From Gammaproteobacteria bacterium (GTDB lineage Bacteria > Pseudomonadota > Gammaproteobacteria > Steroidobacterales > Woeseiaceae): a stretch of 64,000 nt of DNA. Of this stretch, positions 1-64,000 are shown in pieces. Below the pieces are notes generated by a model, which did no database searches, had not been told where the DNA came from, and worked only from the letters and a program-made list of their open reading frames with translations. The position numbers and the translations under genes are program-made. Location of the stretch: NCBI GenBank assembly GCA_029863125.1, contig JAOTWB010000003.1, forward strand, positions 1-64,000, written 5' to 3'. How positions within the stretch are numbered: the stretch's first letter is position 1; each line of letters starts with the position of its first letter.

Positions 1-3000
1 TTTTCTGCCCCAGGCGGCAAGGCTGTCGAAGTACACGTACAGCGCCGGAACGACGAGCAGGGAAACGACCGTCGAGAACGCCAGTCCGCCGATGATTGCC
101 CTGGCCATCGGAAAATACGGCGGGCCGTCGCCGCCGACCTGCGTCGTGCCCATCGCAAGCGGCGTGAGCCCAACGATGGTCGTGGCGACTGTCATCAGGA
201 TGGGCCGAAGTCGATCGCGTCCAGCGATTACGATGGCTTTCTCTCGCGCCATTCCGGTGTGGCGCAGGTTATTAACGTGATCGACCAATACAATGCCATT
301 GTTTACCACGACCCCGATCAGAATCATGATTCCGATCATTGCCATGAACGAAAACGTTGTGCCGGTTACAGCGAAAAACAGGAATACACCGAAGATCGAG
401 AATACGATCGAACCGAGAATGATCGAGAAAGGTAGCAGCATCGACTCGAACAATGCGGCCATGACCAGGAAGATACAGGCAACGCCCAGTACGATATTCA
501 TGACCATCATATCCGCCGTTTCGTCCTGGCGTTCGAAGCCGCGTCCCTCTTTCCAGCCGTAGCCTGGCGGCAGTTCTATCTGCTCCATGAGATTCTTGAC
601 ACGAGGTCTGATCTCGTCTGCTGTTACTTCGTCGTCGAGGTTTGCAGACAGAATTACGGCGGTCTGACGATCGGTGCGGCGGATCGTATCCGGCGAGGCG
701 CTCATGTGGAACGAGGCGACGCTGCCCAGCGTGATCCGCCGTCCGTCGGCCGTGTACAGTGGCAAATCGGCCAGCTGCTCGACGCTTTGCTTGTCGTCGT
801 CTCGAAAGGCGACGCGAACCGCAATTTCTCCGGACTCTCCGCGGAATTCGCGCAGGTTCTCACCGCGCATGGCGATACTGACCGATTGCGCGATCGTCGA
901 GGCTGTCAGGCCTACCGCTGCGGCCCTTTCCCTGTCGATGCTGATACGCACCTCTCTGTCACCCGACTCGGCGTCACTGCGCACATCTTTCAAGCCTTCT
1001 ACCGTCGACAGCAAACGCATTACGTCGACGCTCAGCTTATTCAGTATTTCGGTGGAATCACCGCTGATCTGTATCGAAAAACCTTCGCCGCCGCCCTGCT
1101 GATCAAACTGGAAATTCGGTTTGCCGAGGGCTATTTCCGGCAGATCCTTCTCGATACGCGCAATGATTTCTTTTGTCGACAGGGTGGCATCTTCCTTGTC
1201 GGTGAGCAGAATTGTGGACTCGGCCCGGCCCTGATCATAGTAGCTGTAAATCGAGCGGATATTGAATTCTTCCTGGCGTGAGTAAAGATAGTCTTCGATC
1301 GTATCGACTGTTGACTCGACGCGCTCCAGAGAGTGCTGTCCCTCGATGTGATACGGCATGAACAGGCGCCGTCCGACATCCTGCGGGAACATGTCGAACT
1401 TGATAATGCCGAGTGCCATGGGCAGCACGCCGATGACGCAAACCAGGAAGATACCGAGCGCCGTCCACCAGCGATGGCCAAGAATCCACTCGAGGGCGCC
1501 GACGTATTTGTGAGTCAAACGTGTGATCCATGCGTTCGACTTCGGCCTCGGCGGTACCGCAACCCGCGCGGCCAGCATGGGCACCAGGGTCTGGGCTATC
1601 AGCAGGGATGCCAGCAGCGCGACGATTATCGTAACGGCGACGTGCGTCAGAAAAATTGTGATATCGACCTTGGCGCCGAAGATAATCGGGGCAAACACGA
1701 TGATCGTCGTTGCCGTACCGGCGATGACGGCGAGGCCAACTTCGTTGACTCCCTGGATCGTCGACTTGTGCGGTTCGTCCGGATTCTCGGTCCTGTAGCG
1801 GAATATACTTTCAGTAATAACGACGGCGTTATCGACAAGCATGCCGACGGCGAGCATGAGTCCCATCATCGATAGAATATTCAGCGTGAGCCCCGCGAAA
1901 TACAGCGCACCCAGGGTGATCATCAATGAGAACGGCACCGACGCCGTGACGATAAGAGTTGTTGTCACCTGTCGCAGGAACAGGTAAAGGACAAAAATGG
2001 CGAGCAGCCCGCCGAGCGCTCCGGCTCTGAGCAGGTCGCTGAGCGACTCGCGCACGCTGTCGCCCTGGTTGTCCAGGGAAAAGATATTGATGCCCTGCAT
2101 CTGCGGCAATTTGCCGATCTCTTCGACCTCGGCGATGACTCGGTCCGTAACGTCGACGAGGTTTGACCCGGTTGTCTTGTTTATAGCGACGCCGATGGCG
2201 TATTTCCGATCGAGGTGGCGGCCATAGTTGCGATCCGGCGTTCGCAGCTCGACATCGGCGACATCTCGTAGGCGCAGCCCGGCCTTGTTGATGGTGAGTT
2301 CACGAATTTCTTCCAGCGACCTGAATTCGCCGCTCGGCCGGATGCTGAAGCGCTGATCGCCTGCCGTAATCTTGCCGGCACTGACGGCGAAATTACTGTT
2401 TACCAGCAGATCGCGTACTGCGGCGATATCGACACCATGCGCAGCAAGCAGATCCGGTTTCATCAGTATGCGTATCTCGCGGGGATCGACACCATGCAGG
2501 TCCACGCGCGACACGCCTTCGATGCGCTCCAGGCGCCTTTTGAGCGAACGTTCGATCAGGTCATAGCTGTCCGAAAGATCGCGCTCGCTGGAAATTCTCA
2601 GCTGCAAGACCGGCTGGTCGCCCAGCGAACCGGTGAAGACGAAAACGCGACGCACGTCATCCGGCAAAAGGTGGCGAATACCGTCTACCTTCGCGCGGGC
2701 TTCGATACCTTTGGCGCCCATGCTCTGATCCCAGCCGAATCGGAGGAATATCTCGGATTGTCCTTCTCTCGAACTCGAGACCATCTGCTCTACGCCGGAC
2801 AAAGTGGCCAGTGCCTCCTCGACCGGGCGCGTAATCTGTCTCTCGATATCCTCCGGCGTCGATCCGGGGTATGGGATCTGAACGAATATTCCGGGGAACT
2901 CGATGTCGGGAAACTTTTCGAGCGGCAATAACCTGGCGGCAATAACGCCAACCAGTGCCAGCGCAACGAACACGACGACGGTCGTGACGGGGCGGCGTAG

Positions 3001-3021
3001 GGCTGTCTGTGTATGCTTCAT
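1..3021 (-). CDS. RND efflux pump, inner-membrane subunit (3' end cut by window)
   Basis: Proton-driven RND exporter of the AcrB/MdtB family, acting in the inner membrane with a periplasmic adaptor. The frame is open from the ATG at 3021 to the window edge, so about 1007 residues are visible and only the extreme C-terminus can be missing. The N-terminus is typical (MKHTQTALRRPV, then a first membrane helix, then a PxxEFPxI-like segment), a TM4-type GMLVDNAVVI stretch lies near residue 400, and a late VNNGIVLVDHVNN stretch lies near the end. Its ATG overlaps the TGA of the upstream RND gene (ATGA), so the two are translationally coupled. It may form a mixed pump with that neighbour, as in MdtBC; this is inference. 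Substrate unknown. Confidence 0.93.
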   Translation of the reverse strand, partial: MKHTQTALRRPVTTVVVFVALALVGVIAARLLPLEKFPDIEFPGIFVQIPYPGSTPEDIERQITRPVEEALATLSGVEQMVSSSREGQSEIFLRFGWDQSMGAKGIEARAKVDGIRHLLPDDVRRVFVFTGSLGDQPVLQLRISSERDLSDSYDLIERSLKRRLERIEGVSRVDLHGVDPREIRILMKPDLLAAHGVDIAAVRDLLVNSNFAVSAGKITAGDQRFSIRPSGEFRSLEEIRELTINKAGLRLRDVADVELRTPDRNYGRHLDRKYAIGVAINKTTGSNLVDVTDRVIAEVEEIGKLPQMQGINIFSLDNQGDSVRESLSDLLRAGALGGLLAIFVLYLFLRQVTTTLIVTASVPFSLMITLGALYFAGLTLNILSMMGLMLAVGMLVDNAVVITESIFRYRTENPDEPHKSTIQGVNEVGLAVIAGTATTIIVFAPIIFGAKVDITIFLTHVAVTIIVALLASLLIAQTLVPMLAARVAVPPRPKSNAWITRLTHKYVGALEWILGHRWWTALGIFLVCVIGVLPMALGIIKFDMFPQDVGRRLFMPYHIEGQHSLERVESTVDTIEDYLYSRQEEFNIRSIYSYYDQGRAESTILLTDKEDATLSTKEIIARIEKDLPEIALGKPNFQFDQQGGGEGFSIQISGDSTEILNKLSVDVMRLLSTVEGLKDVRSDAESGDREVRISIDRERAAAVGLTASTIAQSVSIAMRGENLREFRGESGEIAVRVAFRDDDKQSVEQLADLPLYTADGRRITLGSVASFHMSASPDTIRRTDRQTAVILSANLDDEVTADEIRPRVKNLMEQIELPPGYGWKEGRGFERQDETADMMVMNIVLGVACIFLVMAALFESMLLPFSIILGSIVFSIFGVFLFFAVTGTTFSFMAMIGIMILIGVVVNNGIVLVDHVNNLRHTGMAREKAIVIAGRDRLRPILMTVATTIVGLTPLAMGTTQVGGDGPPYFPMARAIIGGLAFSTVVSLLVVPALYVYFDSLAAWGRK

Positions 3022-6000
3022 TGTGCCAGCTGTGTATCAGGCGCTGCCACGGGCCATCGTTTTCTGTCGAGCAGCGAATATACGACCGGAATTACGACGA
3101 GTGTCAGCAATGTCGACACAACCAGGCCACCGATTACGGTGATTGCCATCGGCGTCCGGACCTCGGAACCTTCACCGAAACCCATGGCCATCGGCAGTAG
3201 TCCAAGTGCCGTTGTTAGCGATGTCATCAAAATCGGCCGCAGGCGAGCAGTGCCAGCCTCCAGGATCGCGTCGTGCCGGTTCCTGCCCTGCGCGCGCAGT
3301 TGATTGATCAGGTCGACGAGCACGATAGCGTTATTGACGACGATTCCGGCAAGCATGATGACACCGATAAACGCAACTATGTTGACGGTAGTACCGGTAA
3401 TGAAAAGCGCGATGACCGCGCCGACGAGTGCGAGCGGAATCGTGAAAAGAATAACGAAAGGATGTATCAGGGACTCGAACTGCGAGGCCATGACGAGATA
3501 AACCAGAAATATGGCGAGCGCCAGCGCAAACTGCATGGACTCGAATGAGTCCTGCATTTCTTCGCTCTGCCCGGACACCAGCGCCGTGATTCCAGGAGGC
3601 ATCGGTATACGGCTGACAATATTGCGAGCTTCGAGCGTAGCGGCACCCAGATCGCCATAGGCGAGATTTGCCGAGATGATTGCGACTCGTTGTTGTGCAA
3701 CGCGACGGATTTCGGCAGGGCCCTGAGATACCGAAACCGTTGCGACAGCATCCAGCGTTACGGGCCTTTCAGATGTAGGGTTCACGATCAGCCGGCGGAT
3801 TTCGTCGATACTCGATTGCCGCGTGTCTACGCTTCGAACCAGTACATCAATCTTCTTGTCGCGCCAGGTATATCGTGTTGCCAGTTCTCCGCGCACGTTG
3901 GCGACGACCAGGTTGGCTATGTCGCGAACAGCCAGTCCCAGATTGGCGGCGCGTTCCTGGTCGAACACGATCTGGATTTCGGGATTGCCTCGTTCCACGG
4001 TTGTCTTGATGTCGGAAAAACGATCCGAGGCGGACATTGCTTCGACGACCATCTGGCTGACGCGCGCCAGCCCGTCGAAGTCGAAGCCCGAAACCTCTAT
4101 TTGCAGCGGGCTGGCAAATGACAGAAGTGCTGGACGACTGAACTTGTACTGCACGCCCGGCAGCCGGGCGAGTTCTGCTCGCATGGCGTCCATGGTCTGG
4201 TTTTCTGCCTGCCGCCCCGCGCCTGGTTTGAGCGTAATACTCAGGGTACCCGTGTTGTCGCCGGCATCGACCGGGTTTGCGTCCAGACGGTTCCCGGTGC
4301 CGGCGACCGAATAGTCCAGCTCGACGGCGTCGATTGCCGCGGCGGCACGCTGCGTTGCCTGGATCGCCCGATCCGTTTCGGCCAGCGGAGCGCCGGGGGG
4401 CAGCCGCAGGTCAACGTTGAATTCGCCCTGCGAAAACTGAGGAATAAGTTCGGTCCCGAGTCTTGGAACCAGCGCCATCGTAGCCACAAATATCAGTGCG
4501 GCCGCGGCCACCACTGTCGCGCGGTGGGACAATGACCACCGCAGGAGTCCAGGGTAGACGGCGGCTACCGCAGCATACAGGTGCTGCATGGCCCAGGTCG
4601 GTGGCCATAGCAGTACCCAGAACACTTTCCGAATGCCGAGAAAAACGACGCCGAGCCCGCGCACGATAAAGGCGACTGCTCGGGTGAACCACCCTGCCGG
4701 TCTGTCGTCACCGCCGTCATCATAGCGGCTGCGGGACCCCAACGACGCGAGCATCGGAATGAGCGTAAGTGCAACGATGAGCGAGAAGACGAGCGCAAAG
4801 GTGACAGTCAGGGCCTGATCACGAAACAGCTGCCCGGCGATTCCGCTGATAAACACCATCGGAAAAAATACGGCTATGGTCGTCAAGGTCGCGGCTGTAA
4901 CGGCTCCTGCTACTTCCACTGTGCCGTTCTGCGCGGCCTCGACGATGCCCTGTCCCTGCTCCTTCTTTCTGACGATATTCTCGAGCACGACGATCGAATT
5001 ATCGACGAGCATGCCGACCGCCAATGCGATACCACCAAGAGACATGATATTGAGGGAAATATCGTTGATGTACATCAACAGAAACGTGCCGATAACGGAA
5101 ACGGGAATAGCAATGCCGATGATCGTCGTGGCCCGCGAGTCGCGCAGAAATCCGTAGAGCACCAGTATCGCAATAAGGCCACCGAGAATCGCCGCAAACC
5201 TGACGTCGTCCACGGCGGACGAAATAAATTTCGACTGGTCATGGATCTTGATGAGTTCGATATCGTCCGGCAGTGATTCGCGGATGCGTTCGAGCCGCTG
5301 ATCGATTCGTCGGGCGACCTGCACAGTATTTGCGTCGCCCTCTTTGTAAACGGCGAGTTCGACGGACTCGCGGCCTTTGACTCGGGTGATGGCCTCCCGC
5401 TCTCTGTAACCGCGTTCTACGGTAGCAACATCGCGGAGATAGACGGAGCGGCCCGCGACATTCGCAACAATAGCGCCGCGGAATTCGTCGATACTCTCAA
5501 ACTCGTTGAGGGTCCGAACAAGGAAACGCTGGTCGCCCTCCTCGAGACGGCCGCCTGACAGATTCACATTTTCTGCCCGAATACGAGCCGCAACCTGCTC
5601 GATGCTGATGCCGAGTTGTGACAGTTTTTGCTGGTCGACACGAATCTGGATCTCATCTTCCAGGCCACCACTGACTTTTACGGCTGCCGTTCCTTCCTGT
5701 GCCTCGAGGTCTGTCTTGATGCGATCTTCGGCGAGCCTGCGCAGGGATTTGAGACGTGTCTCGGGTGAATCGACCCGGACGTCGGCATCGTCTTTGAACA
5801 ACAGGCCGAACCGCACGATCGGTTCGGACGAGGGATCGAAGCGCAGCAACAACGGACGGTCGGCCTCGAGGGGAAGAAACAGGACATCGATTTTTTCGCG
5901 AACGTCGACGCCCGCGATATCCATATCGGTGCCCCACAGGAACTCGACCGTTACATCAGACTGGCCGGAGCGTGAAACAGAGCGCACCAGGCGAACATTT

Positions 6001-6227
6001 CGAACTACACCGACCGCCTCCTCGATGGGTTTGGTGATGAGGTTCTCGACTTCGACAGGCGCTGCACCCGTCAACTCGGTTCGCACCGTCACCGTAGGGT
6101 AAGAAATATCCGGGAGCAGATTCAGCTTGAGTCGCGACAGCGATACCATTCCGAACAGGACAATAGCGACCATCAGCATCAAGATCGTGACGCGCCGCTC
6201 GGTTGCCAATTCGATAATGCGGCGCAT
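3018..6227 (-). CDS. RND efflux pump, inner-membrane subunit
   Basis: Full-length (1069 aa) RND transporter. It begins with MRRIIELATERRVTILML, a first helix, then the LNLLPDISYPTVTV periplasmic entry typical of the family. GMLVDNSIVVLENI marks the TM4 proton-relay region, and AGIVVNNAIVLVDLINQ lies in the second half. Its start shares one base with the stop of the adaptor gene upstream (TGATG) and its stop overlaps the start of the next RND gene, so adaptor, pump and pump form one coupled unit. Having two distinct RND subunits in one operon suggests a heteromeric pump, but each could also work alone. No outer-membrane TolC-type gene is present in the window. Confidence 0.95.
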   Translation of the reverse strand: MRRIIELATERRVTILMLMVAIVLFGMVSLSRLKLNLLPDISYPTVTVRTELTGAAPVEVENLITKPIEEAVGVVRNVRLVRSVSRSGQSDVTVEFLWGTDMDIAGVDVREKIDVLFLPLEADRPLLLRFDPSSEPIVRFGLLFKDDADVRVDSPETRLKSLRRLAEDRIKTDLEAQEGTAAVKVSGGLEDEIQIRVDQQKLSQLGISIEQVAARIRAENVNLSGGRLEEGDQRFLVRTLNEFESIDEFRGAIVANVAGRSVYLRDVATVERGYREREAITRVKGRESVELAVYKEGDANTVQVARRIDQRLERIRESLPDDIELIKIHDQSKFISSAVDDVRFAAILGGLIAILVLYGFLRDSRATTIIGIAIPVSVIGTFLLMYINDISLNIMSLGGIALAVGMLVDNSIVVLENIVRKKEQGQGIVEAAQNGTVEVAGAVTAATLTTIAVFFPMVFISGIAGQLFRDQALTVTFALVFSLIVALTLIPMLASLGSRSRYDDGGDDRPAGWFTRAVAFIVRGLGVVFLGIRKVFWVLLWPPTWAMQHLYAAVAAVYPGLLRWSLSHRATVVAAAALIFVATMALVPRLGTELIPQFSQGEFNVDLRLPPGAPLAETDRAIQATQRAAAAIDAVELDYSVAGTGNRLDANPVDAGDNTGTLSITLKPGAGRQAENQTMDAMRAELARLPGVQYKFSRPALLSFASPLQIEVSGFDFDGLARVSQMVVEAMSASDRFSDIKTTVERGNPEIQIVFDQERAANLGLAVRDIANLVVANVRGELATRYTWRDKKIDVLVRSVDTRQSSIDEIRRLIVNPTSERPVTLDAVATVSVSQGPAEIRRVAQQRVAIISANLAYGDLGAATLEARNIVSRIPMPPGITALVSGQSEEMQDSFESMQFALALAIFLVYLVMASQFESLIHPFVILFTIPLALVGAVIALFITGTTVNIVAFIGVIMLAGIVVNNAIVLVDLINQLRAQGRNRHDAILEAGTARLRPILMTSLTTALGLLPMAMGFGEGSEVRTPMAITVIGGLVVSTLLTLVVIPVVYSLLDRKRWPVAAPDTQLAQ

Positions 6228-7324
6228 CAGTCATCAACCTCGACGGCGTCTTCAGCCTGTTGCGAATCACCGGCCGGACCTTCGTCAGCCGCATTGATAA
6301 CCGTGACCTTGGCGTCCGGTTTCAGGCCAACTTGTCCCACCGTAATGACGTTGTCACTGTCCGTCAGGCCCGCCACGATTTCTATCAGCCCGTTTGCGCT
6401 GAAACCGGTCTTCACGGGCCGACGGATAGCAACGTTGTCTTCGACGACGAATACGCTGGTCGTACTCATTTCATCGACAATTGCGCTTCGCGGTACCTGC
6501 AGCGCGTTTTCATGTCTGTCATAGACGATATTGATGCGACCAAACATCCCGGGCTTGATACGCCGTTCGGCATCAATGATCTCGATCGTAACTTTGAATG
6601 TCCCGGTTTCGGGGTCGATGCTCGGACTGACACGCGTTACGGTTGTGAAGACTTGTGCGCCGGCGAGTGCGTCGATATCAACTCTGACCGGCTGTCCGGG
6701 AGAGATCTGCCGATACTCGCGTTCCGGAACAAACAGATAGGCGACGAGTGGTTCGATACTGGTTACGCGGAAGACCGGCTCACCGACATTGATCGTATTG
6801 CCCAGCTTGATATATCGCTCCGAGATTACACCGCTAATCGGCGCCCGAATCTGCGTGTAGTCAAGCTCGAGGCTGGCCAGGTTGTATGAGGCCTGCAGCG
6901 CTTCCATTTCATACTGAATGTTCTCGAAGTCGCCTTCACTGATCAGGCCCTTTTCTTTCAGGTTGCGATTTCTGTCGAAATCGCGCTGCAGCTTGCGAAG
7001 CCTTGCCCGAGATTCATTGAGTTCCAGGCGCAGCCGGTCGCCGTCGAGCTTTGCCAGTATTTGACCCTCTTCAACGTCGTCACCTTCTTCGACCAGCACC
7101 TCGCGAATTTCGCCGGCAACTTTTGCGATCACGTCAGCTTCAGCGTAGGCCTCGATGGGCGCCGTACCGGAGTAGACAGCGTAGACATCGCCGCGAACCG
7201 GAAGGCTGGTCTCTACGGGAATCGGCGGTGATTCATCTTCCTCGTCCTTGCTGCCAGGCCGCTCACAGGCACCCAGCAGGAAGACGCAGGAAAGTGCCGC
7301 TGCGCTGATCAGGTGTAGCCTCAT
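6227..7324 (-). CDS. RND periplasmic adaptor (membrane fusion lipoprotein)
   Basis: Adaptor of the AcrA/MexA family linking an RND pump to an outer-membrane channel. I place the start at the ATG at 7324, preceded by GGGGAAG, rather than at the longer reading from 7360. From there the protein is 365 aa with a lipoprotein signal and lipobox LGAC (Cys20). A biotinyl-lipoyl-like segment (VIAKVAGEIREVLVEEGDDVEEGQ) is followed by a coiled-coil hairpin (about residues 85-140) and beta-barrel regions. The C-terminus is acidic. It is the second of two adaptors in the operon, 74 bp downstream of the first, and overlaps the RND gene by one base. Confidence 0.93.
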   Translation of the reverse strand: MRLHLISAAALSCVFLLGACERPGSKDEEDESPPIPVETSLPVRGDVYAVYSGTAPIEAYAEADVIAKVAGEIREVLVEEGDDVEEGQILAKLDGDRLRLELNESRARLRKLQRDFDRNRNLKEKGLISEGDFENIQYEMEALQASYNLASLELDYTQIRAPISGVISERYIKLGNTINVGEPVFRVTSIEPLVAYLFVPEREYRQISPGQPVRVDIDALAGAQVFTTVTRVSPSIDPETGTFKVTIEIIDAERRIKPGMFGRINIVYDRHENALQVPRSAIVDEMSTTSVFVVEDNVAIRRPVKTGFSANGLIEIVAGLTDSDNVITVGQVGLKPDAKVTVINAADEGPAGDSQQAEDAVEVDD

Positions 7325-7398
7325 TGATTCTTCCCCGGTAGAACCGCAGCCCGGAACCACACGTTGCGCCCTAAAGCGCTATTGCGGCGGGCCATCTA

Positions 7399-8475
7399 TC
7401 AGCCGCTAAAGCTGTTCGTATCTGTATTACTCGCGAAGACCTTGCTGCCGTCACGGAGACCGGAATGTCCGATGACTACGATTTCTTCGTATTCACTTAG
7501 CCCGGCGAGAATCTCGATCATATCACCTGCCCTGATCCCGGTTTCGACGGCGCGCTTCGCAACCTCCCCATCATTGACAACGTAGACGGTGCTTTGTTCG
7601 TCCTCGTCAAATAAAGCGGCGGCTGGAACTACCAGCGCATCTTCATGCAATTCGTACTCGACCATAAAGCGCCCGAACATGCCGGGCGCGAGACGATTTG
7701 CGCTGTTCTCGATGACGGCCGTAGCTCGAAAAGCGCCATTACGCGCGTCTATCGTAGGGCTGATTCGGACAATCGATGCGGGAAATTCGACGCCAGGCAT
7801 TGACGCGACATGCAGCGTGGCCGTTTGGCCCACCTGAAATTTGGGTAGCTGTGATTGTGGAATCTGCAGGTGGGCGGTCAGCTCGGCTGTGTCCGTTATT
7901 CGAAACGCGACGTCGCCAGCATTAATATTCTGGCCCGGTTTGATTTCCCTGGCAGCTACGACACCGTCGATGGTCGAGCGGATATTCGAGTAACCGTAGT
8001 TCAGCGCGGCGAGGTCGTAGCTTGCCTTGAGTGCCGCGAGGTCGTATTTCAGGCCTTCCACCGCCGAGGCACTGATTAGTCCTCGTTCGTGAAGATTGGC
8101 GTTTCGCCCGTGTTCCTTTCGGGCCCGGGTGAGATTGGCTTTGGCGGCTAGCATTTCGAGGCGAAGACGCTCGCCGTCGAGGCGCGCCAGGACCTGGCCC
8201 GCTTCTACGGTGTCGCCTTCTTCAACCAGGAGCTCAACGAGCTCTCCGGCGACGCGCGCAACAACCGGAGCGTCTGCATCCGACGTGAGTACCGCCGTCG
8301 CCTCATAGCTTGCATAAATGTTCTCTCGGTAGGGATACGCAATCTCGACAGGGACAGGCGTTGTCGCTTGCCGGACATCCGAATCCGCAACGCCGGCTTC
8401 GCCCACACCGCACGCCGCGAGCGTTGCCATGCCGGCGAGCGTGAGTGCCGCGATGACAGGTGTTGTAATGTTCAT
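7399..8475 (-). CDS. RND periplasmic adaptor (membrane fusion lipoprotein), first gene of efflux operon
   Basis: A second adaptor (358 aa), homologous to its downstream neighbour but clearly divergent. It has a lipoprotein signal with lipobox LAAC (Cys22), the lipoyl-like half-motifs around VARVAGELVELLVEEGDTVE, a coiled-coil hairpin and a C-terminal membrane-proximal domain. It is the promoter-proximal gene, and the perfect inverted repeat at 8496-8521 lies only 21 bases upstream of its ATG. Two adaptors with RND subunits recall TriAB-TriC of Pseudomonas, where both adaptors are needed by one pump. Whether that holds here, or each adaptor serves its own RND protein, cannot be read from the sequence. 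Confidence 0.92.
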   Translation of the reverse strand: MNITTPVIAALTLAGMATLAACGVGEAGVADSDVRQATTPVPVEIAYPYRENIYASYEATAVLTSDADAPVVARVAGELVELLVEEGDTVEAGQVLARLDGERLRLEMLAAKANLTRARKEHGRNANLHERGLISASAVEGLKYDLAALKASYDLAALNYGYSNIRSTIDGVVAAREIKPGQNINAGDVAFRITDTAELTAHLQIPQSQLPKFQVGQTATLHVASMPGVEFPASIVRISPTIDARNGAFRATAVIENSANRLAPGMFGRFMVEYELHEDALVVPAAALFDEDEQSTVYVVNDGEVAKRAVETGIRAGDMIEILAGLSEYEEIVVIGHSGLRDGSKVFASNTDTNSFSG

Positions 8476-8495
8476 TGTTCGACCGCCGACTACAT

Positions 8496-8521
8496 TAGTG
8501 TTATAGTTAAGTATAACACTA
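8496..8521. promoter_or_regulatory. Perfect 10-bp inverted repeat, probable repressor operator of the RND operon
   Basis: TAGTGTTATA (8496-8505), six-base centre GTTAAG, TATAACACTA (8512-8521): a perfect palindrome, AT-rich in a GC-rich background, 21 bases before the first adaptor ATG. Size and position fit a TetR/AcrR- or MarR-type operator overlapping the transcription start. No regulator gene lies beside the operon in this window. Confidence 0.7.
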
Positions 8522-8716
8522 GTTCAGTGGAATGCAACTCCGCGCTTCGGGAATTGCTGGATGCGTGCAGACCTTTATAATCAATAAGTTAGGCCAAAAA
8601 CCGCCACTGTCACTGGCATTGCATGACTATTAGATGCCTGAAAAGCGGATTTGGATTGATGGGCAGGAAGAAATCCTCGCTGCGTGCGACTGCGTGCAGG
8701 CGACGTCGTCAGTTGA

Positions 8717-10069
8717 TCAGGCGAAACTCTGGGCCAGGAACGGGTTGAGCAGGCGATTATCGGGATCGAGCTGGCGTCTGATCTTCCGGAAGAAGTCCAG
8801 CCGCGTCGAATAGCTTTGCGCGGCGTGCTCGGCCCGGAAGGCGCGGGACTGGCTGAATAGCGGCGTGCCGCCCCAGTTCTCCGCAAACTGAGCAAGATCG
8901 ATGACAAAATCGTCCCATCCGCGATGCTGCGTCGACGTCGTCTGTAGGCTGAATACGGGCTCGTCAAAGGATGGCGAAAGCATGGCGGACGGATCCCTGC
9001 CGACGCGAAAGCCAACGGCGGGCATGTCGCAACGATAGCCATTACCCTGCTGCATTTGCTGGCAGAAATCCACGTAGGCTTTGGCTACGACGGAAAAATC
9101 GGTCGCAGGGAAACACCAGGTCGAATACAGCAGGCTGCGCGGCTTGGTGCGACGGCGCCGGCCGGATGCTGCTACGTTGTTGCCGCTGTTGACAAGCTTG
9201 GTATTCACGAGTCCATGCGTGGCAGCGGAGATCCCGTCGATTAGCTTGTAGCGCACGGATGGGATGGGTACGACCCGGTTCAGCGATTTGAAAACGTGCG
9301 GCAAAATGGTGCTTTCGCCCCAGTCTTTGATTCGCCACGGCGTTTCGTACGCGTTTCCGGGATCAGCCGCATAGCGACGCACATCGACATATACACGATC
9401 GCGATGCGGAAGCAGGTAGAATTTCAGGCCTACATCCTGGGCGGAAAGGCGATCGACAACATCGGAAAACTTGTCCACGCAAAGACTGCGATGGCTGGCT
9501 GAAAACGTAGAAATCGGCCGCACCCGAAGCGTCGCTTCGTAGACGACCCCCAGCAAGCCATAGCTCAAACGAAATGCATTCAACAGGTGTTTCTTTTGCT
9601 CTGTTACGGTCATGATCTTGCCGCCTGGGGTGATCACTTTAACGCTGATCAACTGGCTCGAAAGGTAGCTCGCGCCGCTCCCGATTCCGGGACCCATGCA
9701 GGGCGAAGCGAGCGCACCGCCTAGCGTTCTTTCCATCTGATCATGATTGCCGATGAGTTCGAGACCCTGCTTGGCGAGCGCGGATACCAGCGTTCCGAGC
9801 CTGACACCGGCCTCCGCGGTGACCGTATGGTTGTAGGCATCGATCCTGGTAATCCTGTCGAGAGCAGTTGTTCGGATGACGGTGCCGGCCGGGCTCTGAT
9901 TGCAGTCGGTCGATGCGCTTCCAGCGCCTTGCGCTCGAATGGGCGGGGCGATGTTGGCGTGCGGATCGAGACAACGCATGAGCCTTGACAGGTTGGTAGG
10001 TGTAAAGACGCCCGCCCGGGCAGGCCGATGCACGAACCTGCCTGTGTCACGAAATCCGCTTGCTTGCAT
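8717..10069 (-). CDS. FAD-linked oxidase (VAO/PCMH superfamily, aldonolactone-oxidase-like)
   Basis: A 450-aa protein with an N-terminal FAD_binding_4-type domain (about residues 20-190) and a C-terminal part resembling the D-arabinono/L-gulono-1,4-lactone oxidase family. Seen: an AQGAGSAS segment where the family has its RxxGxGHS flavin loop, and GNHDQMERTLGGALAS where relatives have GDIDxQTxAGAxxTGTHGTG. The position normally occupied by His (the covalent-FAD site in many relatives) reads SPCMGPGIGSG here, so covalent attachment through that His is not expected. No signal peptide. It stands alone on the minus strand between the efflux operon and a divergent PLD gene. Substrate unknown; a sugar lactone or other alcohol is plausible. 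Confidence 0.75.
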   Translation of the reverse strand: MQASGFRDTGRFVHRPARAGVFTPTNLSRLMRCLDPHANIAPPIRAQGAGSASTDCNQSPAGTVIRTTALDRITRIDAYNHTVTAEAGVRLGTLVSALAKQGLELIGNHDQMERTLGGALASPCMGPGIGSGASYLSSQLISVKVITPGGKIMTVTEQKKHLLNAFRLSYGLLGVVYEATLRVRPISTFSASHRSLCVDKFSDVVDRLSAQDVGLKFYLLPHRDRVYVDVRRYAADPGNAYETPWRIKDWGESTILPHVFKSLNRVVPIPSVRYKLIDGISAATHGLVNTKLVNSGNNVAASGRRRRTKPRSLLYSTWCFPATDFSVVAKAYVDFCQQMQQGNGYRCDMPAVGFRVGRDPSAMLSPSFDEPVFSLQTTSTQHRGWDDFVIDLAQFAENWGGTPLFSQSRAFRAEHAAQSYSTRLDFFRKIRRQLDPDNRLLNPFLAQSFA

Positions 10070-10309
10070 ACCATGTCTCCAGCAGCACTAACGAAATTGC
10101 CAAAGACACCCAATGCGCTCATCGCGACGACGATGAGATATCGTGTTGGCAGTCCCGCTATCGTAGGAGAGACCCTTAGACCGGAGACTTTGCGGCGCTG
10201 TCTTTCGACAGGTGTGCCTTTGTCAAACGAGACGTCATCGTTGCACAGTAAGGTAGTCTGTGCAATGAATCGACGTTAGCGAAATATATTCTGTTAAATT
10301 CAACTACGT

Positions 10310-11815
10310 ATGGGAATGTTAACGACACTTGTCGGCACGCGCCTGCCGGCGAAATACCACAAATTTTTCAAGCTGCCTGAACGACCGGAGTCCTATAAAC
10401 ACGCGGATGCCGAAGGCACATTGCTTGGACAGGCGGCGCTCCGGTGGCTTCGAAAAAATGACGCAAGTTGCGGCGTATTGCGCCTTGAATCGGGGCAGGA
10501 TGCGCTGGGTGTAAGACTGGGCCTTATCGATCGCGCGGAGCGAACGATCGATATTCAAAGCTACCTGATTCGCGACGATATCAGCGGCAACCTGGTAGCA
10601 CTTCATCTGGCTGCGGCGGCCGACCGCGGCGTTCGCGTCCGTCTGCTAATGGATGACGCGCTGACTCATGAGATCGACGCCGGATTACTGTCGCTCGACG
10701 TTCACGGCAACATCGAGGTGCGCGTTTTCAACCCGTTCCCGCGGCGCCGTTCGCGACTGATCAGCTTTATTGCAAACTTCAATATTTTGAATCGTCGCAT
10801 GCACAACAAGTCGTTTACGGTCGATAACCACGTAACGATTGTGGGGGGAAGGAACATCGCGGACGAGTATTTTCAGTCGGGCGGGCAGCTGGAATTCATC
10901 GACGAAGATCTGCTGGCCATCGGTCCGGTTGTCGACGAGGTATCGGACGGTTTCGACTCGTACTGGAATTCGCAGGAGGCGATCCCGATCAATGCGTTTA
11001 ACACTATGGTGCCGCACAGCTCACTGGAGGACTCCACGCAACAGGGGCAGCAGTATCTCGACGAACATCGTGACGGGGCGTTCCTCAAAAGCGTCGACGA
11101 CGACCTGGCAAAGCAGCTAGTCGACGGCACGCTGGCGCTGGTTCCGGCGAAGGCAACCGTGGTCCAGGACTACCCGGATAAGATCCGGAAGTTATTGCCA
11201 CGGTCGACAAGCGTTACGACGGTTTTCCTGCAGCAGAACGTGGCGCTGGCGACTTCCGAACTCATCATCATTTCTCCGTACTTTGTGCCGCAAAAGGCAG
11301 GCGTTGAATTTTTTAGCGGGATGGTCAGGAAAGGCGTGCGCGTGGTCATTATCAGCAACTCGCTGGCGTCGACGAATCACTCCAGCGTTCACGCGGTATA
11401 TGCCCGCTACCGGAAGCCGCTGCTCAGGCGAGGCGTCGAACTGTACGAGCTGCGACCGCACGTCGCGGCTTCGAAATCGGGAACGAAACTGACCCTGCAT
11501 TCCAAAGTTGCGACCATCGATCGATCGCGGATGTTCGTGGGTTCATTCAACCTCGACCCGAGGTCCCTTTACCTGAATACGGAAATGGGCATGATGGTCG
11601 ACTCCGACGAATTGGCCGGCCCGATGGCCGTTAACATCCTCGAGTCGCTGCCGGTGATTGCTTACAAGCTGCAGCTATCGGAGAAAGGGCGCTTGCAGTG
11701 GCTGCTGAGTGCGGAAAGCGGTGACGAGATCATTACGACCGAACCCCGAACAACCTGGTGGCTGCGTTTCAAGACCAAGCTCATGAGCTTTTTGCCAATC
11801 GAAGGTCAAATGTGA
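10310..11815 (+). CDS. Phospholipase D family protein, cardiolipin-synthase-like
   Basis: A 501-aa protein with two PLD (HKD) motifs: MHNKSFTVDNH near residue 164 followed by GGRNIADEYF, and LHSKVATIDRSRMFVGSFN near residue 396. This arrangement matches the ClsC/YmdC branch of bacterial cardiolipin synthases, which join phosphatidyl groups to make cardiolipin at the inner membrane. I see no clear N-terminal membrane helices such as ClsA has, which also favours the ClsC type. ClsC works with a small partner (YmdB) in E. coli; none is evident here. The gene is monocistronic or leads into the metallopeptidase 71 bases downstream. Other phosphodiester-transfer roles remain possible. Confidence 0.82.
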   Translation: MGMLTTLVGTRLPAKYHKFFKLPERPESYKHADAEGTLLGQAALRWLRKNDASCGVLRLESGQDALGVRLGLIDRAERTIDIQSYLIRDDISGNLVALHLAAAADRGVRVRLLMDDALTHEIDAGLLSLDVHGNIEVRVFNPFPRRRSRLISFIANFNILNRRMHNKSFTVDNHVTIVGGRNIADEYFQSGGQLEFIDEDLLAIGPVVDEVSDGFDSYWNSQEAIPINAFNTMVPHSSLEDSTQQGQQYLDEHRDGAFLKSVDDDLAKQLVDGTLALVPAKATVVQDYPDKIRKLLPRSTSVTTVFLQQNVALATSELIIISPYFVPQKAGVEFFSGMVRKGVRVVIISNSLASTNHSSVHAVYARYRKPLLRRGVELYELRPHVAASKSGTKLTLHSKVATIDRSRMFVGSFNLDPRSLYLNTEMGMMVDSDELAGPMAVNILESLPVIAYKLQLSEKGRLQWLLSAESGDEIITTEPRTTWWLRFKTKLMSFLPIEGQM

Positions 11816-11886
11816 CCTGAACGAATATTTGTCAAATCGCTCACAAATATCTGACAATGTCGGGCCTGCAGCAGATGGAGCAGCCG

Positions 11887-12744
11887 ATGCGGTGGCGTGG
11901 CGGAAGACGAAGTTCGAACATTGAAGACAGGCGCGGTGCCGGTACGGCGCCGAAGTTACTCGGCGGCGGCATCGGCACGATCGTTCTGGTCCTGGTTGCG
12001 ATGTATTTCGGCGTGGATCCGACACCGCTCCTGCAGACCGTGCAAACGAGACCAGCGGCATCGACGACCGGCACGCGGCCGTCCGCCGAGGATCTCAAGA
12101 ATGACCCGCTTGCGGACATGGTGTCCGTTGTCATGGCTGACACAGAGGACGTCTGGACGGAGATATTTGCACGCCAGGGCAGGCGTTACCAGGAACCGAC
12201 GCTCGTCTTGTTCAGTGGCGCGACCCGGTCCGCCTGCGGTCTCGGGCAGGCCGCGATGGGACCGTTCTATTGTCCGGCGGACCAGAAAGCGTATATCGAT
12301 CTCAATTTCTACGAGCAGATGCGAACGCGTTACCGGGCGCCGGGTGATTTTGCACAAGCGTATGTCATTGCTCATGAAGTAGGACATCACGTTCAGAACC
12401 TGCTCGGCATTTCCGGGCAGATCCATGCCATGAAGCAACGCGTGAGCCAGGCCGAAGGCAACGCGCTGTCGGTCCGCCTGGAGCTGCAGGCTGACTGTCT
12501 CGCCGGTGTCTGGGCCAACCATGCGGACAAAGCGCGCAACATCCTGGAAGTGGGTGACGTCGAAGAAGCGCTGAATGCCGCGAGTGCGATCGGTGACGAC
12601 ACGCTGCAGCGGCAAAGTCGCGGCACGGTAGTGCCCGAATCATTCACGCACGGCAGTGCGGAACAGCGACAACGCTGGTTCCGTACCGGCCTGCAGAGCG
12701 GCGAACCGGATGCCTGCGACACTTTTAATGTCGATCGGGTCTAA
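11887..12744 (+). CDS. YpfJ-family neutral zinc metallopeptidase
   Basis: Predicted membrane-anchored zincin of the YpfJ / neutral-Zn-metallopeptidase family (PF04228). I start it at the ATG at 11887 because GGAG lies six bases upstream and the product then opens with the family-typical MRWRGGRRSSNIEDRRG. A 285-aa protein follows, with one membrane segment near residues 30-50 and the zinc motif HEVGHHVQN near residue 162. A second conserved stretch, LELQADCLAGVWA, carries a likely further metal ligand. The function of the family is not established; the sequence supports a periplasmic-facing protease. Its last 17 bases overlap the start of the dehydratase gene. Confidence 0.9.
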   Translation: MRWRGGRRSSNIEDRRGAGTAPKLLGGGIGTIVLVLVAMYFGVDPTPLLQTVQTRPAASTTGTRPSAEDLKNDPLADMVSVVMADTEDVWTEIFARQGRRYQEPTLVLFSGATRSACGLGQAAMGPFYCPADQKAYIDLNFYEQMRTRYRAPGDFAQAYVIAHEVGHHVQNLLGISGQIHAMKQRVSQAEGNALSVRLELQADCLAGVWANHADKARNILEVGDVEEALNAASAIGDDTLQRQSRGTVVPESFTHGSAEQRQRWFRTGLQSGEPDACDTFNVDRV

Positions 12745-13735
12745 GCGGTTTCAGGACACAACGGGAACCGCGCAACGGGCGCGAGAAGCAGCGCAGCGTA
12801 TTCGTGACTTCGTTCTCGAGACCCCGCTGCGGCACTCGATTGAATTCAGCACGGCGCTCGGCGCCAACGTCTACTTCAAGCTAGAGAACAGACAAACGAC
12901 CGGGTCGTTCAAGCTTCGCGGCGCGACCAATCGCCTCCTGACGCTCGCCGAAGAACAGCGCCAGAGAGGATGCGTCGCAGCATCCAGCGGCAACCACGGC
13001 GCGGCCGTCGCCTGTGCTGCGCAAAAGCTCGGTGTGAGCTGCATCATTTTTGTGCCGGAACAGACCTCGACCGCGAAAGTGAACGCGATCAAAAGCTACG
13101 GCGGGGAAGTTCGTTTCTTTGGTACCGACGGCCTCGATACCGAACAACACGCTCGTAAATTCGCCGATCGGCAGGGCCGTTCCTATCTGTCGCCTTACAA
13201 TGACAGCGAGGTAATCGCAGGCCAGGGTAGCTGCGGAGTTGAAATTATCCAGCAGTTACCGGATGTCGAGGCCGTATTCGTCGCTGTTGGCGGCGGTGGA
13301 TTAATCGCCGGTGTGGGCAGCGTACTAAAAGAGCATAACCCGGATATCCGTATTATTGGCTGTCAGCCGTCGGCCTCACCCGTCATGGCCCGGTCGATCG
13401 ACGCCGGCCACATTATCGAGATGCAGAGTCAGGCAACATTGTCTGACGGTACGGCGGGCGGGATCGAAATAGGGGCAATAACGTTTCCGCTCGTGCAGTC
13501 GGTCGTTGATGAGTTTGTGCTTGTCGATGAAGACCAGATCGCATCGGCGATGCGACGCTATATGGCGTGCGAAAAGGACACGATAGAGGGTGCTGCCGGT
13601 GTTGCGGTTGCCGCCATGCTGGAACTTCAGAATTCGCTTAGCGGTCAAAATGTTGTGGTCATCATCTGTGGTGGCAACATAAGCAAAACGAAACTCGAGC
13701 AAGTCAAATCGGGAGAGAACTCGAAAGCATCATGA
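12728..13735 (+). CDS. PLP-dependent serine/threonine dehydratase (or serine-racemase-like)
   Basis: Fold-type II PLP enzyme, 335 aa from the ATG at 12728, which lies inside the end of the preceding metallopeptidase gene. The Schiff-base lysine sits in GSFKLRGA near residue 62, SSGNHG follows as the substrate loop, and the phosphate-binding glycine loop GGGGLIAG lies near residue 188. There is no C-terminal ACT regulatory domain, so this is the short catabolic type (TdcB-like) or a serine racemase rather than biosynthetic IlvA. It would convert L-threonine to 2-oxobutyrate or serine to pyruvate. It is coupled to the next gene by an ATGA overlap. Choice between dehydratase and racemase is open. 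Confidence 0.85.
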   Translation: MSIGSKRFQDTTGTAQRAREAAQRIRDFVLETPLRHSIEFSTALGANVYFKLENRQTTGSFKLRGATNRLLTLAEEQRQRGCVAASSGNHGAAVACAAQKLGVSCIIFVPEQTSTAKVNAIKSYGGEVRFFGTDGLDTEQHARKFADRQGRSYLSPYNDSEVIAGQGSCGVEIIQQLPDVEAVFVAVGGGGLIAGVGSVLKEHNPDIRIIGCQPSASPVMARSIDAGHIIEMQSQATLSDGTAGGIEIGAITFPLVQSVVDEFVLVDEDQIASAMRRYMACEKDTIEGAAGVAVAAMLELQNSLSGQNVVVIICGGNISKTKLEQVKSGENSKAS

Positions 13736-15078
13736 GTATTGCTACGCATCGATTGATACTTGTTATCGTCGCGCTGCTCGGTGCCGAAGTATCCTTTGCG
13801 GAAACAACGGCATTCGTCAACGTCAATGTGGTGCCGATGTTGACGGATACCGTGATTGCCGCACAAACGGTGCTCGTCGAGGACGGCCTTATTAGTGAAA
13901 TCGGCAGCGTCGACGAGATTCGAATCCCGAAAGGGGCCAAGGCGATTGACGGCACCGACAGGTACCTGCTGCCCGGTCTTGCCGAGATGCATGCACATGT
14001 GCCCGCGGCAGATTCACGCAACCTGGACCGCGATTTCAGCCTATTCGTGGCTCATGGCATAACGACAATTCGCGGAATGCTTGGCCAGCCATCGCATCTT
14101 GCGCTGCGGGAGCAGCTTCTGGACGGTGAGATATTCGGTCCACGGCTCATCACTTCGGGTCCGTCTCTGAACGGCCGATCCGTGCGGGGTGCCCCCGACG
14201 CCAGACGCCAGGTGCGCGAGCAGGCCGCCGCCGGCTACGACTTCATCAAGGTGCACCCCGGCCTAAGCGCGGATGAATTCACGGCGATTGCGGAAACGGC
14301 CAACGAGCTGGGTATGCCGTTCGCGGGGCATGTGCCTGTCGCTGTTGGAGTGAGGGCGGCCCTGGAGCTGAACATTGCAACGATCGATCATCTCGACGGC
14401 TACCTGGTAGCGCTCTTGCCTCCCCACAGTTTCGAATCGGGCGGCTATGGGGGTTTCTTCGACATCATGCTGGCAGCGGAGCTGGATCCGCAGCAGATTG
14501 GAGCGATAGCGGCGGCCACCGCGGCGTCTGGAACCTGGAACGTGCCGACACAGATTTTGATAGAGCAACGCGTTTCGGCAACCCCTGTGACTGAGCTGCG
14601 AAACCATGACGAAATGAGATATATGCCGGCTGAAACCGTGGAGCATTGGGCTACAACGAAACAGGCGCTTCTCAGCGAGCGAGATTTCGACCCCGCAGTT
14701 GCGGAATTGGCGATCAATCTGCGCCGCCAGCTCATACTTGCGCTGCACGAAGCGGGTGCCCGACTATTGCTGGGATCCGATGCTCCGCAGGTCTTCAATG
14801 TGCCCGGGTATTCGACGCACAGGGAACTGAAGGTACTCGTCGCGTCGGGGCTGACGGCCTTTGAGGCATTGCAGACGGGCACTACCGCCGCTGCCGAGTT
14901 TCTGGGCACGAACGCGGGCTCCGTGCAGGTAGGAAAAGACGCCGATCTTGTGCTACTCGACGCGAATCCTCTTGACGACATCGAGAACAGCCGCAGGATT
15001 CACGGCGTGATGCTGCGCGGTCTGTGGTTATCCGGCTATACCCTGCAACAACGGCTCGAGAAATACCGGCGCGACTAG
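13732..15078 (+). CDS. Exported amidohydrolase family protein
   Basis: A 448-aa metal-dependent hydrolase with a Sec signal peptide (hydrophobic core IATHRLILVIVALLGAEVSFA, cleavage after about residue 23), so probably periplasmic. Family signature residues are visible: MHAHVP near residue 86 (HxH), FIKVHPG (candidate carboxylated Lys), AGHVP and TIDHLDG (metal His), GSDAPQ (late Asp). The C-terminal ALQTGTTAAAEFLG and VGKDADLVLLDANPL segments are standard for imidazolonepropionase-like amidohydrolases and related dipeptidases. The gene starts within the stop of the dehydratase gene (ATGA), implying a shared transcript. Substrate unknown; small peptides or N-acyl amino acids are likely for exported members. 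Confidence 0.88.
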   Translation: MSIATHRLILVIVALLGAEVSFAETTAFVNVNVVPMLTDTVIAAQTVLVEDGLISEIGSVDEIRIPKGAKAIDGTDRYLLPGLAEMHAHVPAADSRNLDRDFSLFVAHGITTIRGMLGQPSHLALREQLLDGEIFGPRLITSGPSLNGRSVRGAPDARRQVREQAAAGYDFIKVHPGLSADEFTAIAETANELGMPFAGHVPVAVGVRAALELNIATIDHLDGYLVALLPPHSFESGGYGGFFDIMLAAELDPQQIGAIAAATAASGTWNVPTQILIEQRVSATPVTELRNHDEMRYMPAETVEHWATTKQALLSERDFDPAVAELAINLRRQLILALHEAGARLLLGSDAPQVFNVPGYSTHRELKVLVASGLTAFEALQTGTTAAAEFLGTNAGSVQVGKDADLVLLDANPLDDIENSRRIHGVMLRGLWLSGYTLQQRLEKYRRD

Positions 15079-15234
15079 GACTGGCGGATGATCGCCTCTA
15101 ACTTATTGTATTAATTAAATAAAAAACCTGCGGTGGCCGAACGGCTGCCGCGTTCCACCCGGCAATCCCACGGGCTGCTAGAATTCCAGTAGAATGCCGG
15201 CGATTTTCGCCAGCCGGTCCAAGAGGGAGACAAC

Positions 15235-15663
15235 ATGAAACTCGTCAAGCACCTGCTCGATAGAAAAGGACGGGAAGTGACTTCGATCGCCGAAGACGCA
15301 TCTGTGCTCGATGCCATCAAGATGATGGCCGACCGATCGATCGGGTCGCTGTTGGTGATGGATGGCGACGCGCTCAAGGGCATCGTCACGGAGAGAGACT
15401 ATGCCCGTAAGGTCATCGTCAAAGGCCGCTCGTCGAAATCGACGCAGGTCAGAGAGATCATGACGACAAAGGTGTGCACGGCGAATTCCCACCAAACCGT
15501 AAACGACTGCATGACTGTCATGAGCGAAAAGCGTATTCGCCACCTGCCCGTCGTCGAGGACGAAAAGGTCGTGGGTTTGATTTCGATTGGCGATCTCGTG
15601 CACGCGATCATCGAAGACCAGCAGGAAGAGATAGAGCAGCTCGCGCAATACATCAGCAGTTAG
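15235..15663 (+). CDS. CBS-domain pair protein
   Basis: A 142-aa cytoplasmic protein made almost entirely of two CBS domains (about residues 15-65 and 77-130), the second ending in VVGLISIGDLVHAII. CBS pairs bind adenosine nucleotides and act as energy or ionic-strength sensors; stand-alone proteins like this usually regulate unknown partners. The ATG at 15235 is preceded by GAGGGAG, a good ribosome site. It lies 156 bases after the amidohydrolase gene and 19 bases before the exported hydrolase gene, so it may lead that short operon. No enzyme domain is attached. Confidence 0.92.
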   Translation: MKLVKHLLDRKGREVTSIAEDASVLDAIKMMADRSIGSLLVMDGDALKGIVTERDYARKVIVKGRSSKSTQVREIMTTKVCTANSHQTVNDCMTVMSEKRIRHLPVVEDEKVVGLISIGDLVHAIIEDQQEEIEQLAQYISS

Positions 15664-15682
15664 GTCCGGCATCGGAGCAGGT

Positions 15683-16588
15683 ATGTCAGAGAAATCGGAG
15701 CTGGACAGTCGCGTCATGCGGCTTTTTGATGGCTATGTGCATGGCCAGATTACACGGCGCGAGTTCCTGGACCGGGTGGCCGCCGTAACGGCATCCGGCG
15801 TAACTGCCGCCGTCTTGCTTGAAAGCCTGAGTCCCGATTACGCACTCGCAAAGCAGGTCGATCCTGACGACAAGTCCATCTCGGTCAGCTACAAGAAATA
15901 CGCCTCGCCAAATGGCGCCGGCGTCATGCGGGGTTACTACGTTCGTCCTGCAGTCATCCGGCACAAGTTACCCGCCGTCCTTGTCATTCATGAGAACCGC
16001 GGCCTTAACCCTTATATTGAAGATGTCGCGCGACGCCTGGGCGTTGCTGGATTCATCGCGTTCGCGCCCGATGCACTGACACCGCTCGGCGGCTATCCCG
16101 GCAATGACGATGACGGTCGCGCGCTGCAGCGGCAGCGAGACGGTGCCGAAATGGTCGAGGATTTTGCCGCCGCCGCCCAATTTCTGCAGCGGCACCCGGA
16201 TTGCACGGGCAAAGTGGGAGCCGTCGGGTTCTGTTTTGGGGGCAGCATGGCCATGCGCCTCGCTATACGACTGCCCGATCTTGGTGCAGCCGTTGCTTTC
16301 TACGGCAGGCACCCTGACGCGAACGAGGCGGCCTCCGTACGTGCGCCGCTCATGCTGCACCATGCCGGGCTCGACGAGCGCGTCAATGCGAGCTGGCCGG
16401 CCTTTGAGAAAGGCCTCGACGCTGCGGGCAGAAACTATGCAAATTACGAATATGCCGATGTTAATCACGGGTTCCACAACGACACCACTCCGCGCTACGA
16501 CAAGGATGCAGCGGAACTGGCGTGGCAGCGGACTGTCGAATTCTTTGCCAGTCACCTGGAACTGGAGTCCCCGGATTGGAGGAGCTGA
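15683..16588 (+). CDS. Dienelactone hydrolase family protein with Tat-type signal
   Basis: A 301-aa alpha/beta hydrolase of the dienelactone hydrolase family (COG0412). The nucleophile is the cysteine in GFCFGGSMA near residue 183, and the late His is in NHGFHND. The N-terminus carries TRREFLDRVA followed by an alanine-rich hydrophobic stretch and ALAKQ, which reads as a twin-arginine export signal. The enzyme is therefore probably folded with its thiol nucleophile before export to the periplasm. Its natural substrate is unknown. A second exported family member lies at 27590-28498 with a lipoprotein signal instead. Confidence 0.88.
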   Translation: MSEKSELDSRVMRLFDGYVHGQITRREFLDRVAAVTASGVTAAVLLESLSPDYALAKQVDPDDKSISVSYKKYASPNGAGVMRGYYVRPAVIRHKLPAVLVIHENRGLNPYIEDVARRLGVAGFIAFAPDALTPLGGYPGNDDDGRALQRQRDGAEMVEDFAAAAQFLQRHPDCTGKVGAVGFCFGGSMAMRLAIRLPDLGAAVAFYGRHPDANEAASVRAPLMLHHAGLDERVNASWPAFEKGLDAAGRNYANYEYADVNHGFHNDTTPRYDKDAAELAWQRTVEFFASHLELESPDWRS

Positions 16589-16609
16589 ATACCAATTCAT
16601 CTAAATTCG

Positions 16610-17161
16610 ATGAAGAGCGGGCTGAAATTTTGCTGCCACATTCTGTCGGCTATCCTGCTGCTGGCAGGTTCGTCGGCCGCGGCAACGGAAGAGGCGAAGA
16701 CCGTTATCGGACCGAGCAACGTCGATCTGCACGACGGCGCCAACGCACTAATGGCTGGTGACGGCGAACAAGGTGTTCGCCTGACTTTGCGGGGTCTTGA
16801 GGTGGCGAAGGGCGCGCAAGAAGAAAAAATCGGGCACTCGAATCTCTGCGCCGGATACGTGTTGATCAACCAGCCCGAGAAGGCCCTGCCGCACTGTAAC
16901 TGGGTACTCGAGCGCGACGACAGGCACTGGCGAACCTACAATAATCGCGCACTTGTATACATGCGACTGGAGCGTTTCGAGGAAGCCGAAGAAGACATTC
17001 GCAGAGGACAAGAGTTACATCCTAAATCGAGAAACCTCAAGATCGTAAAGGGCATGTATCTCGATAAGACCAAGCCCGTAACAACAAAAATCGAGGTCGA
17101 CGACCGCCGCAGCGCGGACGAAGAGCTTCGTGATGAGCCGCCGGGCGATGCGGCCGACTAG
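16610..17161 (+). CDS. Exported tetratricopeptide-repeat protein
   Basis: A 183-aa protein with a Sec signal peptide (MKSGLKFCCHILSAILLLAG, cleavage near SSAAA) and about three TPR-like helical pairs, clearest around YVLINQPEKALPHCNWVLE and NRALVYMRLERFEEAEEDI. The C-terminal 35 residues are charged and probably disordered. TPR proteins in the periplasm usually serve as protein-protein adaptors. It begins 21 bases after the hydrolase gene, and its end overlaps the TonB-C gene by 29 bases, so the two are likely co-expressed. Confidence 0.8.
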   Translation: MKSGLKFCCHILSAILLLAGSSAAATEEAKTVIGPSNVDLHDGANALMAGDGEQGVRLTLRGLEVAKGAQEEKIGHSNLCAGYVLINQPEKALPHCNWVLERDDRHWRTYNNRALVYMRLERFEEAEEDIRRGQELHPKSRNLKIVKGMYLDKTKPVTTKIEVDDRRSADEELRDEPPGDAAD

Positions 17162-17549
17162 GGGAGCCGCGAAGTTACTCCTCCTTGCGCTAATAGCCTG
17201 TTTGCATGCGCCGACAGCGTACGCCGGAGATGAGCAGGAGCTGCAGCCAGGCAAGACCGATACCGACAGAACCCCACTGCATACGGTAATTCCCGAGTAC
17301 CCGGAAATCGCTCGCCGTGACCGTATCGAAGGCGAGGTCCAGGTCTGTTTCGATATTACCCGCGATGGAAAGACCCGGCGCATCGCGGTGCGGAAAAGTA
17401 CCCATCGGCTGTTCGAGAGGCCGGCGATACGTGCTGTTCGCGCCTCGACGTATGCCCCGATACCGCGCGACACGAAGGTGCCCGCGATTAAGGCCTGCCG
17501 AACGTTTCGCTTTACGCTCGAGCCCGTTGTAGTCGAAAAGGAAAACTAG
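17133..17549 (+). CDS. TonB C-terminal domain protein
   Basis: A 138-aa exported protein with an N-terminal signal (hydrophobic AAKLLLLALIACLHA) followed by a TonB C-terminal domain: PEYPEIARRDRIEGEVQVCF, then SxxRLFERPAIRAVRAS. It lacks the proline-rich spacer and energy-transducing membrane anchor of true TonB, so it is a stand-alone periplasmic TonB-C protein, a group often found with TPR partners. I use the ATG at 17133, which has AAGAG seven bases upstream; a GTG directly before it is possible. The start lies inside the TPR gene and the stop overlaps the convergent aldolase gene by four bases. Confidence 0.82.
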   Translation: MSRRAMRPTRGAAKLLLLALIACLHAPTAYAGDEQELQPGKTDTDRTPLHTVIPEYPEIARRDRIEGEVQVCFDITRDGKTRRIAVRKSTHRLFERPAIRAVRASTYAPIPRDTKVPAIKACRTFRFTLEPVVVEKEN

Positions 17550-18163
17550 TCGTCGGGCGCTGATTCGAGTAGGGCCAGTATTTTTCTTGCGGCCTCTTCC
17601 AGCGTCGTGCCGAAGCTCAGAATTCCCTCTTCATGCCCCGCCATCACGGCCAGCCCTGTTTGACGAAACTCCGTATCCCTGTACAGCCGGCGGAATTCAT
17701 CCGCCATCTGTGGTGTGCCATAAGCGACGTTGGCGCCGGTTGTCGGAAGCCTGTTCAAGAGGCTTCGCCACAGCGCGCGACTGTGCCCATGCACGATGGC
17801 ACCGATACGGCCGTCAAGCCCGTAAATTGCGGCATGGGTCATTGCTTCTGACGACGCCTGCACCGGGCCGACCGAACATACGATGTTGGCGTGGGTGTTG
17901 TACGACGTGACCAGCGAATAGTGCGTTCTGTCGGTTTTTTCGAGGTGTCCTGTCTGCGTGCCGCTGATCAGGAACTGGCCCGGCTCGCCGCAACGGATAC
18001 TGATATTGCCGTATCCGATTCCAAGTTCTTCGTAGTGGCCGATGAGGCCAGCCGCCAGCAGCGGCTGCCGCCAGGTGTCCAGCTCTTCCGTGGCCGCAGC
18101 GTTGGGGACCGGTGCCTTCGTCCAGAAGCTTTTGTACTTGATGTAGCCTTCATCGATTGTCAC
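17546..18163 (-). CDS. Class II aldolase/adducin family protein, coupled to mtnA
   Basis: A 205-aa zinc-dependent class II aldolase-fold protein. Candidate metal ligands are visible: HGH at residues 125-127, a later His in AGHEEG (177), and Glu106 in ASSEAMTH as possible catalytic base. It starts with GTG overlapping the mtnA stop (GTGA), so it is translated together with methylthioribose-1-phosphate isomerase. That context suggests it acts on 5-methylthioribulose-1-phosphate, either as a dehydratase (MtnB, same superfamily) or as an aldolase of the DHAP-shunt kind. The sequence around the metal site, ending HEEGILSFG, does not look like typical MtnB, so I leave the symbol empty. Confidence 0.8.
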   Translation of the reverse strand: MTIDEGYIKYKSFWTKAPVPNAAATEELDTWRQPLLAAGLIGHYEELGIGYGNISIRCGEPGQFLISGTQTGHLEKTDRTHYSLVTSYNTHANIVCSVGPVQASSEAMTHAAIYGLDGRIGAIVHGHSRALWRSLLNRLPTTGANVAYGTPQMADEFRRLYRDTEFRQTGLAVMAGHEEGILSFGTTLEEAARKILALLESAPDD

Positions 18164-19263
18164 GATGCCGCCATTTCGGGGAAAAGCCCGAGCAAACCGA
18201 CCTCGGAGGCCTCACAGATGCCTCGCTCCGTTATCAATCCGGTGACGAGTCGCGCCGGCGTTACATCGAAAGCAAAATTGCTGATTGGCGTGCCCGCTGC
18301 TGTAGTACGCACGTGAACCGGCTTGCCGTCGATCACGCCATAAGCGACGCTGACTTCCGCCGCATCGCGCTGCTCGATTGGTATTTCTGTCAATCCATCG
18401 CGGCTGTTCCAGTCGATCGTCGTTGACGGCAGCGCTACATAGAAAGGAACGTCGTTGTCATGTGCGGCAAGGGCTTTTAAATACGTGCCGATCTTGTTGG
18501 CAACATCACCGCATCGCGTCGTGCGGTCTGTGCCGGTAATGACGATGTCGACCTGGCCATGCTGCATCAGATGACCGCCGGCATTGTCGACGATAAGCGT
18601 GTGCGGGACGTCGTTCGCAGCCAGTTCCCACGCGGTCAGCTGCGAGCCCTGGTTGCGGGGCCTCGTTTCATCGACCCACACGTGAACGTCGATACCTCGT
18701 TGCTGCGCGAAGTAGATTGGCGCAGTCGCGGTTCCCCAATTGATGGTGGCGAGAGATCCGGCGTTGCAGTGCGTCAGAATGTTGACCGTTGCACCCGACT
18801 TTTTGCGGGAAATAGCTTCTAGCAGGGCAACGCCGTGCGTGCCGATGCTGCGGCTGATTTCGATATCCTCATCGCAGATGGCCTGTGCGTCCGCGAGGAT
18901 GAGTTCGGCCAGCGCAGTGCCTGGCGCGGCCCGGTCAACCAGTGCGAGGATGCGGTCGACGGCCCAGCGCAGATTCACGGCCGTCGGCCTCGATTTCAGC
19001 AACGCTTCTGCGGCCTCGCGAACAGCCACCTCCGAATTCGCGCCGGACAGAGCGGCGAGATACAGGCTCCAGGCTGCGGTGGCGCCGATCAAAGGCGCGC
19101 CGCGCACGTACATGTCGCGGATGGCGACGAGACCATCCTGCCAGGAGCGAAGATCGTGCACATGGTATTCATGCGGCAGCAATCGCTGGTCGATGATCTG
19201 CACGGTCGTCGGATCATCCGGTTTTAGCCAGATCGTGCGAAAGTCTTCACCACGGCTTGCCAT
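18160..19263 (-). CDS. mtnA: S-methyl-5-thioribose-1-phosphate isomerase
   Basis: Isomerises 5-methylthioribose-1-phosphate to methylthioribulose-1-phosphate in methionine/methylthioadenosine salvage (eIF2B-related fold). The 367-aa length is normal. Family motifs present are RGAPLIGATAAW near residue 55, HCNAGSLAT (catalytic Cys region), GTDRTTRCGDVANKIGTY (catalytic Asp) and TEIPIEQRDAAEV. The class II aldolase gene follows with a four-base overlap. The other classical salvage genes (mtnK, mtnC, mtnD) are absent from the window. folD lies 59 bases upstream on the same strand and may share the transcript. Confidence 0.95.
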   Translation of the reverse strand: MASRGEDFRTIWLKPDDPTTVQIIDQRLLPHEYHVHDLRSWQDGLVAIRDMYVRGAPLIGATAAWSLYLAALSGANSEVAVREAAEALLKSRPTAVNLRWAVDRILALVDRAAPGTALAELILADAQAICDEDIEISRSIGTHGVALLEAISRKKSGATVNILTHCNAGSLATINWGTATAPIYFAQQRGIDVHVWVDETRPRNQGSQLTAWELAANDVPHTLIVDNAGGHLMQHGQVDIVITGTDRTTRCGDVANKIGTYLKALAAHDNDVPFYVALPSTTIDWNSRDGLTEIPIEQRDAAEVSVAYGVIDGKPVHVRTTAAGTPISNFAFDVTPARLVTGLITERGICEASEVGLLGLFPEMAAS

Positions 19264-19322
19264 ATGTTATTCCTGCAGACTATTTCGCAAATTATGCGAG
19301 CAGGCCGAATCCGGGCTCGCGG

Positions 19323-20219
19323 TCAGTCCTCGAGGCCCGCCGACAGGCGGGCCGACCGCAAGGTGTTGAACATGAGCATCGTAATGGTCATCGGTCCAAC
19401 GCCACCGGGCACGGGAGTAATCGCGCCGGCCACGGCACAGACCGCATCATAGTCGACATCGCCGGTCAGTCGGGACCTGGATTCACCATCGATCGTCTCC
19501 TCGATACGATTGATGCCAACATCAATGATAACGGCGCCCGGCTTTACCCAATCCGCCTTCACCATGTTCGGCCGGCCGACAGCAGCCACCACGATGTCGG
19601 AATTTCGGACGACCCCCGGAAGATCCCTGGTGCGGCTGTGGGCGACGGTTATGGTCGCGTTGCGCTGCATTAGCAGGCTTGCCATCGGTTTCCCGACAAT
19701 ATTGGAGCGACCGATTATTACGGCATTCAATCCCGACAAGTCGGGCCCAAGCTCATCCTCGATCATGAGCATACAGCCGGCCGGCGTGCAGGGCACGAAT
19801 GCATCGGCAGTGTGGCCGGCAGTCAATTTCCCGATATTGATGAAATGGAAACCGTCGACGTCTTTGCTCGGTGAGATGGATTGTGTGATGGCCTGCTCGT
19901 CGAGGTGTCCCGGTAGCGGCAGCTGTACGAGAATGCCGTGAATGGCATTGTCGTGGTTTAGATCATCGAGGAGCTTCAGTACCTCAGGTTGCGACACGTT
20001 CGCCGGCAGCGTGTGTTGAACCGAATAGAATCCACAGGCTTCGGCCCTTCGCTTCTTGTTGCGTACATAAACCTTGCTCGCCGGATCTTCGCCAATAATG
20101 ACGACGGCGAGGCCCGGCGTGATGCCGTGCTTCTTGAGCAAGGATGCGGTTTGCCCGGTGATGGATTCAGCCAGCTGTTCGGCCTTGGCCTTTCCGTCGA
20201 TTCGTCTTGCAGTCGTCAT
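19323..20219 (-). CDS. folD: Bifunctional methylenetetrahydrofolate dehydrogenase/cyclohydrolase
   Basis: FolD interconverts 5,10-methylene-, methenyl- and 10-formyl-tetrahydrofolate in one-carbon metabolism in the cytoplasm. From the ATG at 20219 it is 298 aa with the family-typical opening [13 protein letters not shown]; a longer reading to 20348 has no support. Motifs: [13 protein letters not shown] (catalytic Lys), [34 protein letters not shown] (NADP-binding) and [10 protein letters not shown] near the end. Placement upstream of mtnA links one-carbon and methionine metabolism, but that functional link is inference. Confidence 0.96.
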
Positions 20220-20406
20220 CTGGACGTATTCCGTAGATTGCTGGGAGCGCGGCGCATGGTAACGCCGTGGCTTCAGGCCGTAAAGCTCGGACACCTGCTC
20301 AGCGATACGATGAGAAGTCGCGTTTACAGTTGGCGCATGCATTACCACGCAACGTGGCGCAAAATAAAGCTAGAATGAAAGCCCGGTTTCGCCGAAAGCG
20401 CTCTTT

Positions 20407-21309
20407 GTGACAGCATTGTTTCGCCATCTCCGTGGCATCCTCGTTTTCCTTGGATTCACGGTCAATACGATCTTCTGGTTCGTGCCGATCCTGCTCCTGG
20501 CCGTCGTGAAATTGGTTGTTCCAATAACGTCGTTCAGGCGCAGCATCACGCGGATCCTGATGGCAATGGGTGAACACTGGATAAGCGTCAACTCTTCGAT
20601 TTTACAGACCGCAGGTTCGATCGACTGGCAATCGCGCGGGTTGGGAAACCTTAAAAAGGACAACTGGTACCTGGTAATGGTCAATCACCAGACCTGGGTA
20701 GATATTCTCGTGCTGCAACAGGTCTTCAATCGACGCATACCGTTCTTGAAGTTCTTCATCAAGCAACAGCTCTTCTGGTTTCCGCTGCTCGGAATTGCGT
20801 GGTGGGCGCTCGATATGCCGTTCATGAAACGCTTCTCGAAATCCTACCTTGCGAAAAATCCTCATATGAAAGGCAAGGATTTCGAAACGACTCGTCGTGC
20901 CTGCGAAAAATTCCGGCACACGCCGACGTCGGTTATCAATTTCGTCGAGGGGACGCGCTTCAGCGCGGAAAAGCGCGAGAAACGGAAGTCGCCCTATCGG
21001 TACCTGCTGCCTCCGCGCTCCGGAGGATTCGCCATAGCAATTTCGTCCATGGGCGATTTCTTCAGTGCTATTCTTGATGTCACCATGGTGTATCCGGAGG
21101 GGGCGGCTCGCTTCTGGGACATGTGCTGCGGTGGTCACGTGCCGGTCATCATTGATGTTCGGGAACGGCCGATCGACGATTGGCTGTTGGCCGGCGACTA
21201 CGAAGAGGATCGTGAGTTTCGGCGCCGAGTCCATCGCTGGCTCGGCGAAATTTGGCAAGAGAAGGACGAGCTGATACAACAAGTCCTTGATGAGTCGAGA
21301 ATCCGATGA
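20407..21309 (+). CDS. PlsC-type acyltransferase (YihG-like)
   Basis: Membrane-associated glycerophospholipid acyltransferase, 300 aa, GTG start. The catalytic HX4D motif is in NHQTWVD (His94, Asp99) and the glycerol-phosphate site in FVEGTRFS. Two hydrophobic stretches at residues 10-42 anchor it. The motif variants and length resemble YihG, the alternative 1-acyl-glycerol-3-phosphate acyltransferase of E. coli, rather than PlsC itself; this assignment is by resemblance. Its last four bases overlap the small Imm10-like gene (ATGA-type), suggesting co-translation. Confidence 0.88.
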   Translation: MTALFRHLRGILVFLGFTVNTIFWFVPILLLAVVKLVVPITSFRRSITRILMAMGEHWISVNSSILQTAGSIDWQSRGLGNLKKDNWYLVMVNHQTWVDILVLQQVFNRRIPFLKFFIKQQLFWFPLLGIAWWALDMPFMKRFSKSYLAKNPHMKGKDFETTRRACEKFRHTPTSVINFVEGTRFSAEKREKRKSPYRYLLPPRSGGFAIAISSMGDFFSAILDVTMVYPEGAARFWDMCCGGHVPVIIDVRERPIDDWLLAGDYEEDREFRRRVHRWLGEIWQEKDELIQQVLDESRIR

Positions 21310-21677
21310 CCGATAGCCGCCATTACGATACGGTTGCATTTGATGTGCGCGATAATGCGACGATGCTGTTTTTCGCGAAGACGACGGACGAAGGCGATAT
21401 CAGCGACTACCTGCTGCTAATGCGTACTGTCGAAGAGGACTTTGACGAGTCCATGTATATCGAAATTAATGAAGAGCAGTTCGGCGGACACAATCTTATT
21501 CGCGAAGCAGCGATGACAGGGAACGTTCTCACGCTGCGATTGCACAAACCGGCGGAAACGCTGAACGGTGCCTCTGAAATAGTGCTGAGCTTTGCCGAGA
21601 CAGTAGAAAACCTCGAGAGTATCGAAGCCGGTGCATTCCGTGTACTTGGCGACATGCTTGTCGGCGGAAGCGCCTGA
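21306..21677 (+). CDS. Small protein of possible Imm10-like fold
   Basis: A 123-aa acidic cytoplasmic protein with no signal or membrane segment. The layout (TMLFFAKTTDEGDISDYLLL, then YIEINEEQFGGHNLI, then alternating hydrophobics ending in an amphipathic helix) resembles proteins I associate with the Imm10 immunity family, but the match is by eye and weak. It is translationally coupled to the acyltransferase gene upstream and is followed by a GIY-YIG gene. No polymorphic-toxin gene is near it. If not an immunity-like protein, it is a conserved hypothetical. Confidence 0.65.
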   Translation: MTDSRHYDTVAFDVRDNATMLFFAKTTDEGDISDYLLLMRTVEEDFDESMYIEINEEQFGGHNLIREAAMTGNVLTLRLHKPAETLNGASEIVLSFAETVENLESIEAGAFRVLGDMLVGGSA

Positions 21678-21689
21678 AATTTTGCCGGC

Positions 21690-22007
21690 ATGAGTAGCAG
21701 CATGGTATTCAGTCTGTATATTTTGCGTTGTGCCGACGATACGCTGTATACGGGTATAGCATCCGACGTCCGCAAACGGATTTCGGAGCACGAGACCAGT
21801 GCCCGCGGCGCGAAGTACCTGAGAGGAAAGGGACCACTGCGACTCGAGTTTGCCGAGCAAGTTGGCGACCGCGCCGTCGCGTCAATGCTCGAGTACCGCG
21901 TCAAGCGATTGCCCAGAGCACGAAAAGAAGCAATTATTAATGGCCGTGAATCGCTGGGCGATCTGCTGAACCCGGCCGAGCCGGATCAGGCCTCGGGCGT
22001 GGGCTGA
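21690..22007 (+). CDS. GIY-YIG domain protein (UPF0213/YhbQ-like)
   Basis: A 105-aa single-domain GIY-YIG nuclease-fold protein. The two strands that name the family read SLYILRC and LYTGIASDVRKRISEH, followed by a conserved Arg and the Glu in ASMLEYRVKRLPRARKEAII. Small proteins of this type, including YhbQ, are widespread in bacteria; some cleave nucleic acids but their role is not settled. It begins 12 bases after the Imm10-like gene and runs 22 bases into the convergent metallo-beta-lactamase gene. Confidence 0.88.
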   Translation: MSSSMVFSLYILRCADDTLYTGIASDVRKRISEHETSARGAKYLRGKGPLRLEFAEQVGDRAVASMLEYRVKRLPRARKEAIINGRESLGDLLNPAEPDQASGVG

Positions 22008-23020
22008 GCGTAAATCGCGACGGGGCGCCCGAATTCCGGCATGAACAGCTGCACATCGTTGTCCCAGGTAGTCCTGAAGGCCTCGAGCCACTCGACGGTG
22101 GTTTCGAAATTACTGATGATTTTCGGTCCCGGCACGATGCTGCCGAACGGCTTGGTAAAGTCATCGAAGTGGATCGGGTATACGCTGTGTGCGCCGGTGG
22201 CGGTTACAAGGGCCTGCCAATATTGCTCGGCGTAGCTTTTGCCGAGACTGGTCAGACCGCCGACGCCGAGCATGACCACATCGGCGCGCAATTCGCGAAA
22301 CGCGCCATCGGAAAACCCGGCGCTGCCTTGTACGATGGTCGTGCCCTTCGGATGAGATACCAGGATCGAGTAACTACCGCCCTCGCGCCACGCGCTTACG
22401 GGCTGTGGCATGGCGAGCGGCGCATCGATCGAACCGGGAATAGGGACCGAACCACGCCAGCCAAGCGGCGCATGTGGTGACGACAACAGCATCACGTTGA
22501 AGCGACCGAAGGCGTAGGGTCGATTCTCGACTGCGACCGTAATCTGGTCTTCGGGGACGCCGGCGCCGCGGGCGATCTGTGCCGTCGATTCGGAGCCGAG
22601 CACTGACGCGCTGGTACGATTTGCGATCGCGCCGATGTCCATGGCGTGATCGAAATGCGAATGCACCGGAACAATGGCCGCCAGCCGGCGCATGCGGTAT
22701 TCATCGAGCGCGAAATTGATCTTCGCCGCATCATTGTCGACCGGACGCCGCAAGATAACGTCAAAAAGCGATGGCCGTGAGAAGAAGCCATCGATAAGAA
22801 CCTGGGTTTCGCCGTCGTCGAACAATAGTGTTGTCACGCCGAGCCACGTGACGGTCACGGAATCTGCGGCCGCGGCGGATGACTCGGCCGGCGATGGCCA
22901 GGCGATCTTGTCGAGGTCCGGGCGGTCATTCCAAAGCCAGATCAGCGCTGCCGCGGCAATAGCAATAATTGCAGCGGCGGTGAATGTGGCCTGCTTCGCC
23001 CGGCGCCTCCACATCGTCAT
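21986..23020 (-). CDS. Membrane-anchored metallo-beta-lactamase-fold hydrolase
   Basis: A 344-aa protein with one N-terminal membrane segment (residues 10-30) and a periplasm-facing MBL domain. The zinc motif is HSHFDHAMD near residue 118, and later metal-site segments include MLLSSPHAPLGW and YPIHFDDFT. The start is the ATG at 23020, overlapping the stop of the DUF819 gene as ATGA; the much longer open frame through that gene on this strand is not coding. The fold resembles the UlaG/NAPE-PLD-like branch, suggesting a phosphodiester or lactone substrate, but I cannot name it. The coupling with DUF819 suggests processing of whatever that protein moves. Confidence 0.85.
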   Translation of the reverse strand: MTMWRRRAKQATFTAAAIIAIAAAALIWLWNDRPDLDKIAWPSPAESSAAAADSVTVTWLGVTTLLFDDGETQVLIDGFFSRPSLFDVILRRPVDNDAAKINFALDEYRMRRLAAIVPVHSHFDHAMDIGAIANRTSASVLGSESTAQIARGAGVPEDQITVAVENRPYAFGRFNVMLLSSPHAPLGWRGSVPIPGSIDAPLAMPQPVSAWREGGSYSILVSHPKGTTIVQGSAGFSDGAFRELRADVVMLGVGGLTSLGKSYAEQYWQALVTATGAHSVYPIHFDDFTKPFGSIVPGPKIISNFETTVEWLEAFRTTWDNDVQLFMPEFGRPVAIYAQPTPEA

Positions 23021-24219
23021 TGCCCCGCGGCGATTCTCGCGAGCTGGCCGGTTAAGGGCGCGAGGTAGTTGCCGAGGGCGTATCCCAGCAGCGCCATGAG
23101 TATCGACGCCGGAACCAGGCTCGGGCGATGATGGGCAGCGACGATGGGCGCCGACGCGGCAGCGCCGATGTTTGCGGCTGATGCTATGGCGACGCTGTGG
23201 ACGTCGACCCGAAAAATCCAGGCCCCGGCAAGGCAGAACAGGCCATGAATGAAGATCCAGATGAAAGCGCCCAATACGAAAGCCGGCGCCTCGGCGAGAC
23301 CGGCGATTGAGGCGCGGGCACCCATGCCGGCAACGAACACGTAGACGAGTGCGGTGCCGATCGCCGTTGAATTGGGCAGCGTCGATATCGCCGTTGTTGA
23401 AAGAATCAGCGCGAGAGTCGTTACCAGCAGGATGCGGGTCGTCGTTTCCGAGAATACTCCCGCGAGGTCGGGCGAGGCGGATGCAATCCAACTTGCCAGG
23501 CCAGGCGACAGCGCGTGGCCGATCGCCGTGATGCCGAAAACGACGGCCGCAAGATAGAGATATTGAGACATCGTCGGCGCTTCGTCGTCTTCGACATGCA
23601 TTGCAGCTGCTGCATCCATGGCATCCAGCCGGTCGGCCGGCACGCGAGCCCACTTATTGAATCGGTCGGCGAAGTCACGAGACATCAACAGCAGCGGCAG
23701 CCAGACGACATACACTGCATTGTCGGCGATCACGGCCAGCCCGAGCTGAGCATCGGAGGCGCCAAGCATCTCCTTGGTGGCCAGCATGTTTGCGGTGCCG
23801 CCAATCCAGCTGCCTGCAAGGGCTCCGAACCCCTTCCATGCGTCGTCGCTGAGCCAGCTATGTACGATGAAATAGGAGACTACGCCACCGACGACGACAC
23901 CCGCCGTGCCCATAAGCATGACGAGCACACCTTTACCCATGACGCGAATCACGGCCGGCACGTTGACCTTTATCAGCATTAGAACGATGAACACGGGCAA
24001 CGCAAACTGGCTCAGGCCCGTGTAAATAACCGATTCGCTGGGGATGACATCAAAGTTGTTGAGAAAGACCGGTGTCGCGTAGATGAACAACAGCGGCGGA
24101 ATGTAATTGAAGAATTTGGCTTTGCTGACCTGCGCCAACAAAAAAAAGAATGCTGCTACAAAGCAGAGTACCGAAAGTACACCGATCGGTGACGAAATCA
24201 GAGTCTCATTGCTTGCCAT
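23017..24219 (-). CDS. DUF819 family integral membrane protein
   Basis: A 400-aa polytopic inner-membrane protein with about ten to eleven hydrophobic helices and a cytoplasmic loop around residues 190-215 rich in Asp/Ala. The glycine-rich GSWIGGTANMLATKEMLGAS and late AASAANIGAAASAPIVAAHH segments are typical of DUF819 (YjcL-type) proteins, which are predicted transporters. It is the first gene of a two-gene unit with the metallo-beta-lactamase gene (ATGA overlap). Substrate unknown. Confidence 0.9.
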   Translation of the reverse strand: MASNETLISSPIGVLSVLCFVAAFFFLLAQVSKAKFFNYIPPLLFIYATPVFLNNFDVIPSESVIYTGLSQFALPVFIVLMLIKVNVPAVIRVMGKGVLVMLMGTAGVVVGGVVSYFIVHSWLSDDAWKGFGALAGSWIGGTANMLATKEMLGASDAQLGLAVIADNAVYVVWLPLLLMSRDFADRFNKWARVPADRLDAMDAAAAMHVEDDEAPTMSQYLYLAAVVFGITAIGHALSPGLASWIASASPDLAGVFSETTTRILLVTTLALILSTTAISTLPNSTAIGTALVYVFVAGMGARASIAGLAEAPAFVLGAFIWIFIHGLFCLAGAWIFRVDVHSVAIASAANIGAAASAPIVAAHHRPSLVPASILMALLGYALGNYLAPLTGQLARIAAGQ

Positions 24220-24314
24220 TCAGCACGCCTCGGCCCAGGTAATCGAAACCGAGTATAGAACATTGGCTGAAGCATGGCGTGTAAGTGTGGGGTGACTCCT
24301 GAAGCGGGGCTTGC

Positions 24315-25058
24315 TCAGGTGAAAGTCAGCTGGGCCTGCAGATCTTTGCGGGACTCTTCATCCGTCAGCGCCGCAGCCTTGACCGTAAGCCACGCGGCGT
24401 CCCAGTCTTTGACTTTGCTGGGGCCGAAGACAAACTTGGCGACAAAGCTCTCGAGGTCGCGGACGTGGATGACACCGCGCGGTGGCGCAGACGTGAATTC
24501 GACCGAACCCGTAAAAATGACCAGGTTGGCAACGGGCACATCGGGCACAATCTGTCGGAGCGCGCGGCTGCGGCCTTCATTCTGGATCAAGGGATTCAGG
24601 AATCGTCGCCGTTTGACGCCATCCACATTTGTCCACTGCGCGTCATCTTCAGCACCGAAGACGATGCCATTGTAGTGTTTGGATTGAATGCAGAGGATGC
24701 CGCCCGCCGTCAGAATCGCATGATCGATTTTTACGAGGCCGCCGTAAGCGCCGGGGAGGATAAAGTCATGCAAGACGTCGGGGCTGCGTTTTTCGAGCGC
24801 AGATCGTATTCGACGCTGGCCAATTCCTGCGGTGATGAATCGTGCCACGTGGTGCACCACCGGGCGAAAAACCAGCGTTAGCAGCAGCGCGGCGGCAAGC
24901 GTGAATATGACCACTGCAGGGCCTACGCTGGTAATTCCTGTCCTGGCCTCGGTATCGGCAGCCAGCGTGGGCAGGGGCACGAGCGGCAGGCTCGCTAGTA
25001 GGGTTGCTGCCGGTTTCAACATAAGCGACAGATTAGGCCCGTTCGCGCTTCGAATCAT
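24315..25058 (-). CDS. NERD (nuclease-related) domain membrane protein
   Basis: A 247-aa protein with a hydrophobic N-terminus, a second membrane helix (about residues 48-68), then a NERD domain: HDFILPGAYGGLVKIDHAIL, GGILCIQSKHYNGIVFG and NPLIQNEGRSRALRQIV. The Asp in the first block and the QSK of the second match the restriction-endonuclease-like core of NERD proteins. The role of this family is unclear; a nuclease activity is predicted, not shown. The start at 25058 and one at 25022 are both possible because neither has a strong ribosome site. It is probably co-directional with, but not coupled to, the ABC ATPase gene 25 bases upstream. Confidence 0.8.
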   Translation of the reverse strand: MIRSANGPNLSLMLKPAATLLASLPLVPLPTLAADTEARTGITSVGPAVVIFTLAAALLLTLVFRPVVHHVARFITAGIGQRRIRSALEKRSPDVLHDFILPGAYGGLVKIDHAILTAGGILCIQSKHYNGIVFGAEDDAQWTNVDGVKRRRFLNPLIQNEGRSRALRQIVPDVPVANLVIFTGSVEFTSAPPRGVIHVRDLESFVAKFVFGPSKVKDWDAAWLTVKAAALTDEESRKDLQAQLTFT

Positions 25059-25083
25059 CGTATCAGGTCACGTTTTTAAGAGC

Positions 25084-25899
25084 CTAGCCGGGGTACGCGA
25101 GATAATAACCGTCAATTTCGGCCACCCGGACAGGGGTTTCATAGACTTTACTCAGGATCTCGCTGCTGAGCACGGCTTTTTTGGGGCCGTCGGCGGCGAC
25201 CTGGCCGTTCTTCAATAGCACCACTCGATCAACCTCCGGTGGGATTTCATTGAGGTGATGCGTGACGATCACGATATTCCTGCCGGCTTCTGCCAGACGC
25301 CGGAGTCGCCCCAGGTAGTCAAAGCTTGCCGCAAAATCCAGGCCGGCCGTCGGTTCGTCAAGGATCAGGGTATCCGGCTGGTGCACAAGCGCACGAGCCA
25401 GCAGGCAGCGGCGCTGTTGCCCCGTCGACATGGCTCTTAACGGTGTGTTCTGCAAGGACCCGATGCCGAGGTCGCCGAGTGTTTCGATAGCCGCGCCGAG
25501 CTGATCTTCATTGACGTGCCTCGCCAGGGTTCCCTGCACTCCGATGCTCGCGTAAAAACCAGAAACGACAACCTCCAGCGCGGTTGTGTCCGGCGTGTAG
25601 CGTTGCTGCAGATCGTGCGACACGATGCCGATATGCTCCCGCAACTTCCAGACGTTCCAGGTTTCGAGACCCAGGATGCGCACGAAACTGTCCGGTTTTA
25701 CGACCGGGTAAAGCTCGCGATTGATGATCTTCAGGAGCGTCGTCTTGCCGGAGCCATTGGGTCCAAGTACGGCGACTCGTTCATGCTGGGCGATAACCAG
25801 ATTCAGGCAGTCGAATACACGGCTCGTTCCACGCCAGATCGTCGCATTGCGAATCTCGATCAACTTCGCGTCAGGCGACTTGGCGTTTCCAGTTTCCAC
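25084..25899 (-). CDS. ABC transporter ATP-binding protein without adjacent permease
   Basis: A 271-aa ABC ATPase. Walker A GPNGSGKT (residues 46-53), a signature variant MSTGQQRR in place of LSGGQ, Walker B with LDEPTAGLD, and the H-loop VTHH are all present. The EIRNATIWRGTSRVFDCLNL opening and the DLQQRYTP Q-loop region resemble single ATPases of the ModF/YlmA group. No permease or binding-protein gene accompanies it; the neighbours are a MATE exporter (29-base overlap upstream) and a NERD protein. It may work with a distant permease or in a non-transport role. Confidence 0.88.
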   Translation of the reverse strand: METGNAKSPDAKLIEIRNATIWRGTSRVFDCLNLVIAQHERVAVLGPNGSGKTTLLKIINRELYPVVKPDSFVRILGLETWNVWKLREHIGIVSHDLQQRYTPDTTALEVVVSGFYASIGVQGTLARHVNEDQLGAAIETLGDLGIGSLQNTPLRAMSTGQQRRCLLARALVHQPDTLILDEPTAGLDFAASFDYLGRLRRLAEAGRNIVIVTHHLNEIPPEVDRVVLLKNGQVAADGPKKAVLSSEILSKVYETPVRVAEIDGYYLAYPG

Positions 25900-27286
25900 G
25901 CCGGAACATTATCACGCCGAGAATCGTGAGTAGTGACTCAGAAACGACAATTGCGGTGAAAGCGCCATTTGGTCCGAGGACTGTGCCTGTCGCGAGCACG
26001 AATGCCAGTGGAATCTGGACGATCCAGAAGCAGATGAAATTTAATACGGCCGGAGTCGTCGTATCACCGGCCCCGTTCAAGGACTGGATAATTACCATGC
26101 CGACGGCATACATGGGAAATCCAATCCCCATGATTTGCAGGCAGCTTGTGCCCCAGCGCAAGACGTCAATTTCGTCCGTAAAGAGTCCGGTGATTCCACG
26201 TGCGAAAGTCAGCAGGATTACTCCGGCAACGGTCATGAACGCTGCATTGTATTTTGCCGCCCGCCAGGCCGATTGTTCGGCCCTGTCCGGCTGTCTTGCC
26301 CCGAGGTTCTGGCCGACAAGGGTCGCAGCGGCATTGCCGAGCCCCCAGGCCGGCAGGAATGTGAATTCCATCATTCGCAGGGCAATGGTGTACGCGGCGA
26401 TGGCCGGGCTGCCATAGATTGCGACGATCCGCATGACGCCGATCCAGCTCGCCGTTGCAATCAGAAATTGACCGATGCCTCCGAAAGAGATCCTGAGCAG
26501 GCGTGAACTCAACGCAGGAACGAGACGCAGGTGACGAAGCTGCAGAGCGATACGTCCACGACCAGCCATCAGGTACCAGAGTTGATAGATCACACCGATG
26601 CCACGGCCGATCGTCGTGGCGACGGCCGCCCCGGTTACGCCCATCTCCGGGAACGGCCCGAGCCCGAAGATCAGGCACGGGTCAAGGACAATGTTGCAGC
26701 CGTTCGCCAGCCACAGTGAGCGCAGCGCGACGGTGGCGTCGCCGGCGCCCCGAAAAGCAGCGTTGAGGAGAAAGAGATATATGATGCTGCAGGAGCCGCC
26801 CAGAAGCACGGCGGTGAAACCCTGGCCCTGTTCGACAACGCTCTTTGAGGCGCCCATGATCTCGAGCAGGTCCCGCGCGTAGGTGACGCCGGCGACGCCG
26901 ATGAGGATCGACAGAATTGCTCCGATCCAGATGGCTTGCCCGGTCACCTGTGACGCCGCATCGGCGTCCTTCGCGCCTATGCGCCGTGCAACCATCGCGG
27001 TCAGCCCCGTGCCCAGGCCTATGGCGATTCCGTACAGAACCGTGACCAGTGCCTCGGTGATGCCGACAGCCGCGATAGCATCGGTGCCCAGTCGCGCCAC
27101 GAACGCGATGTCGACAACCGCAAAAACGGACTCCATGGCCATTTCCAGCATCATCGGAATCGCGAGCAATGCGAGCGCGCGGCCGATCGGACCCCGCGTA
27201 AAATCCTCGTCATTGTCGCGCAGGGCGAGGCCCATCAGCCCCGCTGTGCGCCGCCAAATAGATTCCCGTCTGCGGCTTTCAGTCAT
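25871..27286 (-). CDS. MATE family efflux transporter
   Basis: A 471-aa cation-coupled multidrug/toxin exporter with about twelve membrane helices and internal two-fold repetition. Seen: GPIGRALALLAIPMMLEMAMES at the first helix and GLGTGLTAMVARRIGAKD after it, both characteristic. I start it at the ATG at 27286 (MTESRRRES) rather than the longer TTG reading to 27340; the ribosome site is weak either way. The C-terminus ends RRGNWKRQVA and runs 29 bases into the ABC ATPase gene, so both are probably on one transcript. Substrate unknown. Confidence 0.92.
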   Translation of the reverse strand: MTESRRRESIWRRTAGLMGLALRDNDEDFTRGPIGRALALLAIPMMLEMAMESVFAVVDIAFVARLGTDAIAAVGITEALVTVLYGIAIGLGTGLTAMVARRIGAKDADAASQVTGQAIWIGAILSILIGVAGVTYARDLLEIMGASKSVVEQGQGFTAVLLGGSCSIIYLFLLNAAFRGAGDATVALRSLWLANGCNIVLDPCLIFGLGPFPEMGVTGAAVATTIGRGIGVIYQLWYLMAGRGRIALQLRHLRLVPALSSRLLRISFGGIGQFLIATASWIGVMRIVAIYGSPAIAAYTIALRMMEFTFLPAWGLGNAAATLVGQNLGARQPDRAEQSAWRAAKYNAAFMTVAGVILLTFARGITGLFTDEIDVLRWGTSCLQIMGIGFPMYAVGMVIIQSLNGAGDTTTPAVLNFICFWIVQIPLAFVLATGTVLGPNGAFTAIVVSESLLTILGVIMFRRGNWKRQVA

Positions 27287-27343
27287 TGTTGATTCGTGCC
27301 TTGATGCTAAACTGTTGCTTCGGGTCGCTGCGGGAAACAAGCG

Positions 27344-27496
27344 ATGCCTGACGGTCTGGGCTTCTTGCTGATAATGATTGCGGTCATCGCTGTCTACACG
27401 ATAGCCAAGGTACTGCAGTATGTCCGGCTCAGCAAAAAGCAGTGGGAAGAGGTCGACAAGAGCAAGCTCAAGGAGTGGGAAGACGACGAGTGGTAG
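27344..27496 (+). CDS. 50-residue single-helix membrane protein
   Basis: A small frame starting at ATG 27344: MPDGLGFLLIMIAVIAVYTI, a Lys/Arg boundary, then a highly charged tail rich in Lys, Glu, Asp and Trp ending EWEDDEW. One hydrophobic segment (residues 6-22) followed by an amphipathic, aromatic-ended tail is a common small-membrane-protein design. Upstream, GGGAAA gives a moderate ribosome site. It is divergent from the MATE gene (58 bases between starts) and 93 bases ahead of the lipoprotein hydrolase gene. Function unknown; real coding is supported by composition and clean start and stop, not by recognised homology. Confidence 0.65.
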   Translation: MPDGLGFLLIMIAVIAVYTIAKVLQYVRLSKKQWEEVDKSKLKEWEDDEW

Positions 27497-27589
27497 TCAC
27501 GAGTTCGCATCACCTCTACACTATCGCCTGTACGGAATCGGCGCGATGCTGCTTTCCCGGTGAAAACGAGTGTATTGCAGGTTAATTGT

Positions 27590-28498
27590 ATGTTTATAGC
27601 CAGGCTCCGAAGGACGGCGATCGTCGCAGCGCTTGTCATCAGCGGCACATTGCTCTATGCCTGCGGCTCATCGGATCAGGATACGGCTGCACGTGACCAG
27701 GCCGCCGCCCGTGCCAATGTCGACGCCATGACGAGGGAACACGCCGAGGATACGGCTGCTCCCAGCCCCGCCGCAGAGATTCCACCGGAACGAGCCGTGA
27801 TTTCGGAGACTCTGCCTTACGCGGAGCTAGGCGACCAGCTGGTTTACGGTTACTTCGTTGCGCCGTCGGACATGTTCGAGCCCCTGCCGGCCGTGATCAT
27901 GATTCACGAGTGGTGGGGACTGAATGACAATATTCGCGCAATGGCGGATCGCCTCGCGGGCGAGGGATACATCGTTCTCGCGGTTGACCTGTACGGTGGC
28001 AAAGTTGCCGGGAATAGCGCGGAGGCTCGCGAATTGATGCTCTCGGTCGTCGAAGATCCCGAGTCGGCCAATGCCAACATCCGCAGCGCTTATGAATTCG
28101 TCAGCGCAACAGCCGGGGCGCCGAGAGTTGGATCACTCGGCTGGTGTTTTGGCGGAGGCTGGTCGCTGAATACGGCGCAGTTATTTCCGGACGATCTGGA
28201 CGCAACCGTTATCTACTATGGCCAGGTAACCAGCGATGAAGACAAGCTTCGCCCGATCAACAGCCCGATACTGGGCCTTTTCGCGGAGGAGGATACGGGC
28301 ATAAAAGTATCGTCAGTGAAAGCATTCGGAGAGGCGCTCAGGAACCTGCGCAAGAATCACGACATTCATGTTTACCCCGGTGTCGGCCATGCCTTCGCAA
28401 ATCCGACGGGCAACAACTACAACGAGACTGCAGCGACTGACGCCTGGCGCCGGACGCTGGAGTTCCTCGATCTTCACCTTTCTGTCGACGCTTCCTGA
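27590..28498 (+). CDS. Lipoprotein dienelactone hydrolase family protein
   Basis: A 302-aa exported hydrolase. I start it at the ATG at 27590, which has AGG nine bases upstream and gives a clean lipoprotein signal with lipobox LYAC (Cys25). A Ser/Ala/Asp-rich linker precedes the alpha/beta hydrolase domain (from about residue 75). The nucleophile region is GWCFGGGW, the general fold is confirmed by MIHEWWGLNDN, and the catalytic His is in GVGHAFANP. The protein is probably anchored in a membrane facing the periplasm. Substrate unknown. Its final 25 bases overlap the convergent gene. Confidence 0.88.
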   Translation: MFIARLRRTAIVAALVISGTLLYACGSSDQDTAARDQAAARANVDAMTREHAEDTAAPSPAAEIPPERAVISETLPYAELGDQLVYGYFVAPSDMFEPLPAVIMIHEWWGLNDNIRAMADRLAGEGYIVLAVDLYGGKVAGNSAEARELMLSVVEDPESANANIRSAYEFVSATAGAPRVGSLGWCFGGGWSLNTAQLFPDDLDATVIYYGQVTSDEDKLRPINSPILGLFAEEDTGIKVSSVKAFGEALRNLRKNHDIHVYPGVGHAFANPTGNNYNETAATDAWRRTLEFLDLHLSVDAS

Positions 28499-28992
28499 TT
28501 TTCGGCAGGCGCGCAATCGAGCCAGAGTGGTAGCACGGTACTCGCGAAATACACGGACAAACCGGTTTCGCTGCGGCACCTCAGCGATGCCTGTGCCGTT
28601 GCGACCCCTGGCACCAGCAGGCCTTCTTCATCTCCGGCCCCACCGTCAATGCAGAAATCTGCAATTGCAATCGGTGCAACCTGGTTCGCAGGCACTCTGA
28701 TGCGGACGTCAAGCGCGGCCTCGTCGCCAATTTCAGCGGGGCCAAAGTGCTTGTGCGTGTCCGCTATACTGACGGTGACAGCTTCGACATCGGCATCCGA
28801 CGGACAGTCAACTGTCGCCACCAAAGAGAATTCCAGCGAAGGCAGGCTGACTTGCTGAGGACCTTGTTTACGCGGTACCAGTTGTGCGCTGGATTCGTTC
28901 GCGCGGAGGGTCAACGGGCCGTCGGCTGCAGCGACGATCGTCGTGATGCAGAGGCACACGGCGAGTACAATTGGAACTCGTAGTCGCTTCAT
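28474..28992 (-). CDS. Hypothetical exported protein
   Basis: A 172-aa protein with a Sec signal peptide (MKRLRVPIVLAVCLCITTIVAAA) and no domain I recognise. The mature part is predicted to be mostly beta-strand with three or four cysteines (VDCPSD, DFCIDGG, LRCRSE, LDCAPA) that could form two disulphides in the periplasm. It ends inside the convergent dienelactone hydrolase gene (25-base overlap) and no other gene accompanies it on this strand. Confidence 0.65.
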   Translation of the reverse strand: MKRLRVPIVLAVCLCITTIVAAADGPLTLRANESSAQLVPRKQGPQQVSLPSLEFSLVATVDCPSDADVEAVTVSIADTHKHFGPAEIGDEAALDVRIRVPANQVAPIAIADFCIDGGAGDEEGLLVPGVATAQASLRCRSETGLSVYFASTVLPLWLDCAPAENQEASTER

Positions 28993-29045
28993 CGGACTAA
29001 GGCTACGGTAACAGGTCTCAAAATCAACAACAACCGGGGCAGGTA

Positions 29046-29315
29046 TTGATCAGGAAAGTCGTACACTTCACCTACAGGTCGGCACGCCGCATCGTGGTTG
29101 GCGTAGTCGGCGCGACGGTGCTGCTGCTGGGCCTTGTAATGATCGTGACGCCAGGGCCGGCGATCGTCGTTATCCCCGTGGGGCTCACCATTCTGAGCAT
29201 CGAATTCACCTGGGCGCGTCTTTGGCTCAAACGGCTGCGCAAGACTATCAGTCGTCGCAACTCCATCGAAAGGAACAGGCGGGCAGAAGCCCACCGGCAT
29301 CGTGTCAGTGATTAG
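29046..29315 (+). CDS. PGPGW-type small transmembrane protein
   Basis: An 89-aa membrane protein with a long hydrophobic hairpin (residues 16-50) carrying LLLGLVMIVTPGPAIVVIP and then LSIEFTWARLWLKR, the conserved core of the PGPGW family (PF09656; the PGP is present). The TTG start has GGGG six bases upstream. The tail is strongly basic. Members are small inner-membrane proteins of unknown function. It is transcribed toward the folded region at 29316-29534 that ends the opposing transcript. Confidence 0.82.
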   Translation: MIRKVVHFTYRSARRIVVGVVGATVLLLGLVMIVTPGPAIVVIPVGLTILSIEFTWARLWLKRLRKTISRRNSIERNRRAEAHRHRVSD

Positions 29316-29394
29316 AAAAGAAAAGGCGCCGGAGAACTGATTTCAGGAAGTGAACCAGCGGGCCGTTCCAACACGGAGCGGTCTCCGGCGCCTT
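29316..29394 (-). terminator. Probable Rho-independent terminator of the sigma-54-driven transcript
   Basis: On the minus strand AAGGCGCCGGAGA (29394-29382) pairs perfectly with TCTCCGGCGCCTT (29335-29323), followed by a T-rich run TTTTCTTTT. The loop is long (46 bases) and itself able to fold, which is unusual for a simple terminator. On the plus strand no T-run follows the stem. Confidence 0.5.
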
Positions 29395-29534
29395 ATCAAG
29401 CAACGGCAGGGGGTGCCGCCGGACCTTCATGGTCCGTTAAGCTGGATTCCTGTCCAGCTGAGCCCGGCGCCGCCCAGCAGCTTGTAGGGGGGATATAGCT
29501 GGTGGCACACCGCCGGAGGGGATTTGTCTGCTGC
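29316..29534 (-). ncRNA. Strongly folded GC-rich segment, candidate 3'UTR or small RNA
   Basis: No convincing reading frame fills this 219-base gap, yet it is dense in self-complementary blocks: CCAGC/GCTGG (29474-29478 with 29498-29502), AGCTGGA/TCCAGCT (29440-29446, 29453-29459), CGGACC/GGTCCG (29420-29425, 29431-29436), CGGCA/TGCCG (29404-29408, 29414-29418) and a 13-bp outer stem (29323-29335 with 29382-29394). On the minus strand the last stem is followed by TTTTCTTTT, so the natural reading is the 3' part of the sigma-54-driven transcript of the 29535-29822 gene. It does not match 6S, SRP, RNase P or tmRNA as far as I can tell. Confidence 0.4.
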
Positions 29535-29822
29535 TTACTTGACCCGCGCCATCAAGGTTGAAGTAAGGACGTTCAGGTGATTATCAAGGTCGAACTTGTT
29601 TTCGGCCCTGAGTGCCTCGGCGGCATTGGCCGCTGCCTCTGTCATGGCTTCGCGTGCGCCGACAACCGCATGGTCCAGAGCTTCGCGGTCGGCGACGGCC
29701 GCGGCCTCGAATCTCTTGGGTTCGGCGCCAAATGCCGAGCCAGCAGCCCAGGTTACGCCGATCAGTACGATCAGTGCGCCGACATAGGCCAGTCGGTTTT
29801 CTACATTCCGGATCTTCATCAT
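29535..29822 (-). CDS. Small exported helical protein under a sigma-54 promoter
   Basis: A 95-aa protein from the ATG at 29822, chosen because GGGGA lies just upstream and everything before it overlaps the promoter. It has an N-terminal hydrophobic segment (LAYVGALIVLIGVTWAAGSA) with possible cleavage after AFG, leaving about 60 residues of Ala/Glu-rich sequence predicted to be one or two amphipathic helices. It may stay anchored by the uncleaved helix. No family recognised. A near-perfect -24/-12 promoter (29914-29928) lies about 90 bases upstream, and the divergent gene encodes a sigma-54 activator, so this protein is that regulator's likely target. Confidence 0.7.
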   Translation of the reverse strand: MMKIRNVENRLAYVGALIVLIGVTWAAGSAFGAEPKRFEAAAVADREALDHAVVGAREAMTEAAANAAEALRAENKFDLDNHLNVLTSTLMARVK

Positions 29823-29913
29823 CTTGTCCCCAAGCGACTGCGGCCAGCGCTGGCTGCGTCGCGATGTTGGTAATAGCGATCGGCCAAATTGCCGTTCTCT
29901 GTACTCCCGTCCT

Positions 29914-29928
29914 GCATAAGTCGTGCCA
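29914..29928 (-). promoter_or_regulatory. Sigma-54 (-24/-12) promoter
   Basis: Minus-strand sequence TGGCACGACTTATGC, from 29928 to 29914. Against the consensus TGGCACG-N4-TTGC it differs at one position, with the GG and GC elements at the required spacing. Transcription would start near 29902, about 80 bases before the ATG at 29822. The three palindromic boxes at 29975-30029 fall roughly 72-127 bases upstream of that start, the normal distance for enhancer-binding-protein sites. Confidence 0.82.
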
Positions 29929-29974
29929 ACTTCATAAATCAAATAAAAACAACCAGTTATAAAAATCCCGCCGA

Positions 29975-30029
29975 TTACGAAAAATCGTAAATTCCGAAAA
30001 ACCGTAAGACTATTTACGAAATTTCGTAT
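29975..30029. promoter_or_regulatory. Three 16-bp palindromic boxes, probable enhancer-binding-protein sites
   Basis: Box 1 TTACGAAAAATCGTAA (29975-29990) has perfect six-base arms. Box 2 TTCCGAAAAACCGTAA (29992-30007) differs from it at two positions. Box 3 TTACGAAATTTCGTAT (30014-30029) has a perfect 14-base palindromic core. Box starts are 17 and 22 bases apart. They lie just before the regulator's ATG (30041) and upstream of the divergent sigma-54 promoter, so one array could activate the small gene and autoregulate the activator. Confidence 0.75.
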
Positions 30030-30040
30030 ATCATGCGTCG

Positions 30041-31840
30041 ATGATCACCCCCGACGACTACCAGTGGTTATTCCGTAAGGCCCCCGTCATGGCGACCTCG
30101 ATTGCCGAGGACGGCGCTTTCCTGGACGTTAATGACGCGATGCTGTCGCGCCTTGGCTACGATCGAGCCGACATGGTGGGCCACCGGCCGGAAGAATTCG
30201 CCACGCCTGAAAGCGCGCGACGTGTGCGCGAAGAACTGCGGCCTGCTTTGCGGCGAACCGGCAAGCTCGAAAACAAGCCGGTCAGTTTTGTCAGCCGTTC
30301 AGGCGAGGAGGTCGATTGTCTGGTCAACGCGCTTGTCGAGGTTGACCGCGAAGGAGAGTTCCTGCGCACGGTCGCGATGTACACGGAGATATCCGACCAG
30401 GCGCGGGCCAACCTGAAATATCGCAATCTGTATCGGTCAACGCCGGCGATGCTGCACACGGTCGACAACAAGGGATTGATTGTCACGGTAACGGATCACT
30501 GGCTGCAGAAGCTGGGCTACAAGAGAGAAGAAGTAGTCGGTCGGCCGATTACTGATTTCTTCAGCCAAGCCGATCGCAAAAAGTATGTCGACGGCGGCTT
30601 GCAGGAACTGATCAAGAAAGGCACTTTTGACAACCTGCAGCGGCAGATGATCACGAAGAAAGGCCGGGTTATCGATCTCGTGATGTCGGCAGTGCCAAAT
30701 CGCGAAAACAACAGGGACTTCGGACACATGCTCGTCGCATCGAAAGACGTGACTGAGCGCAATCGTGCGGAACGCGAATTACGCCGCACGCTTGCGGAAA
30801 ACGCCCGTTTGCGCGAGGAGCTCGAGCGCGAGCGGGATTATCTGCGCGAAGAAGTCAACGTAGCAATGAATTTCGGTCGAATTATCGGCACCAGTTCCGC
30901 TCTGCGGCGCATGCTGAAGCGCGTAGAAGCGGTCGCCGAGACGCCGGCAAACGTGCTTCTGCAAGGCGAGTCAGGAGTCGGCAAAGAACTCGTCGCCCAT
31001 GCGATCCATATCCGTTCTCCGCGGGCGGAAGGTCCCCTTGTGAAAGTCAACTGCGCGTCGATACCCAAAGAGCTATTCGAAAGCGAATTTTTCGGGCATG
31101 TGAAAGGCGCTTTTACGGGCGCGCATCGGGACCGCATAGGGAGGTTCCAGCTTGCCGACGGCGGAACATTGTTTCTCGATGAAGTAAGCGAAATTCCGCT
31201 CGAACTGCAGGGCAAGCTATTGCGCGTATTGCAGGAAAGCGAGTTCGAGCGTGTTGGCGATGATGTAACCCGTTCGGTCGACGTTCGCGTCATTGCTGCA
31301 ACCAATCGCAACCTGGAGCAGTTGATTGTTGACGGTAAATTTCGAGAAGATCTTTTTTATCGTATCAGCGTCTTTCCCGTTGAGGTTCCGCCGCTTCGAG
31401 AACGGGATGACGACGTTGTACAACTGGCACAGCACTTTCTCGAACAGACCTGCAAGGACTTCGGACGCGAGGTCCTTACCCTGACCCGTGCACAAACCGA
31501 AAATCTTCGCGCGTATCCATGGCCGGGCAACGTCCGGGAACTCAAAAACGTCATCGAGCGGGCCGTTATTCTGTCGCAAGGCAAGGTCCTGCGGCTGGAC
31601 CTGTCAATGCTGGATCTTCACACCGAGACGGATGAGGCGACCGAAACTGCGGCCGCTGGTAGTGATATCTTGACTGACAAAGAGATCAAGGACCTGCAGA
31701 AATCGAACCTCATCAAAGCGCTGGAGCAGACCAACTGGAGAGTGTCGGGCGCAGGAGGCGCGGCGGAGCTGCTTGGCGTCCGACCGACCACGCTTGCCGA
31801 CCGCGTGCGGACCTACAAAATCAAGCGGCCGTCTGCATAG
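30041..31840 (+). CDS. PAS-domain sigma-54-dependent transcriptional activator
   Basis: A 599-aa bacterial enhancer-binding protein. Two N-terminal PAS domains (about residues 8-115 and 125-240) stand where response regulators have a receiver domain, so the signal is probably a ligand, redox state or cofactor. A coiled-coil linker leads to the AAA+ domain: Walker A GESGVGKE near residue 308, the sigma-54-contacting loop GAFTGA near 355, Walker [14 protein letters not shown] near 373. The C-terminus is a Fis-type helix-turn-helix ([17 protein letters not shown]) like those of FhlA/NorR-type activators. Its three likely binding boxes lie directly upstream. No partner kinase gene is adjacent. 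The TVP38 gene follows after 19 bases. Confidence 0.95.
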
Positions 31841-31859
31841 GGATGGGGACATCAGGATC

Positions 31860-32573
31860 TTGAACAAACTGGTCATTAATAGAGTCCTGCTGGCAGCTGT
31901 ATTTCTGGCGCTCGCCTTTTCCCTCTACGCGCTGCCGTTTGCTGAGTGGATTGTCGCGATCGGGGACTGGTCTGATAGACACCCGGTAGCCGGTCCGATT
32001 ACTTACGTTGCATGCGTCGCCGTGGCGACGATCCTGTTTCTACCGGGCTCCGTCTCGATGATGATCGCCGGATTTCTGTTTGGCGTGGCGCCGGGCTTTT
32101 TGTACGCAGGCGCCGGTATCGCGTTTGGCGCGCAGGGGGCGTTTTTGACGGGCAGGAGAGGAGCCCGGCGATGGGTTGAACAAAAAGTCGCAGGTAACAA
32201 GCGACTCGAGGCGATTGAAAAAGGACTGCGGGAAGAGGCGTTCCTGATCGTTGTGCTGACCCGCCTGTCATTGATCATCCCCTTTAACGTACTTAATTAC
32301 GCGTACGGGATTACTTCCGTCAGATCACGTACACATTTCGTCGCAACAACAGTGGGAATGCTGCCAGCCGTTGCACTGTATGTTTACCTTGGCACTCTGG
32401 CCCGGGACGTCGGTCAAATCCTGTCCGGCGATGCGACGCCACAAGGCCTCGGTTACTGGATCGCAGCGGCCGGAATCGCCGCGATCGTCGTGCTGACCTG
32501 GGTAATACACCGCGCAGCCAGCCGCACACTTGCGCGGCACCTGCCTACACTGGAACCTGACAATGCCAATTGA
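31860..32573 (+). CDS. TVP38/TMEM64 (DedA-like) membrane protein
   Basis: A 237-aa integral membrane protein of the SNARE-associated/VTT family. I start at the TTG at 31860, which has AGGA just upstream and follows the regulator's stop by 19 bases; a longer reading from 31773 would overlap that gene heavily. The VTT core is visible as FLPGSVSMMIAGFLFG, AQGAFLTGRRGARRWVE and LTRLSLIIPFNVLNYAYGIT. Relatives take part in lipid scrambling or envelope homeostasis; no specific role can be assigned. Its stop overlaps a possible early start of dacB. Confidence 0.9.
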   Translation: MNKLVINRVLLAAVFLALAFSLYALPFAEWIVAIGDWSDRHPVAGPITYVACVAVATILFLPGSVSMMIAGFLFGVAPGFLYAGAGIAFGAQGAFLTGRRGARRWVEQKVAGNKRLEAIEKGLREEAFLIVVLTRLSLIIPFNVLNYAYGITSVRSRTHFVATTVGMLPAVALYVYLGTLARDVGQILSGDATPQGLGYWIAAAGIAAIVVLTWVIHRAASRTLARHLPTLEPDNAN

Positions 32574-32596
32574 ATTTCAATCAAGCTCATAAAGCC

Positions 32597-34015
32597 ATGA
32601 AATCAACCTTTTCAATCCTGCTGTTTTGTCTGTTTATGGCCACGGCCGCATCCGCCAGCGAAGGCAAACTGCCGCTGCGCGTGCAGAGCGTACTGAACCT
32701 TCGCCAGATACCCGAGGATTCGCTCAGTATTTATGTCGAAGACGTCGATACGGGCGAAACCGTATTGCGATGGCGTGAGGGTGCACGCAGGAATCCTGCT
32801 TCGACGATCAAGCTGCTGACGACGCTGGTCTCGCTTGACGTTCTTGGCCCCGCATACCGCTGGAAGACAGAGGTATACGCGAATGGTGAAATGCACGGCG
32901 ATCGGCTCGACGGTGACCTGCTGATCAAAGGTTACGGAGATCCGTTCCTGGTCACGGAGCGTGTCTGGCAGCTGTTGCGCAACATTCGCCTTGCCGGAAT
33001 ACGCGAGATTGACGGCGACCTGCTTATCGACGATAGCTTTTTCGAAATCGGCGATTACGATCCCGCTGCCTTCGATAGACAGCCGTTGCGGGCGTACAAT
33101 GTTGCTCCGAACGCGCTCCTGATGAATTTCAAAGTCGTTCGCTACTGGTTCGAGCCCGATCATCAGTCAGAAGCGGTCACGGTCCGGCTGGACCCGGCGC
33201 TCGAAAACCTGCGCGTTCGGAATGACCTGAGCCTTAGCCCAGGCCGTTGTCGCGGCTATCAGCGCGGCATCACCATTAGCACCAACGAACGCTCCGATGA
33301 AGTGACATTTTCCGGCAGTTTCCCGGACAGGTGCAAGCGCTATGCCATGGATCGGGCCGCTCTGTCGCACAACGAATTTGTCTACGGCTTGTTTCAGTTG
33401 TTATGGCGCGAATCCGGCGGCGAATTCAACGGCGGCTGGAAAAATGCGCTGGCTGATCCCGACGCCGAGCCAATCGTGTCGTTCGAGTCACCGCCGCTGA
33501 GCGAGATGATCGCCCGCGTCAACAAGCACAGCAACAATGTAATGGCCCGCCAGCTGCTCTACACCCTGTCGGCCGAAGTCGCCGGGGAGCCGGGTACCGA
33601 AGAGGTCGGTCGGATGGTAATCGCTAACTGGCTGGCCGAAAACGAACTGGAATCCGGCCAACTCGCGATCGATAACGGCGCGGGCCTGTCGAGGAACTCG
33701 CGCATTACCGCGGCGGAGATGGGTTCCTTGTTGCGGTTCGCGTGGCGGCAGCCCTACATGCCTGAATATCTTGCCTCAATGTCAATTTCCGGACTCGACG
33801 GCACGCTATCGCGTCGATTTCGCGGCACCGAACTGATTGGCAAAGCGCACCTCAAGACCGGATCACTGGATGACGTCAGTGCTTTAGCCGGCTATTTGCA
33901 GTCGAGATCGGGCCGTCGCCTGGCCGTCGTGGCAATGCAGAACTACAAGGACATTCACCGCGGGCCGGGCGAGGAAGTCCAGGAAGCCCTGTTGCGATGG
34001 CTTTACGAGCAATAG
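32597..34015 (+). CDS. dacB: D-alanyl-D-alanine carboxypeptidase/endopeptidase, PBP4 type
   Basis: A periplasmic class C penicillin-binding protein that trims peptidoglycan stem peptides and cleaves cross-links. From the ATG at 32597 it is 472 aa with signal peptide MKSTFSILLFCLFMATAASA. Active-site motifs: SxxK as STIK (Ser69, Lys72), SxN as SNN in NKHSNNVMAR, and KTG in HLKTGSLDD. The large insertion between the first two motifs is typical of PBP4. A TTG 27 bases upstream is an alternative start with no better ribosome site. It may share a transcript with the TVP38 gene. Confidence 0.93.
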   Translation: MKSTFSILLFCLFMATAASASEGKLPLRVQSVLNLRQIPEDSLSIYVEDVDTGETVLRWREGARRNPASTIKLLTTLVSLDVLGPAYRWKTEVYANGEMHGDRLDGDLLIKGYGDPFLVTERVWQLLRNIRLAGIREIDGDLLIDDSFFEIGDYDPAAFDRQPLRAYNVAPNALLMNFKVVRYWFEPDHQSEAVTVRLDPALENLRVRNDLSLSPGRCRGYQRGITISTNERSDEVTFSGSFPDRCKRYAMDRAALSHNEFVYGLFQLLWRESGGEFNGGWKNALADPDAEPIVSFESPPLSEMIARVNKHSNNVMARQLLYTLSAEVAGEPGTEEVGRMVIANWLAENELESGQLAIDNGAGLSRNSRITAAEMGSLLRFAWRQPYMPEYLASMSISGLDGTLSRRFRGTELIGKAHLKTGSLDDVSALAGYLQSRSGRRLAVVAMQNYKDIHRGPGEEVQEALLRWLYEQ

Positions 34016-34073
34016 TCGAGGTCGTAATTCGTATGTCATGTAGTACACTCGCCGCGAGCAAAGGAGAATGACG

Positions 34074-34661
34074 ATGCGTCTGGTTATTGGGGTCTTCGCA
34101 TTACTGCCCATGGTTGCGGCCGCCGAGACGGCGTATATCACAGATAACCTGCGGCTGGGTCTGCACCAGGCGCCCGACACGAGTGACCGTGCGTTTCGCA
34201 TGCTCGAAAGCGGGCAGGCGCTCGAAATTATTTCCCGGGACCGGAACTACGCCAACGTCCAGCTTCCCGACGGCGCCCGCGGCTACGTCAAAGCGGCCTA
34301 TCTCGTAGCCGACAAGCCGGCCAAGCTGATTGTTGCGGAGACAATTGCCGTGCGAGATGCGCTGCGGGCCGAGCTCGAGGAAACAAAGCGGTCCTTTGCT
34401 GCTCCCGCTGCAGCGATAAAGAGGCTGGAGGAGCAGGCGGCCGAACTCACGTCGAAGCTCGACGGCGCTGAAACCGAAATTGCGGACCTTAAGGATGAAA
34501 ACGCCAGCATCGAGGTTCTGAAGAGACGATACAAAGGCAGCCTGCCGCTGAGCTGGGTCGCAGCGGCTATCGGGGTCTGCCTGGTTGGCGGTTTTCTTTT
34601 GGGCCTGTGGTGGGTCGACTACAGTAGTCGCAAACGACACGGCGGGATTCGCATTTACTGA
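34074..34661 (+). CDS. SH3-domain membrane protein, TIGR04211/YgiM type
   Basis: A 195-aa exported protein: signal peptide, bacterial SH3 domain (about residues 20-85, with DNLRLGLHQAPDTSDRAFRML), a coiled coil (95-150), a membrane helix (158-180) and a short basic cytoplasmic tail. This exact architecture defines the YgiM/TIGR04211 family; the SH3 fold suggests peptidoglycan or protein binding in the periplasm. I use the ATG at 34074, which has AAGGAG seven bases upstream; the ATG two codons earlier is too close to it. No function established. Confidence 0.9.
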   Translation: MRLVIGVFALLPMVAAAETAYITDNLRLGLHQAPDTSDRAFRMLESGQALEIISRDRNYANVQLPDGARGYVKAAYLVADKPAKLIVAETIAVRDALRAELEETKRSFAAPAAAIKRLEEQAAELTSKLDGAETEIADLKDENASIEVLKRRYKGSLPLSWVAAAIGVCLVGGFLLGLWWVDYSSRKRHGGIRIY

Positions 34662-34689
34662 GCTGGTCGTGCCGGCGCAGTCATGCCGC

Positions 34690-35700
34690 TCATGCCGCTT
34701 CGATTATCCCGTCGGCGCAGCCGCTTCGAACAGGGAGCTCGACATCTTCGAATAGCTCGTCTACCTCGTGCTGAGAGGTGGCTCGCCGTATTTGCTCGAT
34801 ATGTTTCGACGTTACGTGCGGTGCAAACAACTGTATGAATTCGATCATGTAGCGGCGCAGCACCGAGTCTCTCCGGTAGCCGATCCAGGTCGTACTGCGT
34901 GGAAACAGGCCTTCAGCATCGATGGCGACCAGGTCTTTCTTGTCGGCACAATCCGCTGCCATGCTCGCTACTATTCCCACGCCCAGCCCCATGCGAACGT
35001 AGGTCTTGATGACGTCCGCATCACGAGCCGTGAAAACAACATCCGGTTCGAGCCCCTTTTCTGCAAAAGCGCGCTTCAAGGATGACTGACCGCCGAAGCT
35101 GAACACATAGGTAACCAGCGGATATTGCGCCAGATCATGCAGCGTGAGCTTTCGATCAAGTTTCGTTAACTCGTGCTCCTTCGGCACGATAATCGAACGA
35201 TCCCAACGATAGCCAGGCAGCAGCATCAGTTCAGAGAACAGATCTCTTGATCCAGTAGCGATGGCGAAGTCGATATCGTTTGCCGCCACCATGTCGGCAA
35301 TCTGTTCCGACGTGCCCTGATGCAGGTTCAGCCCGACTTTTGGAAAGCGTTCGCGGAATTCGCGGATGATCTCCGGTAACACATAGCGTGCCTGAGTGTG
35401 AGTGGTTGCTATCGACAGCGAACCTTCTTCTTCCTCGTAGAAGTCGGAGGCAAGACTGCGGATGTTGTCAACTTCCTGCATGATTATGCGGGCGCGGTCG
35501 ATAATCTGCTGACCCGCTGCTGTCACACCATCCAGGCTTTTCCCCTTGCGCGTAAACAGCTGCAGCCCGAGTTCTTGCTCAAGCAGCTTAAGCTGTTTAC
35601 TAACACCGGGCTGCGACGTGTAAAGTCGCTCAGCTGCTGCCGTGATATTCAATCCGTTATCGGCAATTGCGAGCAGGTATTTCAATTGTTGAAGTTTCAT
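34690..35700 (-). CDS. cysB: LysR-family regulator of cysteine biosynthesis
   Basis: CysB-type regulator, 336 aa. The N-terminal winged helix is standard (AAAERLYTSQPGVSKQLKLLEQELG), and the family-specific opening MKLQQLKYLLAIADNGLNIT together with the effector-domain segment GTSEQIADMVAANDIDFAIAT marks CysB/Cbl rather than a generic LysR. CysB responds to N-acetylserine and activates sulfur-assimilation genes. It is divergent from an O-acetylserine sulfhydrylase gene, the expected target; the 189-base gap must carry both promoters and contains an inverted pair GTCCGG/CCGGAC at 35721-35746. Confidence 0.94.
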   Translation of the reverse strand: MKLQQLKYLLAIADNGLNITAAAERLYTSQPGVSKQLKLLEQELGLQLFTRKGKSLDGVTAAGQQIIDRARIIMQEVDNIRSLASDFYEEEEGSLSIATTHTQARYVLPEIIREFRERFPKVGLNLHQGTSEQIADMVAANDIDFAIATGSRDLFSELMLLPGYRWDRSIIVPKEHELTKLDRKLTLHDLAQYPLVTYVFSFGGQSSLKRAFAEKGLEPDVVFTARDADVIKTYVRMGLGVGIVASMAADCADKKDLVAIDAEGLFPRSTTWIGYRRDSVLRRYMIEFIQLFAPHVTSKHIEQIRRATSQHEVDELFEDVELPVRSGCADGIIEAA

Positions 35701-35889
35701 GTGTCAGGTCGTTGCGCCATGTCCGGCTTTGCGACTGCGCCCGGACCATTGTTTCCGGAAATCCGCGTCTGCCGTCGGCGAATAACAGCTACATTCGAGT
35801 ATAAGACAATTTCCCGGGTATGGCGGGCACGCAATCCTGCCTAATTTGTGCTAAACACAGTAATACGATCGCAAAATCAAGGACACAAG

Positions 35890-36843
35890 ATGATCTATAA
35901 CAACATCCTGGAGACGATTGGCAACACGCCCGTAGTCCGCCTCAATCGCATGGGCCCGGATCATGTGGAGATGTATGTCAAGGTCGAGTCATTCAATCCG
36001 ATGGCCTCGGTAAAGGATCGCCTTGCATTCGCGATAGTCAATGACGCTGAAGTCCGCGGTACTTTGAAACCCGGCCAGACCGTCGTTGAGGCAACCTCGG
36101 GCAACACGGGCATCGCACTGGCCATGGTGTGTGCGGCCAAAGGTCACCCGTTCGTTGCGACGATGGCCGACTCTTTTTCGGTGGAACGGCGCAAGATCAT
36201 GCGCGGGCTTGGTGCAAAAGTAATACTGACGCCGGCTGCGGAGCGTGGCAGCGGTATGGTCAAGAAGGCCGAAGAGCTTGCGGAGAAGCACGGCTGGTTT
36301 CTCGCACGACAGTTCGAAAACCCGGCCAACCCCGAGTTTCACCGCCAGACGACGGGCCCCGAAATCCTGCGCGACTTTGCCGGCAGGCGACTCGACTACT
36401 GGGTAACAGGATACGGCACCGGTGGCACGATGACAGGCGTCGGTGAGGTGCTCAAAGTGGCCAGGCCCGGCGTTACCATCGTTGCGACGGAGCCGGCCGG
36501 TGCGTCCTTGCTCGCCGGCAAGGAATGGAGCCCGCACAAGATTCAGGGCTGGACGCCCGACTTCATTCCTGAGGTTTTGAATCGCGAGGTGTTCGACGAG
36601 CTGGTCCCGGTAACCGACGACGAGTCAATCGCGGTATCAAGGGAACTCGCCGCCAAAGAAGGCATATTCACCGGCATTTCCGCCGGTGGCACGCTTGCGG
36701 CGGCACTCTCGGTCGCCAGGAAAGCGCCTGAAGGTTCCGTGATTCTGGCCATGTTGCCGGACACCGGGGAGCGGTATCTGAGCACGCCGTTGTTCGAGGG
36801 CGTCAACGAAGGTTCGGACGACGACTGGTTGGCTGCGCAGTAA
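35890..36843 (+). CDS. cysK: Cysteine synthase (O-acetylserine sulfhydrylase)
   Basis: PLP enzyme making L-cysteine from O-acetylserine and sulfide. From the ATG at 35890 (AAGGA upstream) it is 317 aa. The PLP lysine is Lys42 in MASVKDRLA, the substrate loop is TSGNTGIAL (about residues 68-76), and the phosphate loop is GTGGTMTGVGE. The choice between CysK and CysM is not certain from sequence alone; loop content fits CysK. It is divergently transcribed from cysB, consistent with direct control by that regulator. Confidence 0.9.
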   Translation: MIYNNILETIGNTPVVRLNRMGPDHVEMYVKVESFNPMASVKDRLAFAIVNDAEVRGTLKPGQTVVEATSGNTGIALAMVCAAKGHPFVATMADSFSVERRKIMRGLGAKVILTPAAERGSGMVKKAEELAEKHGWFLARQFENPANPEFHRQTTGPEILRDFAGRRLDYWVTGYGTGGTMTGVGEVLKVARPGVTIVATEPAGASLLAGKEWSPHKIQGWTPDFIPEVLNREVFDELVPVTDDESIAVSRELAAKEGIFTGISAGGTLAAALSVARKAPEGSVILAMLPDTGERYLSTPLFEGVNEGSDDDWLAAQ

Positions 36844-36900
36844 GGAAGTCGGGGCAACGCCCGCATCCCTGAGAATTATGCCAATCGGGTCAAAAGCGTG

Positions 36901-36919
36901 CGTAATTCGCTGAATTACG
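36901..36919. repeat. Short perfect inverted repeat between cysK and the GGDEF-EAL gene
   Basis: CGTAATTC-GCT-GAATTACG: perfect 8-bp arms with a three-base centre. No T-run follows on either strand, so it is not a standard terminator; it could be an operator or a structural element. A second inverted pair, ACAGCG/CGCTGT, lies at 36952-36969. The rest of the 176-base gap shows nothing I recognise. Confidence 0.45.
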
Positions 36920-37019
36920 GTGGAAATACTGCGACTGCTGAGACTTGAGTCACAGCGTTCTGGCGCTGTCACAGGCATTCTGGGCCACTGAAAACCGTTG
37001 ACCGTGGATCAGGACGCCC

Positions 37020-39236
37020 ATGTCTGCAGAATTGCGTAGCCGGGAAACAAGGACGAGTGTCGGCAAAGCGACCACCCTGTTGCACGCACTCGTGCCCCGG
37101 GCGCAACTTTTTTGTTTTTACGATCTTGATCGTGATTGCGTCTGGAGCAGTGAAAACGCTGACGATTTCGAGGTCGACAACTTTGTCGCAGAGCTTCCGG
37201 ACGAGGTCATCGCTGACCTGAAAAACGGCGACGAGATACTGAAGAGAACGTTGCCTTCCGCACGGACGGTGCTGGTTCTGCCGGTTTACGATGACGAAAG
37301 CCAGGTTATCGGTATCCTGGTCTCGTTGTTTTCGAAGAACGTCGGCAAATCCGCGTCCTTCAATCCGACCCTGCTCGGCAACATCCTCGAACCAGCGGTA
37401 GAGCTCATTGGAGAAACGCTGGGCCTCGGCAAAGAACTGGCGGCAACAAGGGCGCATGTGCAGGAGATCGAGAAAGAGCTTAAGCTCGTCTACGAGGTCG
37501 ACGAGAAAATCCACGGCGCATCCCGACGCCACTCTCACCTGGCACAGCTCGTCGGGCAGAGCGGGCGCTACCTCGGTATCAACTACAGTGTATTGCTGAT
37601 TCCGTCGAAGCGGATCCGGATCAGTGCGACGCACGCGAGCTGGAAAAACGTTAACCGCAAGATGCTGGATCGGTACCTGATTGATCAGCTGTTGCCAAAG
37701 CTGGATGGACAGCGACAACCTTCAATTTTCGAGATTCCCGCGATCGAAGGTTCGACGGAAGAGGCCGAGCAGGGATACCAAACGTTGCTGAGTCCGCTGC
37801 TGGACAAACATGGTAATGTCGAGGGCGTATTCGCCCAGCTTGGTCGTGTCGACAAAAGACAATTCTCGAACAGCGATCGGCGTTTCATGTCGCATATTAT
37901 TCGCAAGGTCGAGTACGTCATCGAGCGCTCTTTCGATTCAATGACGGGTCTCATGAACCGTGCCGGGTTTGAGGCACAGCTGCATGAATCCTGGAAAGCG
38001 CTGGATTCAGAGACGGATACGCATCAACTAATATATTTCGATCTCGACAATCTGCAGCTGGTCAACGACAATTTCAGTCGTAAGGCCGGCGATGAAGTGA
38101 TCATGCAATTCGCCCGCCTCCTCGAGGAAGACCTCCCGAATAGTGCGGTGCTTTCACGCCTGACGGGCGATGAATTCTGCATATTGCTAACGCATGCCGA
38201 TACGGAAGCAGCGATCCAGCTTGCTAACGTGGTGCGCGAGAAACGTTCTGCATTGCGATACCTGGAGGGAGACAAATCCCTGCAGGTCACAATGAGTATC
38301 GGCATCGCCGAATTCACTCGCAGCAACGGTGATGATGGCAGCGCGCTTACGACAGCACGCATGGCCTGCGAATCAGCGAAAGACCATGGACGTGATCGCG
38401 TCGAGATTTTCGATGCGGGAAACCAGAGCATTATCCGACGCTATGACGATATGCAGTTGATTGCCGAGATCCAGAAGGCGTTGGACGGCGAAGGCTTCGA
38501 ATTGCGAGCACAGCCGATCGTCAGTCTGCACGGTTTGTCAACCGGGCCGCGCTTCGAGCTGTTGCTGCGCATGGTCGATTCGGACGGCAATCGCGTGGCG
38601 ACAAAAGCGCTTTTCTCTGCAGCCGAGCGCTACCATATTGTGCCGCAGGTCGACCGATGGGTCGTATCGACCGCGCTTGCGAGGCTGAGCGAGATCAAGG
38701 AGTCTGTTATCGCAAGTGGTGCTGTCGTCTCGATCAATTTGTCCGGGCAGTCGCTGGGCGACGACGATATTCTTGAGTTTGTCGAAGAAGAAATCCGGAT
38801 AAGCGGACTGCCGCCGGAGGTGCTGTGTTTCGAGATCACCGAGTCGGCTGCGGTCTCCAATCTTGCCAAAGCACAACTTTTTATCGACGAGCTCAAGAAA
38901 TTTGGCTGCACGATATCGCTCGACGACTTTGGTGCCGGCCTTAGTTCATTTGCCTACCTCAAGAACTTCAATGTCGACATACTCAAAATTGACGGGAGCT
39001 TTATTCGCGACATTACGGAAAACCGGATATCGGAATCGATGGTCGCGGCTATTACGCAGGTGGCGAAAGTCATGGAACTCAAGACAGTGGCTGAGTACGT
39101 CGAATCAGATCTCTCGCGCCAGCTGCTAAGCAAGTTGGGCGTCGATTTTGCCCAGGGACATATTTACGGCAAGCCGCTGTCGTTCAAAGCCATGTTGTCG
39201 GGTCTCGCGGATACGGCGCAAGAGTCAGTATCCTGA
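37020..39236 (+). CDS. GGDEF-EAL cyclic-di-GMP protein with N-terminal GAF-like region
   Basis: A 738-aa soluble protein. Residues 1-310 hold what look like GAF-type sensory folds and a helical linker; then a GGDEF domain whose signature reads TGDEF (about residues 382-386) with no visible RxxD inhibition site; then an EAL domain (from about 480) whose signature reads ELL, retaining the metal-binding Glu (near 513). The other EAL residues are present: NLSGQS, ITES, LDDFGAG, LKIDGSFI, AEYVE, AQGHIYGKP. Expected: active or conditionally active c-di-GMP phosphodiesterase with a weak or allosteric GGDEF. No membrane segments. Confidence 0.93.
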   Translation: MSAELRSRETRTSVGKATTLLHALVPRAQLFCFYDLDRDCVWSSENADDFEVDNFVAELPDEVIADLKNGDEILKRTLPSARTVLVLPVYDDESQVIGILVSLFSKNVGKSASFNPTLLGNILEPAVELIGETLGLGKELAATRAHVQEIEKELKLVYEVDEKIHGASRRHSHLAQLVGQSGRYLGINYSVLLIPSKRIRISATHASWKNVNRKMLDRYLIDQLLPKLDGQRQPSIFEIPAIEGSTEEAEQGYQTLLSPLLDKHGNVEGVFAQLGRVDKRQFSNSDRRFMSHIIRKVEYVIERSFDSMTGLMNRAGFEAQLHESWKALDSETDTHQLIYFDLDNLQLVNDNFSRKAGDEVIMQFARLLEEDLPNSAVLSRLTGDEFCILLTHADTEAAIQLANVVREKRSALRYLEGDKSLQVTMSIGIAEFTRSNGDDGSALTTARMACESAKDHGRDRVEIFDAGNQSIIRRYDDMQLIAEIQKALDGEGFELRAQPIVSLHGLSTGPRFELLLRMVDSDGNRVATKALFSAAERYHIVPQVDRWVVSTALARLSEIKESVIASGAVVSINLSGQSLGDDDILEFVEEEIRISGLPPEVLCFEITESAAVSNLAKAQLFIDELKKFGCTISLDDFGAGLSSFAYLKNFNVDILKIDGSFIRDITENRISESMVAAITQVAKVMELKTVAEYVESDLSRQLLSKLGVDFAQGHIYGKPLSFKAMLSGLADTAQESVS

Positions 39237-39240
39237 GCGG

Positions 39241-39708
39241 CTAGAACACGCCGGCCTCGAGTCCGGCAGCCATCGTCGATCCGAGTTCCTCACAGTCTGC
39301 CAGCCTGGACTCGTCGAAATCACCTTTGATGAGCAGCGGCTCCTGAACTTCCTTGACGGCGAGCCCGGTGAGAATGCGACGGACGCTGGAAATCGCCCCT
39401 GTCCCATCGTTGCCCGCCCGGACAAAAAGCGCCCAGGGGCGACCATTCAGTTTTCCCTCGCAGGGATAATAGACGCGATCGAGGAAATACTTCATCCCGC
39501 CACTCATGTAACCGAAGTTTTCAGGTGTACCCAGAATAAATGCGTCTGCCCACAGCAGGTCCCCGGCGTCGGCATCAAGTGCCGTTTTCGCTCTCACGTC
39601 TACGCCGTCGATGTTTGCCTGCTTCGCGCCGTGAATGACAGCATCGGCCATGCGCGTCGTCGTTCCGGATTGCGAGTGATAAACGATGAGGAGGTGTTTT
39701 TGCGCCAC
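39241..39708 (-). CDS. Flavodoxin-like NAD(P)H-dependent FMN reductase family protein
   Basis: A 155-aa flavodoxin-fold protein. I start it at the GTG at 39708 (VAQKHLLIVYHSQSGTTTRM), where the FMN phosphate loop SQSGTTT begins at residue 12; the long reading further upstream would run into the glnE promoter region and gene. GTPENFGYMSGGMKYFLDRVYY is the second flavin-binding loop. It may act as a flavin reductase or small electron carrier; partner unknown. It converges with the GGDEF-EAL gene (four-base gap) and is divergent from glnE with 56 bases between starts. Confidence 0.85.
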   Translation of the reverse strand: MAQKHLLIVYHSQSGTTTRMADAVIHGAKQANIDGVDVRAKTALDADAGDLLWADAFILGTPENFGYMSGGMKYFLDRVYYPCEGKLNGRPWALFVRAGNDGTGAISSVRRILTGLAVKEVQEPLLIKGDFDESRLADCEELGSTMAAGLEAGVF

Positions 39709-39764
39709 GAAATCAATAGTGCCGGAGTCTCGCCGTTTTTTCGATAGACTGGTAGTGTCCTGGC

Positions 39765-42647
39765 ATGGGAGGCAGTGTGGAAAATCGGGTTGCCAAAGCC
39801 ACGGCCGCGCTGCCGCAGGAATTGCAGTCTCCGGTAACACGGTGGTTTGAGCGGCTGAATGAAAAACGCGGCCTGCCGGAGCTGCAGGCCGAACAGGTCG
39901 AGCCACTGGTCCGGCTCGTCGCCTGCAGTGAATTTGGCGCCAATGTCGTGCTGCAGGACTGGAGGTGGTTTACAGGCAGCGTGGCTTCGTTCAGCCGGCG
40001 CACAGACCTTGACGCCAGGCTTCTCTCTGCTTTGGCCGACGGGGATGCCGCCGTTGACGCGGTCAAATCCGAACTGCGCCGAATCCGGAATCGTGTCCTG
40101 TTGCGCATTCTCTGGCGTGAAATATTCGGTCTCGCCGATCTCGACGAAACGCTCGAGCAACTCTCGGACCTGGCGGACTCGACGCTCGATGCGGCGACTC
40201 GTTATGCGATCCGCACGCTCGAGCCGCGTTACGGACAAGTGCGTGACGCTGCGGGGAAGACGGTACCGCTGGTTATCCTGGGAATGGGCAAGCTGGGCGG
40301 CCGCGAGCTCAACTTTTCATCGGACATCGACCTGATATTCCTGTTTACCGAAAACGGCGAAACGGACGGCGCCCGGACCGTCAGCGCACAGGAATACTTC
40401 GGACGATTATCCCGGCTCTTGATCTCGCTGATTGACGAAGTCACCGTCGACGGTTTCGTTTTCCGTATCGATACCAGGCTGCGGCCGTTTGGAGAAAGTG
40501 GCCCGCCTGTCGTCAGTTTTTCAGCCCTCGAGTCGTATCTCATGCAGCACGGACGTGACTGGGAACGCTATGCGTACATAAAAGCGCGCGTCGTCGGACC
40601 CGATCCCGGACCGGACGCGCGAAATGAACTGGACAGCAACCTGATTACACCGTTTGTATACCGCCGCTACCTCGATTACGGTGTCTTCGAATCGCTGCGC
40701 GAAATGCACGCGATGATCGCGGCCGAAGTCAAGCGTCGCGAGCTCAAGGACAACGTCAAACTGGGTCCTGGTGGCATTCGGGAAGCCGAATTTATCGTGC
40801 AGTCGTTTCAGCTGGTTCGCGGTGGCAGCGAAGTTGCCCTGCAGGGCCGACGATTCCAGGAAATCTTGCCGAAACTGGTGGGCAGTCGCGGGCTGTCGGC
40901 GGACGGCGCGCGGAGTCTTCGGCAGGCGTACCGGTTCCTGCGACGCCTGGAGAACTTCATCCAGGCCATTCGTGATCGTCAGACTCACGACCTACCGCGC
41001 CACGCGGCCGATCAGACACGACTGTGCCTTGCGATGGGTTATGCCGACTGGCCCGCCCTGCGCGCAGACCTCGAGATGCACCGTCGTGTGATTTCGGAAG
41101 AATTCGAGCGCGTCGCGCTCCGGGACCCGAGCGACGCCAAACCCTTGCGCGAAAAGCTGGTGCGTGCGTGGGAGAACGATGCCACTGAAGAGAGTTGGTG
41201 CACGTTGTTGTCGGCCGCGAACGTGGAAAGCGCGGCGGATATGGCGGCCATTCTCGTATCCTTCGCCAACGCCGCATCGACGCGGCAGATCGACTCGATT
41301 TCCGCGGATCGGCTGCGAAGATTCATGCCGGACCTCATCATCAATTCGATGGAAACGGGTTCCCCGGTGTCTGCCCTGACGCGCACGCTGAACGTCGTCG
41401 AGCGCATTCTTCGGCGGAGTGCCTACCTCGCCTTGCTTAATGAGAATCCTTCGGCAATGAATCGCCTTGTTGATCTGTGCTCGCGCAGCCAGTACATCGC
41501 CGATCAGATCGCGCTGTCCCCGGTGCTTCTTGACGAGCTGCTCGATCCACGAATGTACTCTGCCGGTGTCACGAAGCCGGATCTCTCAGCAGAACTCGCG
41601 CAGCGACTCGTGACCATAACGGATACTGACAGTGAAGCGCACATGCATACGATTGTTCAGTTCCAGCGCGCGGCGATGTTCCGGATTGCGGTCGCGGATT
41701 TTCACGGTGGCCTGCCGATCATGAAAGTCAGCGATGGATTGACCTGGCTTGCAGAAACCGTGCTCGACGGGGCGCTGCACGTGGCATGGAATGATCTTAC
41801 TGCCCGCCACGGCGTGCCGTGCTATGTCATTGATGGCGTTACGCATGAAGCGGGCCTGGGCATCATCGGCTACGGCAAGCTGGGCGGCCTCGAGCTATCC
41901 TATGGTTCCGATCTCGACATCGTGTTCCTGCACGATTCCCACGGTGAGTCCCAGGTCACGAACGGCGAAAAGCCGCTGGATAATACGATGTTCTTTGCCC
42001 GGCTCATTAAGCGCCTCGTGCTGTTCCTGACGACGCAGACGGGCTCGGGGGAACTGTACAAGATTGACACCCGCTTGCGTCCCGATGGTCAAAAGGGCCT
42101 GCTGGTAACCAGTACCGATGCTTTCGAGCGTTACCAGGAGGACAATGCATGGACGTGGGAACACCAGGCGCTGCTGCGCGCACGCGCGGTTGCAGGCAGC
42201 AAGGCCGTGGCGAAGGAATTCGAACGAATTCGCCGGGACACGCTGATAAAACGTGTCAAGCGTGAGACGCTTCGCGACGATGTCATTTCGATGCGCCAGC
42301 GAATGCGCAAAGAACTCGACCGCAGTGATGCCCAACTTTTCGATCTTAAAAACGGTCCGGGCGGTATCGGCGACATCGAGTTCCTGATTCAGTACCTCGT
42401 GCTCAGCCAAGCGGGATCGCATCCCGATGTCATCGTGTACTCTGACAATATTCGTCAGATCGACGCGCTGGTCGCGGCGGAGTGTCTCGAACCGGCCGTG
42501 GGCGACAGGCTTCAGGACTGCTATCGCAGCTATCGCCTGCGGCAGCATCACCTGGTTCTTGATGATCAGCCGCCGCTGGCGGATGCCTCGGAGTTTCTCG
42601 AAGAGCGTGAATTCGTTGCGAGCACCTGGGGCCGGTTGCTGGACTGA
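39765..42647 (+). CDS. glnE: Bifunctional glutamine synthetase adenylyltransferase/adenylyl-removing enzyme
   Basis: GlnE controls glutamine synthetase by adding or removing AMP in response to PII and glutamine. The 960-aa length is normal. Two nucleotidyltransferase domains are visible: the N-terminal deadenylylase with GKLGGRELNFSSDIDLIF (about residues 172-192) and the C-terminal adenylylase with GKLGGLELSYGSDLDIVF (about 703-722). The helical PII-binding parts lie between and after them. No regulatory genes (glnD, glnB) or glnA are nearby. Confidence 0.97.
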   Translation: MGGSVENRVAKATAALPQELQSPVTRWFERLNEKRGLPELQAEQVEPLVRLVACSEFGANVVLQDWRWFTGSVASFSRRTDLDARLLSALADGDAAVDAVKSELRRIRNRVLLRILWREIFGLADLDETLEQLSDLADSTLDAATRYAIRTLEPRYGQVRDAAGKTVPLVILGMGKLGGRELNFSSDIDLIFLFTENGETDGARTVSAQEYFGRLSRLLISLIDEVTVDGFVFRIDTRLRPFGESGPPVVSFSALESYLMQHGRDWERYAYIKARVVGPDPGPDARNELDSNLITPFVYRRYLDYGVFESLREMHAMIAAEVKRRELKDNVKLGPGGIREAEFIVQSFQLVRGGSEVALQGRRFQEILPKLVGSRGLSADGARSLRQAYRFLRRLENFIQAIRDRQTHDLPRHAADQTRLCLAMGYADWPALRADLEMHRRVISEEFERVALRDPSDAKPLREKLVRAWENDATEESWCTLLSAANVESAADMAAILVSFANAASTRQIDSISADRLRRFMPDLIINSMETGSPVSALTRTLNVVERILRRSAYLALLNENPSAMNRLVDLCSRSQYIADQIALSPVLLDELLDPRMYSAGVTKPDLSAELAQRLVTITDTDSEAHMHTIVQFQRAAMFRIAVADFHGGLPIMKVSDGLTWLAETVLDGALHVAWNDLTARHGVPCYVIDGVTHEAGLGIIGYGKLGGLELSYGSDLDIVFLHDSHGESQVTNGEKPLDNTMFFARLIKRLVLFLTTQTGSGELYKIDTRLRPDGQKGLLVTSTDAFERYQEDNAWTWEHQALLRARAVAGSKAVAKEFERIRRDTLIKRVKRETLRDDVISMRQRMRKELDRSDAQLFDLKNGPGGIGDIEFLIQYLVLSQAGSHPDVIVYSDNIRQIDALVAAECLEPAVGDRLQDCYRSYRLRQHHLVLDDQPPLADASEFLEEREFVASTWGRLLD

Positions 42648-42709
42648 GCATGGCCGTGGCGGCTTACAGCGCCTATAATTCATAGTTCGTTGCTTCTTTT
42701 GAAACGAGG

Positions 42710-42934
42710 ATGCCCGTGGCAGTCAAAGCAGGAACCGTCGACCAGAACCTGATTCCGGCGAACGCACAGCACAATTACGGGGTTCGCCCCAAAGATCTGC
42801 CGCTCAGTTGTCCCATGCCGGGAATGTACCTCTGGAACTCCCATCCCAAGGTCTTTTTGCCGATCGAAGCAACGGGCGAGGCCAAGTGCCCGTATTGTGG
42901 GGCGCAGTACCACATGACGGATGGCAACGAATAG
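42710..42934 (+). CDS. Zinc-finger protein of the zf-CHCC family
   Basis: A 74-aa protein with a C-terminal zinc site, LSCPMPG...SHPKVFLPI...KCPYCGAQY: Cys, His, Cys, Cys. This is the zf-CHCC domain (PF10276), related to the NDUFS6 subunit of respiratory complex I. Stand-alone bacterial copies are small and of unsettled function. Located 62 bases after glnE and 36 bases before hldD; upstream GAGG is a fair ribosome site. Confidence 0.88.
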   Translation: MPVAVKAGTVDQNLIPANAQHNYGVRPKDLPLSCPMPGMYLWNSHPKVFLPIEATGEAKCPYCGAQYHMTDGNE

Positions 42935-42970
42935 TCGCTGACCGTCGGGATCGGGCTGGAAAGTATCAAC

Positions 42971-43918
42971 ATGCATATAGTCACCGGCGGAGCCGGTTTT
43001 ATCGGAAGTAACCTGGTTCGCGCGCTCATCGATCGCGGTCACGACGATGTCATTGTCGTCGACAACCTGGAAGACGGCCACAAGTTCGTGAACATCTCGG
43101 ATCAGCCTATCGCCGATTACCTGGACAAAGACGATTTCCTGGAACGGCTGGCGTCGGACACGGCATTCTCTGCCGATATCAGGGCTGTTTTTCACGAAGG
43201 GGCCTGTTCCGAAACCACCGAGTGGAACGGCCGCTACATGATGAAGAACAACTACACGTATTCGCAGCGCCTGATGCACCATTGTCTTCAACACGGCACG
43301 CCGTTTATTTACGCATCATCAGCCGCCGTTTACGGCGGATCGGCGACATTTGTCGAAGACCCGCTTTTCGAAAATCCGCTTAACGTCTACGGCTATTCGA
43401 AGCTGCAGTTCGACCGTTATGTGCGGCGCGTGGCGGCCAGCCCGGACAGCCAGGTGGTCGGCCTGCGTTACTTCAATGTTTATGGCCCCCACGAACAGCA
43501 CAAGGGAGCGATGGCGAGCGTTGCATTTCATTTCAATAACCAGGTTCTGGAAGACGGCGAAGCGCGGCTGTTTTCCGGGTCGGACGGTTATGCAGATGGC
43601 GAGCAACTGCGGGATTTCGTTTATGTTGACGACGTGTGCAACGTAAATCTCTGGTTTCTCGACCACCCCGAAATCTCCGGCATATTTAATGCCGGCACCG
43701 GACGGGCACAGACGTTTAACGACATTGCGAATGCTGTGGTCCAGTGGCACGGTAAGGGCAAGATTCGATATATACCTTTCCCGGATCACCTGAAAGGCGC
43801 TTACCAGAGCTTCACACAGGCAGATCTGACGCAGCTGCGTGAAAGCGGTTGTGACGTAGAATTCCGGCCAGTCGAAACCGGCGTGAAGGACTACCTGGAC
43901 CAGCTTGGCTCCCGCTAG
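42971..43918 (+). CDS. hldD: ADP-L-glycero-D-manno-heptose 6-epimerase
   Basis: Final step of ADP-L-glycero-D-manno-heptose synthesis for the LPS inner core (also called RfaD/WaaD). A 315-aa short-chain dehydrogenase: NADP-binding GGAGFIGSN at the N-terminus, [20 protein letters not shown], which is diagnostic for HldD, and the YGYSK catalytic pair. It is the first gene of the LPS block and sits just ahead of a GT2 glycosyltransferase gene. The other heptose genes (gmhA, hldE, gmhB) are not in the window. Confidence 0.96.
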
Positions 43919-43946
43919 CGACACGGCTCAAAGGGCACCCCGGGGG

Positions 43947-44921
43947 ATGAAATTATCGATCGTCACGGTCAACTATCGCTCCTGGAACCACCTCGAATCT
44001 GCCCTCGTCGAACTACAAAAAGCTTTTCCTGACGATTGGGAAATCATTGTTGTCGACAACGAATCGGTGGCTGAGACTTTCGACCTATTCTCGGCACGAT
44101 TTCCGTGGGCGACATTCATCGCCAATCGGGACAACAGCGGGTTTGGAGCAGGCTGCAATATTGGTGTCGCAAGGGCTACAGGGGATCGGCTGCTGTTCAT
44201 GAACCCCGACGTAGTCGCGTCATGCGAGAGCATCCAGGCGCTTATCGACATCAAGGAGCAGCACGATATCGGTATCGTCGCTCCGAAACAGGTGTCGAGT
44301 AGCGGCAAGCCACAAAAGGTGTTCGATGACTTTCCTGGCCTGTTGAATCAGAGCAAGACCCTGAAATCCCTACTGCGGCTGCTGATGCCTTTCCGGTTCC
44401 CGGATCCACGCGCCGACTACCAGCAAATAACGTACTGCGACTGGGTCACCGGCTCGGTCCTCCTGATCGATCGCGCCGACTTCGATGCCATTGGCGGCTG
44501 GGCGGAAGACTACTGGATGTACGTCGAAGACGCCGACCTGTGCCGCAAGGCGCACGACAAGGGTCTGAAGGTCGCGTACATACCTGAAGTTGAGGTCATT
44601 CACGCTCATGGAGGATCCAGTCGCCTCAACGTCGCCGTGAAGTCGATGACCAAGCTCGAGGTCATCATCTCGAAACACGTTTACACGAGCAGACACACGG
44701 CCGGCCTGGAGAACTGTCTGACCCATACGCTGATCATTTTGCTGCGGCTACCGGTATTGGCGATCGCGTGGCTTCTGGATTTGCTTACGCTGCGCCAGGT
44801 GCCGGCACTCAGAGTACGCGGCCGAATGTTTACAAGTTTGTTGCGGTATTATCTCGGCGTTTTGCGAAGCGGCTCCTGGCTAAGCCCGAGAGCGATCGCC
44901 AATCAGGCGTTGTCCGAGTAG
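43947..44921 (+). CDS. GT2 family glycosyltransferase, rhamnosyltransferase-like
   Basis: A 324-aa GT-A-fold glycosyltransferase. The ATG at 43947 begins MKLSIVTVNYRSW; a TTG reading from 43905 would overlap hldD. Seen: DWEIIVVDNESV, GFGAGCNIGVARATGD and LFMNPDVV (nucleotide-sugar and metal sites), GGWAEDYWMYVEDADLCRKA, and a C-terminal hydrophobic stretch (about residues 262-285). This layout is typical of WbbL/RfbF-type rhamnosyltransferases using dTDP-sugars, which fits the adjacent dTDP-sugar genes. The last 19 bases overlap the convergent rfbB. Confidence 0.9.
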   Translation: MKLSIVTVNYRSWNHLESALVELQKAFPDDWEIIVVDNESVAETFDLFSARFPWATFIANRDNSGFGAGCNIGVARATGDRLLFMNPDVVASCESIQALIDIKEQHDIGIVAPKQVSSSGKPQKVFDDFPGLLNQSKTLKSLLRLLMPFRFPDPRADYQQITYCDWVTGSVLLIDRADFDAIGGWAEDYWMYVEDADLCRKAHDKGLKVAYIPEVEVIHAHGGSSRLNVAVKSMTKLEVIISKHVYTSRHTAGLENCLTHTLIILLRLPVLAIAWLLDLLTLRQVPALRVRGRMFTSLLRYYLGVLRSGSWLSPRAIANQALSE

Positions 44922-46012
44922 TTCTTGCTGATCCATTCGCGGTAGCTGCCGTCCATTACGGCGCGCCACCAGTGCTCGTTTTCCAGCATCCAGTTCAGCG
45001 TTAGCCGGATGCCTGTTTCAAAACTCTGCCGCGGAGCATAGCCAAGTTCTTCGGTCGCCAGAGTCGCGTCGATCGCGTAGCGCCAGTCGTGTCCCGGGCG
45101 ATCCTTGACGAAAGTAATCAGCGACTCCGTTTTCCGGCCGCTGGCCGCCGGCGCGTCCGGAAACCGATCTGAGAGTTTCTCATTCTCCGCAAATATCCGG
45201 TCAAGACCGGCGCATACCTGCCTCACGATATCGATGTTTCGCCGTTCGTTGTTACCGCCAATATTGTAGGTGGCGCCCAATTTGCCTTTGCCGATGACCA
45301 GGTCGATGCCGCGACAATGATCCTCGACATACAGCCAGTCCCGAATGTTGGAGCCGTCCCCGTAGACGGGCAATGGCTGTCCTGTCAGCGCATTGACGAT
45401 CATGAGGGGAATCAGCTTTTCGGGAAACTGGTACGGCCCGTAGTTGTTGGAGCAGTTGCTGGTGGTAACCTCGAGTCCATACGTGTGGTGGTAGGCGCGG
45501 ACCAGATGATCCGAAGACGCTTTGCTTGCGGCATACGGTGAATTCGGTGCGTACGGCGTTTGTTCGGTGAACGCCGGGTCGTCCACGCCGAGTGATCCAT
45601 AGACTTCGTCCGTTGAAACGTGGTGGAAGCGATGCGTTGCGGGCGCGTCATCACTGTCCAGCCACAGTTCGCGCGCGGCCATGAGCAGGTTGTGGGTGCC
45701 AATGACATTTGTCTGAATGAATGCGTCCGGTTCGTGAATAGACCTGTCGACGTGCGATTCCGCGGCGAAATGGACGATGGTATCCGTACTCTCCTCCCGC
45801 ATCAGTTTAGCGATCAGCGTTCGATCGAGTATGTTTCCATGGACGAACCGAAAATTCGGCCGATCCTGCACGGATTCGAGACTCGCCTGGTTGCCCGCAT
45901 AAGTGAGTGCGTCCAGCACAACGATCCGATCCTCGGGGTAACGATTACTCCAGTAGTGAACGAAATTTGCGCCAATGAAGCCGGCGCCACCCGTCACGAT
46001 CAGGCTACGCAT
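44903..46012 (-). CDS. rfbB: dTDP-glucose 4,6-dehydratase
   Basis: Converts dTDP-glucose to dTDP-4-keto-6-deoxyglucose. 369 aa from the ATG at 46012; the reading from 46024 adds four unsupported residues. NAD-binding GGAGFIGAN, catalytic STDEVYG and SPYAASKAS, and NNYGPYQFPEKLIPL are all standard. It is the last gene of a five-gene operon and overlaps the end of rfbC by eight bases. The 4-keto product feeds the epimerase, C-methyltransferase and reductase encoded upstream. Confidence 0.96.
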   Translation of the reverse strand: MRSLIVTGGAGFIGANFVHYWSNRYPEDRIVVLDALTYAGNQASLESVQDRPNFRFVHGNILDRTLIAKLMREESTDTIVHFAAESHVDRSIHEPDAFIQTNVIGTHNLLMAARELWLDSDDAPATHRFHHVSTDEVYGSLGVDDPAFTEQTPYAPNSPYAASKASSDHLVRAYHHTYGLEVTTSNCSNNYGPYQFPEKLIPLMIVNALTGQPLPVYGDGSNIRDWLYVEDHCRGIDLVIGKGKLGATYNIGGNNERRNIDIVRQVCAGLDRIFAENEKLSDRFPDAPAASGRKTESLITFVKDRPGHDWRYAIDATLATEELGYAPRQSFETGIRLTLNWMLENEHWWRAVMDGSYREWISKNYSDNA

Positions 46013-46553
46013 AAACTTCCGCATCCTTTAGCAGGGTACCGGCAGCATCTTTGGCGGATAGCCCGGGCTGCTCGAAATCCGGCATCGGCCAGTCAATGGC
46101 GACATCCTTGTCATCCCATCGAAGCGTGCGCTCGTGCCGCCGCGAATAATAGTCGGTGCAGCGATAAACGATCTCCGCGGAATCCCCGGTGACGATAAAC
46201 CCGTGCGCAAAGCCGGGCGGAATCCATATCGAGCGCTTGTTCGCCGCCGACAAGGTCTCACCGACCCATTGGCCGAAAGTGGGAGATGACCGTCTCAGAT
46301 CCACCGCAACATCGAATGCCTCGCCGACAACGACCCGAATCAGTTTCCCCTGAGGCCGTTCTACCTGGTAATGGAGGCCGCGAAGGGTTCCTCTCGAAGA
46401 CTTGGTGTAGTTGTCCTGCACAAACCGGGCGCTGATGCCTGCTTCATCAAAAGTCCTTGCGTGCCATGTTTCCATAAAAAATCCGCGACTGTCCTCGTGG
46501 ACATCGGGGTCGACAACAATCACGTCGGGAATCCGCGTTGGCGTGAATTTCAT
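46005..46553 (-). CDS. rfbC: dTDP-4-dehydrorhamnose 3,5-epimerase
   Basis: Cupin-fold epimerase, 182 aa. [14 protein letters not shown] carries the catalytic His, and [13 protein letters not shown] and the Tyr in VYRCTDYYS are standard. In the plain dTDP-L-rhamnose pathway it sets up the L-configuration before RmlD reduction. Here it also shares an operon with a C-methyltransferase, so it may be used as a 5- or 3,5-epimerase on a methylated intermediate. It starts inside the stop of rfbA (four-base ATGA overlap). Confidence 0.96.
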
Positions 46554-47443
46554 CGCAGGGTCGGGTCCGTCAGCACTTCAATCAGGTAGTCGCCGTAGCC
46601 GTTCTTGCCGAGGCGGCGTGCCAGCAACCTGAGCTGATCGGCATCGATGAAGCCATTATTGTAAGCAATCTCTTCCGGGCAACAGATCTTCAGTCCCTGG
46701 CGCTGCTCGATGATCTGTACGAACTGCGCGGCCTCCAGCAGGGATTCGTGCGTACCGGTATCCAGCCAGGCCGCGCCCCTGCCCATCAGTTCAACGTGCA
46801 GTGAGTCATCGGCAAGATACCAGCGATTGATGTCCGTGATTTCCAGCTCGCCGCGTGCTGACGGCTTCAGGTTCTTTGCGATCTCGACGACGCGAGCATC
46901 GTAGAAATACAGCCCCGTAACCGCGTAATTCGATTTGGGATCTGCCGGTTTCTCCTCCACATCCAGCACTTTGCCGTTCTTGTCGAATTGGACAACACCA
47001 TAGCGCTCCGGATCCTTCACGTGATAGGCGAACACGGTTGCACCAGTGGACTCCCGGGCTACCCTCTGCAGCTGTCGCCGCAGGCCATGACCATAGAAAA
47101 TATTGTCACCGAGAACGAGGGCAACAGAGTCCTGCCCGATGAAATCCGCGCCGATTATGAACGCCTGCGCGAGGCCACCGGGTTCCGGCTGAACGGCATA
47201 GGTGATCGAAACACCCCACTGGCTGCCGTCACCGAGCAGTTTCGAAAACGCGCTTTGATCTTGCGGCGTCGTAATGACAAGGATTTCCTGAATACCGGCC
47301 ATCATCAGTGTTGACAATGGATAGTAGATCATCGGCTTGTCGTAGATGGGCATCAGCTGCTTGCTCACTGACAAAGTCAGTGGATGAAGTCTCGAGCCGG
47401 TGCCGCCCGCAAGAATGATGCCTTTAGTTACTGCGCGATGCAC
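46550..47443 (-). CDS. rfbA: Glucose-1-phosphate thymidylyltransferase
   Basis: Makes dTDP-glucose from dTTP and glucose-1-phosphate. 297 aa from the GTG at 47443, which has GGAG six bases upstream; a TTG 21 bases earlier lacks such a site. The nucleotide-binding signature [11 protein letters not shown], followed by [16 protein letters not shown], is diagnostic for RfbA/Rml[12 protein letters not shown] and [13 protein letters not shown] are also present. Its first 20 bases lie within the end of the C-methyltransferase gene. It supplies the activated sugar for the whole operon. Confidence 0.96.
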
Positions 47444-48707
47444 TCGCTTCTCCAGTTCCGACAATTCTAAATGCGGGTATCGGAATAATATACTTGCCGC
47501 CGCCGTCGCCGTAGTCCGAGGTGCTTGAGATTATTTCATCGGCAAAATTCCAGGCGAGAATTACGAGGTAGTCCGGCGGATCAGCGAAGAATACTGACCT
47601 GTCGACAATCGGAATGCCGGTGCCCGGCGAGAATCTGCCGACCTTTTCCGGCGTATCATCGACGATATAGTCGATTGTCGACGTATCGAACCGGCAGGCG
47701 TTGAGCAGCGTGTTGCCCTTGGCGGAAGCAGCGAAGCCGGCGATGCTCGAGCCATCCTTCTTGAGACTTGAAATCTGCTTCACCAGATCGTCAATCAGTA
47801 GCTTGATTTCGTTTTTCCAGTTCTCGTAAACAGCAACATCATGATATCCCTCCGTTTTCTCCTTCGTGAGGAACCTGGCAACCGAGGGGCGGACTTCGTG
47901 TGCACCCGTTTTGCCGATGAACACCCGCACGCTGCCACCGTGAATGTCCTGCTTCTGTACGTCGAAAACCTGCATATCGAGATTTTCCGCGAGGCGTTTC
48001 GTTGGCCGGAGCAGCACGTAGCTCAGATGCTCGAAATAGATCGTGTCGAATTCGCGATGCTCGATAAAATCCACCCCGTACGGAAATTCGAGCATCAGTA
48101 CGCCATCATCATCAAGGCATTCCTTTGCTGCGGCGACGAAATCTCGCACATTGTCTACATGTGCAAATACGTTCGTGGCTGTAATCAGTTTCGGCCTGCC
48201 GTATTCGGAAACAATCTGCCCGGCGGCGTCAGCGCCCCAGAAGCTGGTGATAGTGGGAACTCCGGCCGCTTCGGCAATCTCCGCCAGGTTCTCGGCCGGG
48301 TCAACGTTGACGACTCGCACGCCCAGCTCATCCTTGAAGACCGACAATAGTGCTCCGTCGTTGCCGGCGATATCGACAACGAGGTCGCCCTCCCGCAAAC
48401 CCAGCGATTCGCGGACCGATCTTGCCATCTCTCGACAGTGACCTAGATAGGCCTGGTTGATCGATGATCGATAGGCGTACTTCGAAAACAGTATTCGGGG
48501 GTCAATTACGACCGAAAGCTGCGACAGGGAACAGTCACGACAATAAAGCACCTGCATCGGATACCGCTGCATGGCCCTGGCTTCGGCGGCCGAGGCGGCG
48601 AGATTGTTGGCCAGCGGCATCATGCCGAGGTCGAGGTATTTCATCAGCCTGTCACCGCCGCATACGCGACAGCTGCTGATTTCACGCACGACTCCGTCGC
48701 TAGTCAT
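47424..48707 (-). CDS. Sugar C-methyltransferase (TylC3/NovU-like)
   Basis: A 427-aa SAM-dependent methyltransferase with the three-part layout of nucleotide-sugar C-methyltransferases: an N-terminal zinc domain (Cys13-x2-Cys16 and Cys56-x2-Cys59), a central Rossmann domain with [12 protein letters not shown] (about 110-120), and a C-terminal domain starting near [10 protein letters not shown]. Such enzymes methylate C3 or C5 of dTDP-4-keto-6-deoxy sugars, as in mycarose, noviose and virenose synthesis. It overlaps the reductase gene (eight bases) and rfbA (20 bases). Which carbon is methylated cannot be told from sequence. Confidence 0.88.
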
Positions 48708-49398
48708 CGAGTGAATCCCATTTGTCGAGATTCAATGATGTGTCGACGGGAGACTCGAGCGATGAGCCGCTGAGCCTGACCTTGGTCACCTCTTGATTCC
48801 GTTCGACGGCATAGTCGTAAATTGTACGGCGTGGGCCACCGATATTCAGCACGCCCTTAACCGCCCCGGTCGCTGCTTTGAGTATTTTTGGGGCGATACG
48901 GTCCACATAGTCTTTCGACGTCCACTTGTCCGCAAACGCCTGCGTATAGTCGAACTTCGATGCGCCAAAACTGGTTCTGATGATCAGGTGATTGGGCACA
49001 GCACGCACCGCAGCCTCGCCAGCCAATTTGGTCCACGCATAAAGGTTTGAGGGCAGCAGCTCATCGGTTTCCGCATAGTTGCCGCGATCGCCTTTGTAGA
49101 CATAGTCCGTCGAAACGTACACCAGTCGAATGTCCGTGCCTAAACAAGCGAGCGCGACATTAGCCGTGCCCTTTATATTTACTTCGAGCGCTGCAGCCGG
49201 ATCGACTTCGATTTCCCTGTTATTAGTAACCGCCGCGGCGTGCAGAATCACGCCCGGCGCAGCGTTTGCGACATAGGCTGCAACAGCCGATGCGTCGCGG
49301 ATATCGAGTTCATTGCGGTTCGGGGCCAGCACGTTAGTGCTCAGCTTCAGAAGTTCAGTTCCCAGAAGGCCCGAGCCACCCGTCAACAGTATTTGCAT
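48700..49398 (-). CDS. Short RmlD-like NAD(P)-dependent 4-ketoreductase
   Basis: A 232-aa extended short-chain dehydrogenase, first gene of the deoxysugar operon. NAD(P)-binding GGSGLLG at the N-terminus, Ser/Thr in YVSTDYVY, and catalytic Tyr120-x3-Lys124 (YAWTK). It resembles dTDP-4-dehydrorhamnose reductase RmlD but is about 60 residues shorter than usual, missing part of the C-terminal substrate domain, so a changed substrate is likely. In context it would reduce the 4-keto group of the methylated sugar. Alternatively it performs the ordinary rhamnose step. Confidence 0.82.
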   Translation of the reverse strand: MQILLTGGSGLLGTELLKLSTNVLAPNRNELDIRDASAVAAYVANAAPGVILHAAAVTNNREIEVDPAAALEVNIKGTANVALACLGTDIRLVYVSTDYVYKGDRGNYAETDELLPSNLYAWTKLAGEAAVRAVPNHLIIRTSFGASKFDYTQAFADKWTSKDYVDRIAPKILKAATGAVKGVLNIGGPRRTIYDYAVERNQEVTKVRLSGSSLESPVDTSLNLDKWDSLDD

Positions 49399-49554
49399 TT
49401 ACAGCTCCCTGCTCCTGGGCAATGACTGGCCAGAAAAGAATGGTACAGCCCGAAGATCGTCAATTCGACTGATTTTTGGATAACTTTCGGGCATGATTTG
49501 CTGCGTTCACTCCGGTTACTTCAAGCCTGTCAGTTCTGACGCGTCGGGAATGCC

Positions 49555-50382
49555 ATGAGAAAACTGCTCAACAAACTGCTCATCAAGTTCGGGCTCCTGA
49601 TCACGAAAGCTCCGACATTGCTGTCCGACAAGTCGCTGGAAACCTCGGACGCCTTTCCTGCTGAACTCACGGAAAAAGTCACTGTGTTCCAGGCGAGTGA
49701 AACGCCGGTGAATCCGTTGTTCGATATATTTTCTGCCGACACAAATGTCCACAAGTGGCATCACTATTTCGAAATCTACACGAAACATTTTGGCCCGTAT
49801 CGAGACCACCCGATCAAGATGCTCGAGATCGGCGTGTTTCGCGGCGGATCACTGCGCATGTGGAAAGACTATTTTCATCCTGATTCAACGATTGTCGGTA
49901 TCGACATCGACAGGACCTGTAAAGATCATGAGATGGCCGACCGAAACGTCTTCGTGAGGATTGGAAGCCAGGCCGATCCCGGGTTTCTTGCCAAGGTCAA
50001 CGAAGAATTCGGACCTTTCGATATTATCCTCGACGACGGCAGCCACAAGACCCACCATCAGAATATCAGCTTCGGCGCGCTCTTCCGTCCTGCATTGAAG
50101 GACGGCGGTTGCTATATGGTCGAAGACGTACACACGAACTACTGGCTCAAGCACGTTGACAGCGAGGATACGTTTATCGACCTGTCCAAGCAGATGGTGG
50201 ATATGCTGCATGAACCGTATTTCGATCGTAAAGAAACGCATTTCCGCCACGGACACCCGGAAGCCGTGAAACAGCTGGAGCTGAGCTACCTGGCTGCCAA
50301 TCTTGCGTGCATTGCTTTCTATGATTCGATCGTCGTCTTCGACAAGAAAAAACGGCACCTGCCAAAATCCGAATTACGCTAA
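49555..50382 (+). CDS. Class I SAM-dependent methyltransferase, probable sugar O-methyltransferase
   Basis: A 275-aa methyltransferase. SAM-binding LEIGVFRGGSL at residues 90-100, acidic strand VGIDID, and DIILDDGSHKTHHQ as metal/catalytic segment. This GSH-containing variant matches the CmcI/MycE-like group, several of which methylate sugar hydroxyls. Located 17 bases before a GT4 gene in the LPS block, so an O-methylation of a surface sugar is the best guess. The N-terminal 60 residues are poorly conserved in appearance. Confidence 0.8.
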   Translation: MRKLLNKLLIKFGLLITKAPTLLSDKSLETSDAFPAELTEKVTVFQASETPVNPLFDIFSADTNVHKWHHYFEIYTKHFGPYRDHPIKMLEIGVFRGGSLRMWKDYFHPDSTIVGIDIDRTCKDHEMADRNVFVRIGSQADPGFLAKVNEEFGPFDIILDDGSHKTHHQNISFGALFRPALKDGGCYMVEDVHTNYWLKHVDSEDTFIDLSKQMVDMLHEPYFDRKETHFRHGHPEAVKQLELSYLAANLACIAFYDSIVVFDKKKRHLPKSELR

Positions 50383-50399
50383 CGCTGAAGAGTCCGAGA

Positions 50400-51506
50400 A
50401 TGGACAGACCCATTCGTGTACTTTGCATCAACGGCGAAAGCGATCCCGCTGAGACGGGATCTTTCATCGAGATGCACCGCATGGGAATCGACATAACGGT
50501 CATGACCTGGCCGGGAACGTTCAATTACGATGCGCTCGTGGAGGCCGGGGTTCCGACCATCCCGTATGTGCTCAAGTGGAAGCTGAGCGTGCCATGCATC
50601 CGCTTTATACGCGCAGAACTAAAGCGCAAGAAATACGATGTGCTGCACATGCTCGATAAACGCGCCACGATGAACGGTTTAATGGCATCGATAGGCATGG
50701 ACGTCAAGCTCGTCGCTTATCGCGGCATTATCGGCAATATCACTTACTGGAGTCCGCAGTCGTGGCTATATCTTCTAAATCCGCGCCTGGATCGAATCAT
50801 TTGCGTTTGTGAAGCTATTCGGCAGAGCCTGCTTGACCTTGGCATGCCCGGAATTCGCATGCGCCGCGACGTTCCGGTCACTATTCGCAAGGGCCATAAC
50901 CCGGACTGGTATGCGGGGCCGCCGGAGGACCTGGATCAATTCGGTATTCCGGATAACACGTTTGTCGTTGCATGTACGGCGCGTGGCGTGCCGCGTAAAG
51001 GCGTTCCGGTGCTGCTAGAGGCAATCGACAGGTTGCCGCCCGGACTGAATATTCACTTCCTGCTCGCCGGCACCCAGATGGACAATGGTCAATACAGGAA
51101 GCTCGCCGCCGAGAATACCTACGCCGGGAATATTCATCTGTTCGGATTTCTGAAGCGAATGCCATGGATATTGGCTAATTGTGATGTTGTGGTACTACCT
51201 TCATTGCGCCGCGAAGGACTGCCACGCGGCATCATCGAGGCGATGATTGGCGGTGCAGTTCCGATAGTCACGGACTCGGGGGGTAGCCCGGAACTTGTAG
51301 AAGAGGGCAAATCCGGATTCGTTGTGCCGCCCGGAGAGCCGCAGCCCATCGCCGACAGGATTCTCGAGCTTTACAATGACCGGGAGCTGCATGCCCGCAT
51401 GAGCGCTGCGGCGCGGGAGCGAATTCGCACGGACTTTACGGTCGAAAAAACGGCGCGCAAGACGATCGAACTTTACCGGGAACTCCTGCCGGCGCTCTCG
51501 AATTAG
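50400..51506 (+). CDS. GT4 family glycosyltransferase
   Basis: A 368-aa GT-B-fold retaining glycosyltransferase. The C-terminal domain has the standard features: CTARGVPRKGVPVLLEAI, HLFGFLKRMPWILANCDVVVLPS and the Glu-bearing EGLPRGIIEAMIGGAVPIV. The N-terminal acceptor domain shows no signal peptide. Donor and acceptor unknown; gene position implies addition of a sugar to LPS core or O-chain. It ends four bases into the convergent NanM-type methyltransferase gene. Confidence 0.9.
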   Translation: MDRPIRVLCINGESDPAETGSFIEMHRMGIDITVMTWPGTFNYDALVEAGVPTIPYVLKWKLSVPCIRFIRAELKRKKYDVLHMLDKRATMNGLMASIGMDVKLVAYRGIIGNITYWSPQSWLYLLNPRLDRIICVCEAIRQSLLDLGMPGIRMRRDVPVTIRKGHNPDWYAGPPEDLDQFGIPDNTFVVACTARGVPRKGVPVLLEAIDRLPPGLNIHFLLAGTQMDNGQYRKLAAENTYAGNIHLFGFLKRMPWILANCDVVVLPSLRREGLPRGIIEAMIGGAVPIVTDSGGSPELVEEGKSGFVVPPGEPQPIADRILELYNDRELHARMSAAARERIRTDFTVEKTARKTIELYRELLPALSN

Positions 51507-52579
51507 ATAGGCAGCTCATAAAGGGCCTCGAAGAATTTCGACTGCACCTTGCACTGCTGACGATAAATAAGACTCCAGTCTTTACCAACCGGGTAGTCGG
51601 CCTCTTTGATTGTCTCATTTTCAAACGGAACGGTCGTTTCCTGCCACTGCTTGAAATAGAAGTATTTGCGCGTGAGGCGTTCGATTTCCTGGAAATAATA
51701 TCTAATCTGATCCATGCGCATTTCGTGCAGGGAAGAAATATTGATGAACAGATCAACCGACTTGTCGGGAAGCAGTTCGATCTGGTTGGGCGTCAGGAAC
51801 ATTACGTCCGCATCTTCAAATTCGCTTCTGACTGCGGCGAAGTCATGGAACGGGCGGAATTCAAAAATATTCCGCTCCGGAAAAACGCTGGAGAGATAGC
51901 GCTGCGCAACATAGAGGGCCGGCGGGATATCGACAAGTATGTAACGATAGTCGGGCTGCAGCGTAAGAAAAACATACGCGGTTCGGCCGTAGCCGGGACC
52001 GAGCTCGAGTATTGTCCGGACTTCTCGCTGATCAAGGTCGGGATGCAATATTGCTTCATACTCGAGGAGTGAGTTTGCGAGGTCCTGGGAAATGAGGCGT
52101 CCGTTGCGCATAACCTGCGGCGGATTGCCTTCCTTTGGCTCGCTCAGGCGATCAAGCAGCCCGTTTGCATCGTTTTTTTCGACGTAGGCCCACAGCAGAT
52201 TGGTGAGCATATTGTAGTAAATAGTATGACGCCGCTTCATCAGATCGTGGCGCGGAGAGCAAATAGCGCTCGCAACTATGGCGATCGATTGCCACACGCC
52301 TGCTTCTCCCATCAGGAATCGAATCTGCTTGTTCAGTGGATTGACGATCCAGGTGAAGTAATTCCGCGCCAGCGTGCGCTTGAAATTGTCGTATTTGCTG
52401 TCCGCCAGCTGCTGCAGGTTCTTGCGGTTCAGTTCTTCCCAATACTTGGACGGCAGGATTTCGTCCCGAAACCTGGCTAATTCGTTGAACATTGCCTTTA
52501 TCTCGGGATAGAGGGCGAAAGCGGCGGCGGCCGGATCAGTGTTGGCGTCGGGCGGCGGGATTCTTGTTGCTTGTTTCAC
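51503..52579 (-). CDS. Putative sugar O-methyltransferase, NanM/TIGR04371 type
   Basis: A 358-aa protein with a helical N-terminal half and a SAM-binding methyltransferase domain whose glycine motif is ILELGPGYGR (residues 190-199). The FYFKQWQETTVPFENET segment near the C-terminus recalls TIGR04371 putative sugar O-methyltransferases, which sit in surface-polysaccharide loci. No signal peptide. It is the second O-methyltransferase candidate within 3 kb, on the opposite strand to the first. Target unknown. Confidence 0.78.
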   Translation of the reverse strand: MKQATRIPPPDANTDPAAAAFALYPEIKAMFNELARFRDEILPSKYWEELNRKNLQQLADSKYDNFKRTLARNYFTWIVNPLNKQIRFLMGEAGVWQSIAIVASAICSPRHDLMKRRHTIYYNMLTNLLWAYVEKNDANGLLDRLSEPKEGNPPQVMRNGRLISQDLANSLLEYEAILHPDLDQREVRTILELGPGYGRTAYVFLTLQPDYRYILVDIPPALYVAQRYLSSVFPERNIFEFRPFHDFAAVRSEFEDADVMFLTPNQIELLPDKSVDLFINISSLHEMRMDQIRYYFQEIERLTRKYFYFKQWQETTVPFENETIKEADYPVGKDWSLIYRQQCKVQSKFFEALYELPI

Positions 52580-52648
52580 CGTGTGGCGGCCGGGTATTCG
52601 TGTTGGTGCGAGTATACGTAGATTGACGAAAATGTACGCATTATTCGG

Positions 52649-53725
52649 CTATATCTCAAAAAACTCGTCAATCTTGCCGCTAACGTCGTCGATTGTGATC
52701 AAATCCATCGCATCGGCGTGACGCACCCGCTGTCCCCATCGGAGTTCGTCGACACGCTTTCCCAGGTATTGGCGGGCGGCATCCGGGTAGCGGTTAACCG
52801 TCAGGTCGCGCGACAGGTAGGGGCCGGTCCGATCCGGGTTGGAGGTCGCATACAGCCCGATTACGGGCGTGTCCACAGCCGTCGCCATATGCGCAGGTCC
52901 GGAGTCCGGGCAAATCACCAGATCGGCCGCACTTATCAGGGCCAGAAGCTCTTTCAGCGATGTTTTTCCCATGAGGTTGATTGCCTGACTGGCCCTGTCG
53001 GCAGAGAGCGCAGCGCCGTACTGTTGCTCGAGAACGGTATTGCCGCCCGTTAGCACGACACTACAGCGATATTCCTGCTGCAGATGCCGGATGGTTGCGG
53101 CGTAGTTGTCGATGCTCCAGTTGCGGTAGTTGCGGCTGCGCTGACTGCTGCAGGGACTGATAACGACCAGCGGTTTGTCTGCATCGACGTACTGGCTTGC
53201 GAACTCCCGGGCGTCGTCCGGAAGCGGGATATCCCAGCGCAAGTCGCGAGATTCAGCGCCCGCCGCGGTGGCGAAAGACATCATCGCCTCGAGCGCATGC
53301 TCGTGCTCGGCAGCCGGAATCCGCCGGTCGGTGAACAGCCACTGGAAGTCGCGCGCGCGAGCTCTGTCGAACCCCAGGCGCGTCGCCGCAGGAATCGCGC
53401 GGCAAAGGAGGTTGGCGCGCATCGACGCATGCATGCATAGCGCCAGGTCAAAATGCTTGCCGGCAAGCTGCGCCCTGGCGTCTTTATACGCGCGCAAGCC
53501 TTTGCTCTTGTCGAAGATGATGAAATCGATGTCCGCGATGTCGGACATGAGCGATGCTTCGGTCTTGCCGATAATCCAGCTAACAGGCACGTCGGGCCAG
53601 TTATCCTGAAGGCGTCGGATCACGGCAAGCGCATGGCAGGTGTCGCCGATCGCCGAGAGCCGCAGAACGCAGAGCGCTTCCGGCTTCGATTGAGCAGCTA
53701 TTTCAGGCATCATCAAATCAGACAA
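52649..53725 (-). CDS. GT9 family heptosyltransferase
   Basis: A 358-aa LPS-core glycosyltransferase of the heptosyltransferase family. Seen: LRLSAIGDTCHALAVI near the N-terminus, SPCSSQRSRNYRNW, and the ADP-heptose site PDSGPAHMATAVDTPVIGLY. The opening motif and TSNPDRTGPY resemble WaaC/heptosyltransferase I-like proteins. It is divergent from the Kdo kinase gene with only 23 bases between starts. Whether it adds heptose I or a later residue is not decided by sequence. Confidence 0.9.
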   Translation of the reverse strand: MSDLMMPEIAAQSKPEALCVLRLSAIGDTCHALAVIRRLQDNWPDVPVSWIIGKTEASLMSDIADIDFIIFDKSKGLRAYKDARAQLAGKHFDLALCMHASMRANLLCRAIPAATRLGFDRARARDFQWLFTDRRIPAAEHEHALEAMMSFATAAGAESRDLRWDIPLPDDAREFASQYVDADKPLVVISPCSSQRSRNYRNWSIDNYAATIRHLQQEYRCSVVLTGGNTVLEQQYGAALSADRASQAINLMGKTSLKELLALISAADLVICPDSGPAHMATAVDTPVIGLYATSNPDRTGPYLSRDLTVNRYPDAARQYLGKRVDELRWGQRVRHADAMDLITIDDVSGKIDEFFEI

Positions 53726-53748
53726 GTCGACACGAAAGGGCGGGGAGA

Positions 53749-54480
53749 TTGACCGAAACCGTCGAGAATACCGCGACCGGCGCCATCCTATACGATAAGG
53801 CCATTATCAACCAGATATCGGAGGAGCGCTTTATGCCGGGTGGCTGGCCGCATGCAGAAGCACTGACCGGACCCCTGCGATCGGGCGGCCGTGGCAACAC
53901 GATGTACGTAGGCAACGTGCCGCGGCAGTTCGTACTGCGCCACTACCTGCGCGGCGGCCTGATTGGCAAGCTCATTCGCGACCGGTACGTATTCTCCGGG
54001 GCGGACAAGACGCGACCATTCATGGAATGGCGTTTGCTCGACAAGCTGACCTCGAACAATCTGCGCGTTCCCAGGCCGGCGGCGGCCCGCTATTGTCGCA
54101 GCGGAACTTTTTACACGGGCGACATTATTACGGTTCGTATTCCGGGCGTGATTCCCCTGTCACAGTATATTGCCGACAACAACCCTGATGGGGCATTTTG
54201 GCATTCGATAGGAGAGTCGATCTACGAGTTTCATGAGGCCGGCGTTTACCACGCAGACATGAACGCTTATAACCTGCAGATCGACGACTCCGGCCTGCTG
54301 TGGATGCTCGACTTCGACAAGGGGTCGCTGCGGCCGCGCGGTCCCTGGCAGCAGGCGACACTAAGTCGCCTGCATCGGTCGCTTTACAAAGTAGTAGGGC
54401 TGGATCCGAGACTGAACTTCCGCGCCGAGAACTGGGAACAACTGCTGCAAGGCTACTTCAGTGCGTCGAGATCCGCGTAG
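53749..54480 (+). CDS. kdkA: 3-deoxy-D-manno-octulosonic acid kinase
   Basis: Inner-membrane-associated kinase phosphorylating Kdo of the LPS inner core. 243 aa, TTG start with AAAGGG upstream. The catalytic loop is HADMNAYNLQ (His168, Asp170, Asn175), and MLDFDKG supplies the metal-binding Asp. GGRGNTMYV and VLRHYLRGG cover the nucleotide loop and the catalytic Lys region. Protein-kinase-like LPS kinases of this size are KdkA; WaaP is similar but longer. Its C-terminal 28 bases overlap the convergent lpxL-type gene. Confidence 0.88.
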   Translation: MTETVENTATGAILYDKAIINQISEERFMPGGWPHAEALTGPLRSGGRGNTMYVGNVPRQFVLRHYLRGGLIGKLIRDRYVFSGADKTRPFMEWRLLDKLTSNNLRVPRPAAARYCRSGTFYTGDIITVRIPGVIPLSQYIADNNPDGAFWHSIGESIYEFHEAGVYHADMNAYNLQIDDSGLLWMLDFDKGSLRPRGPWQQATLSRLHRSLYKVVGLDPRLNFRAENWEQLLQGYFSASRSA

Positions 54481-55391
54481 TAGTCGGGGTAACCATCGGG
54501 CAGGTCCTTGAATTTGCGATGCACCCAAAAGTACTGCTCCGGACAGGATCGGACGTGCCGTTCGAGGGCCTCTATATACCGTTTCGTGTCGACCACCGGA
54601 TCGTCGCCTGGAAAATTTTCAAAGGCCGGCAGTAAAGTCATTTCATAAGTTGAATCGTCGAGTCTGCGCGGAAAAAACGGTATCACGGCGGCATTGCCCA
54701 GGCGCGCAAGCGTCGACGTTGCCGTCGTATGCATGGCGGGTACGCCGAAAAACGGTATTGCCGCGGAGCCTTTGCGGTTATAGCTTTGGTCCGGCGCATA
54801 CCAGACGGCTCGATTGTCGCGCAGGCTGCGAATCACCCTCTTCACATCACGTTTTTCGATGGTTGTTTCGGCCGAGCGTTCGCGACCCGTACGCTGCAGC
54901 TCGGTCATGAACTCGCTGCGGTTCCGACGGAACACGGCGTCGAACGGCGGAATGTTCAGCGACAGTACGCGACCCATGATTTCCAGCGTCGTAAAGTGCG
55001 CGCTGAGCAGGATCACGCCCCTTCCCGAAGCCAGCGCATTTTGCACATGCTCGATGCCGTGGAGTTTGGTGATTGCCTGCAGGTGCCGGTCGCTGGCCCA
55101 GCGTCCGAGCCCCATTTCTATAAGCATCATGCCAAGGGATTTGAAATGCTCGTAAGCGAGCGCGTCACGTTCGTCGGGCGACAGGTCGGGGAAGCACAGC
55201 TCGATGTTGCGGCGAACGACGGCGCGGCGCGATTCGCCAAAGCGATGAACGATGCGCCCAAGAACACGTCCTGTCGCGAGGGCCATTCGATGCGGCAGCA
55301 GGCAAACAAGCCGCAATAAAGCCATGCCCAGCCAGACGTGCCAATAGCGCGGACCCCAGTAACTGGATAGCCGTTTGCGTTCCCCTGTCAT
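54453..55391 (-). CDS. LpxL/HtrB-family lipid A late acyltransferase
   Basis: A 312-aa membrane-bound acyltransferase with one N-terminal membrane helix (about residues 20-40). The catalytic HX4E is SAHFTTLE (His132, Glu137). FRRNRSEFM, WYAPDQSYNRKGSAAIPFFG and the C-terminal QYFWVHRKFKD are standard for LpxL/LpxM enzymes, which add secondary acyl chains to Kdo2-lipid A. LpxL versus LpxM is not resolvable here. Its position beside kdkA fits a shared role in lipid A-Kdo modification. The gene is 12 bases after the AstE-like gene's stop on the same strand. Confidence 0.92.
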   Translation of the reverse strand: MTGERKRLSSYWGPRYWHVWLGMALLRLVCLLPHRMALATGRVLGRIVHRFGESRRAVVRRNIELCFPDLSPDERDALAYEHFKSLGMMLIEMGLGRWASDRHLQAITKLHGIEHVQNALASGRGVILLSAHFTTLEIMGRVLSLNIPPFDAVFRRNRSEFMTELQRTGRERSAETTIEKRDVKRVIRSLRDNRAVWYAPDQSYNRKGSAAIPFFGVPAMHTTATSTLARLGNAAVIPFFPRRLDDSTYEMTLLPAFENFPGDDPVVDTKRYIEALERHVRSCPEQYFWVHRKFKDLPDGYPDYYADLDALK

Positions 55392-55403
55392 TGGAAACGC
55401 AGT

Positions 55404-56708
55404 TTACTCGGACATTCCGTCTACGTAACCGCCGGTGATGGGTTTCTGGGCCGCGACGTCGGCTGCCTCGGCTTCCATGATGACATCGTCTGCCTGGATG
55501 CCGACGTGAAAAGCGGCAAACCCGGGCATCACGACCTGGTTGCGCGCCAGCCCGATGATGCGCCCCGAATAGGGCGAAAAGAGTTCGCTGCGCTGGTTGC
55601 TCATCGGATCGGTAATCGTGCCGAGCAGGTCACCTTTGCGAACCGTGCTGCCGAGACTGACGTCGGCAAGCAGAATGCCGCCGTTGTTTGCGCGGACCCA
55701 GGACGATCTGTAGTAAACCGGCTCCGGGTCACCCCAGAAGCGGCTTTTCTTGACCATGCCGAGCGTGGTCAGCAGCGTCTCCAGGCCCTTGACGCCGTGC
55801 TTTACTTCGGCCAGCTCGAGTTGCGATGGGCCGCCGGCTTCGAGCGTTACCGCGGGAATCCCCGCCAGCGTCGCCGCGTGTCGCAACGTGCCGACCGTGG
55901 GCTTGCTGTGCAGAACAACCATCGATCCGAATCCCTGCGTCAGTGTAACGACATCGGGATTTCTCAGGTCCGCTCGAATTTGCGGAAGATTGGCGCGCTC
56001 AAACGACCCTGTATGCACGTCGACAAGCGCATCGCAGTGAGCAATTACATCATTGAAAAGCGAATAGGCGATTCTCGCGGCCGCGCTGCCGTTCGGATTG
56101 CCCGGGAAATAGCGATTCAGGTCGCGCCGGTCGGGCAGGTATCGAGAGCCGCGGCGGAACCCCTGCACGTTGACGATCGGTACGCCGATCACCGCGCCGG
56201 AAAGTTTCTTGGGTGCGATGTCGTGCATTACGCGCCGGACCATTTCGATGCCGTTAAGTTCGTCGCCGTGCACGGCGGCGGTCAGGCAGAGCGTCGGACC
56301 TGGATGCAAGCCGTTGACGACCAGCACCGGTGTCGAAACCGGCACGCCTTCGAATAATTCGGTCGCGGACCAGGATAAGCGGTGCGCCGTGCCCGGCATG
56401 ACCTCGGTGCCGAGCAACAGGAGCGGTGCTGCCGGGCTTTCCTCCGCAGTAGTTACCGCATCGGCGAGCGGCACGGCATGATTATGAGCCGGAACGGCTT
56501 CAACCAGTTCCTCCGCGGCCGCCGACGTTTCGCTGGAACGCGAATCGGTGTCGACGGTCGTATCCTGGAGGACATCGGTGCCGTTATCCGTCGGCTCGAT
56601 CGCCGCTTCGCCCGCCAGGGCTGGCGCCAGGGGCAGCAGCAACAGCAGGCAGACCAGGTATTGGCAAACGCCGGGGGAGGATTCAGATTGTGGATTTGAT
56701 AGGCTCAT
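55404..56708 (-). CDS. Exported succinylglutamate desuccinylase/aspartoacylase-family protein
   Basis: A 434-aa zinc carboxypeptidase-fold protein of the AstE/AspA group. It has an unusually long N-terminal extension: a Sec signal (hydrophobic core around residues 17-32) and an acidic, Thr-rich linker to about residue 90. Zinc ligands: HGDE (His147, Glu150) and a later His in VDVHTGSFERA. Most AstE relatives are cytoplasmic, so the signal peptide is notable. Its substrate is probably a periplasmic amide. It is divergent from the lytic-transglycosylase gene (56 bases between starts). Confidence 0.85.
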   Translation of the reverse strand: MSLSNPQSESSPGVCQYLVCLLLLLPLAPALAGEAAIEPTDNGTDVLQDTTVDTDSRSSETSAAAEELVEAVPAHNHAVPLADAVTTAEESPAAPLLLLGTEVMPGTAHRLSWSATELFEGVPVSTPVLVVNGLHPGPTLCLTAAVHGDELNGIEMVRRVMHDIAPKKLSGAVIGVPIVNVQGFRRGSRYLPDRRDLNRYFPGNPNGSAAARIAYSLFNDVIAHCDALVDVHTGSFERANLPQIRADLRNPDVVTLTQGFGSMVVLHSKPTVGTLRHAATLAGIPAVTLEAGGPSQLELAEVKHGVKGLETLLTTLGMVKKSRFWGDPEPVYYRSSWVRANNGGILLADVSLGSTVRKGDLLGTITDPMSNQRSELFSPYSGRIIGLARNQVVMPGFAAFHVGIQADDVIMEAEAADVAAQKPITGGYVDGMSE

Positions 56709-56764
56709 TGTTCTTATAAACGATACCGAAAAGTACCGCGGCTTTCTGTGAACTAATCAAGAGA

Positions 56765-58702
56765 TTGCGATTGAAACCTAAAATAGTCCAAAAGACAAGG
56801 ACTTGCCACCTCTTGCTGCCGCTGATCCTGCTCATGGCCGCCGCGGCCAGCGCTGACGAGCCGTTCCCGCGGCCGCCCGAGCTACAGCCGGATGTCGGCT
56901 TCTGGATATCGATTTTTACGCGCTACTCGACGGACGAAGGCGTGCTGCACGACAATCGCAATCTCGCCGTCGTGTACGAGCGCATCGACGTGCCCGCAAC
57001 GCTGTCTCGTCGTGAGCGGCAGCGACGCGTCGAAGCGCGCCGCAAGAAGCTCCAAGCCGTACTGCGGGTTCTCGCATCCGGCAAGCGCGACAAGCTGAGT
57101 GACGAGGAAGCCAGAGTGCTGTCGCGTTGGCCGGACAACGTCAGCAACGACACGTTGGCTGCAGCCGCAAAGCGCATTCGATTTCAACAAGGTCTGCGCG
57201 ATCGATTTCGTGACGGCCTCGCACGCTCCGGTCGCTGGCGGACTTTTATCAACGAGCAGTTCACAGCGCTGGGAGTTCCTGTCGCGTTGGCGGCGCTTCC
57301 ACACGTCGAATCATCCTACGACCCCAACGCTCGTTCGCATGTCGGGGCATCCGGCATCTGGCAATTTACGCGCAGTACGGGGCGACGATTCATGCGTGTC
57401 GACCACGTCGTCGACGAGCGCAATGACCCGTTTGCCGCCACCCGCGCAGCCGGCCAGTTGATGGCCTATAACCATTCGATCACGGGCAACTGGCCGATGG
57501 CGATTACGGCATACAACCACGGTCTCGCGGGCGTTCGGCGCGCAATGAAAAAATATGGCGACACGGCTTACGTCGAGATATTGAGGAACTACAACGGGCG
57601 CACCTTTGGATTCGCGTCACGGAATTTCTACGTCGCATTTCTGGCGGCCAAAGAGATCGATCAAAATATCGAGAAGTACTTTCCCGGACTCGTCATTGAA
57701 CAGCCGGCCGACTACGCGACATTCAAATTGCCGGCGTTTGTTGCGGTACCGGGCCTGACCCGGGCGCTCGGTACGACGCCCGAGAATCTGGCCAAACACA
57801 ACCCCGGTCTGCAGGCGACCGTCTGGCAAGGCAGTAAGTATTTGCCCAGGGGTTACGAGCTGCGCATGCCCGTCGACGAACTGAGTCAACCGCTTGACGG
57901 CATCCTTGCCCGGCTGCCGGCGGACAGCGTCTTCGAGAAGCAGCTGCCGGATATGTTTCACAGGGTATCGCGTGGCGATACGCTGTCGCAGATTGCCGAG
58001 ACCTACAATACGCGCGTATCGACGCTCGTTGCGCTGAACGGCCTGAACAGCCGTCATCGCATTCGCATAGGTCAGCGCCTGCGCCTTCCCGCCGCGGGTC
58101 CGGCGCCCGCCGCCGTGCCCCGGCCCGCGGTCGCCGCCGCGGCAGCCGCTATCGCCGAGGCGGCTGTCGAGCCGCAGCAGATTGAGGTAGCGGAAGCAGT
58201 GCCGGGGGCGATGGCCGACGAACTTGCAGCCGCGCCGACGGAGCGACTCGATACCAGCCTGTTGTCCGATCCGAGTGATTACAGCGTTGCGCGCGACGGC
58301 AGCATCGAGGTCCAGCCGCTCGAGACGCTGGGCCATTACGGTGACTGGCTGGAAATCAAGACGCAAAGGCTGCGTGACATTAACGCGCTCGAGTTTGGGA
58401 GGCCTGTCGAGGTAGGTCAGCGCATCAAGCTGGATCTCGATTCCGTCGACATCAAGACCTTCGAAGCCCGCCGCATCGCGTATCATCGGGCGCAGCAGGA
58501 CAGCTTCTTCCGGCGCCATGTTATAAGCGCTGTTACCGAATATACGATTCGCGACGGTGACTCGATCTGGATACTGGCGCTCAGACAATACGATGTGCCG
58601 GTGTGGCTGTTTCGCCAGTACAACCCGGGTCTTGACCTTCACAGAGTGCGGCCCGGAACAAAAGTGCAGTTCCCCGTACTGACCAAAGCACAGACCGACT
58701 GA
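56765..58702 (+). CDS. Membrane-bound lytic murein transglycosylase with LysM domains (MltD-like)
   Basis: A 645-aa periplasmic peptidoglycan lyase. Signal peptide, helical N-terminal region, SLT domain with catalytic Glu near residue 181 in PHVESSYDPNARS, then a LysM domain (about 399-445), an Ala/Pro-rich linker, a degenerate middle LysM (about 515-555) and a C-terminal LysM (about 595-640). The layout matches MltD, but I see no clear lipobox, so it may be soluble or signal-anchored. TTG start. The stop overlaps the start of the small membrane gene (TGATG). Confidence 0.9.
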   Translation: MRLKPKIVQKTRTCHLLLPLILLMAAAASADEPFPRPPELQPDVGFWISIFTRYSTDEGVLHDNRNLAVVYERIDVPATLSRRERQRRVEARRKKLQAVLRVLASGKRDKLSDEEARVLSRWPDNVSNDTLAAAAKRIRFQQGLRDRFRDGLARSGRWRTFINEQFTALGVPVALAALPHVESSYDPNARSHVGASGIWQFTRSTGRRFMRVDHVVDERNDPFAATRAAGQLMAYNHSITGNWPMAITAYNHGLAGVRRAMKKYGDTAYVEILRNYNGRTFGFASRNFYVAFLAAKEIDQNIEKYFPGLVIEQPADYATFKLPAFVAVPGLTRALGTTPENLAKHNPGLQATVWQGSKYLPRGYELRMPVDELSQPLDGILARLPADSVFEKQLPDMFHRVSRGDTLSQIAETYNTRVSTLVALNGLNSRHRIRIGQRLRLPAAGPAPAAVPRPAVAAAAAAIAEAAVEPQQIEVAEAVPGAMADELAAAPTERLDTSLLSDPSDYSVARDGSIEVQPLETLGHYGDWLEIKTQRLRDINALEFGRPVEVGQRIKLDLDSVDIKTFEARRIAYHRAQQDSFFRRHVISAVTEYTIRDGDSIWILALRQYDVPVWLFRQYNPGLDLHRVRPGTKVQFPVLTKAQTD

Positions 58703-59103
58703 TGGACGGGCGCGGGAGATTGGTCGTGTTGAAGCTACTGCCAGTCCTGTTGGTGATCCTTGCAGCGGCTTCCTGGTTCGCGTTTGTCCAGGAGGGCGGC
58801 CCTTACCTGGTCGGCAACCTGGTGCCCCTGCTGGTACTGCTGCTGCTGGCATTGTTGACGCTGTATCGCGGCGGCGGCAAATGGTCGGGCACCGGCATGT
58901 GCATGCCTCTCGGTACGCTGGGCTTCGCGGTTCCGGCTCTGGGCCTGTCTCTGTACCTGCATTTCGCCTATTCGGTGAACCTGAATGACCTGTTCAGCGA
59001 GTCGCGGTTCCCGGAGCGTGTGTTTCGTTATCTTCCGGTCTATACGCTGGTCGCCGGCGGCATAGGATTTGCGATTGGGTGGATCGTGGGCCGGAACGTG
59101 TAG
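58702..59103 (+). CDS. Hypothetical four-helix membrane protein
   Basis: A 133-aa protein with four predicted membrane helices (about residues 9-27, 35-55, 65-88 and 108-130), a Gly-rich loop YRGGGKWSGTG between helices 2 and 3, and an amphipathic segment around residue 95. It shares the last base of the transglycosylase stop codon, so it is co-translated. No family recognised. A function related to the cell wall is suggested by context only. Confidence 0.7.
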   Translation: MDGRGRLVVLKLLPVLLVILAAASWFAFVQEGGPYLVGNLVPLLVLLLLALLTLYRGGGKWSGTGMCMPLGTLGFAVPALGLSLYLHFAYSVNLNDLFSESRFPERVFRYLPVYTLVAGGIGFAIGWIVGRNV

Positions 59104-59174
59104 TGTGATGCGAGACGTTTTCCGGGCGAACGAGGTTTGCTAGGCTTATCGGGTTTCAGTCAAATAGCGGCGTT

Positions 59175-59696
59175 ATGATTAAGAACCGACCCATGCAATT
59201 GTTGTACGGCCAGATGGGCCTGGTCATGCTTGTCCTGATGACGCCTGCGGTCATGCAAGCAGGCGAATTTCCGATCGCCGACAAGGTTGTCATCGAGAAA
59301 GCCATGCGCAAGCTGCACCTCATGAGAAATGGCAAGGCCTTCCGTACCTTCAAGATTGCGCTGGGACTCAGGCCCGTGGGCGATAAGAAGAAGGAAGGCG
59401 ATTTCAAGACGCCCGAGGGCAGTTATTACCTGGATAGCCGCAATCAAGACAGCGAATTCTTCTTGTCTATTCGTGTGTCGTACCCCGACGCAGAGGACGT
59501 GCGCGAGGCGAATCAGAGCGGTAACGATCCGGGCGGTGCCATCATGATTCACGGCCAGCCCAACGAACCGACGCGGTCCGAGGTCTACTACCGCACGCAG
59601 GACTGGACGAATGGCTGTATCGCGGTTTCTAACTCCGACATGATTGATATCTGGCTCATGACCGGTGAGAACACGCCGATCGAAATTCGTCCGTAG
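59175..59696 (+). CDS. L,D-transpeptidase of the YkuD/YafK family
   Basis: A 173-aa exported L,D-transpeptidase that would form 3-3 peptidoglycan cross-links or attach a protein to the wall. Signal peptide (hydrophobic core about residues 8-28), YkuD catalytic His126 in IMIHGQPN and nucleophile Cys148 in DWTNGCIAVSN. The size and motif spacing resemble YafK. The ATG at 59175 is used; an internal ATG at 59193 is possible. It is 18 bases ahead of ppnN. Confidence 0.92.
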   Translation: MIKNRPMQLLYGQMGLVMLVLMTPAVMQAGEFPIADKVVIEKAMRKLHLMRNGKAFRTFKIALGLRPVGDKKKEGDFKTPEGSYYLDSRNQDSEFFLSIRVSYPDAEDVREANQSGNDPGGAIMIHGQPNEPTRSEVYYRTQDWTNGCIAVSNSDMIDIWLMTGENTPIEIRP

Positions 59697-59714
59697 CGAA
59701 TATCTGAGCCGCTC

Positions 59715-61088
59715 ATGAAAGAGGTTGTTGATTTCGTCGACGCCGAAGTATGGCCCGAGGGCAGCCTTGAAGTCCTCTCCCAGTTTGAAGTCGACCAGCT
59801 GAAGAACGGTGGCGCCGGCGGTCTGTATCCGATGCTGCGTCGCTGCATGCTTGCCGTGCTTCACGCAGACAGCAAGATCGATGATGCCCGCAAGCTGCTG
59901 GAAGCCTACGAGGACTTCGATGTGGGCTTCATCCAGCAGGATCGAGGGCTCAAAGTTGCTCTGAAGAACGCGCCCTCGGAGGCGTTTGTGGACGGTAAGA
60001 TGATTCGTGGAACGCGCGAGCTGCTGTTTGCCGTGCTCCGCGACATCGTCTTCACGCGCAACGACATCATCGACAGCGGCCGCTTCGACCTGGATGCGTC
60101 GGACGGCATAACAAATGCCGTATTTCATATCGTCCGTAACGCGCGCATGCTCAATGTGCCGGCGGAAGTGAATCTCGTCGTGTGCTGGGGGGGGCATGCC
60201 ATCAGCCGCCGGGAATATGATTATTCGAAGCTGGTCGGCTATGAACTGGGTCTGCGCACACTAAATGTCTGCACGGGTTGCGGTCCGGGCGCGATGAAAG
60301 GCCCCATGAAAGGCGCGACGATTGCTCACGCCAAACAAAGGATTCGGGGCGGGCGTTACATCGGCATAACCGAGCCCGGAATCATTGCGGCCGAATCGCC
60401 AAATCCCATCGTAAATTCACTCGTCATAATGCCCGATATGGAGAAGCGCCTTGAGGCCTTTGCGCGGCTGGGGCACGGCATTATCGTGTTTCCCGGCGGA
60501 GTGGGCACAGCGGAAGAAGTTCTTTATTTGTTGGGCGTGTTGCTGCATCCGGAAAACGGGCAGCAGCCGATGCCGTTTATCATGACCGGGCCGGCGTCCT
60601 CGGAGCCTTATTTTCGACAGATCGATGATTTCGTCGCCGCGACGCTCGGTGATGAGGCCCGCAGTCGCTACCAGATCATCATTGATGATCCGCGCGAAGT
60701 CGCGCGGCAGATGAATACTCGGCTGAGAGACGTGCTCGATTTTCGAACGAAGCATGGCGATGCCTATTATTTCAACTGGCGTCTGCAAATAGACCGGGAA
60801 TTCCAGAGACCGTTTGTCGCCAATCACGAGACGATGAGAGGCCTCGATATCAGCGAGGATCTTCCGAGACACGTGCTCGCTGCGAATCTCCGGCGTGTTT
60901 TTTCCGGCATCGTTTCGGGCAACGTGCGCGAGGACACGGCGGAGCTGATCGAGCGTGATGGGCCTTTTGAGATCGACGGATCACGTCGGATCATGAAATT
61001 GCTCGATAAGTTGCTGGCTGGGTTCATCGCTGATCGGCGCATGAAGATTTCGACGGGCACATACCATCCCTGCTATGTGATTAAGTAA
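59715..61088 (+). CDS. ppnN: Nucleotide 5'-monophosphate nucleosidase (YgdH/PpnN type)
   Basis: A 457-aa LOG-family purine nucleotide nucleosidase, E. coli PpnN size (454 aa), which splits nucleoside monophosphates and is known to bind (p)ppGpp. The LOG active site is FPGGVGTAEEV near residue 261. NVCTGCGPGAMKGPMKGA and GRYIGITEPGIIAAE form the nucleotide site, and the C-terminal region from EDLPRHVLAANL is the family's extra domain. It closes the cell-wall run and is followed by three small genes. Confidence 0.95.
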   Translation: MKEVVDFVDAEVWPEGSLEVLSQFEVDQLKNGGAGGLYPMLRRCMLAVLHADSKIDDARKLLEAYEDFDVGFIQQDRGLKVALKNAPSEAFVDGKMIRGTRELLFAVLRDIVFTRNDIIDSGRFDLDASDGITNAVFHIVRNARMLNVPAEVNLVVCWGGHAISRREYDYSKLVGYELGLRTLNVCTGCGPGAMKGPMKGATIAHAKQRIRGGRYIGITEPGIIAAESPNPIVNSLVIMPDMEKRLEAFARLGHGIIVFPGGVGTAEEVLYLLGVLLHPENGQQPMPFIMTGPASSEPYFRQIDDFVAATLGDEARSRYQIIIDDPREVARQMNTRLRDVLDFRTKHGDAYYFNWRLQIDREFQRPFVANHETMRGLDISEDLPRHVLAANLRRVFSGIVSGNVREDTAELIERDGPFEIDGSRRIMKLLDKLLAGFIADRRMKISTGTYHPCYVIK

Positions 61089-61208
61089 AACCAACAAGTA
61101 AGTGTATGAAATAGAAGACTAATAGGCATTTGGCATTGTGATGCAGTTCCTGTGATTCGAGTGGCTCGAGACTTAGTATTTAGTCAAAGGGATGACCGAG
61201 CAAACTCA

Positions 61209-61478
61209 ATGTCAGACAGCAAAAACATGAGGTGGGTTGACAGCTTCGGCACGGATGCCGAGCCGGAACCGAAAACAGAAGCTCCGCCGCTGGAACACGA
61301 CAAGCCGGCCGCGAATGATGCGGACGGCTGGAAACAGTATCGCCGCTGGATATCAAAAGCGCCGGCACCACGCAGCCGACGTGCGGGCATCGATCCGGCG
61401 CTGTACACCTGGAAAGGCTATCGCGATTGGTCCGACCAGGTGAAACGAAACTGGATTAAGAATTCCGACAACGATTAG
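61209..61478 (+). CDS. Small protein with repeated WKxYRxW motif
   Basis: An 89-aa cytoplasmic protein from ATG 61209. An acidic, Pro/Glu-rich N-terminal half is followed by two copies of an aromatic-basic pattern: GWKQYRRWISKAP and TWKGYRDWSDQVKRNW. The repeat is plain in the sequence; I do not recognise a named family. Basic and aromatic residues suggest nucleic-acid or membrane-surface contact, but that is a guess. A strong terminator follows 21 bases after the stop. No adjacent partner. Confidence 0.65.
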   Translation: MSDSKNMRWVDSFGTDAEPEPKTEAPPLEHDKPAANDADGWKQYRRWISKAPAPRSRRAGIDPALYTWKGYRDWSDQVKRNWIKNSDND

Positions 61479-61498
61479 AAGTTTCGATTTGACATATC

Positions 61499-61525
61499 AA
61501 AACGCCGGCTGAAAGCCGGCGTTTT
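61499..61525 (+). terminator. Rho-independent terminator
   Basis: AAAACGCCGGCT (61499-61510), loop GAA, AGCCGGCGTTTT (61514-61525): a perfect 12-bp stem with a flanking T-run. It ends the 61209-61478 gene and possibly the ppnN transcript. The A-tract on the 5' side means it could also work in reverse. Confidence 0.88.
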
Positions 61526-61723
61526 GCATTTCCCGGAGTCAAATCGAATAGCCGGCCCCTGGTGTGACTCCGGCCCGCTTAAAAAAGCGAACTGTGTCTT
61601 GTTTCCAGACTATTTTTAGCTCGTTTCCAAAGTAGTGGAACAAGCTGTGATCTGTCTCACGGCCACAGGATCGTCGCGCGCCTATAGTCAACCCTACTCA
61701 TGGATCAACGTTGATTTCACGGT

Positions 61724-61915
61724 ATGTCGAACAACTGCAAAAAATATGAATCTGCTGTCGATGCACTGAAGAGCGAATCAGCGCGTCAGCGCTGGGAAAT
61801 GTTTCACCGCGCCATCGCACACGCCAAAGAATATAACGTTGCCTCGTTGGCCGAGGCAGAGACGCATAGCGGTGAAGCAGACAGCGCCGAGCCATTGCTA
61901 TCAGTCATACAATAA
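61724..61915 (+). CDS. Small hypothetical protein
   Basis: A 63-aa soluble protein, mostly predicted helix (ESAVDALKSESARQRWEMFH), with no signal or membrane segment. It starts nine bases after the palindrome ATCAACGTTGAT (61704-61715), and the ribosome site is weak, so coding status is moderate. It is immediately upstream of, and 11 bases from, the membrane-protein gene at 61926; the two may be one transcript leading toward htpG. No family recognised. Confidence 0.5.
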   Translation: MSNNCKKYESAVDALKSESARQRWEMFHRAIAHAKEYNVASLAEAETHSGEADSAEPLLSVIQ

Positions 61916-61925
61916 AGCCGCCTTC

Positions 61926-62177
61926 ATGGAACGATTGCTTCAATACATGGACGATATTGATGACCTGATCGGAATGATGGGACTCGTTTATGAACAGCTG
62001 AGGCGAATTCTCGCTACGATCACGACGCTGGCCGTTTTAACGATATCGATCGGAGCCGGTGTGCAGCTTGCCGTGTGGCACCCACCCGTTGCCTTGGCCA
62101 CCAGCCTGCTGCTTTTCGTCACGCTGTTATATCGCTCTGTTACCGCCCCGACCAACAAACCCTTGCGGGCAATCTGA
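61926..62177 (+). CDS. Small two-helix membrane protein
   Basis: An 83-aa protein from ATG 61926: MERLLQYMDDIDDLIGMMGL then a membrane helix (about residues 28-48), a short loop, a second helix (52-70) and a Thr/Lys tail. The acidic Asp-Asp pairs near the start are cytoplasmic or periplasmic depending on topology. Function unknown. The gene precedes the heat-shock promoter of htpG by 28 bases. Confidence 0.6.
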   Translation: MERLLQYMDDIDDLIGMMGLVYEQLRRILATITTLAVLTISIGAGVQLAVWHPPVALATSLLLFVTLLYRSVTAPTNKPLRAI

Positions 62178-62205
62178 GGTGCCGTAAGCCGGCCGCGGCC
62201 CCAGG

Positions 62206-62231
62206 CTTGAATTCAGCAGAATAATCCCCAT
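62206..62231 (+). promoter_or_regulatory. Sigma-32 heat-shock promoter of htpG
   Basis: CTTGAA at 62206-62211, a 14-base spacer, and CCCCAT at 62226-62231, matching the sigma-32 consensus (CTTGAAA, N11-17, CCCCATnT) in both elements and spacing. Transcription would start near 62239, about 24 bases before the htpG GTG at 62263. This fits htpG being a heat-shock gene. Confidence 0.82.
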
Positions 62232-62262
62232 GCTGTCTGACTTCGGTCAGGAGGTATTCGGC

Positions 62263-64000
62263 GTGGTGGCAAGTTCGAAGCGTGAAACACTGGGTTTTCA
62301 GACAGAGGTACGTCAGCTGCTCAAGCTGATGATCCACTCCCTGTACAGCAACAAGGAGATCTTTCTCCGCGAGCTGATATCAAACGCATCTGACGCGGCG
62401 GATAAGCTGCGGTTCGAAGCGCTTGCTGATCCCGAGCTGCTCGACGGCGAGACGGATTTGTCGATTCGCATCGAAGTGGACAAGGACAAGCAGCAGCTTT
62501 CGATCATCGACAATGGTATTGGTATGTCTCGCGATGAGCTCGTCGACAACCTGGGCACCATTGCCCGTTCTGGAACCGCTGAGTTTCTTGCGCAGATGAC
62601 CGGCGACAGAAAGCACGACGCGCAGCTGATTGGCCAGTTCGGCGTCGGTTTCTACTCGAGCTTCATCGTCGCCGATAAGGTCACAGTCGAAACTCGCCGC
62701 GCCGGCCTGTCGGCGAATGAGGCTGTTCTCTGGGAATCTGATGGACAGGGCGAGTTTTCTGTCGAAGACATCGAACGCGCCGAGCGCGGCACGAAAGTGA
62801 CCCTGCATCTCAAGGACGAGCAAAAAGAATTTAGCGAGCCGCTTCGCATCGAAACATTAGTTCGGAAATATTCTGACCACATCGGATTCCCGGTGTCGCT
62901 ACGGGTCGTCGGCGCCGACGACAAAGAGGCAAGGATCGTCAATTCCGCGACCGCCCTTTGGACTCGATCGCGCAGCGATGTCAGTGACGACGAATACAAG
63001 GAATTCTACAAATATCTGACGCATGATTTCGTGGATCCGCTAGCGTGGAGCCATAACCGCGTGGAAGGCAAGAGGGAATATACGAGCCTCCTGTACATCC
63101 CGTCGGCGGCCCCGTTCGACCTGTGGAATCGTGAAGCGCCGAGGGGATTGAAACTCTACGTGCAGCGCGTGTTCATCATGGACGATGCGGAACAATTCCT
63201 GCCGCTGTACCTGAGATTCGTCAAAGGCGTCGTGGATTCATCCGACCTGCCGCTCAATGTTTCGCGCGAGTTATTGCAGCAAAACGCGGATCTTGCCGCG
63301 ATGCGTGGCGCGTTGACGCGCCGCGTGTTGGGCATGCTGGAAAAAATGGCATCCAGTGAAGCGGACGACTACCAGACAGTCTGGCGCGAGTTCGGACAGG
63401 TTCTCAAAGAAGGCATCGTCGAAGACCATGCAAACAAAGATAAGCTCGCGAGGCTGCTGCGTTTCGCATCGACTCATAACGATAGTGATGCACAGGACCA
63501 ATCGCTCGAAGATTACGTCGGGAGGGCCGCACCTGATCAGGACAAGATTTATTTCATCCTGGCCGAAAACTACGCGACGGCTGTCGCCAGCCCGCACCTG
63601 GAGCAGCTGCGAAAGCGCGGTATCGAAGTGCTGCTGCTGGTCGATCGCATTGATCCATGGCTGGTTGACGGTCTGGCCGAGTTTGACGGCAAGGCGCTCG
63701 TGGATGTTGCGAAGTCGGCGCTGGAGCTGCCCGACAGTGCAGACGCGGCGTCCCAGGACGAAATCAATGAGCAATACAAGTCACTTCTCGACAAAACCAG
63801 GAAGGTCCTCGGCGAGCGGGTGGAGGCCGTTAACGTCAGTCGTCGTTTGGTCGAATCACCGGCATGTGTCGTCGCCGCCGAAAACGATCTCAATCCGCAG
63901 CTGCGGCGTATGCTGGAAGCAAGCGGGCAAAAGGTTCCCCAGTCCAAGCCGATTCTCGAGATAAACGTGGAACATCCGCTCGTCAAACGCCTGTCGGCGG
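62263..64000 (+). CDS. htpG: Chaperone HtpG (Hsp90 family), 3' end cut by window
   Basis: ATP-dependent bacterial Hsp90. I start it at the GTG at 62263, which has a perfect AGGAGG eight bases upstream; the GTG directly after it is possible. 579 residues are visible of an expected 620-640. Diagnostic segments: [44 protein letters not shown] (quoted in pieces: [26 protein letters not shown]), ATP-site DNGIGMS and [10 protein letters not shown], middle-domain [11 protein letters not shown] and [11 protein letters not shown]. It is downstream of a sigma-32 promoter and not part of an operon within the window. Confidence 0.97.

Follow-up and report, generated by a model that had tools for sequence, protein, structure and literature searches.

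What is a run of roughly 200 densely folded, GC-rich nucleotides doing downstream of a very short gene that appears to be driven by a sigma-54 promoter? The question is raised by positions 29534–29316 on the minus strand of a 64,000-nt stretch of Woeseiaceae DNA, which as a whole is called the window here, and an earlier note had proposed that the segment is an RNA derived from the 3′ untranslated region (3′UTR) of that gene. The answer that we favor, with moderate confidence, is that the segment is a sigma-54-switched RNA whose C-run loops repress G-rich ribosome-binding sites, above all those of TonB-dependent receptors. The computed support consists of a conserved and covarying structure, a promoter with operators, a selected open reading frame (ORF), constant C loops, and an enrichment of receptor starts among the candidate target sites.

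Locus layout and predicted transcript

The gene that diverges from the RNA (30041–31840, plus strand) encodes, by its Pfam matches, a sigma-54-dependent activator with the architecture PAS-PAS-AAA+-HTH_8; among the best 25 of its 38 NCBIfam matches, none to an equivalogue-type model reaches the cut-off of that model. Between this gene and the promoter sit three palindromic boxes, TACGnnnTTnCGTA, at 30028–30015, 30006–29993, and 29989–29976 (no strand assigned), which are aligned in 56 regions and are the putative operators of the activator. The promoter, TGGCACGACTTATGCA at 29928–29913 (minus strand), follows the −24/−12 pattern TGGCAC-N6-TGCA, and its spacing predicts a start near 29902, which gives a 5′ leader of 80 nt (29902–29823, minus strand) and a transcript of about 587 nt, in good agreement with the 80-base leader and the approximately 590 bases predicted in the earlier note. 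That note had also placed the segment behind a sigma-54 gene. The promoter is indeed of the sigma-54 type, but the gene that it serves is a small ORF of 94/95 amino acids (29822–29535, minus strand), read from the sequence and carrying an N-terminal hydrophobic, signal-like segment, and the sigma-54-related gene is the divergent activator.

The order of these elements is constant, namely the divergent PAS/sigma-54 activator, an operator pair, the −24/−12 promoter, the short ORF, and then the RNA, and among the loci listed the activator adjoins the RNA wherever the contig extends that far. A regular expression for the promoter matched in 51 of 59 loci, and the match usually lies exactly 112 nt upstream of the activator start; five of the other eight have TGGCAT in the alignment and three are truncated. 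On the other flank, most of the loci listed have a PGPGW gene and a DLH hydrolase gene; this pair does not follow the RNA in L086, L087, and L147, and the PGPGW gene was not found in L056, L064, L186, L192, and L194. A neighboring ORF of 172 amino acids (window 28477–28992, minus strand) is common to many loci and belongs to no Pfam or NCBIfam family. Elsewhere in the window, a c-di-GMP-I riboswitch lies at 10145–10228 (minus strand), with 67.8 bits, above its Rfam gathering score.

Regarding the reach of the activator, a search for the double operator box that tolerated up to two mismatches found it at a single place in each of 10 genomes, always the RNA locus, and the reversed control pattern matched in just one of the ten (G121); the scan covered tandem boxes, so the RNA locus is the only tandem-operator target found. 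No sigma-70-like site was detected in front of the RNA, the single such site of the scanned region being placed elsewhere. The −24/−12 promoter and the putative upstream activator sites by which sigma-54-dependent small RNAs (sRNAs) are recognized are both present, and the RNA reads as a sigma-54-switched sRNA that, in the window, would be derived from a 3′UTR.

Fold and covariation of the RNA

The segment 29316–29534, folded as the minus strand, has a minimum free energy of −100 kcal/mol against a mean of −79.1 (sd 4.8) for dinucleotide shuffles, i.e., a z-score of −4.38, and 0 of 200 shuffles were as low. When the first 215 nt of the element were folded in 55 RNAs, the window included and the truncated L047 left out, z was below −2 in all 55, with a median of −5.3 (30 shuffles each). 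The fold confirms the five self-complementary blocks and the terminal T-run that had been noticed earlier, and resolves them, all on the minus strand, into modules A/B to F. Module A/B (29517–29463) is a long-range stem A around hairpin B (29501–29478), whose loop carries the C run ATATCCCCCCTACA at 29496–29483. Hairpin C follows (29459–29440), with the GGA-containing loop CAGGAA, then hairpin D (29436–29420), with a loop that is ATGAA in the window and often AGGA across the genus, and hairpin E (29419–29403), with the loop CCCCC, within the most conserved stretch of the RNA; stem B and hairpins C, D, and E are backed by covariation in addition to the fold. Module F (29397–29316) is a long, branched intrinsic terminator with its stem at 29397–29320 and the tail TTTTCTTTT. 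The internal branch of this terminator is missing in some relatives, and a simple terminator scan of the region did not list the block, presumably because its loop exceeds the length allowed by the scan. The view that the segment holds more structure than a terminator needs is borne out, as modules A–E are superfluous to termination.

Covariation, proposed earlier as a check, was assessed on a MAFFT alignment (A1) that is not fitted to structure, with 23 pairs named by hand from a hand-written structure and stem A kept outside the count. Covarying pairs, whose absence the note had named as refuting its proposal, were found: across 49 aligned sequences, both partners have changed in 12 of the 23 pairs, which accounts for 86 cells, and the pairs are formed in 89.6% of all cells. 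The covariation score of 0.255 exceeds that of shuffled alignments (0.149, sd 0.008; 0 of 500 as high), which related sequences can exceed without any structure; sliding the pair partners, a control that retains relatedness, gave at most 0.092. The aligned regions are the window and 59 loci minus four that were too short (L046, L061, L075, and L081), that is 56, of which seven were excluded here, namely L047 (truncated), L054 and L103 (insertions), and L060, L062, L079, and L102 (no hairpins C and D), so that the covariation figure omits the members without these two hairpins. The stems contain 82 G-U cells, with 39 of these contributed by a single pair, against 17 A-C cells; this asymmetry points to an RNA of the minus strand, and a hairpin acting as DNA was rejected on the strength of it. 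Hairpins A and C shift in register among the sequences, and for this reason RNAalifold did not recover them from the MAFFT alignment without structural adjustment.

Other identities for the element were also considered. It occurs as a single copy in its own genome, and a repeat or mobile element was rejected on that ground. A search of Rfam, which includes the 6C family, had likewise been suggested; it returned no family for the region at the gathering threshold, and two chance-level matches were all that appeared up to E = 5. As judged from sequence, the earlier interpretation of the segment as a structured RNA is supported.

Distribution, conserved loops, and the small ORF

Searched as DNA together with its flanks, the segment matched 51 of 99 sampled genomes, its own included (E ≤ 0.001); these matches comprise 50 of the 60 other genomes of the genus, against 0 of 38 genomes of other genera. 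The covariance model R2 rests on the hand-written structure and on 49 sequences, the window among them. Within the order, it detected the RNA in 71 of 296 genomes, i.e., 59 of the 63 listed genus genomes (own included), 11 from other genera of the family, and one labeled as another family (G222), and in 2 of 369 genomes of a class-wide sample, both of the genus; these large searches used stricter filters, by which diverged copies are missed. The copy in G222 (L146/L185), a genome with 6% contamination, resembles the loci of the genus: the element is present together with an activator that shares 80% identity with that of the window. A second, partial activator occurs in the same genome, and the copy is probably a binning error. 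Among 35 pattern matches in named genomes, 25 were strong by R2 (several being contigs of the model itself) and one was weak (L152, E 0.032); the nine that failed, from Streptomyces, Curtobacterium, and others, were taken as chance. The contigs of G023, G037, G041, G050, and G235 end inside or beside the element, and these ends were taken as assembly breaks.

The activator reaches further than the model. Sought in 16 genomes, 15 of them without an R2 match, it was matched in 11 at E ≤ 1e-100, and it was not matched in G050, G293, G150, G219, and G272, which include both of the small g27 genomes searched. Of the resulting loci, L185 is G222 again, L195 and L196 were unusable, and the nine usable loci from genomes without an R2 match (L186–L194) each carry one or more C-run hairpins next to the activator. 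Among 38 genomes from other families of the order, 12 gave an activator match (E ≤ 1e-80; a partial match, L208, was dropped), and 11 activator-orthologue loci, representing five families, retain the promoter and at least one box. In the class-wide sample, with up to three candidates per genome scored, the activator was found at E ≤ 1e-150 in 3 of 369 genomes, all of the same order.

The feature that recurs across these loci is the C-run loop. Over the first 150 nt, CCCC-containing hairpin loops average 1.82 per RNA, against 0.19 in shuffles; the genus RNAs have two C-run loops in 45 of 55 cases and one in the other 10, and outside the genus, within the family, 19 of 19 have at least one and 15 of 19 two or more, the single loop being confined to L186, L187, L189, and L192. 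Each of the 74 family RNAs counted thus has at least one C-run hairpin, and the window's RNA has two, as is characteristic of C-run-loop sRNAs. Loop B has the consensus UCUCUCCCCC, of which the window's own loop lacks the UCUC part, and loop E is C4–8. In L194, whose full-length activator is the most diverged of those seen in the family (60% identity), the C-run loops number three, and the terminator contains one of these. Beyond the family, a C-run hairpin is present in 9 of the 11 activator-orthologue loci and was not found in L206 and L207; in L201, L203, and L204, all from family f2, one long hairpin has a loop that bears two neighboring C runs (CTCCCCCCCTCCCCCC).

The GGA loops of hairpins C and D suggest a different function, in which the RNA would titrate CsrA/RsmA, as RsmZ and CsrB do, and the C-run loops would be incidental or would kiss the GGA loops. 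GGA loops are indeed frequent in the genus, at 1.27 per RNA against 0.12 in shuffles, with two in 28, one in 14, and none in 13 of the 55 RNAs, so that 42 have at least one, and CsrA was found in 9 of 10 genomes. However, outside the genus, 4 of 19 family RNAs have at least one GGA loop, against 19 of 19 with a C loop; loop D of the window is itself ATGAA; L060, L062, L079, and L102 lack hairpins C and D altogether and retain their C loops, as do L079 and L102 even with the E stem replaced by a different sequence. Moreover, two sites are few for a sponge, and no CsrA was found in G241, a genome 94% complete that has the RNA. We regard titration of CsrA as unlikely, and since the C loops are kept where the GGA loops vanish, it is the C loops that look like the ancestral functional part.

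The second conserved part of the predicted transcript is the small ORF, which is found at the aligned start in 56 of 56 genus regions (GTG in two of them, and one codon further on in L078), with lengths of 30–108 amino acids and a hydrophobic, signal-peptide-like N terminus. Its dN/dS ratios (Nei-Gojobori) are 0.03–0.57 across 19 pairs, and purifying selection of this sort is what marks a dual-function sRNA of the SgrS/SR1 kind at the sequence level. No Pfam or NCBIfam family includes it, and as a protein it matches 24 of the 99 sampled genomes, a count that reflects divergence, because none of the 56 aligned regions lacks an ORF; its retention in all of them therefore indicates that the peptide matters within the genus. 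Conservation at the DNA level is seen inside or just past the ORF in the motif CTTGA[AT]AT (window 29580–29588, minus strand), which persists in relatives whose ORF ended earlier (e.g., L053 and L063).

Could the peptide then be the product, and the RNA merely the 3′ stabilizer and terminator of its mRNA? The selection on the ORF and its presence throughout the genus would fit, but modules A–E would be superfluous, the letters of the C-run loops are constant, the RNA is matched in more than twice as many of the 99 genomes as the ORF (51 against 24), and the C loops persist where the ORF shrinks to 30 amino acids or has no ATG. The latter case is L200, a locus of another family. Its predicted transcript, about 170 nt long, is devoid of ATG codons, its GTG and TTG frames continue through the terminator, and its RNA has two C-run loops; no other observation speaks as strongly for the RNA as the product of importance. 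A mere stabilizer is, in our judgment, very unlikely. The suggestion in the earlier note that the RNA may be a main product of the switch gains support from the same conservation figures, from L200, and from the single operator place per genome.

Candidate targets and proposed function

A target pattern, GGGGGAGA-N3-9-ATG, which combines the complement of loop B with a start codon, was chosen ahead of any inspection of targets. In 12 genomes, 10 of the genus and two of other genera of the family, it has 51 sites, against 10 for the reversed pattern, a difference that mostly reflects ribosome binding because the G-rich sequence is itself a Shine-Dalgarno sequence. All 51 sites were translated. 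Thirty-two of them open an ORF of at least 60 amino acids, and 16 are starts of TonB-dependent receptors, 15 with a Plug domain and one (L243) the N-terminal part of a receptor cut by the locus end. This compares with 10 receptors among 643 sampled genes (binomial, ~5e-17), a base rate that may be understated by a receptor profile built from seed-site proteins. The other 16 ORFs are mixed and include a periplasmic binding protein, a DctQ transporter part, two cytochrome-like proteins, and an aldehyde dehydrogenase; L212, L236, L252, and L261 have no Pfam match. L246, where the seed match lies inside a receptor barrel gene, was excluded from the targets. Orthologous receptors of different species share the seed site (L222/L247, 77% identical; L226/L232, 72%), and the predicted duplexes of the 16 receptor sites with C-run segments from the same genome range from −17 to −24 kcal/mol.

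Receptors were also counted independently of the seed. In two 400-kb sets from family genomes, G121 (evenly spaced) and G040 (one contig), a run of at least five G precedes the start in 6 of 10 receptors against 16 of 633 other genes, with receptor counts that are small and start codons chosen by script; L263, among these six, coincides with the seed site L222. For G121 alone, the figures are 3 of 4 receptors against 4 of 347 other genes, genes running off the stretch included. G069 and G316 have such a run before 0 of 1 receptor each, no receptor is among the sampled genes of G082 and G319, and the receptor profile found no receptor gene in the 64,000 nt of the window. Hfq is present in 10 of 10 genomes. 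On these sequence patterns, a TonB-receptor regulon of the RNA is plausible.

The same sites could instead be unrelated, strong ribosome-binding sites, with the RNA acting in cis or via a protein that recognizes C-run loops. This reading draws on G080, a genome of the same order with no activator match at E ≤ 1e-80, in which five or six G precede both of the 2 sampled receptors and 7 of 322 other genes. G-rich receptor sites may thus occur more widely than the C-loop RNA and may serve another RNA or purpose. Perhaps G080 has another C-loop RNA; its two receptor genes lie on stretches L315 and L318. Against action in cis or through a protein stand the seed, which was set in advance from loop B and yet led to receptor starts at 16 of 51 sites, and the precedents for pairing of C loops with G runs in sX13 and B11. 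We consider it quite improbable.

Small RNAs as outputs of sigma-54 activators are familiar from the Qrr RNAs with LuxO and from CrcZ, which differ from the Woeseiaceae RNA in having no known linked ORF and in their targets and structure. The glnA/GlnZ mRNA is also under sigma-54 control, and the CcsR RNAs have a loop motif of the CUCC type. The mechanistically nearest systems are sX13 and 6C/B11. In Xanthomonas, sX13 is a highly folded RNA of 115 nt near polA, with apical C-run loops of 4C, 4C, and 5C, that represses mRNAs with G-rich (4G) motifs near the translation start (PMC3771888); its C-run loops and G-rich start-site targets are like those proposed here, whereas the available text describes neither a sigma-54 promoter nor an ORF for it, and deletion of sX13 leaves the mRNA of the TonB receptor XCV3572 lower, which is opposite in sign to the effect proposed here (PMC3771888). 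The locus does not share the polA neighborhood of sX13, its neighbors being the activator and, where present, the PGPGW and DLH genes. In mycobacteria, 6C/B11 has two C-run loops, either of which is enough for pairing with G tracts in 5′ UTRs (PMC10470900); this RNA shares its C-run loops with ours, but it is mycobacterial, and no Rfam match to the window rises above chance.

Other relatives in kind share single features. CcsR1–4 are four sRNAs from the 3′ UTR of ccaF1, a small-protein mRNA of Rhodobacter (PMC8625941), so that the source is alike, unlike the number of sRNAs and the host, an alphaproteobacterium. GlnZ, an Hfq-dependent sRNA with a conserved seed and the target sucA, comes from the 3′ UTR of the nitrogen-controlled glnA mRNA (PMC9731577); it shares the 3′UTR origin, and C-run loops are not mentioned in the available text. 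Of the Caulobacter sRNAs SisA–D and CrfA, SisA–D have the C/U-rich core UUUCCUCCCU, and SisA represses TonB-dependent receptor mRNAs (PMC12559287), but that core is single-stranded, in contrast to the capped loops of the Woeseiaceae RNA, and the bacteria and the control are different. In Agrobacterium, PmaR likewise acts through a C-rich loop (PMC6234868). Among the papers listed, those that mention small RNA together with Woeseia do so incidentally, as judged by title and start of abstract. What appears to be new is the combination of three features, namely a dedicated sigma-54 activator that is encoded divergently and has a single operator array, an ORF of elastic length that can be lost, and C-run loops retained across families.

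In the mechanism that we propose, the PAS-domain activator would switch on a single divergent transcript, which carries the short signal-peptide/membrane ORF and ends in the structured RNA of about 200 nt, and this RNA would be retained, presumably after processing, as a stable sRNA. Its C-run loops B and E would then pair with runs of five or six G within Shine-Dalgarno sequences. Translation would thereby be blocked, mainly that of TonB-dependent receptors of the outer membrane, and the switch would lower receptor-mediated uptake when the signal of the activator is present. Since the exposed C runs match the ribosome-binding sites of nutrient receptors, the locus is probably a dedicated switch for lowering nutrient uptake. 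As a whole, the reading of a one-output switch whose real product is the C-loop RNA, with many TonB-dependent receptors lowered together by way of the G-rich ribosome-binding sites that they share and a small protein as an add-on lost in at least one lineage, is put forward tentatively. We are similarly cautious about the proposal that this module, comprising the one-output switch, the add-on protein, and the receptor-lowering RNA, extends from the Woeseiaceae into several other families of the order.

The Woeseiaceae are among the commonest bacteria of marine sediments. If the proposal is true, a sigma-54 switch acting on the receptor class for large nutrients would give them a single control point for uptake, and it makes testable the idea that a shared G-rich ribosome-binding site may mark a whole class of proteins for one RNA.
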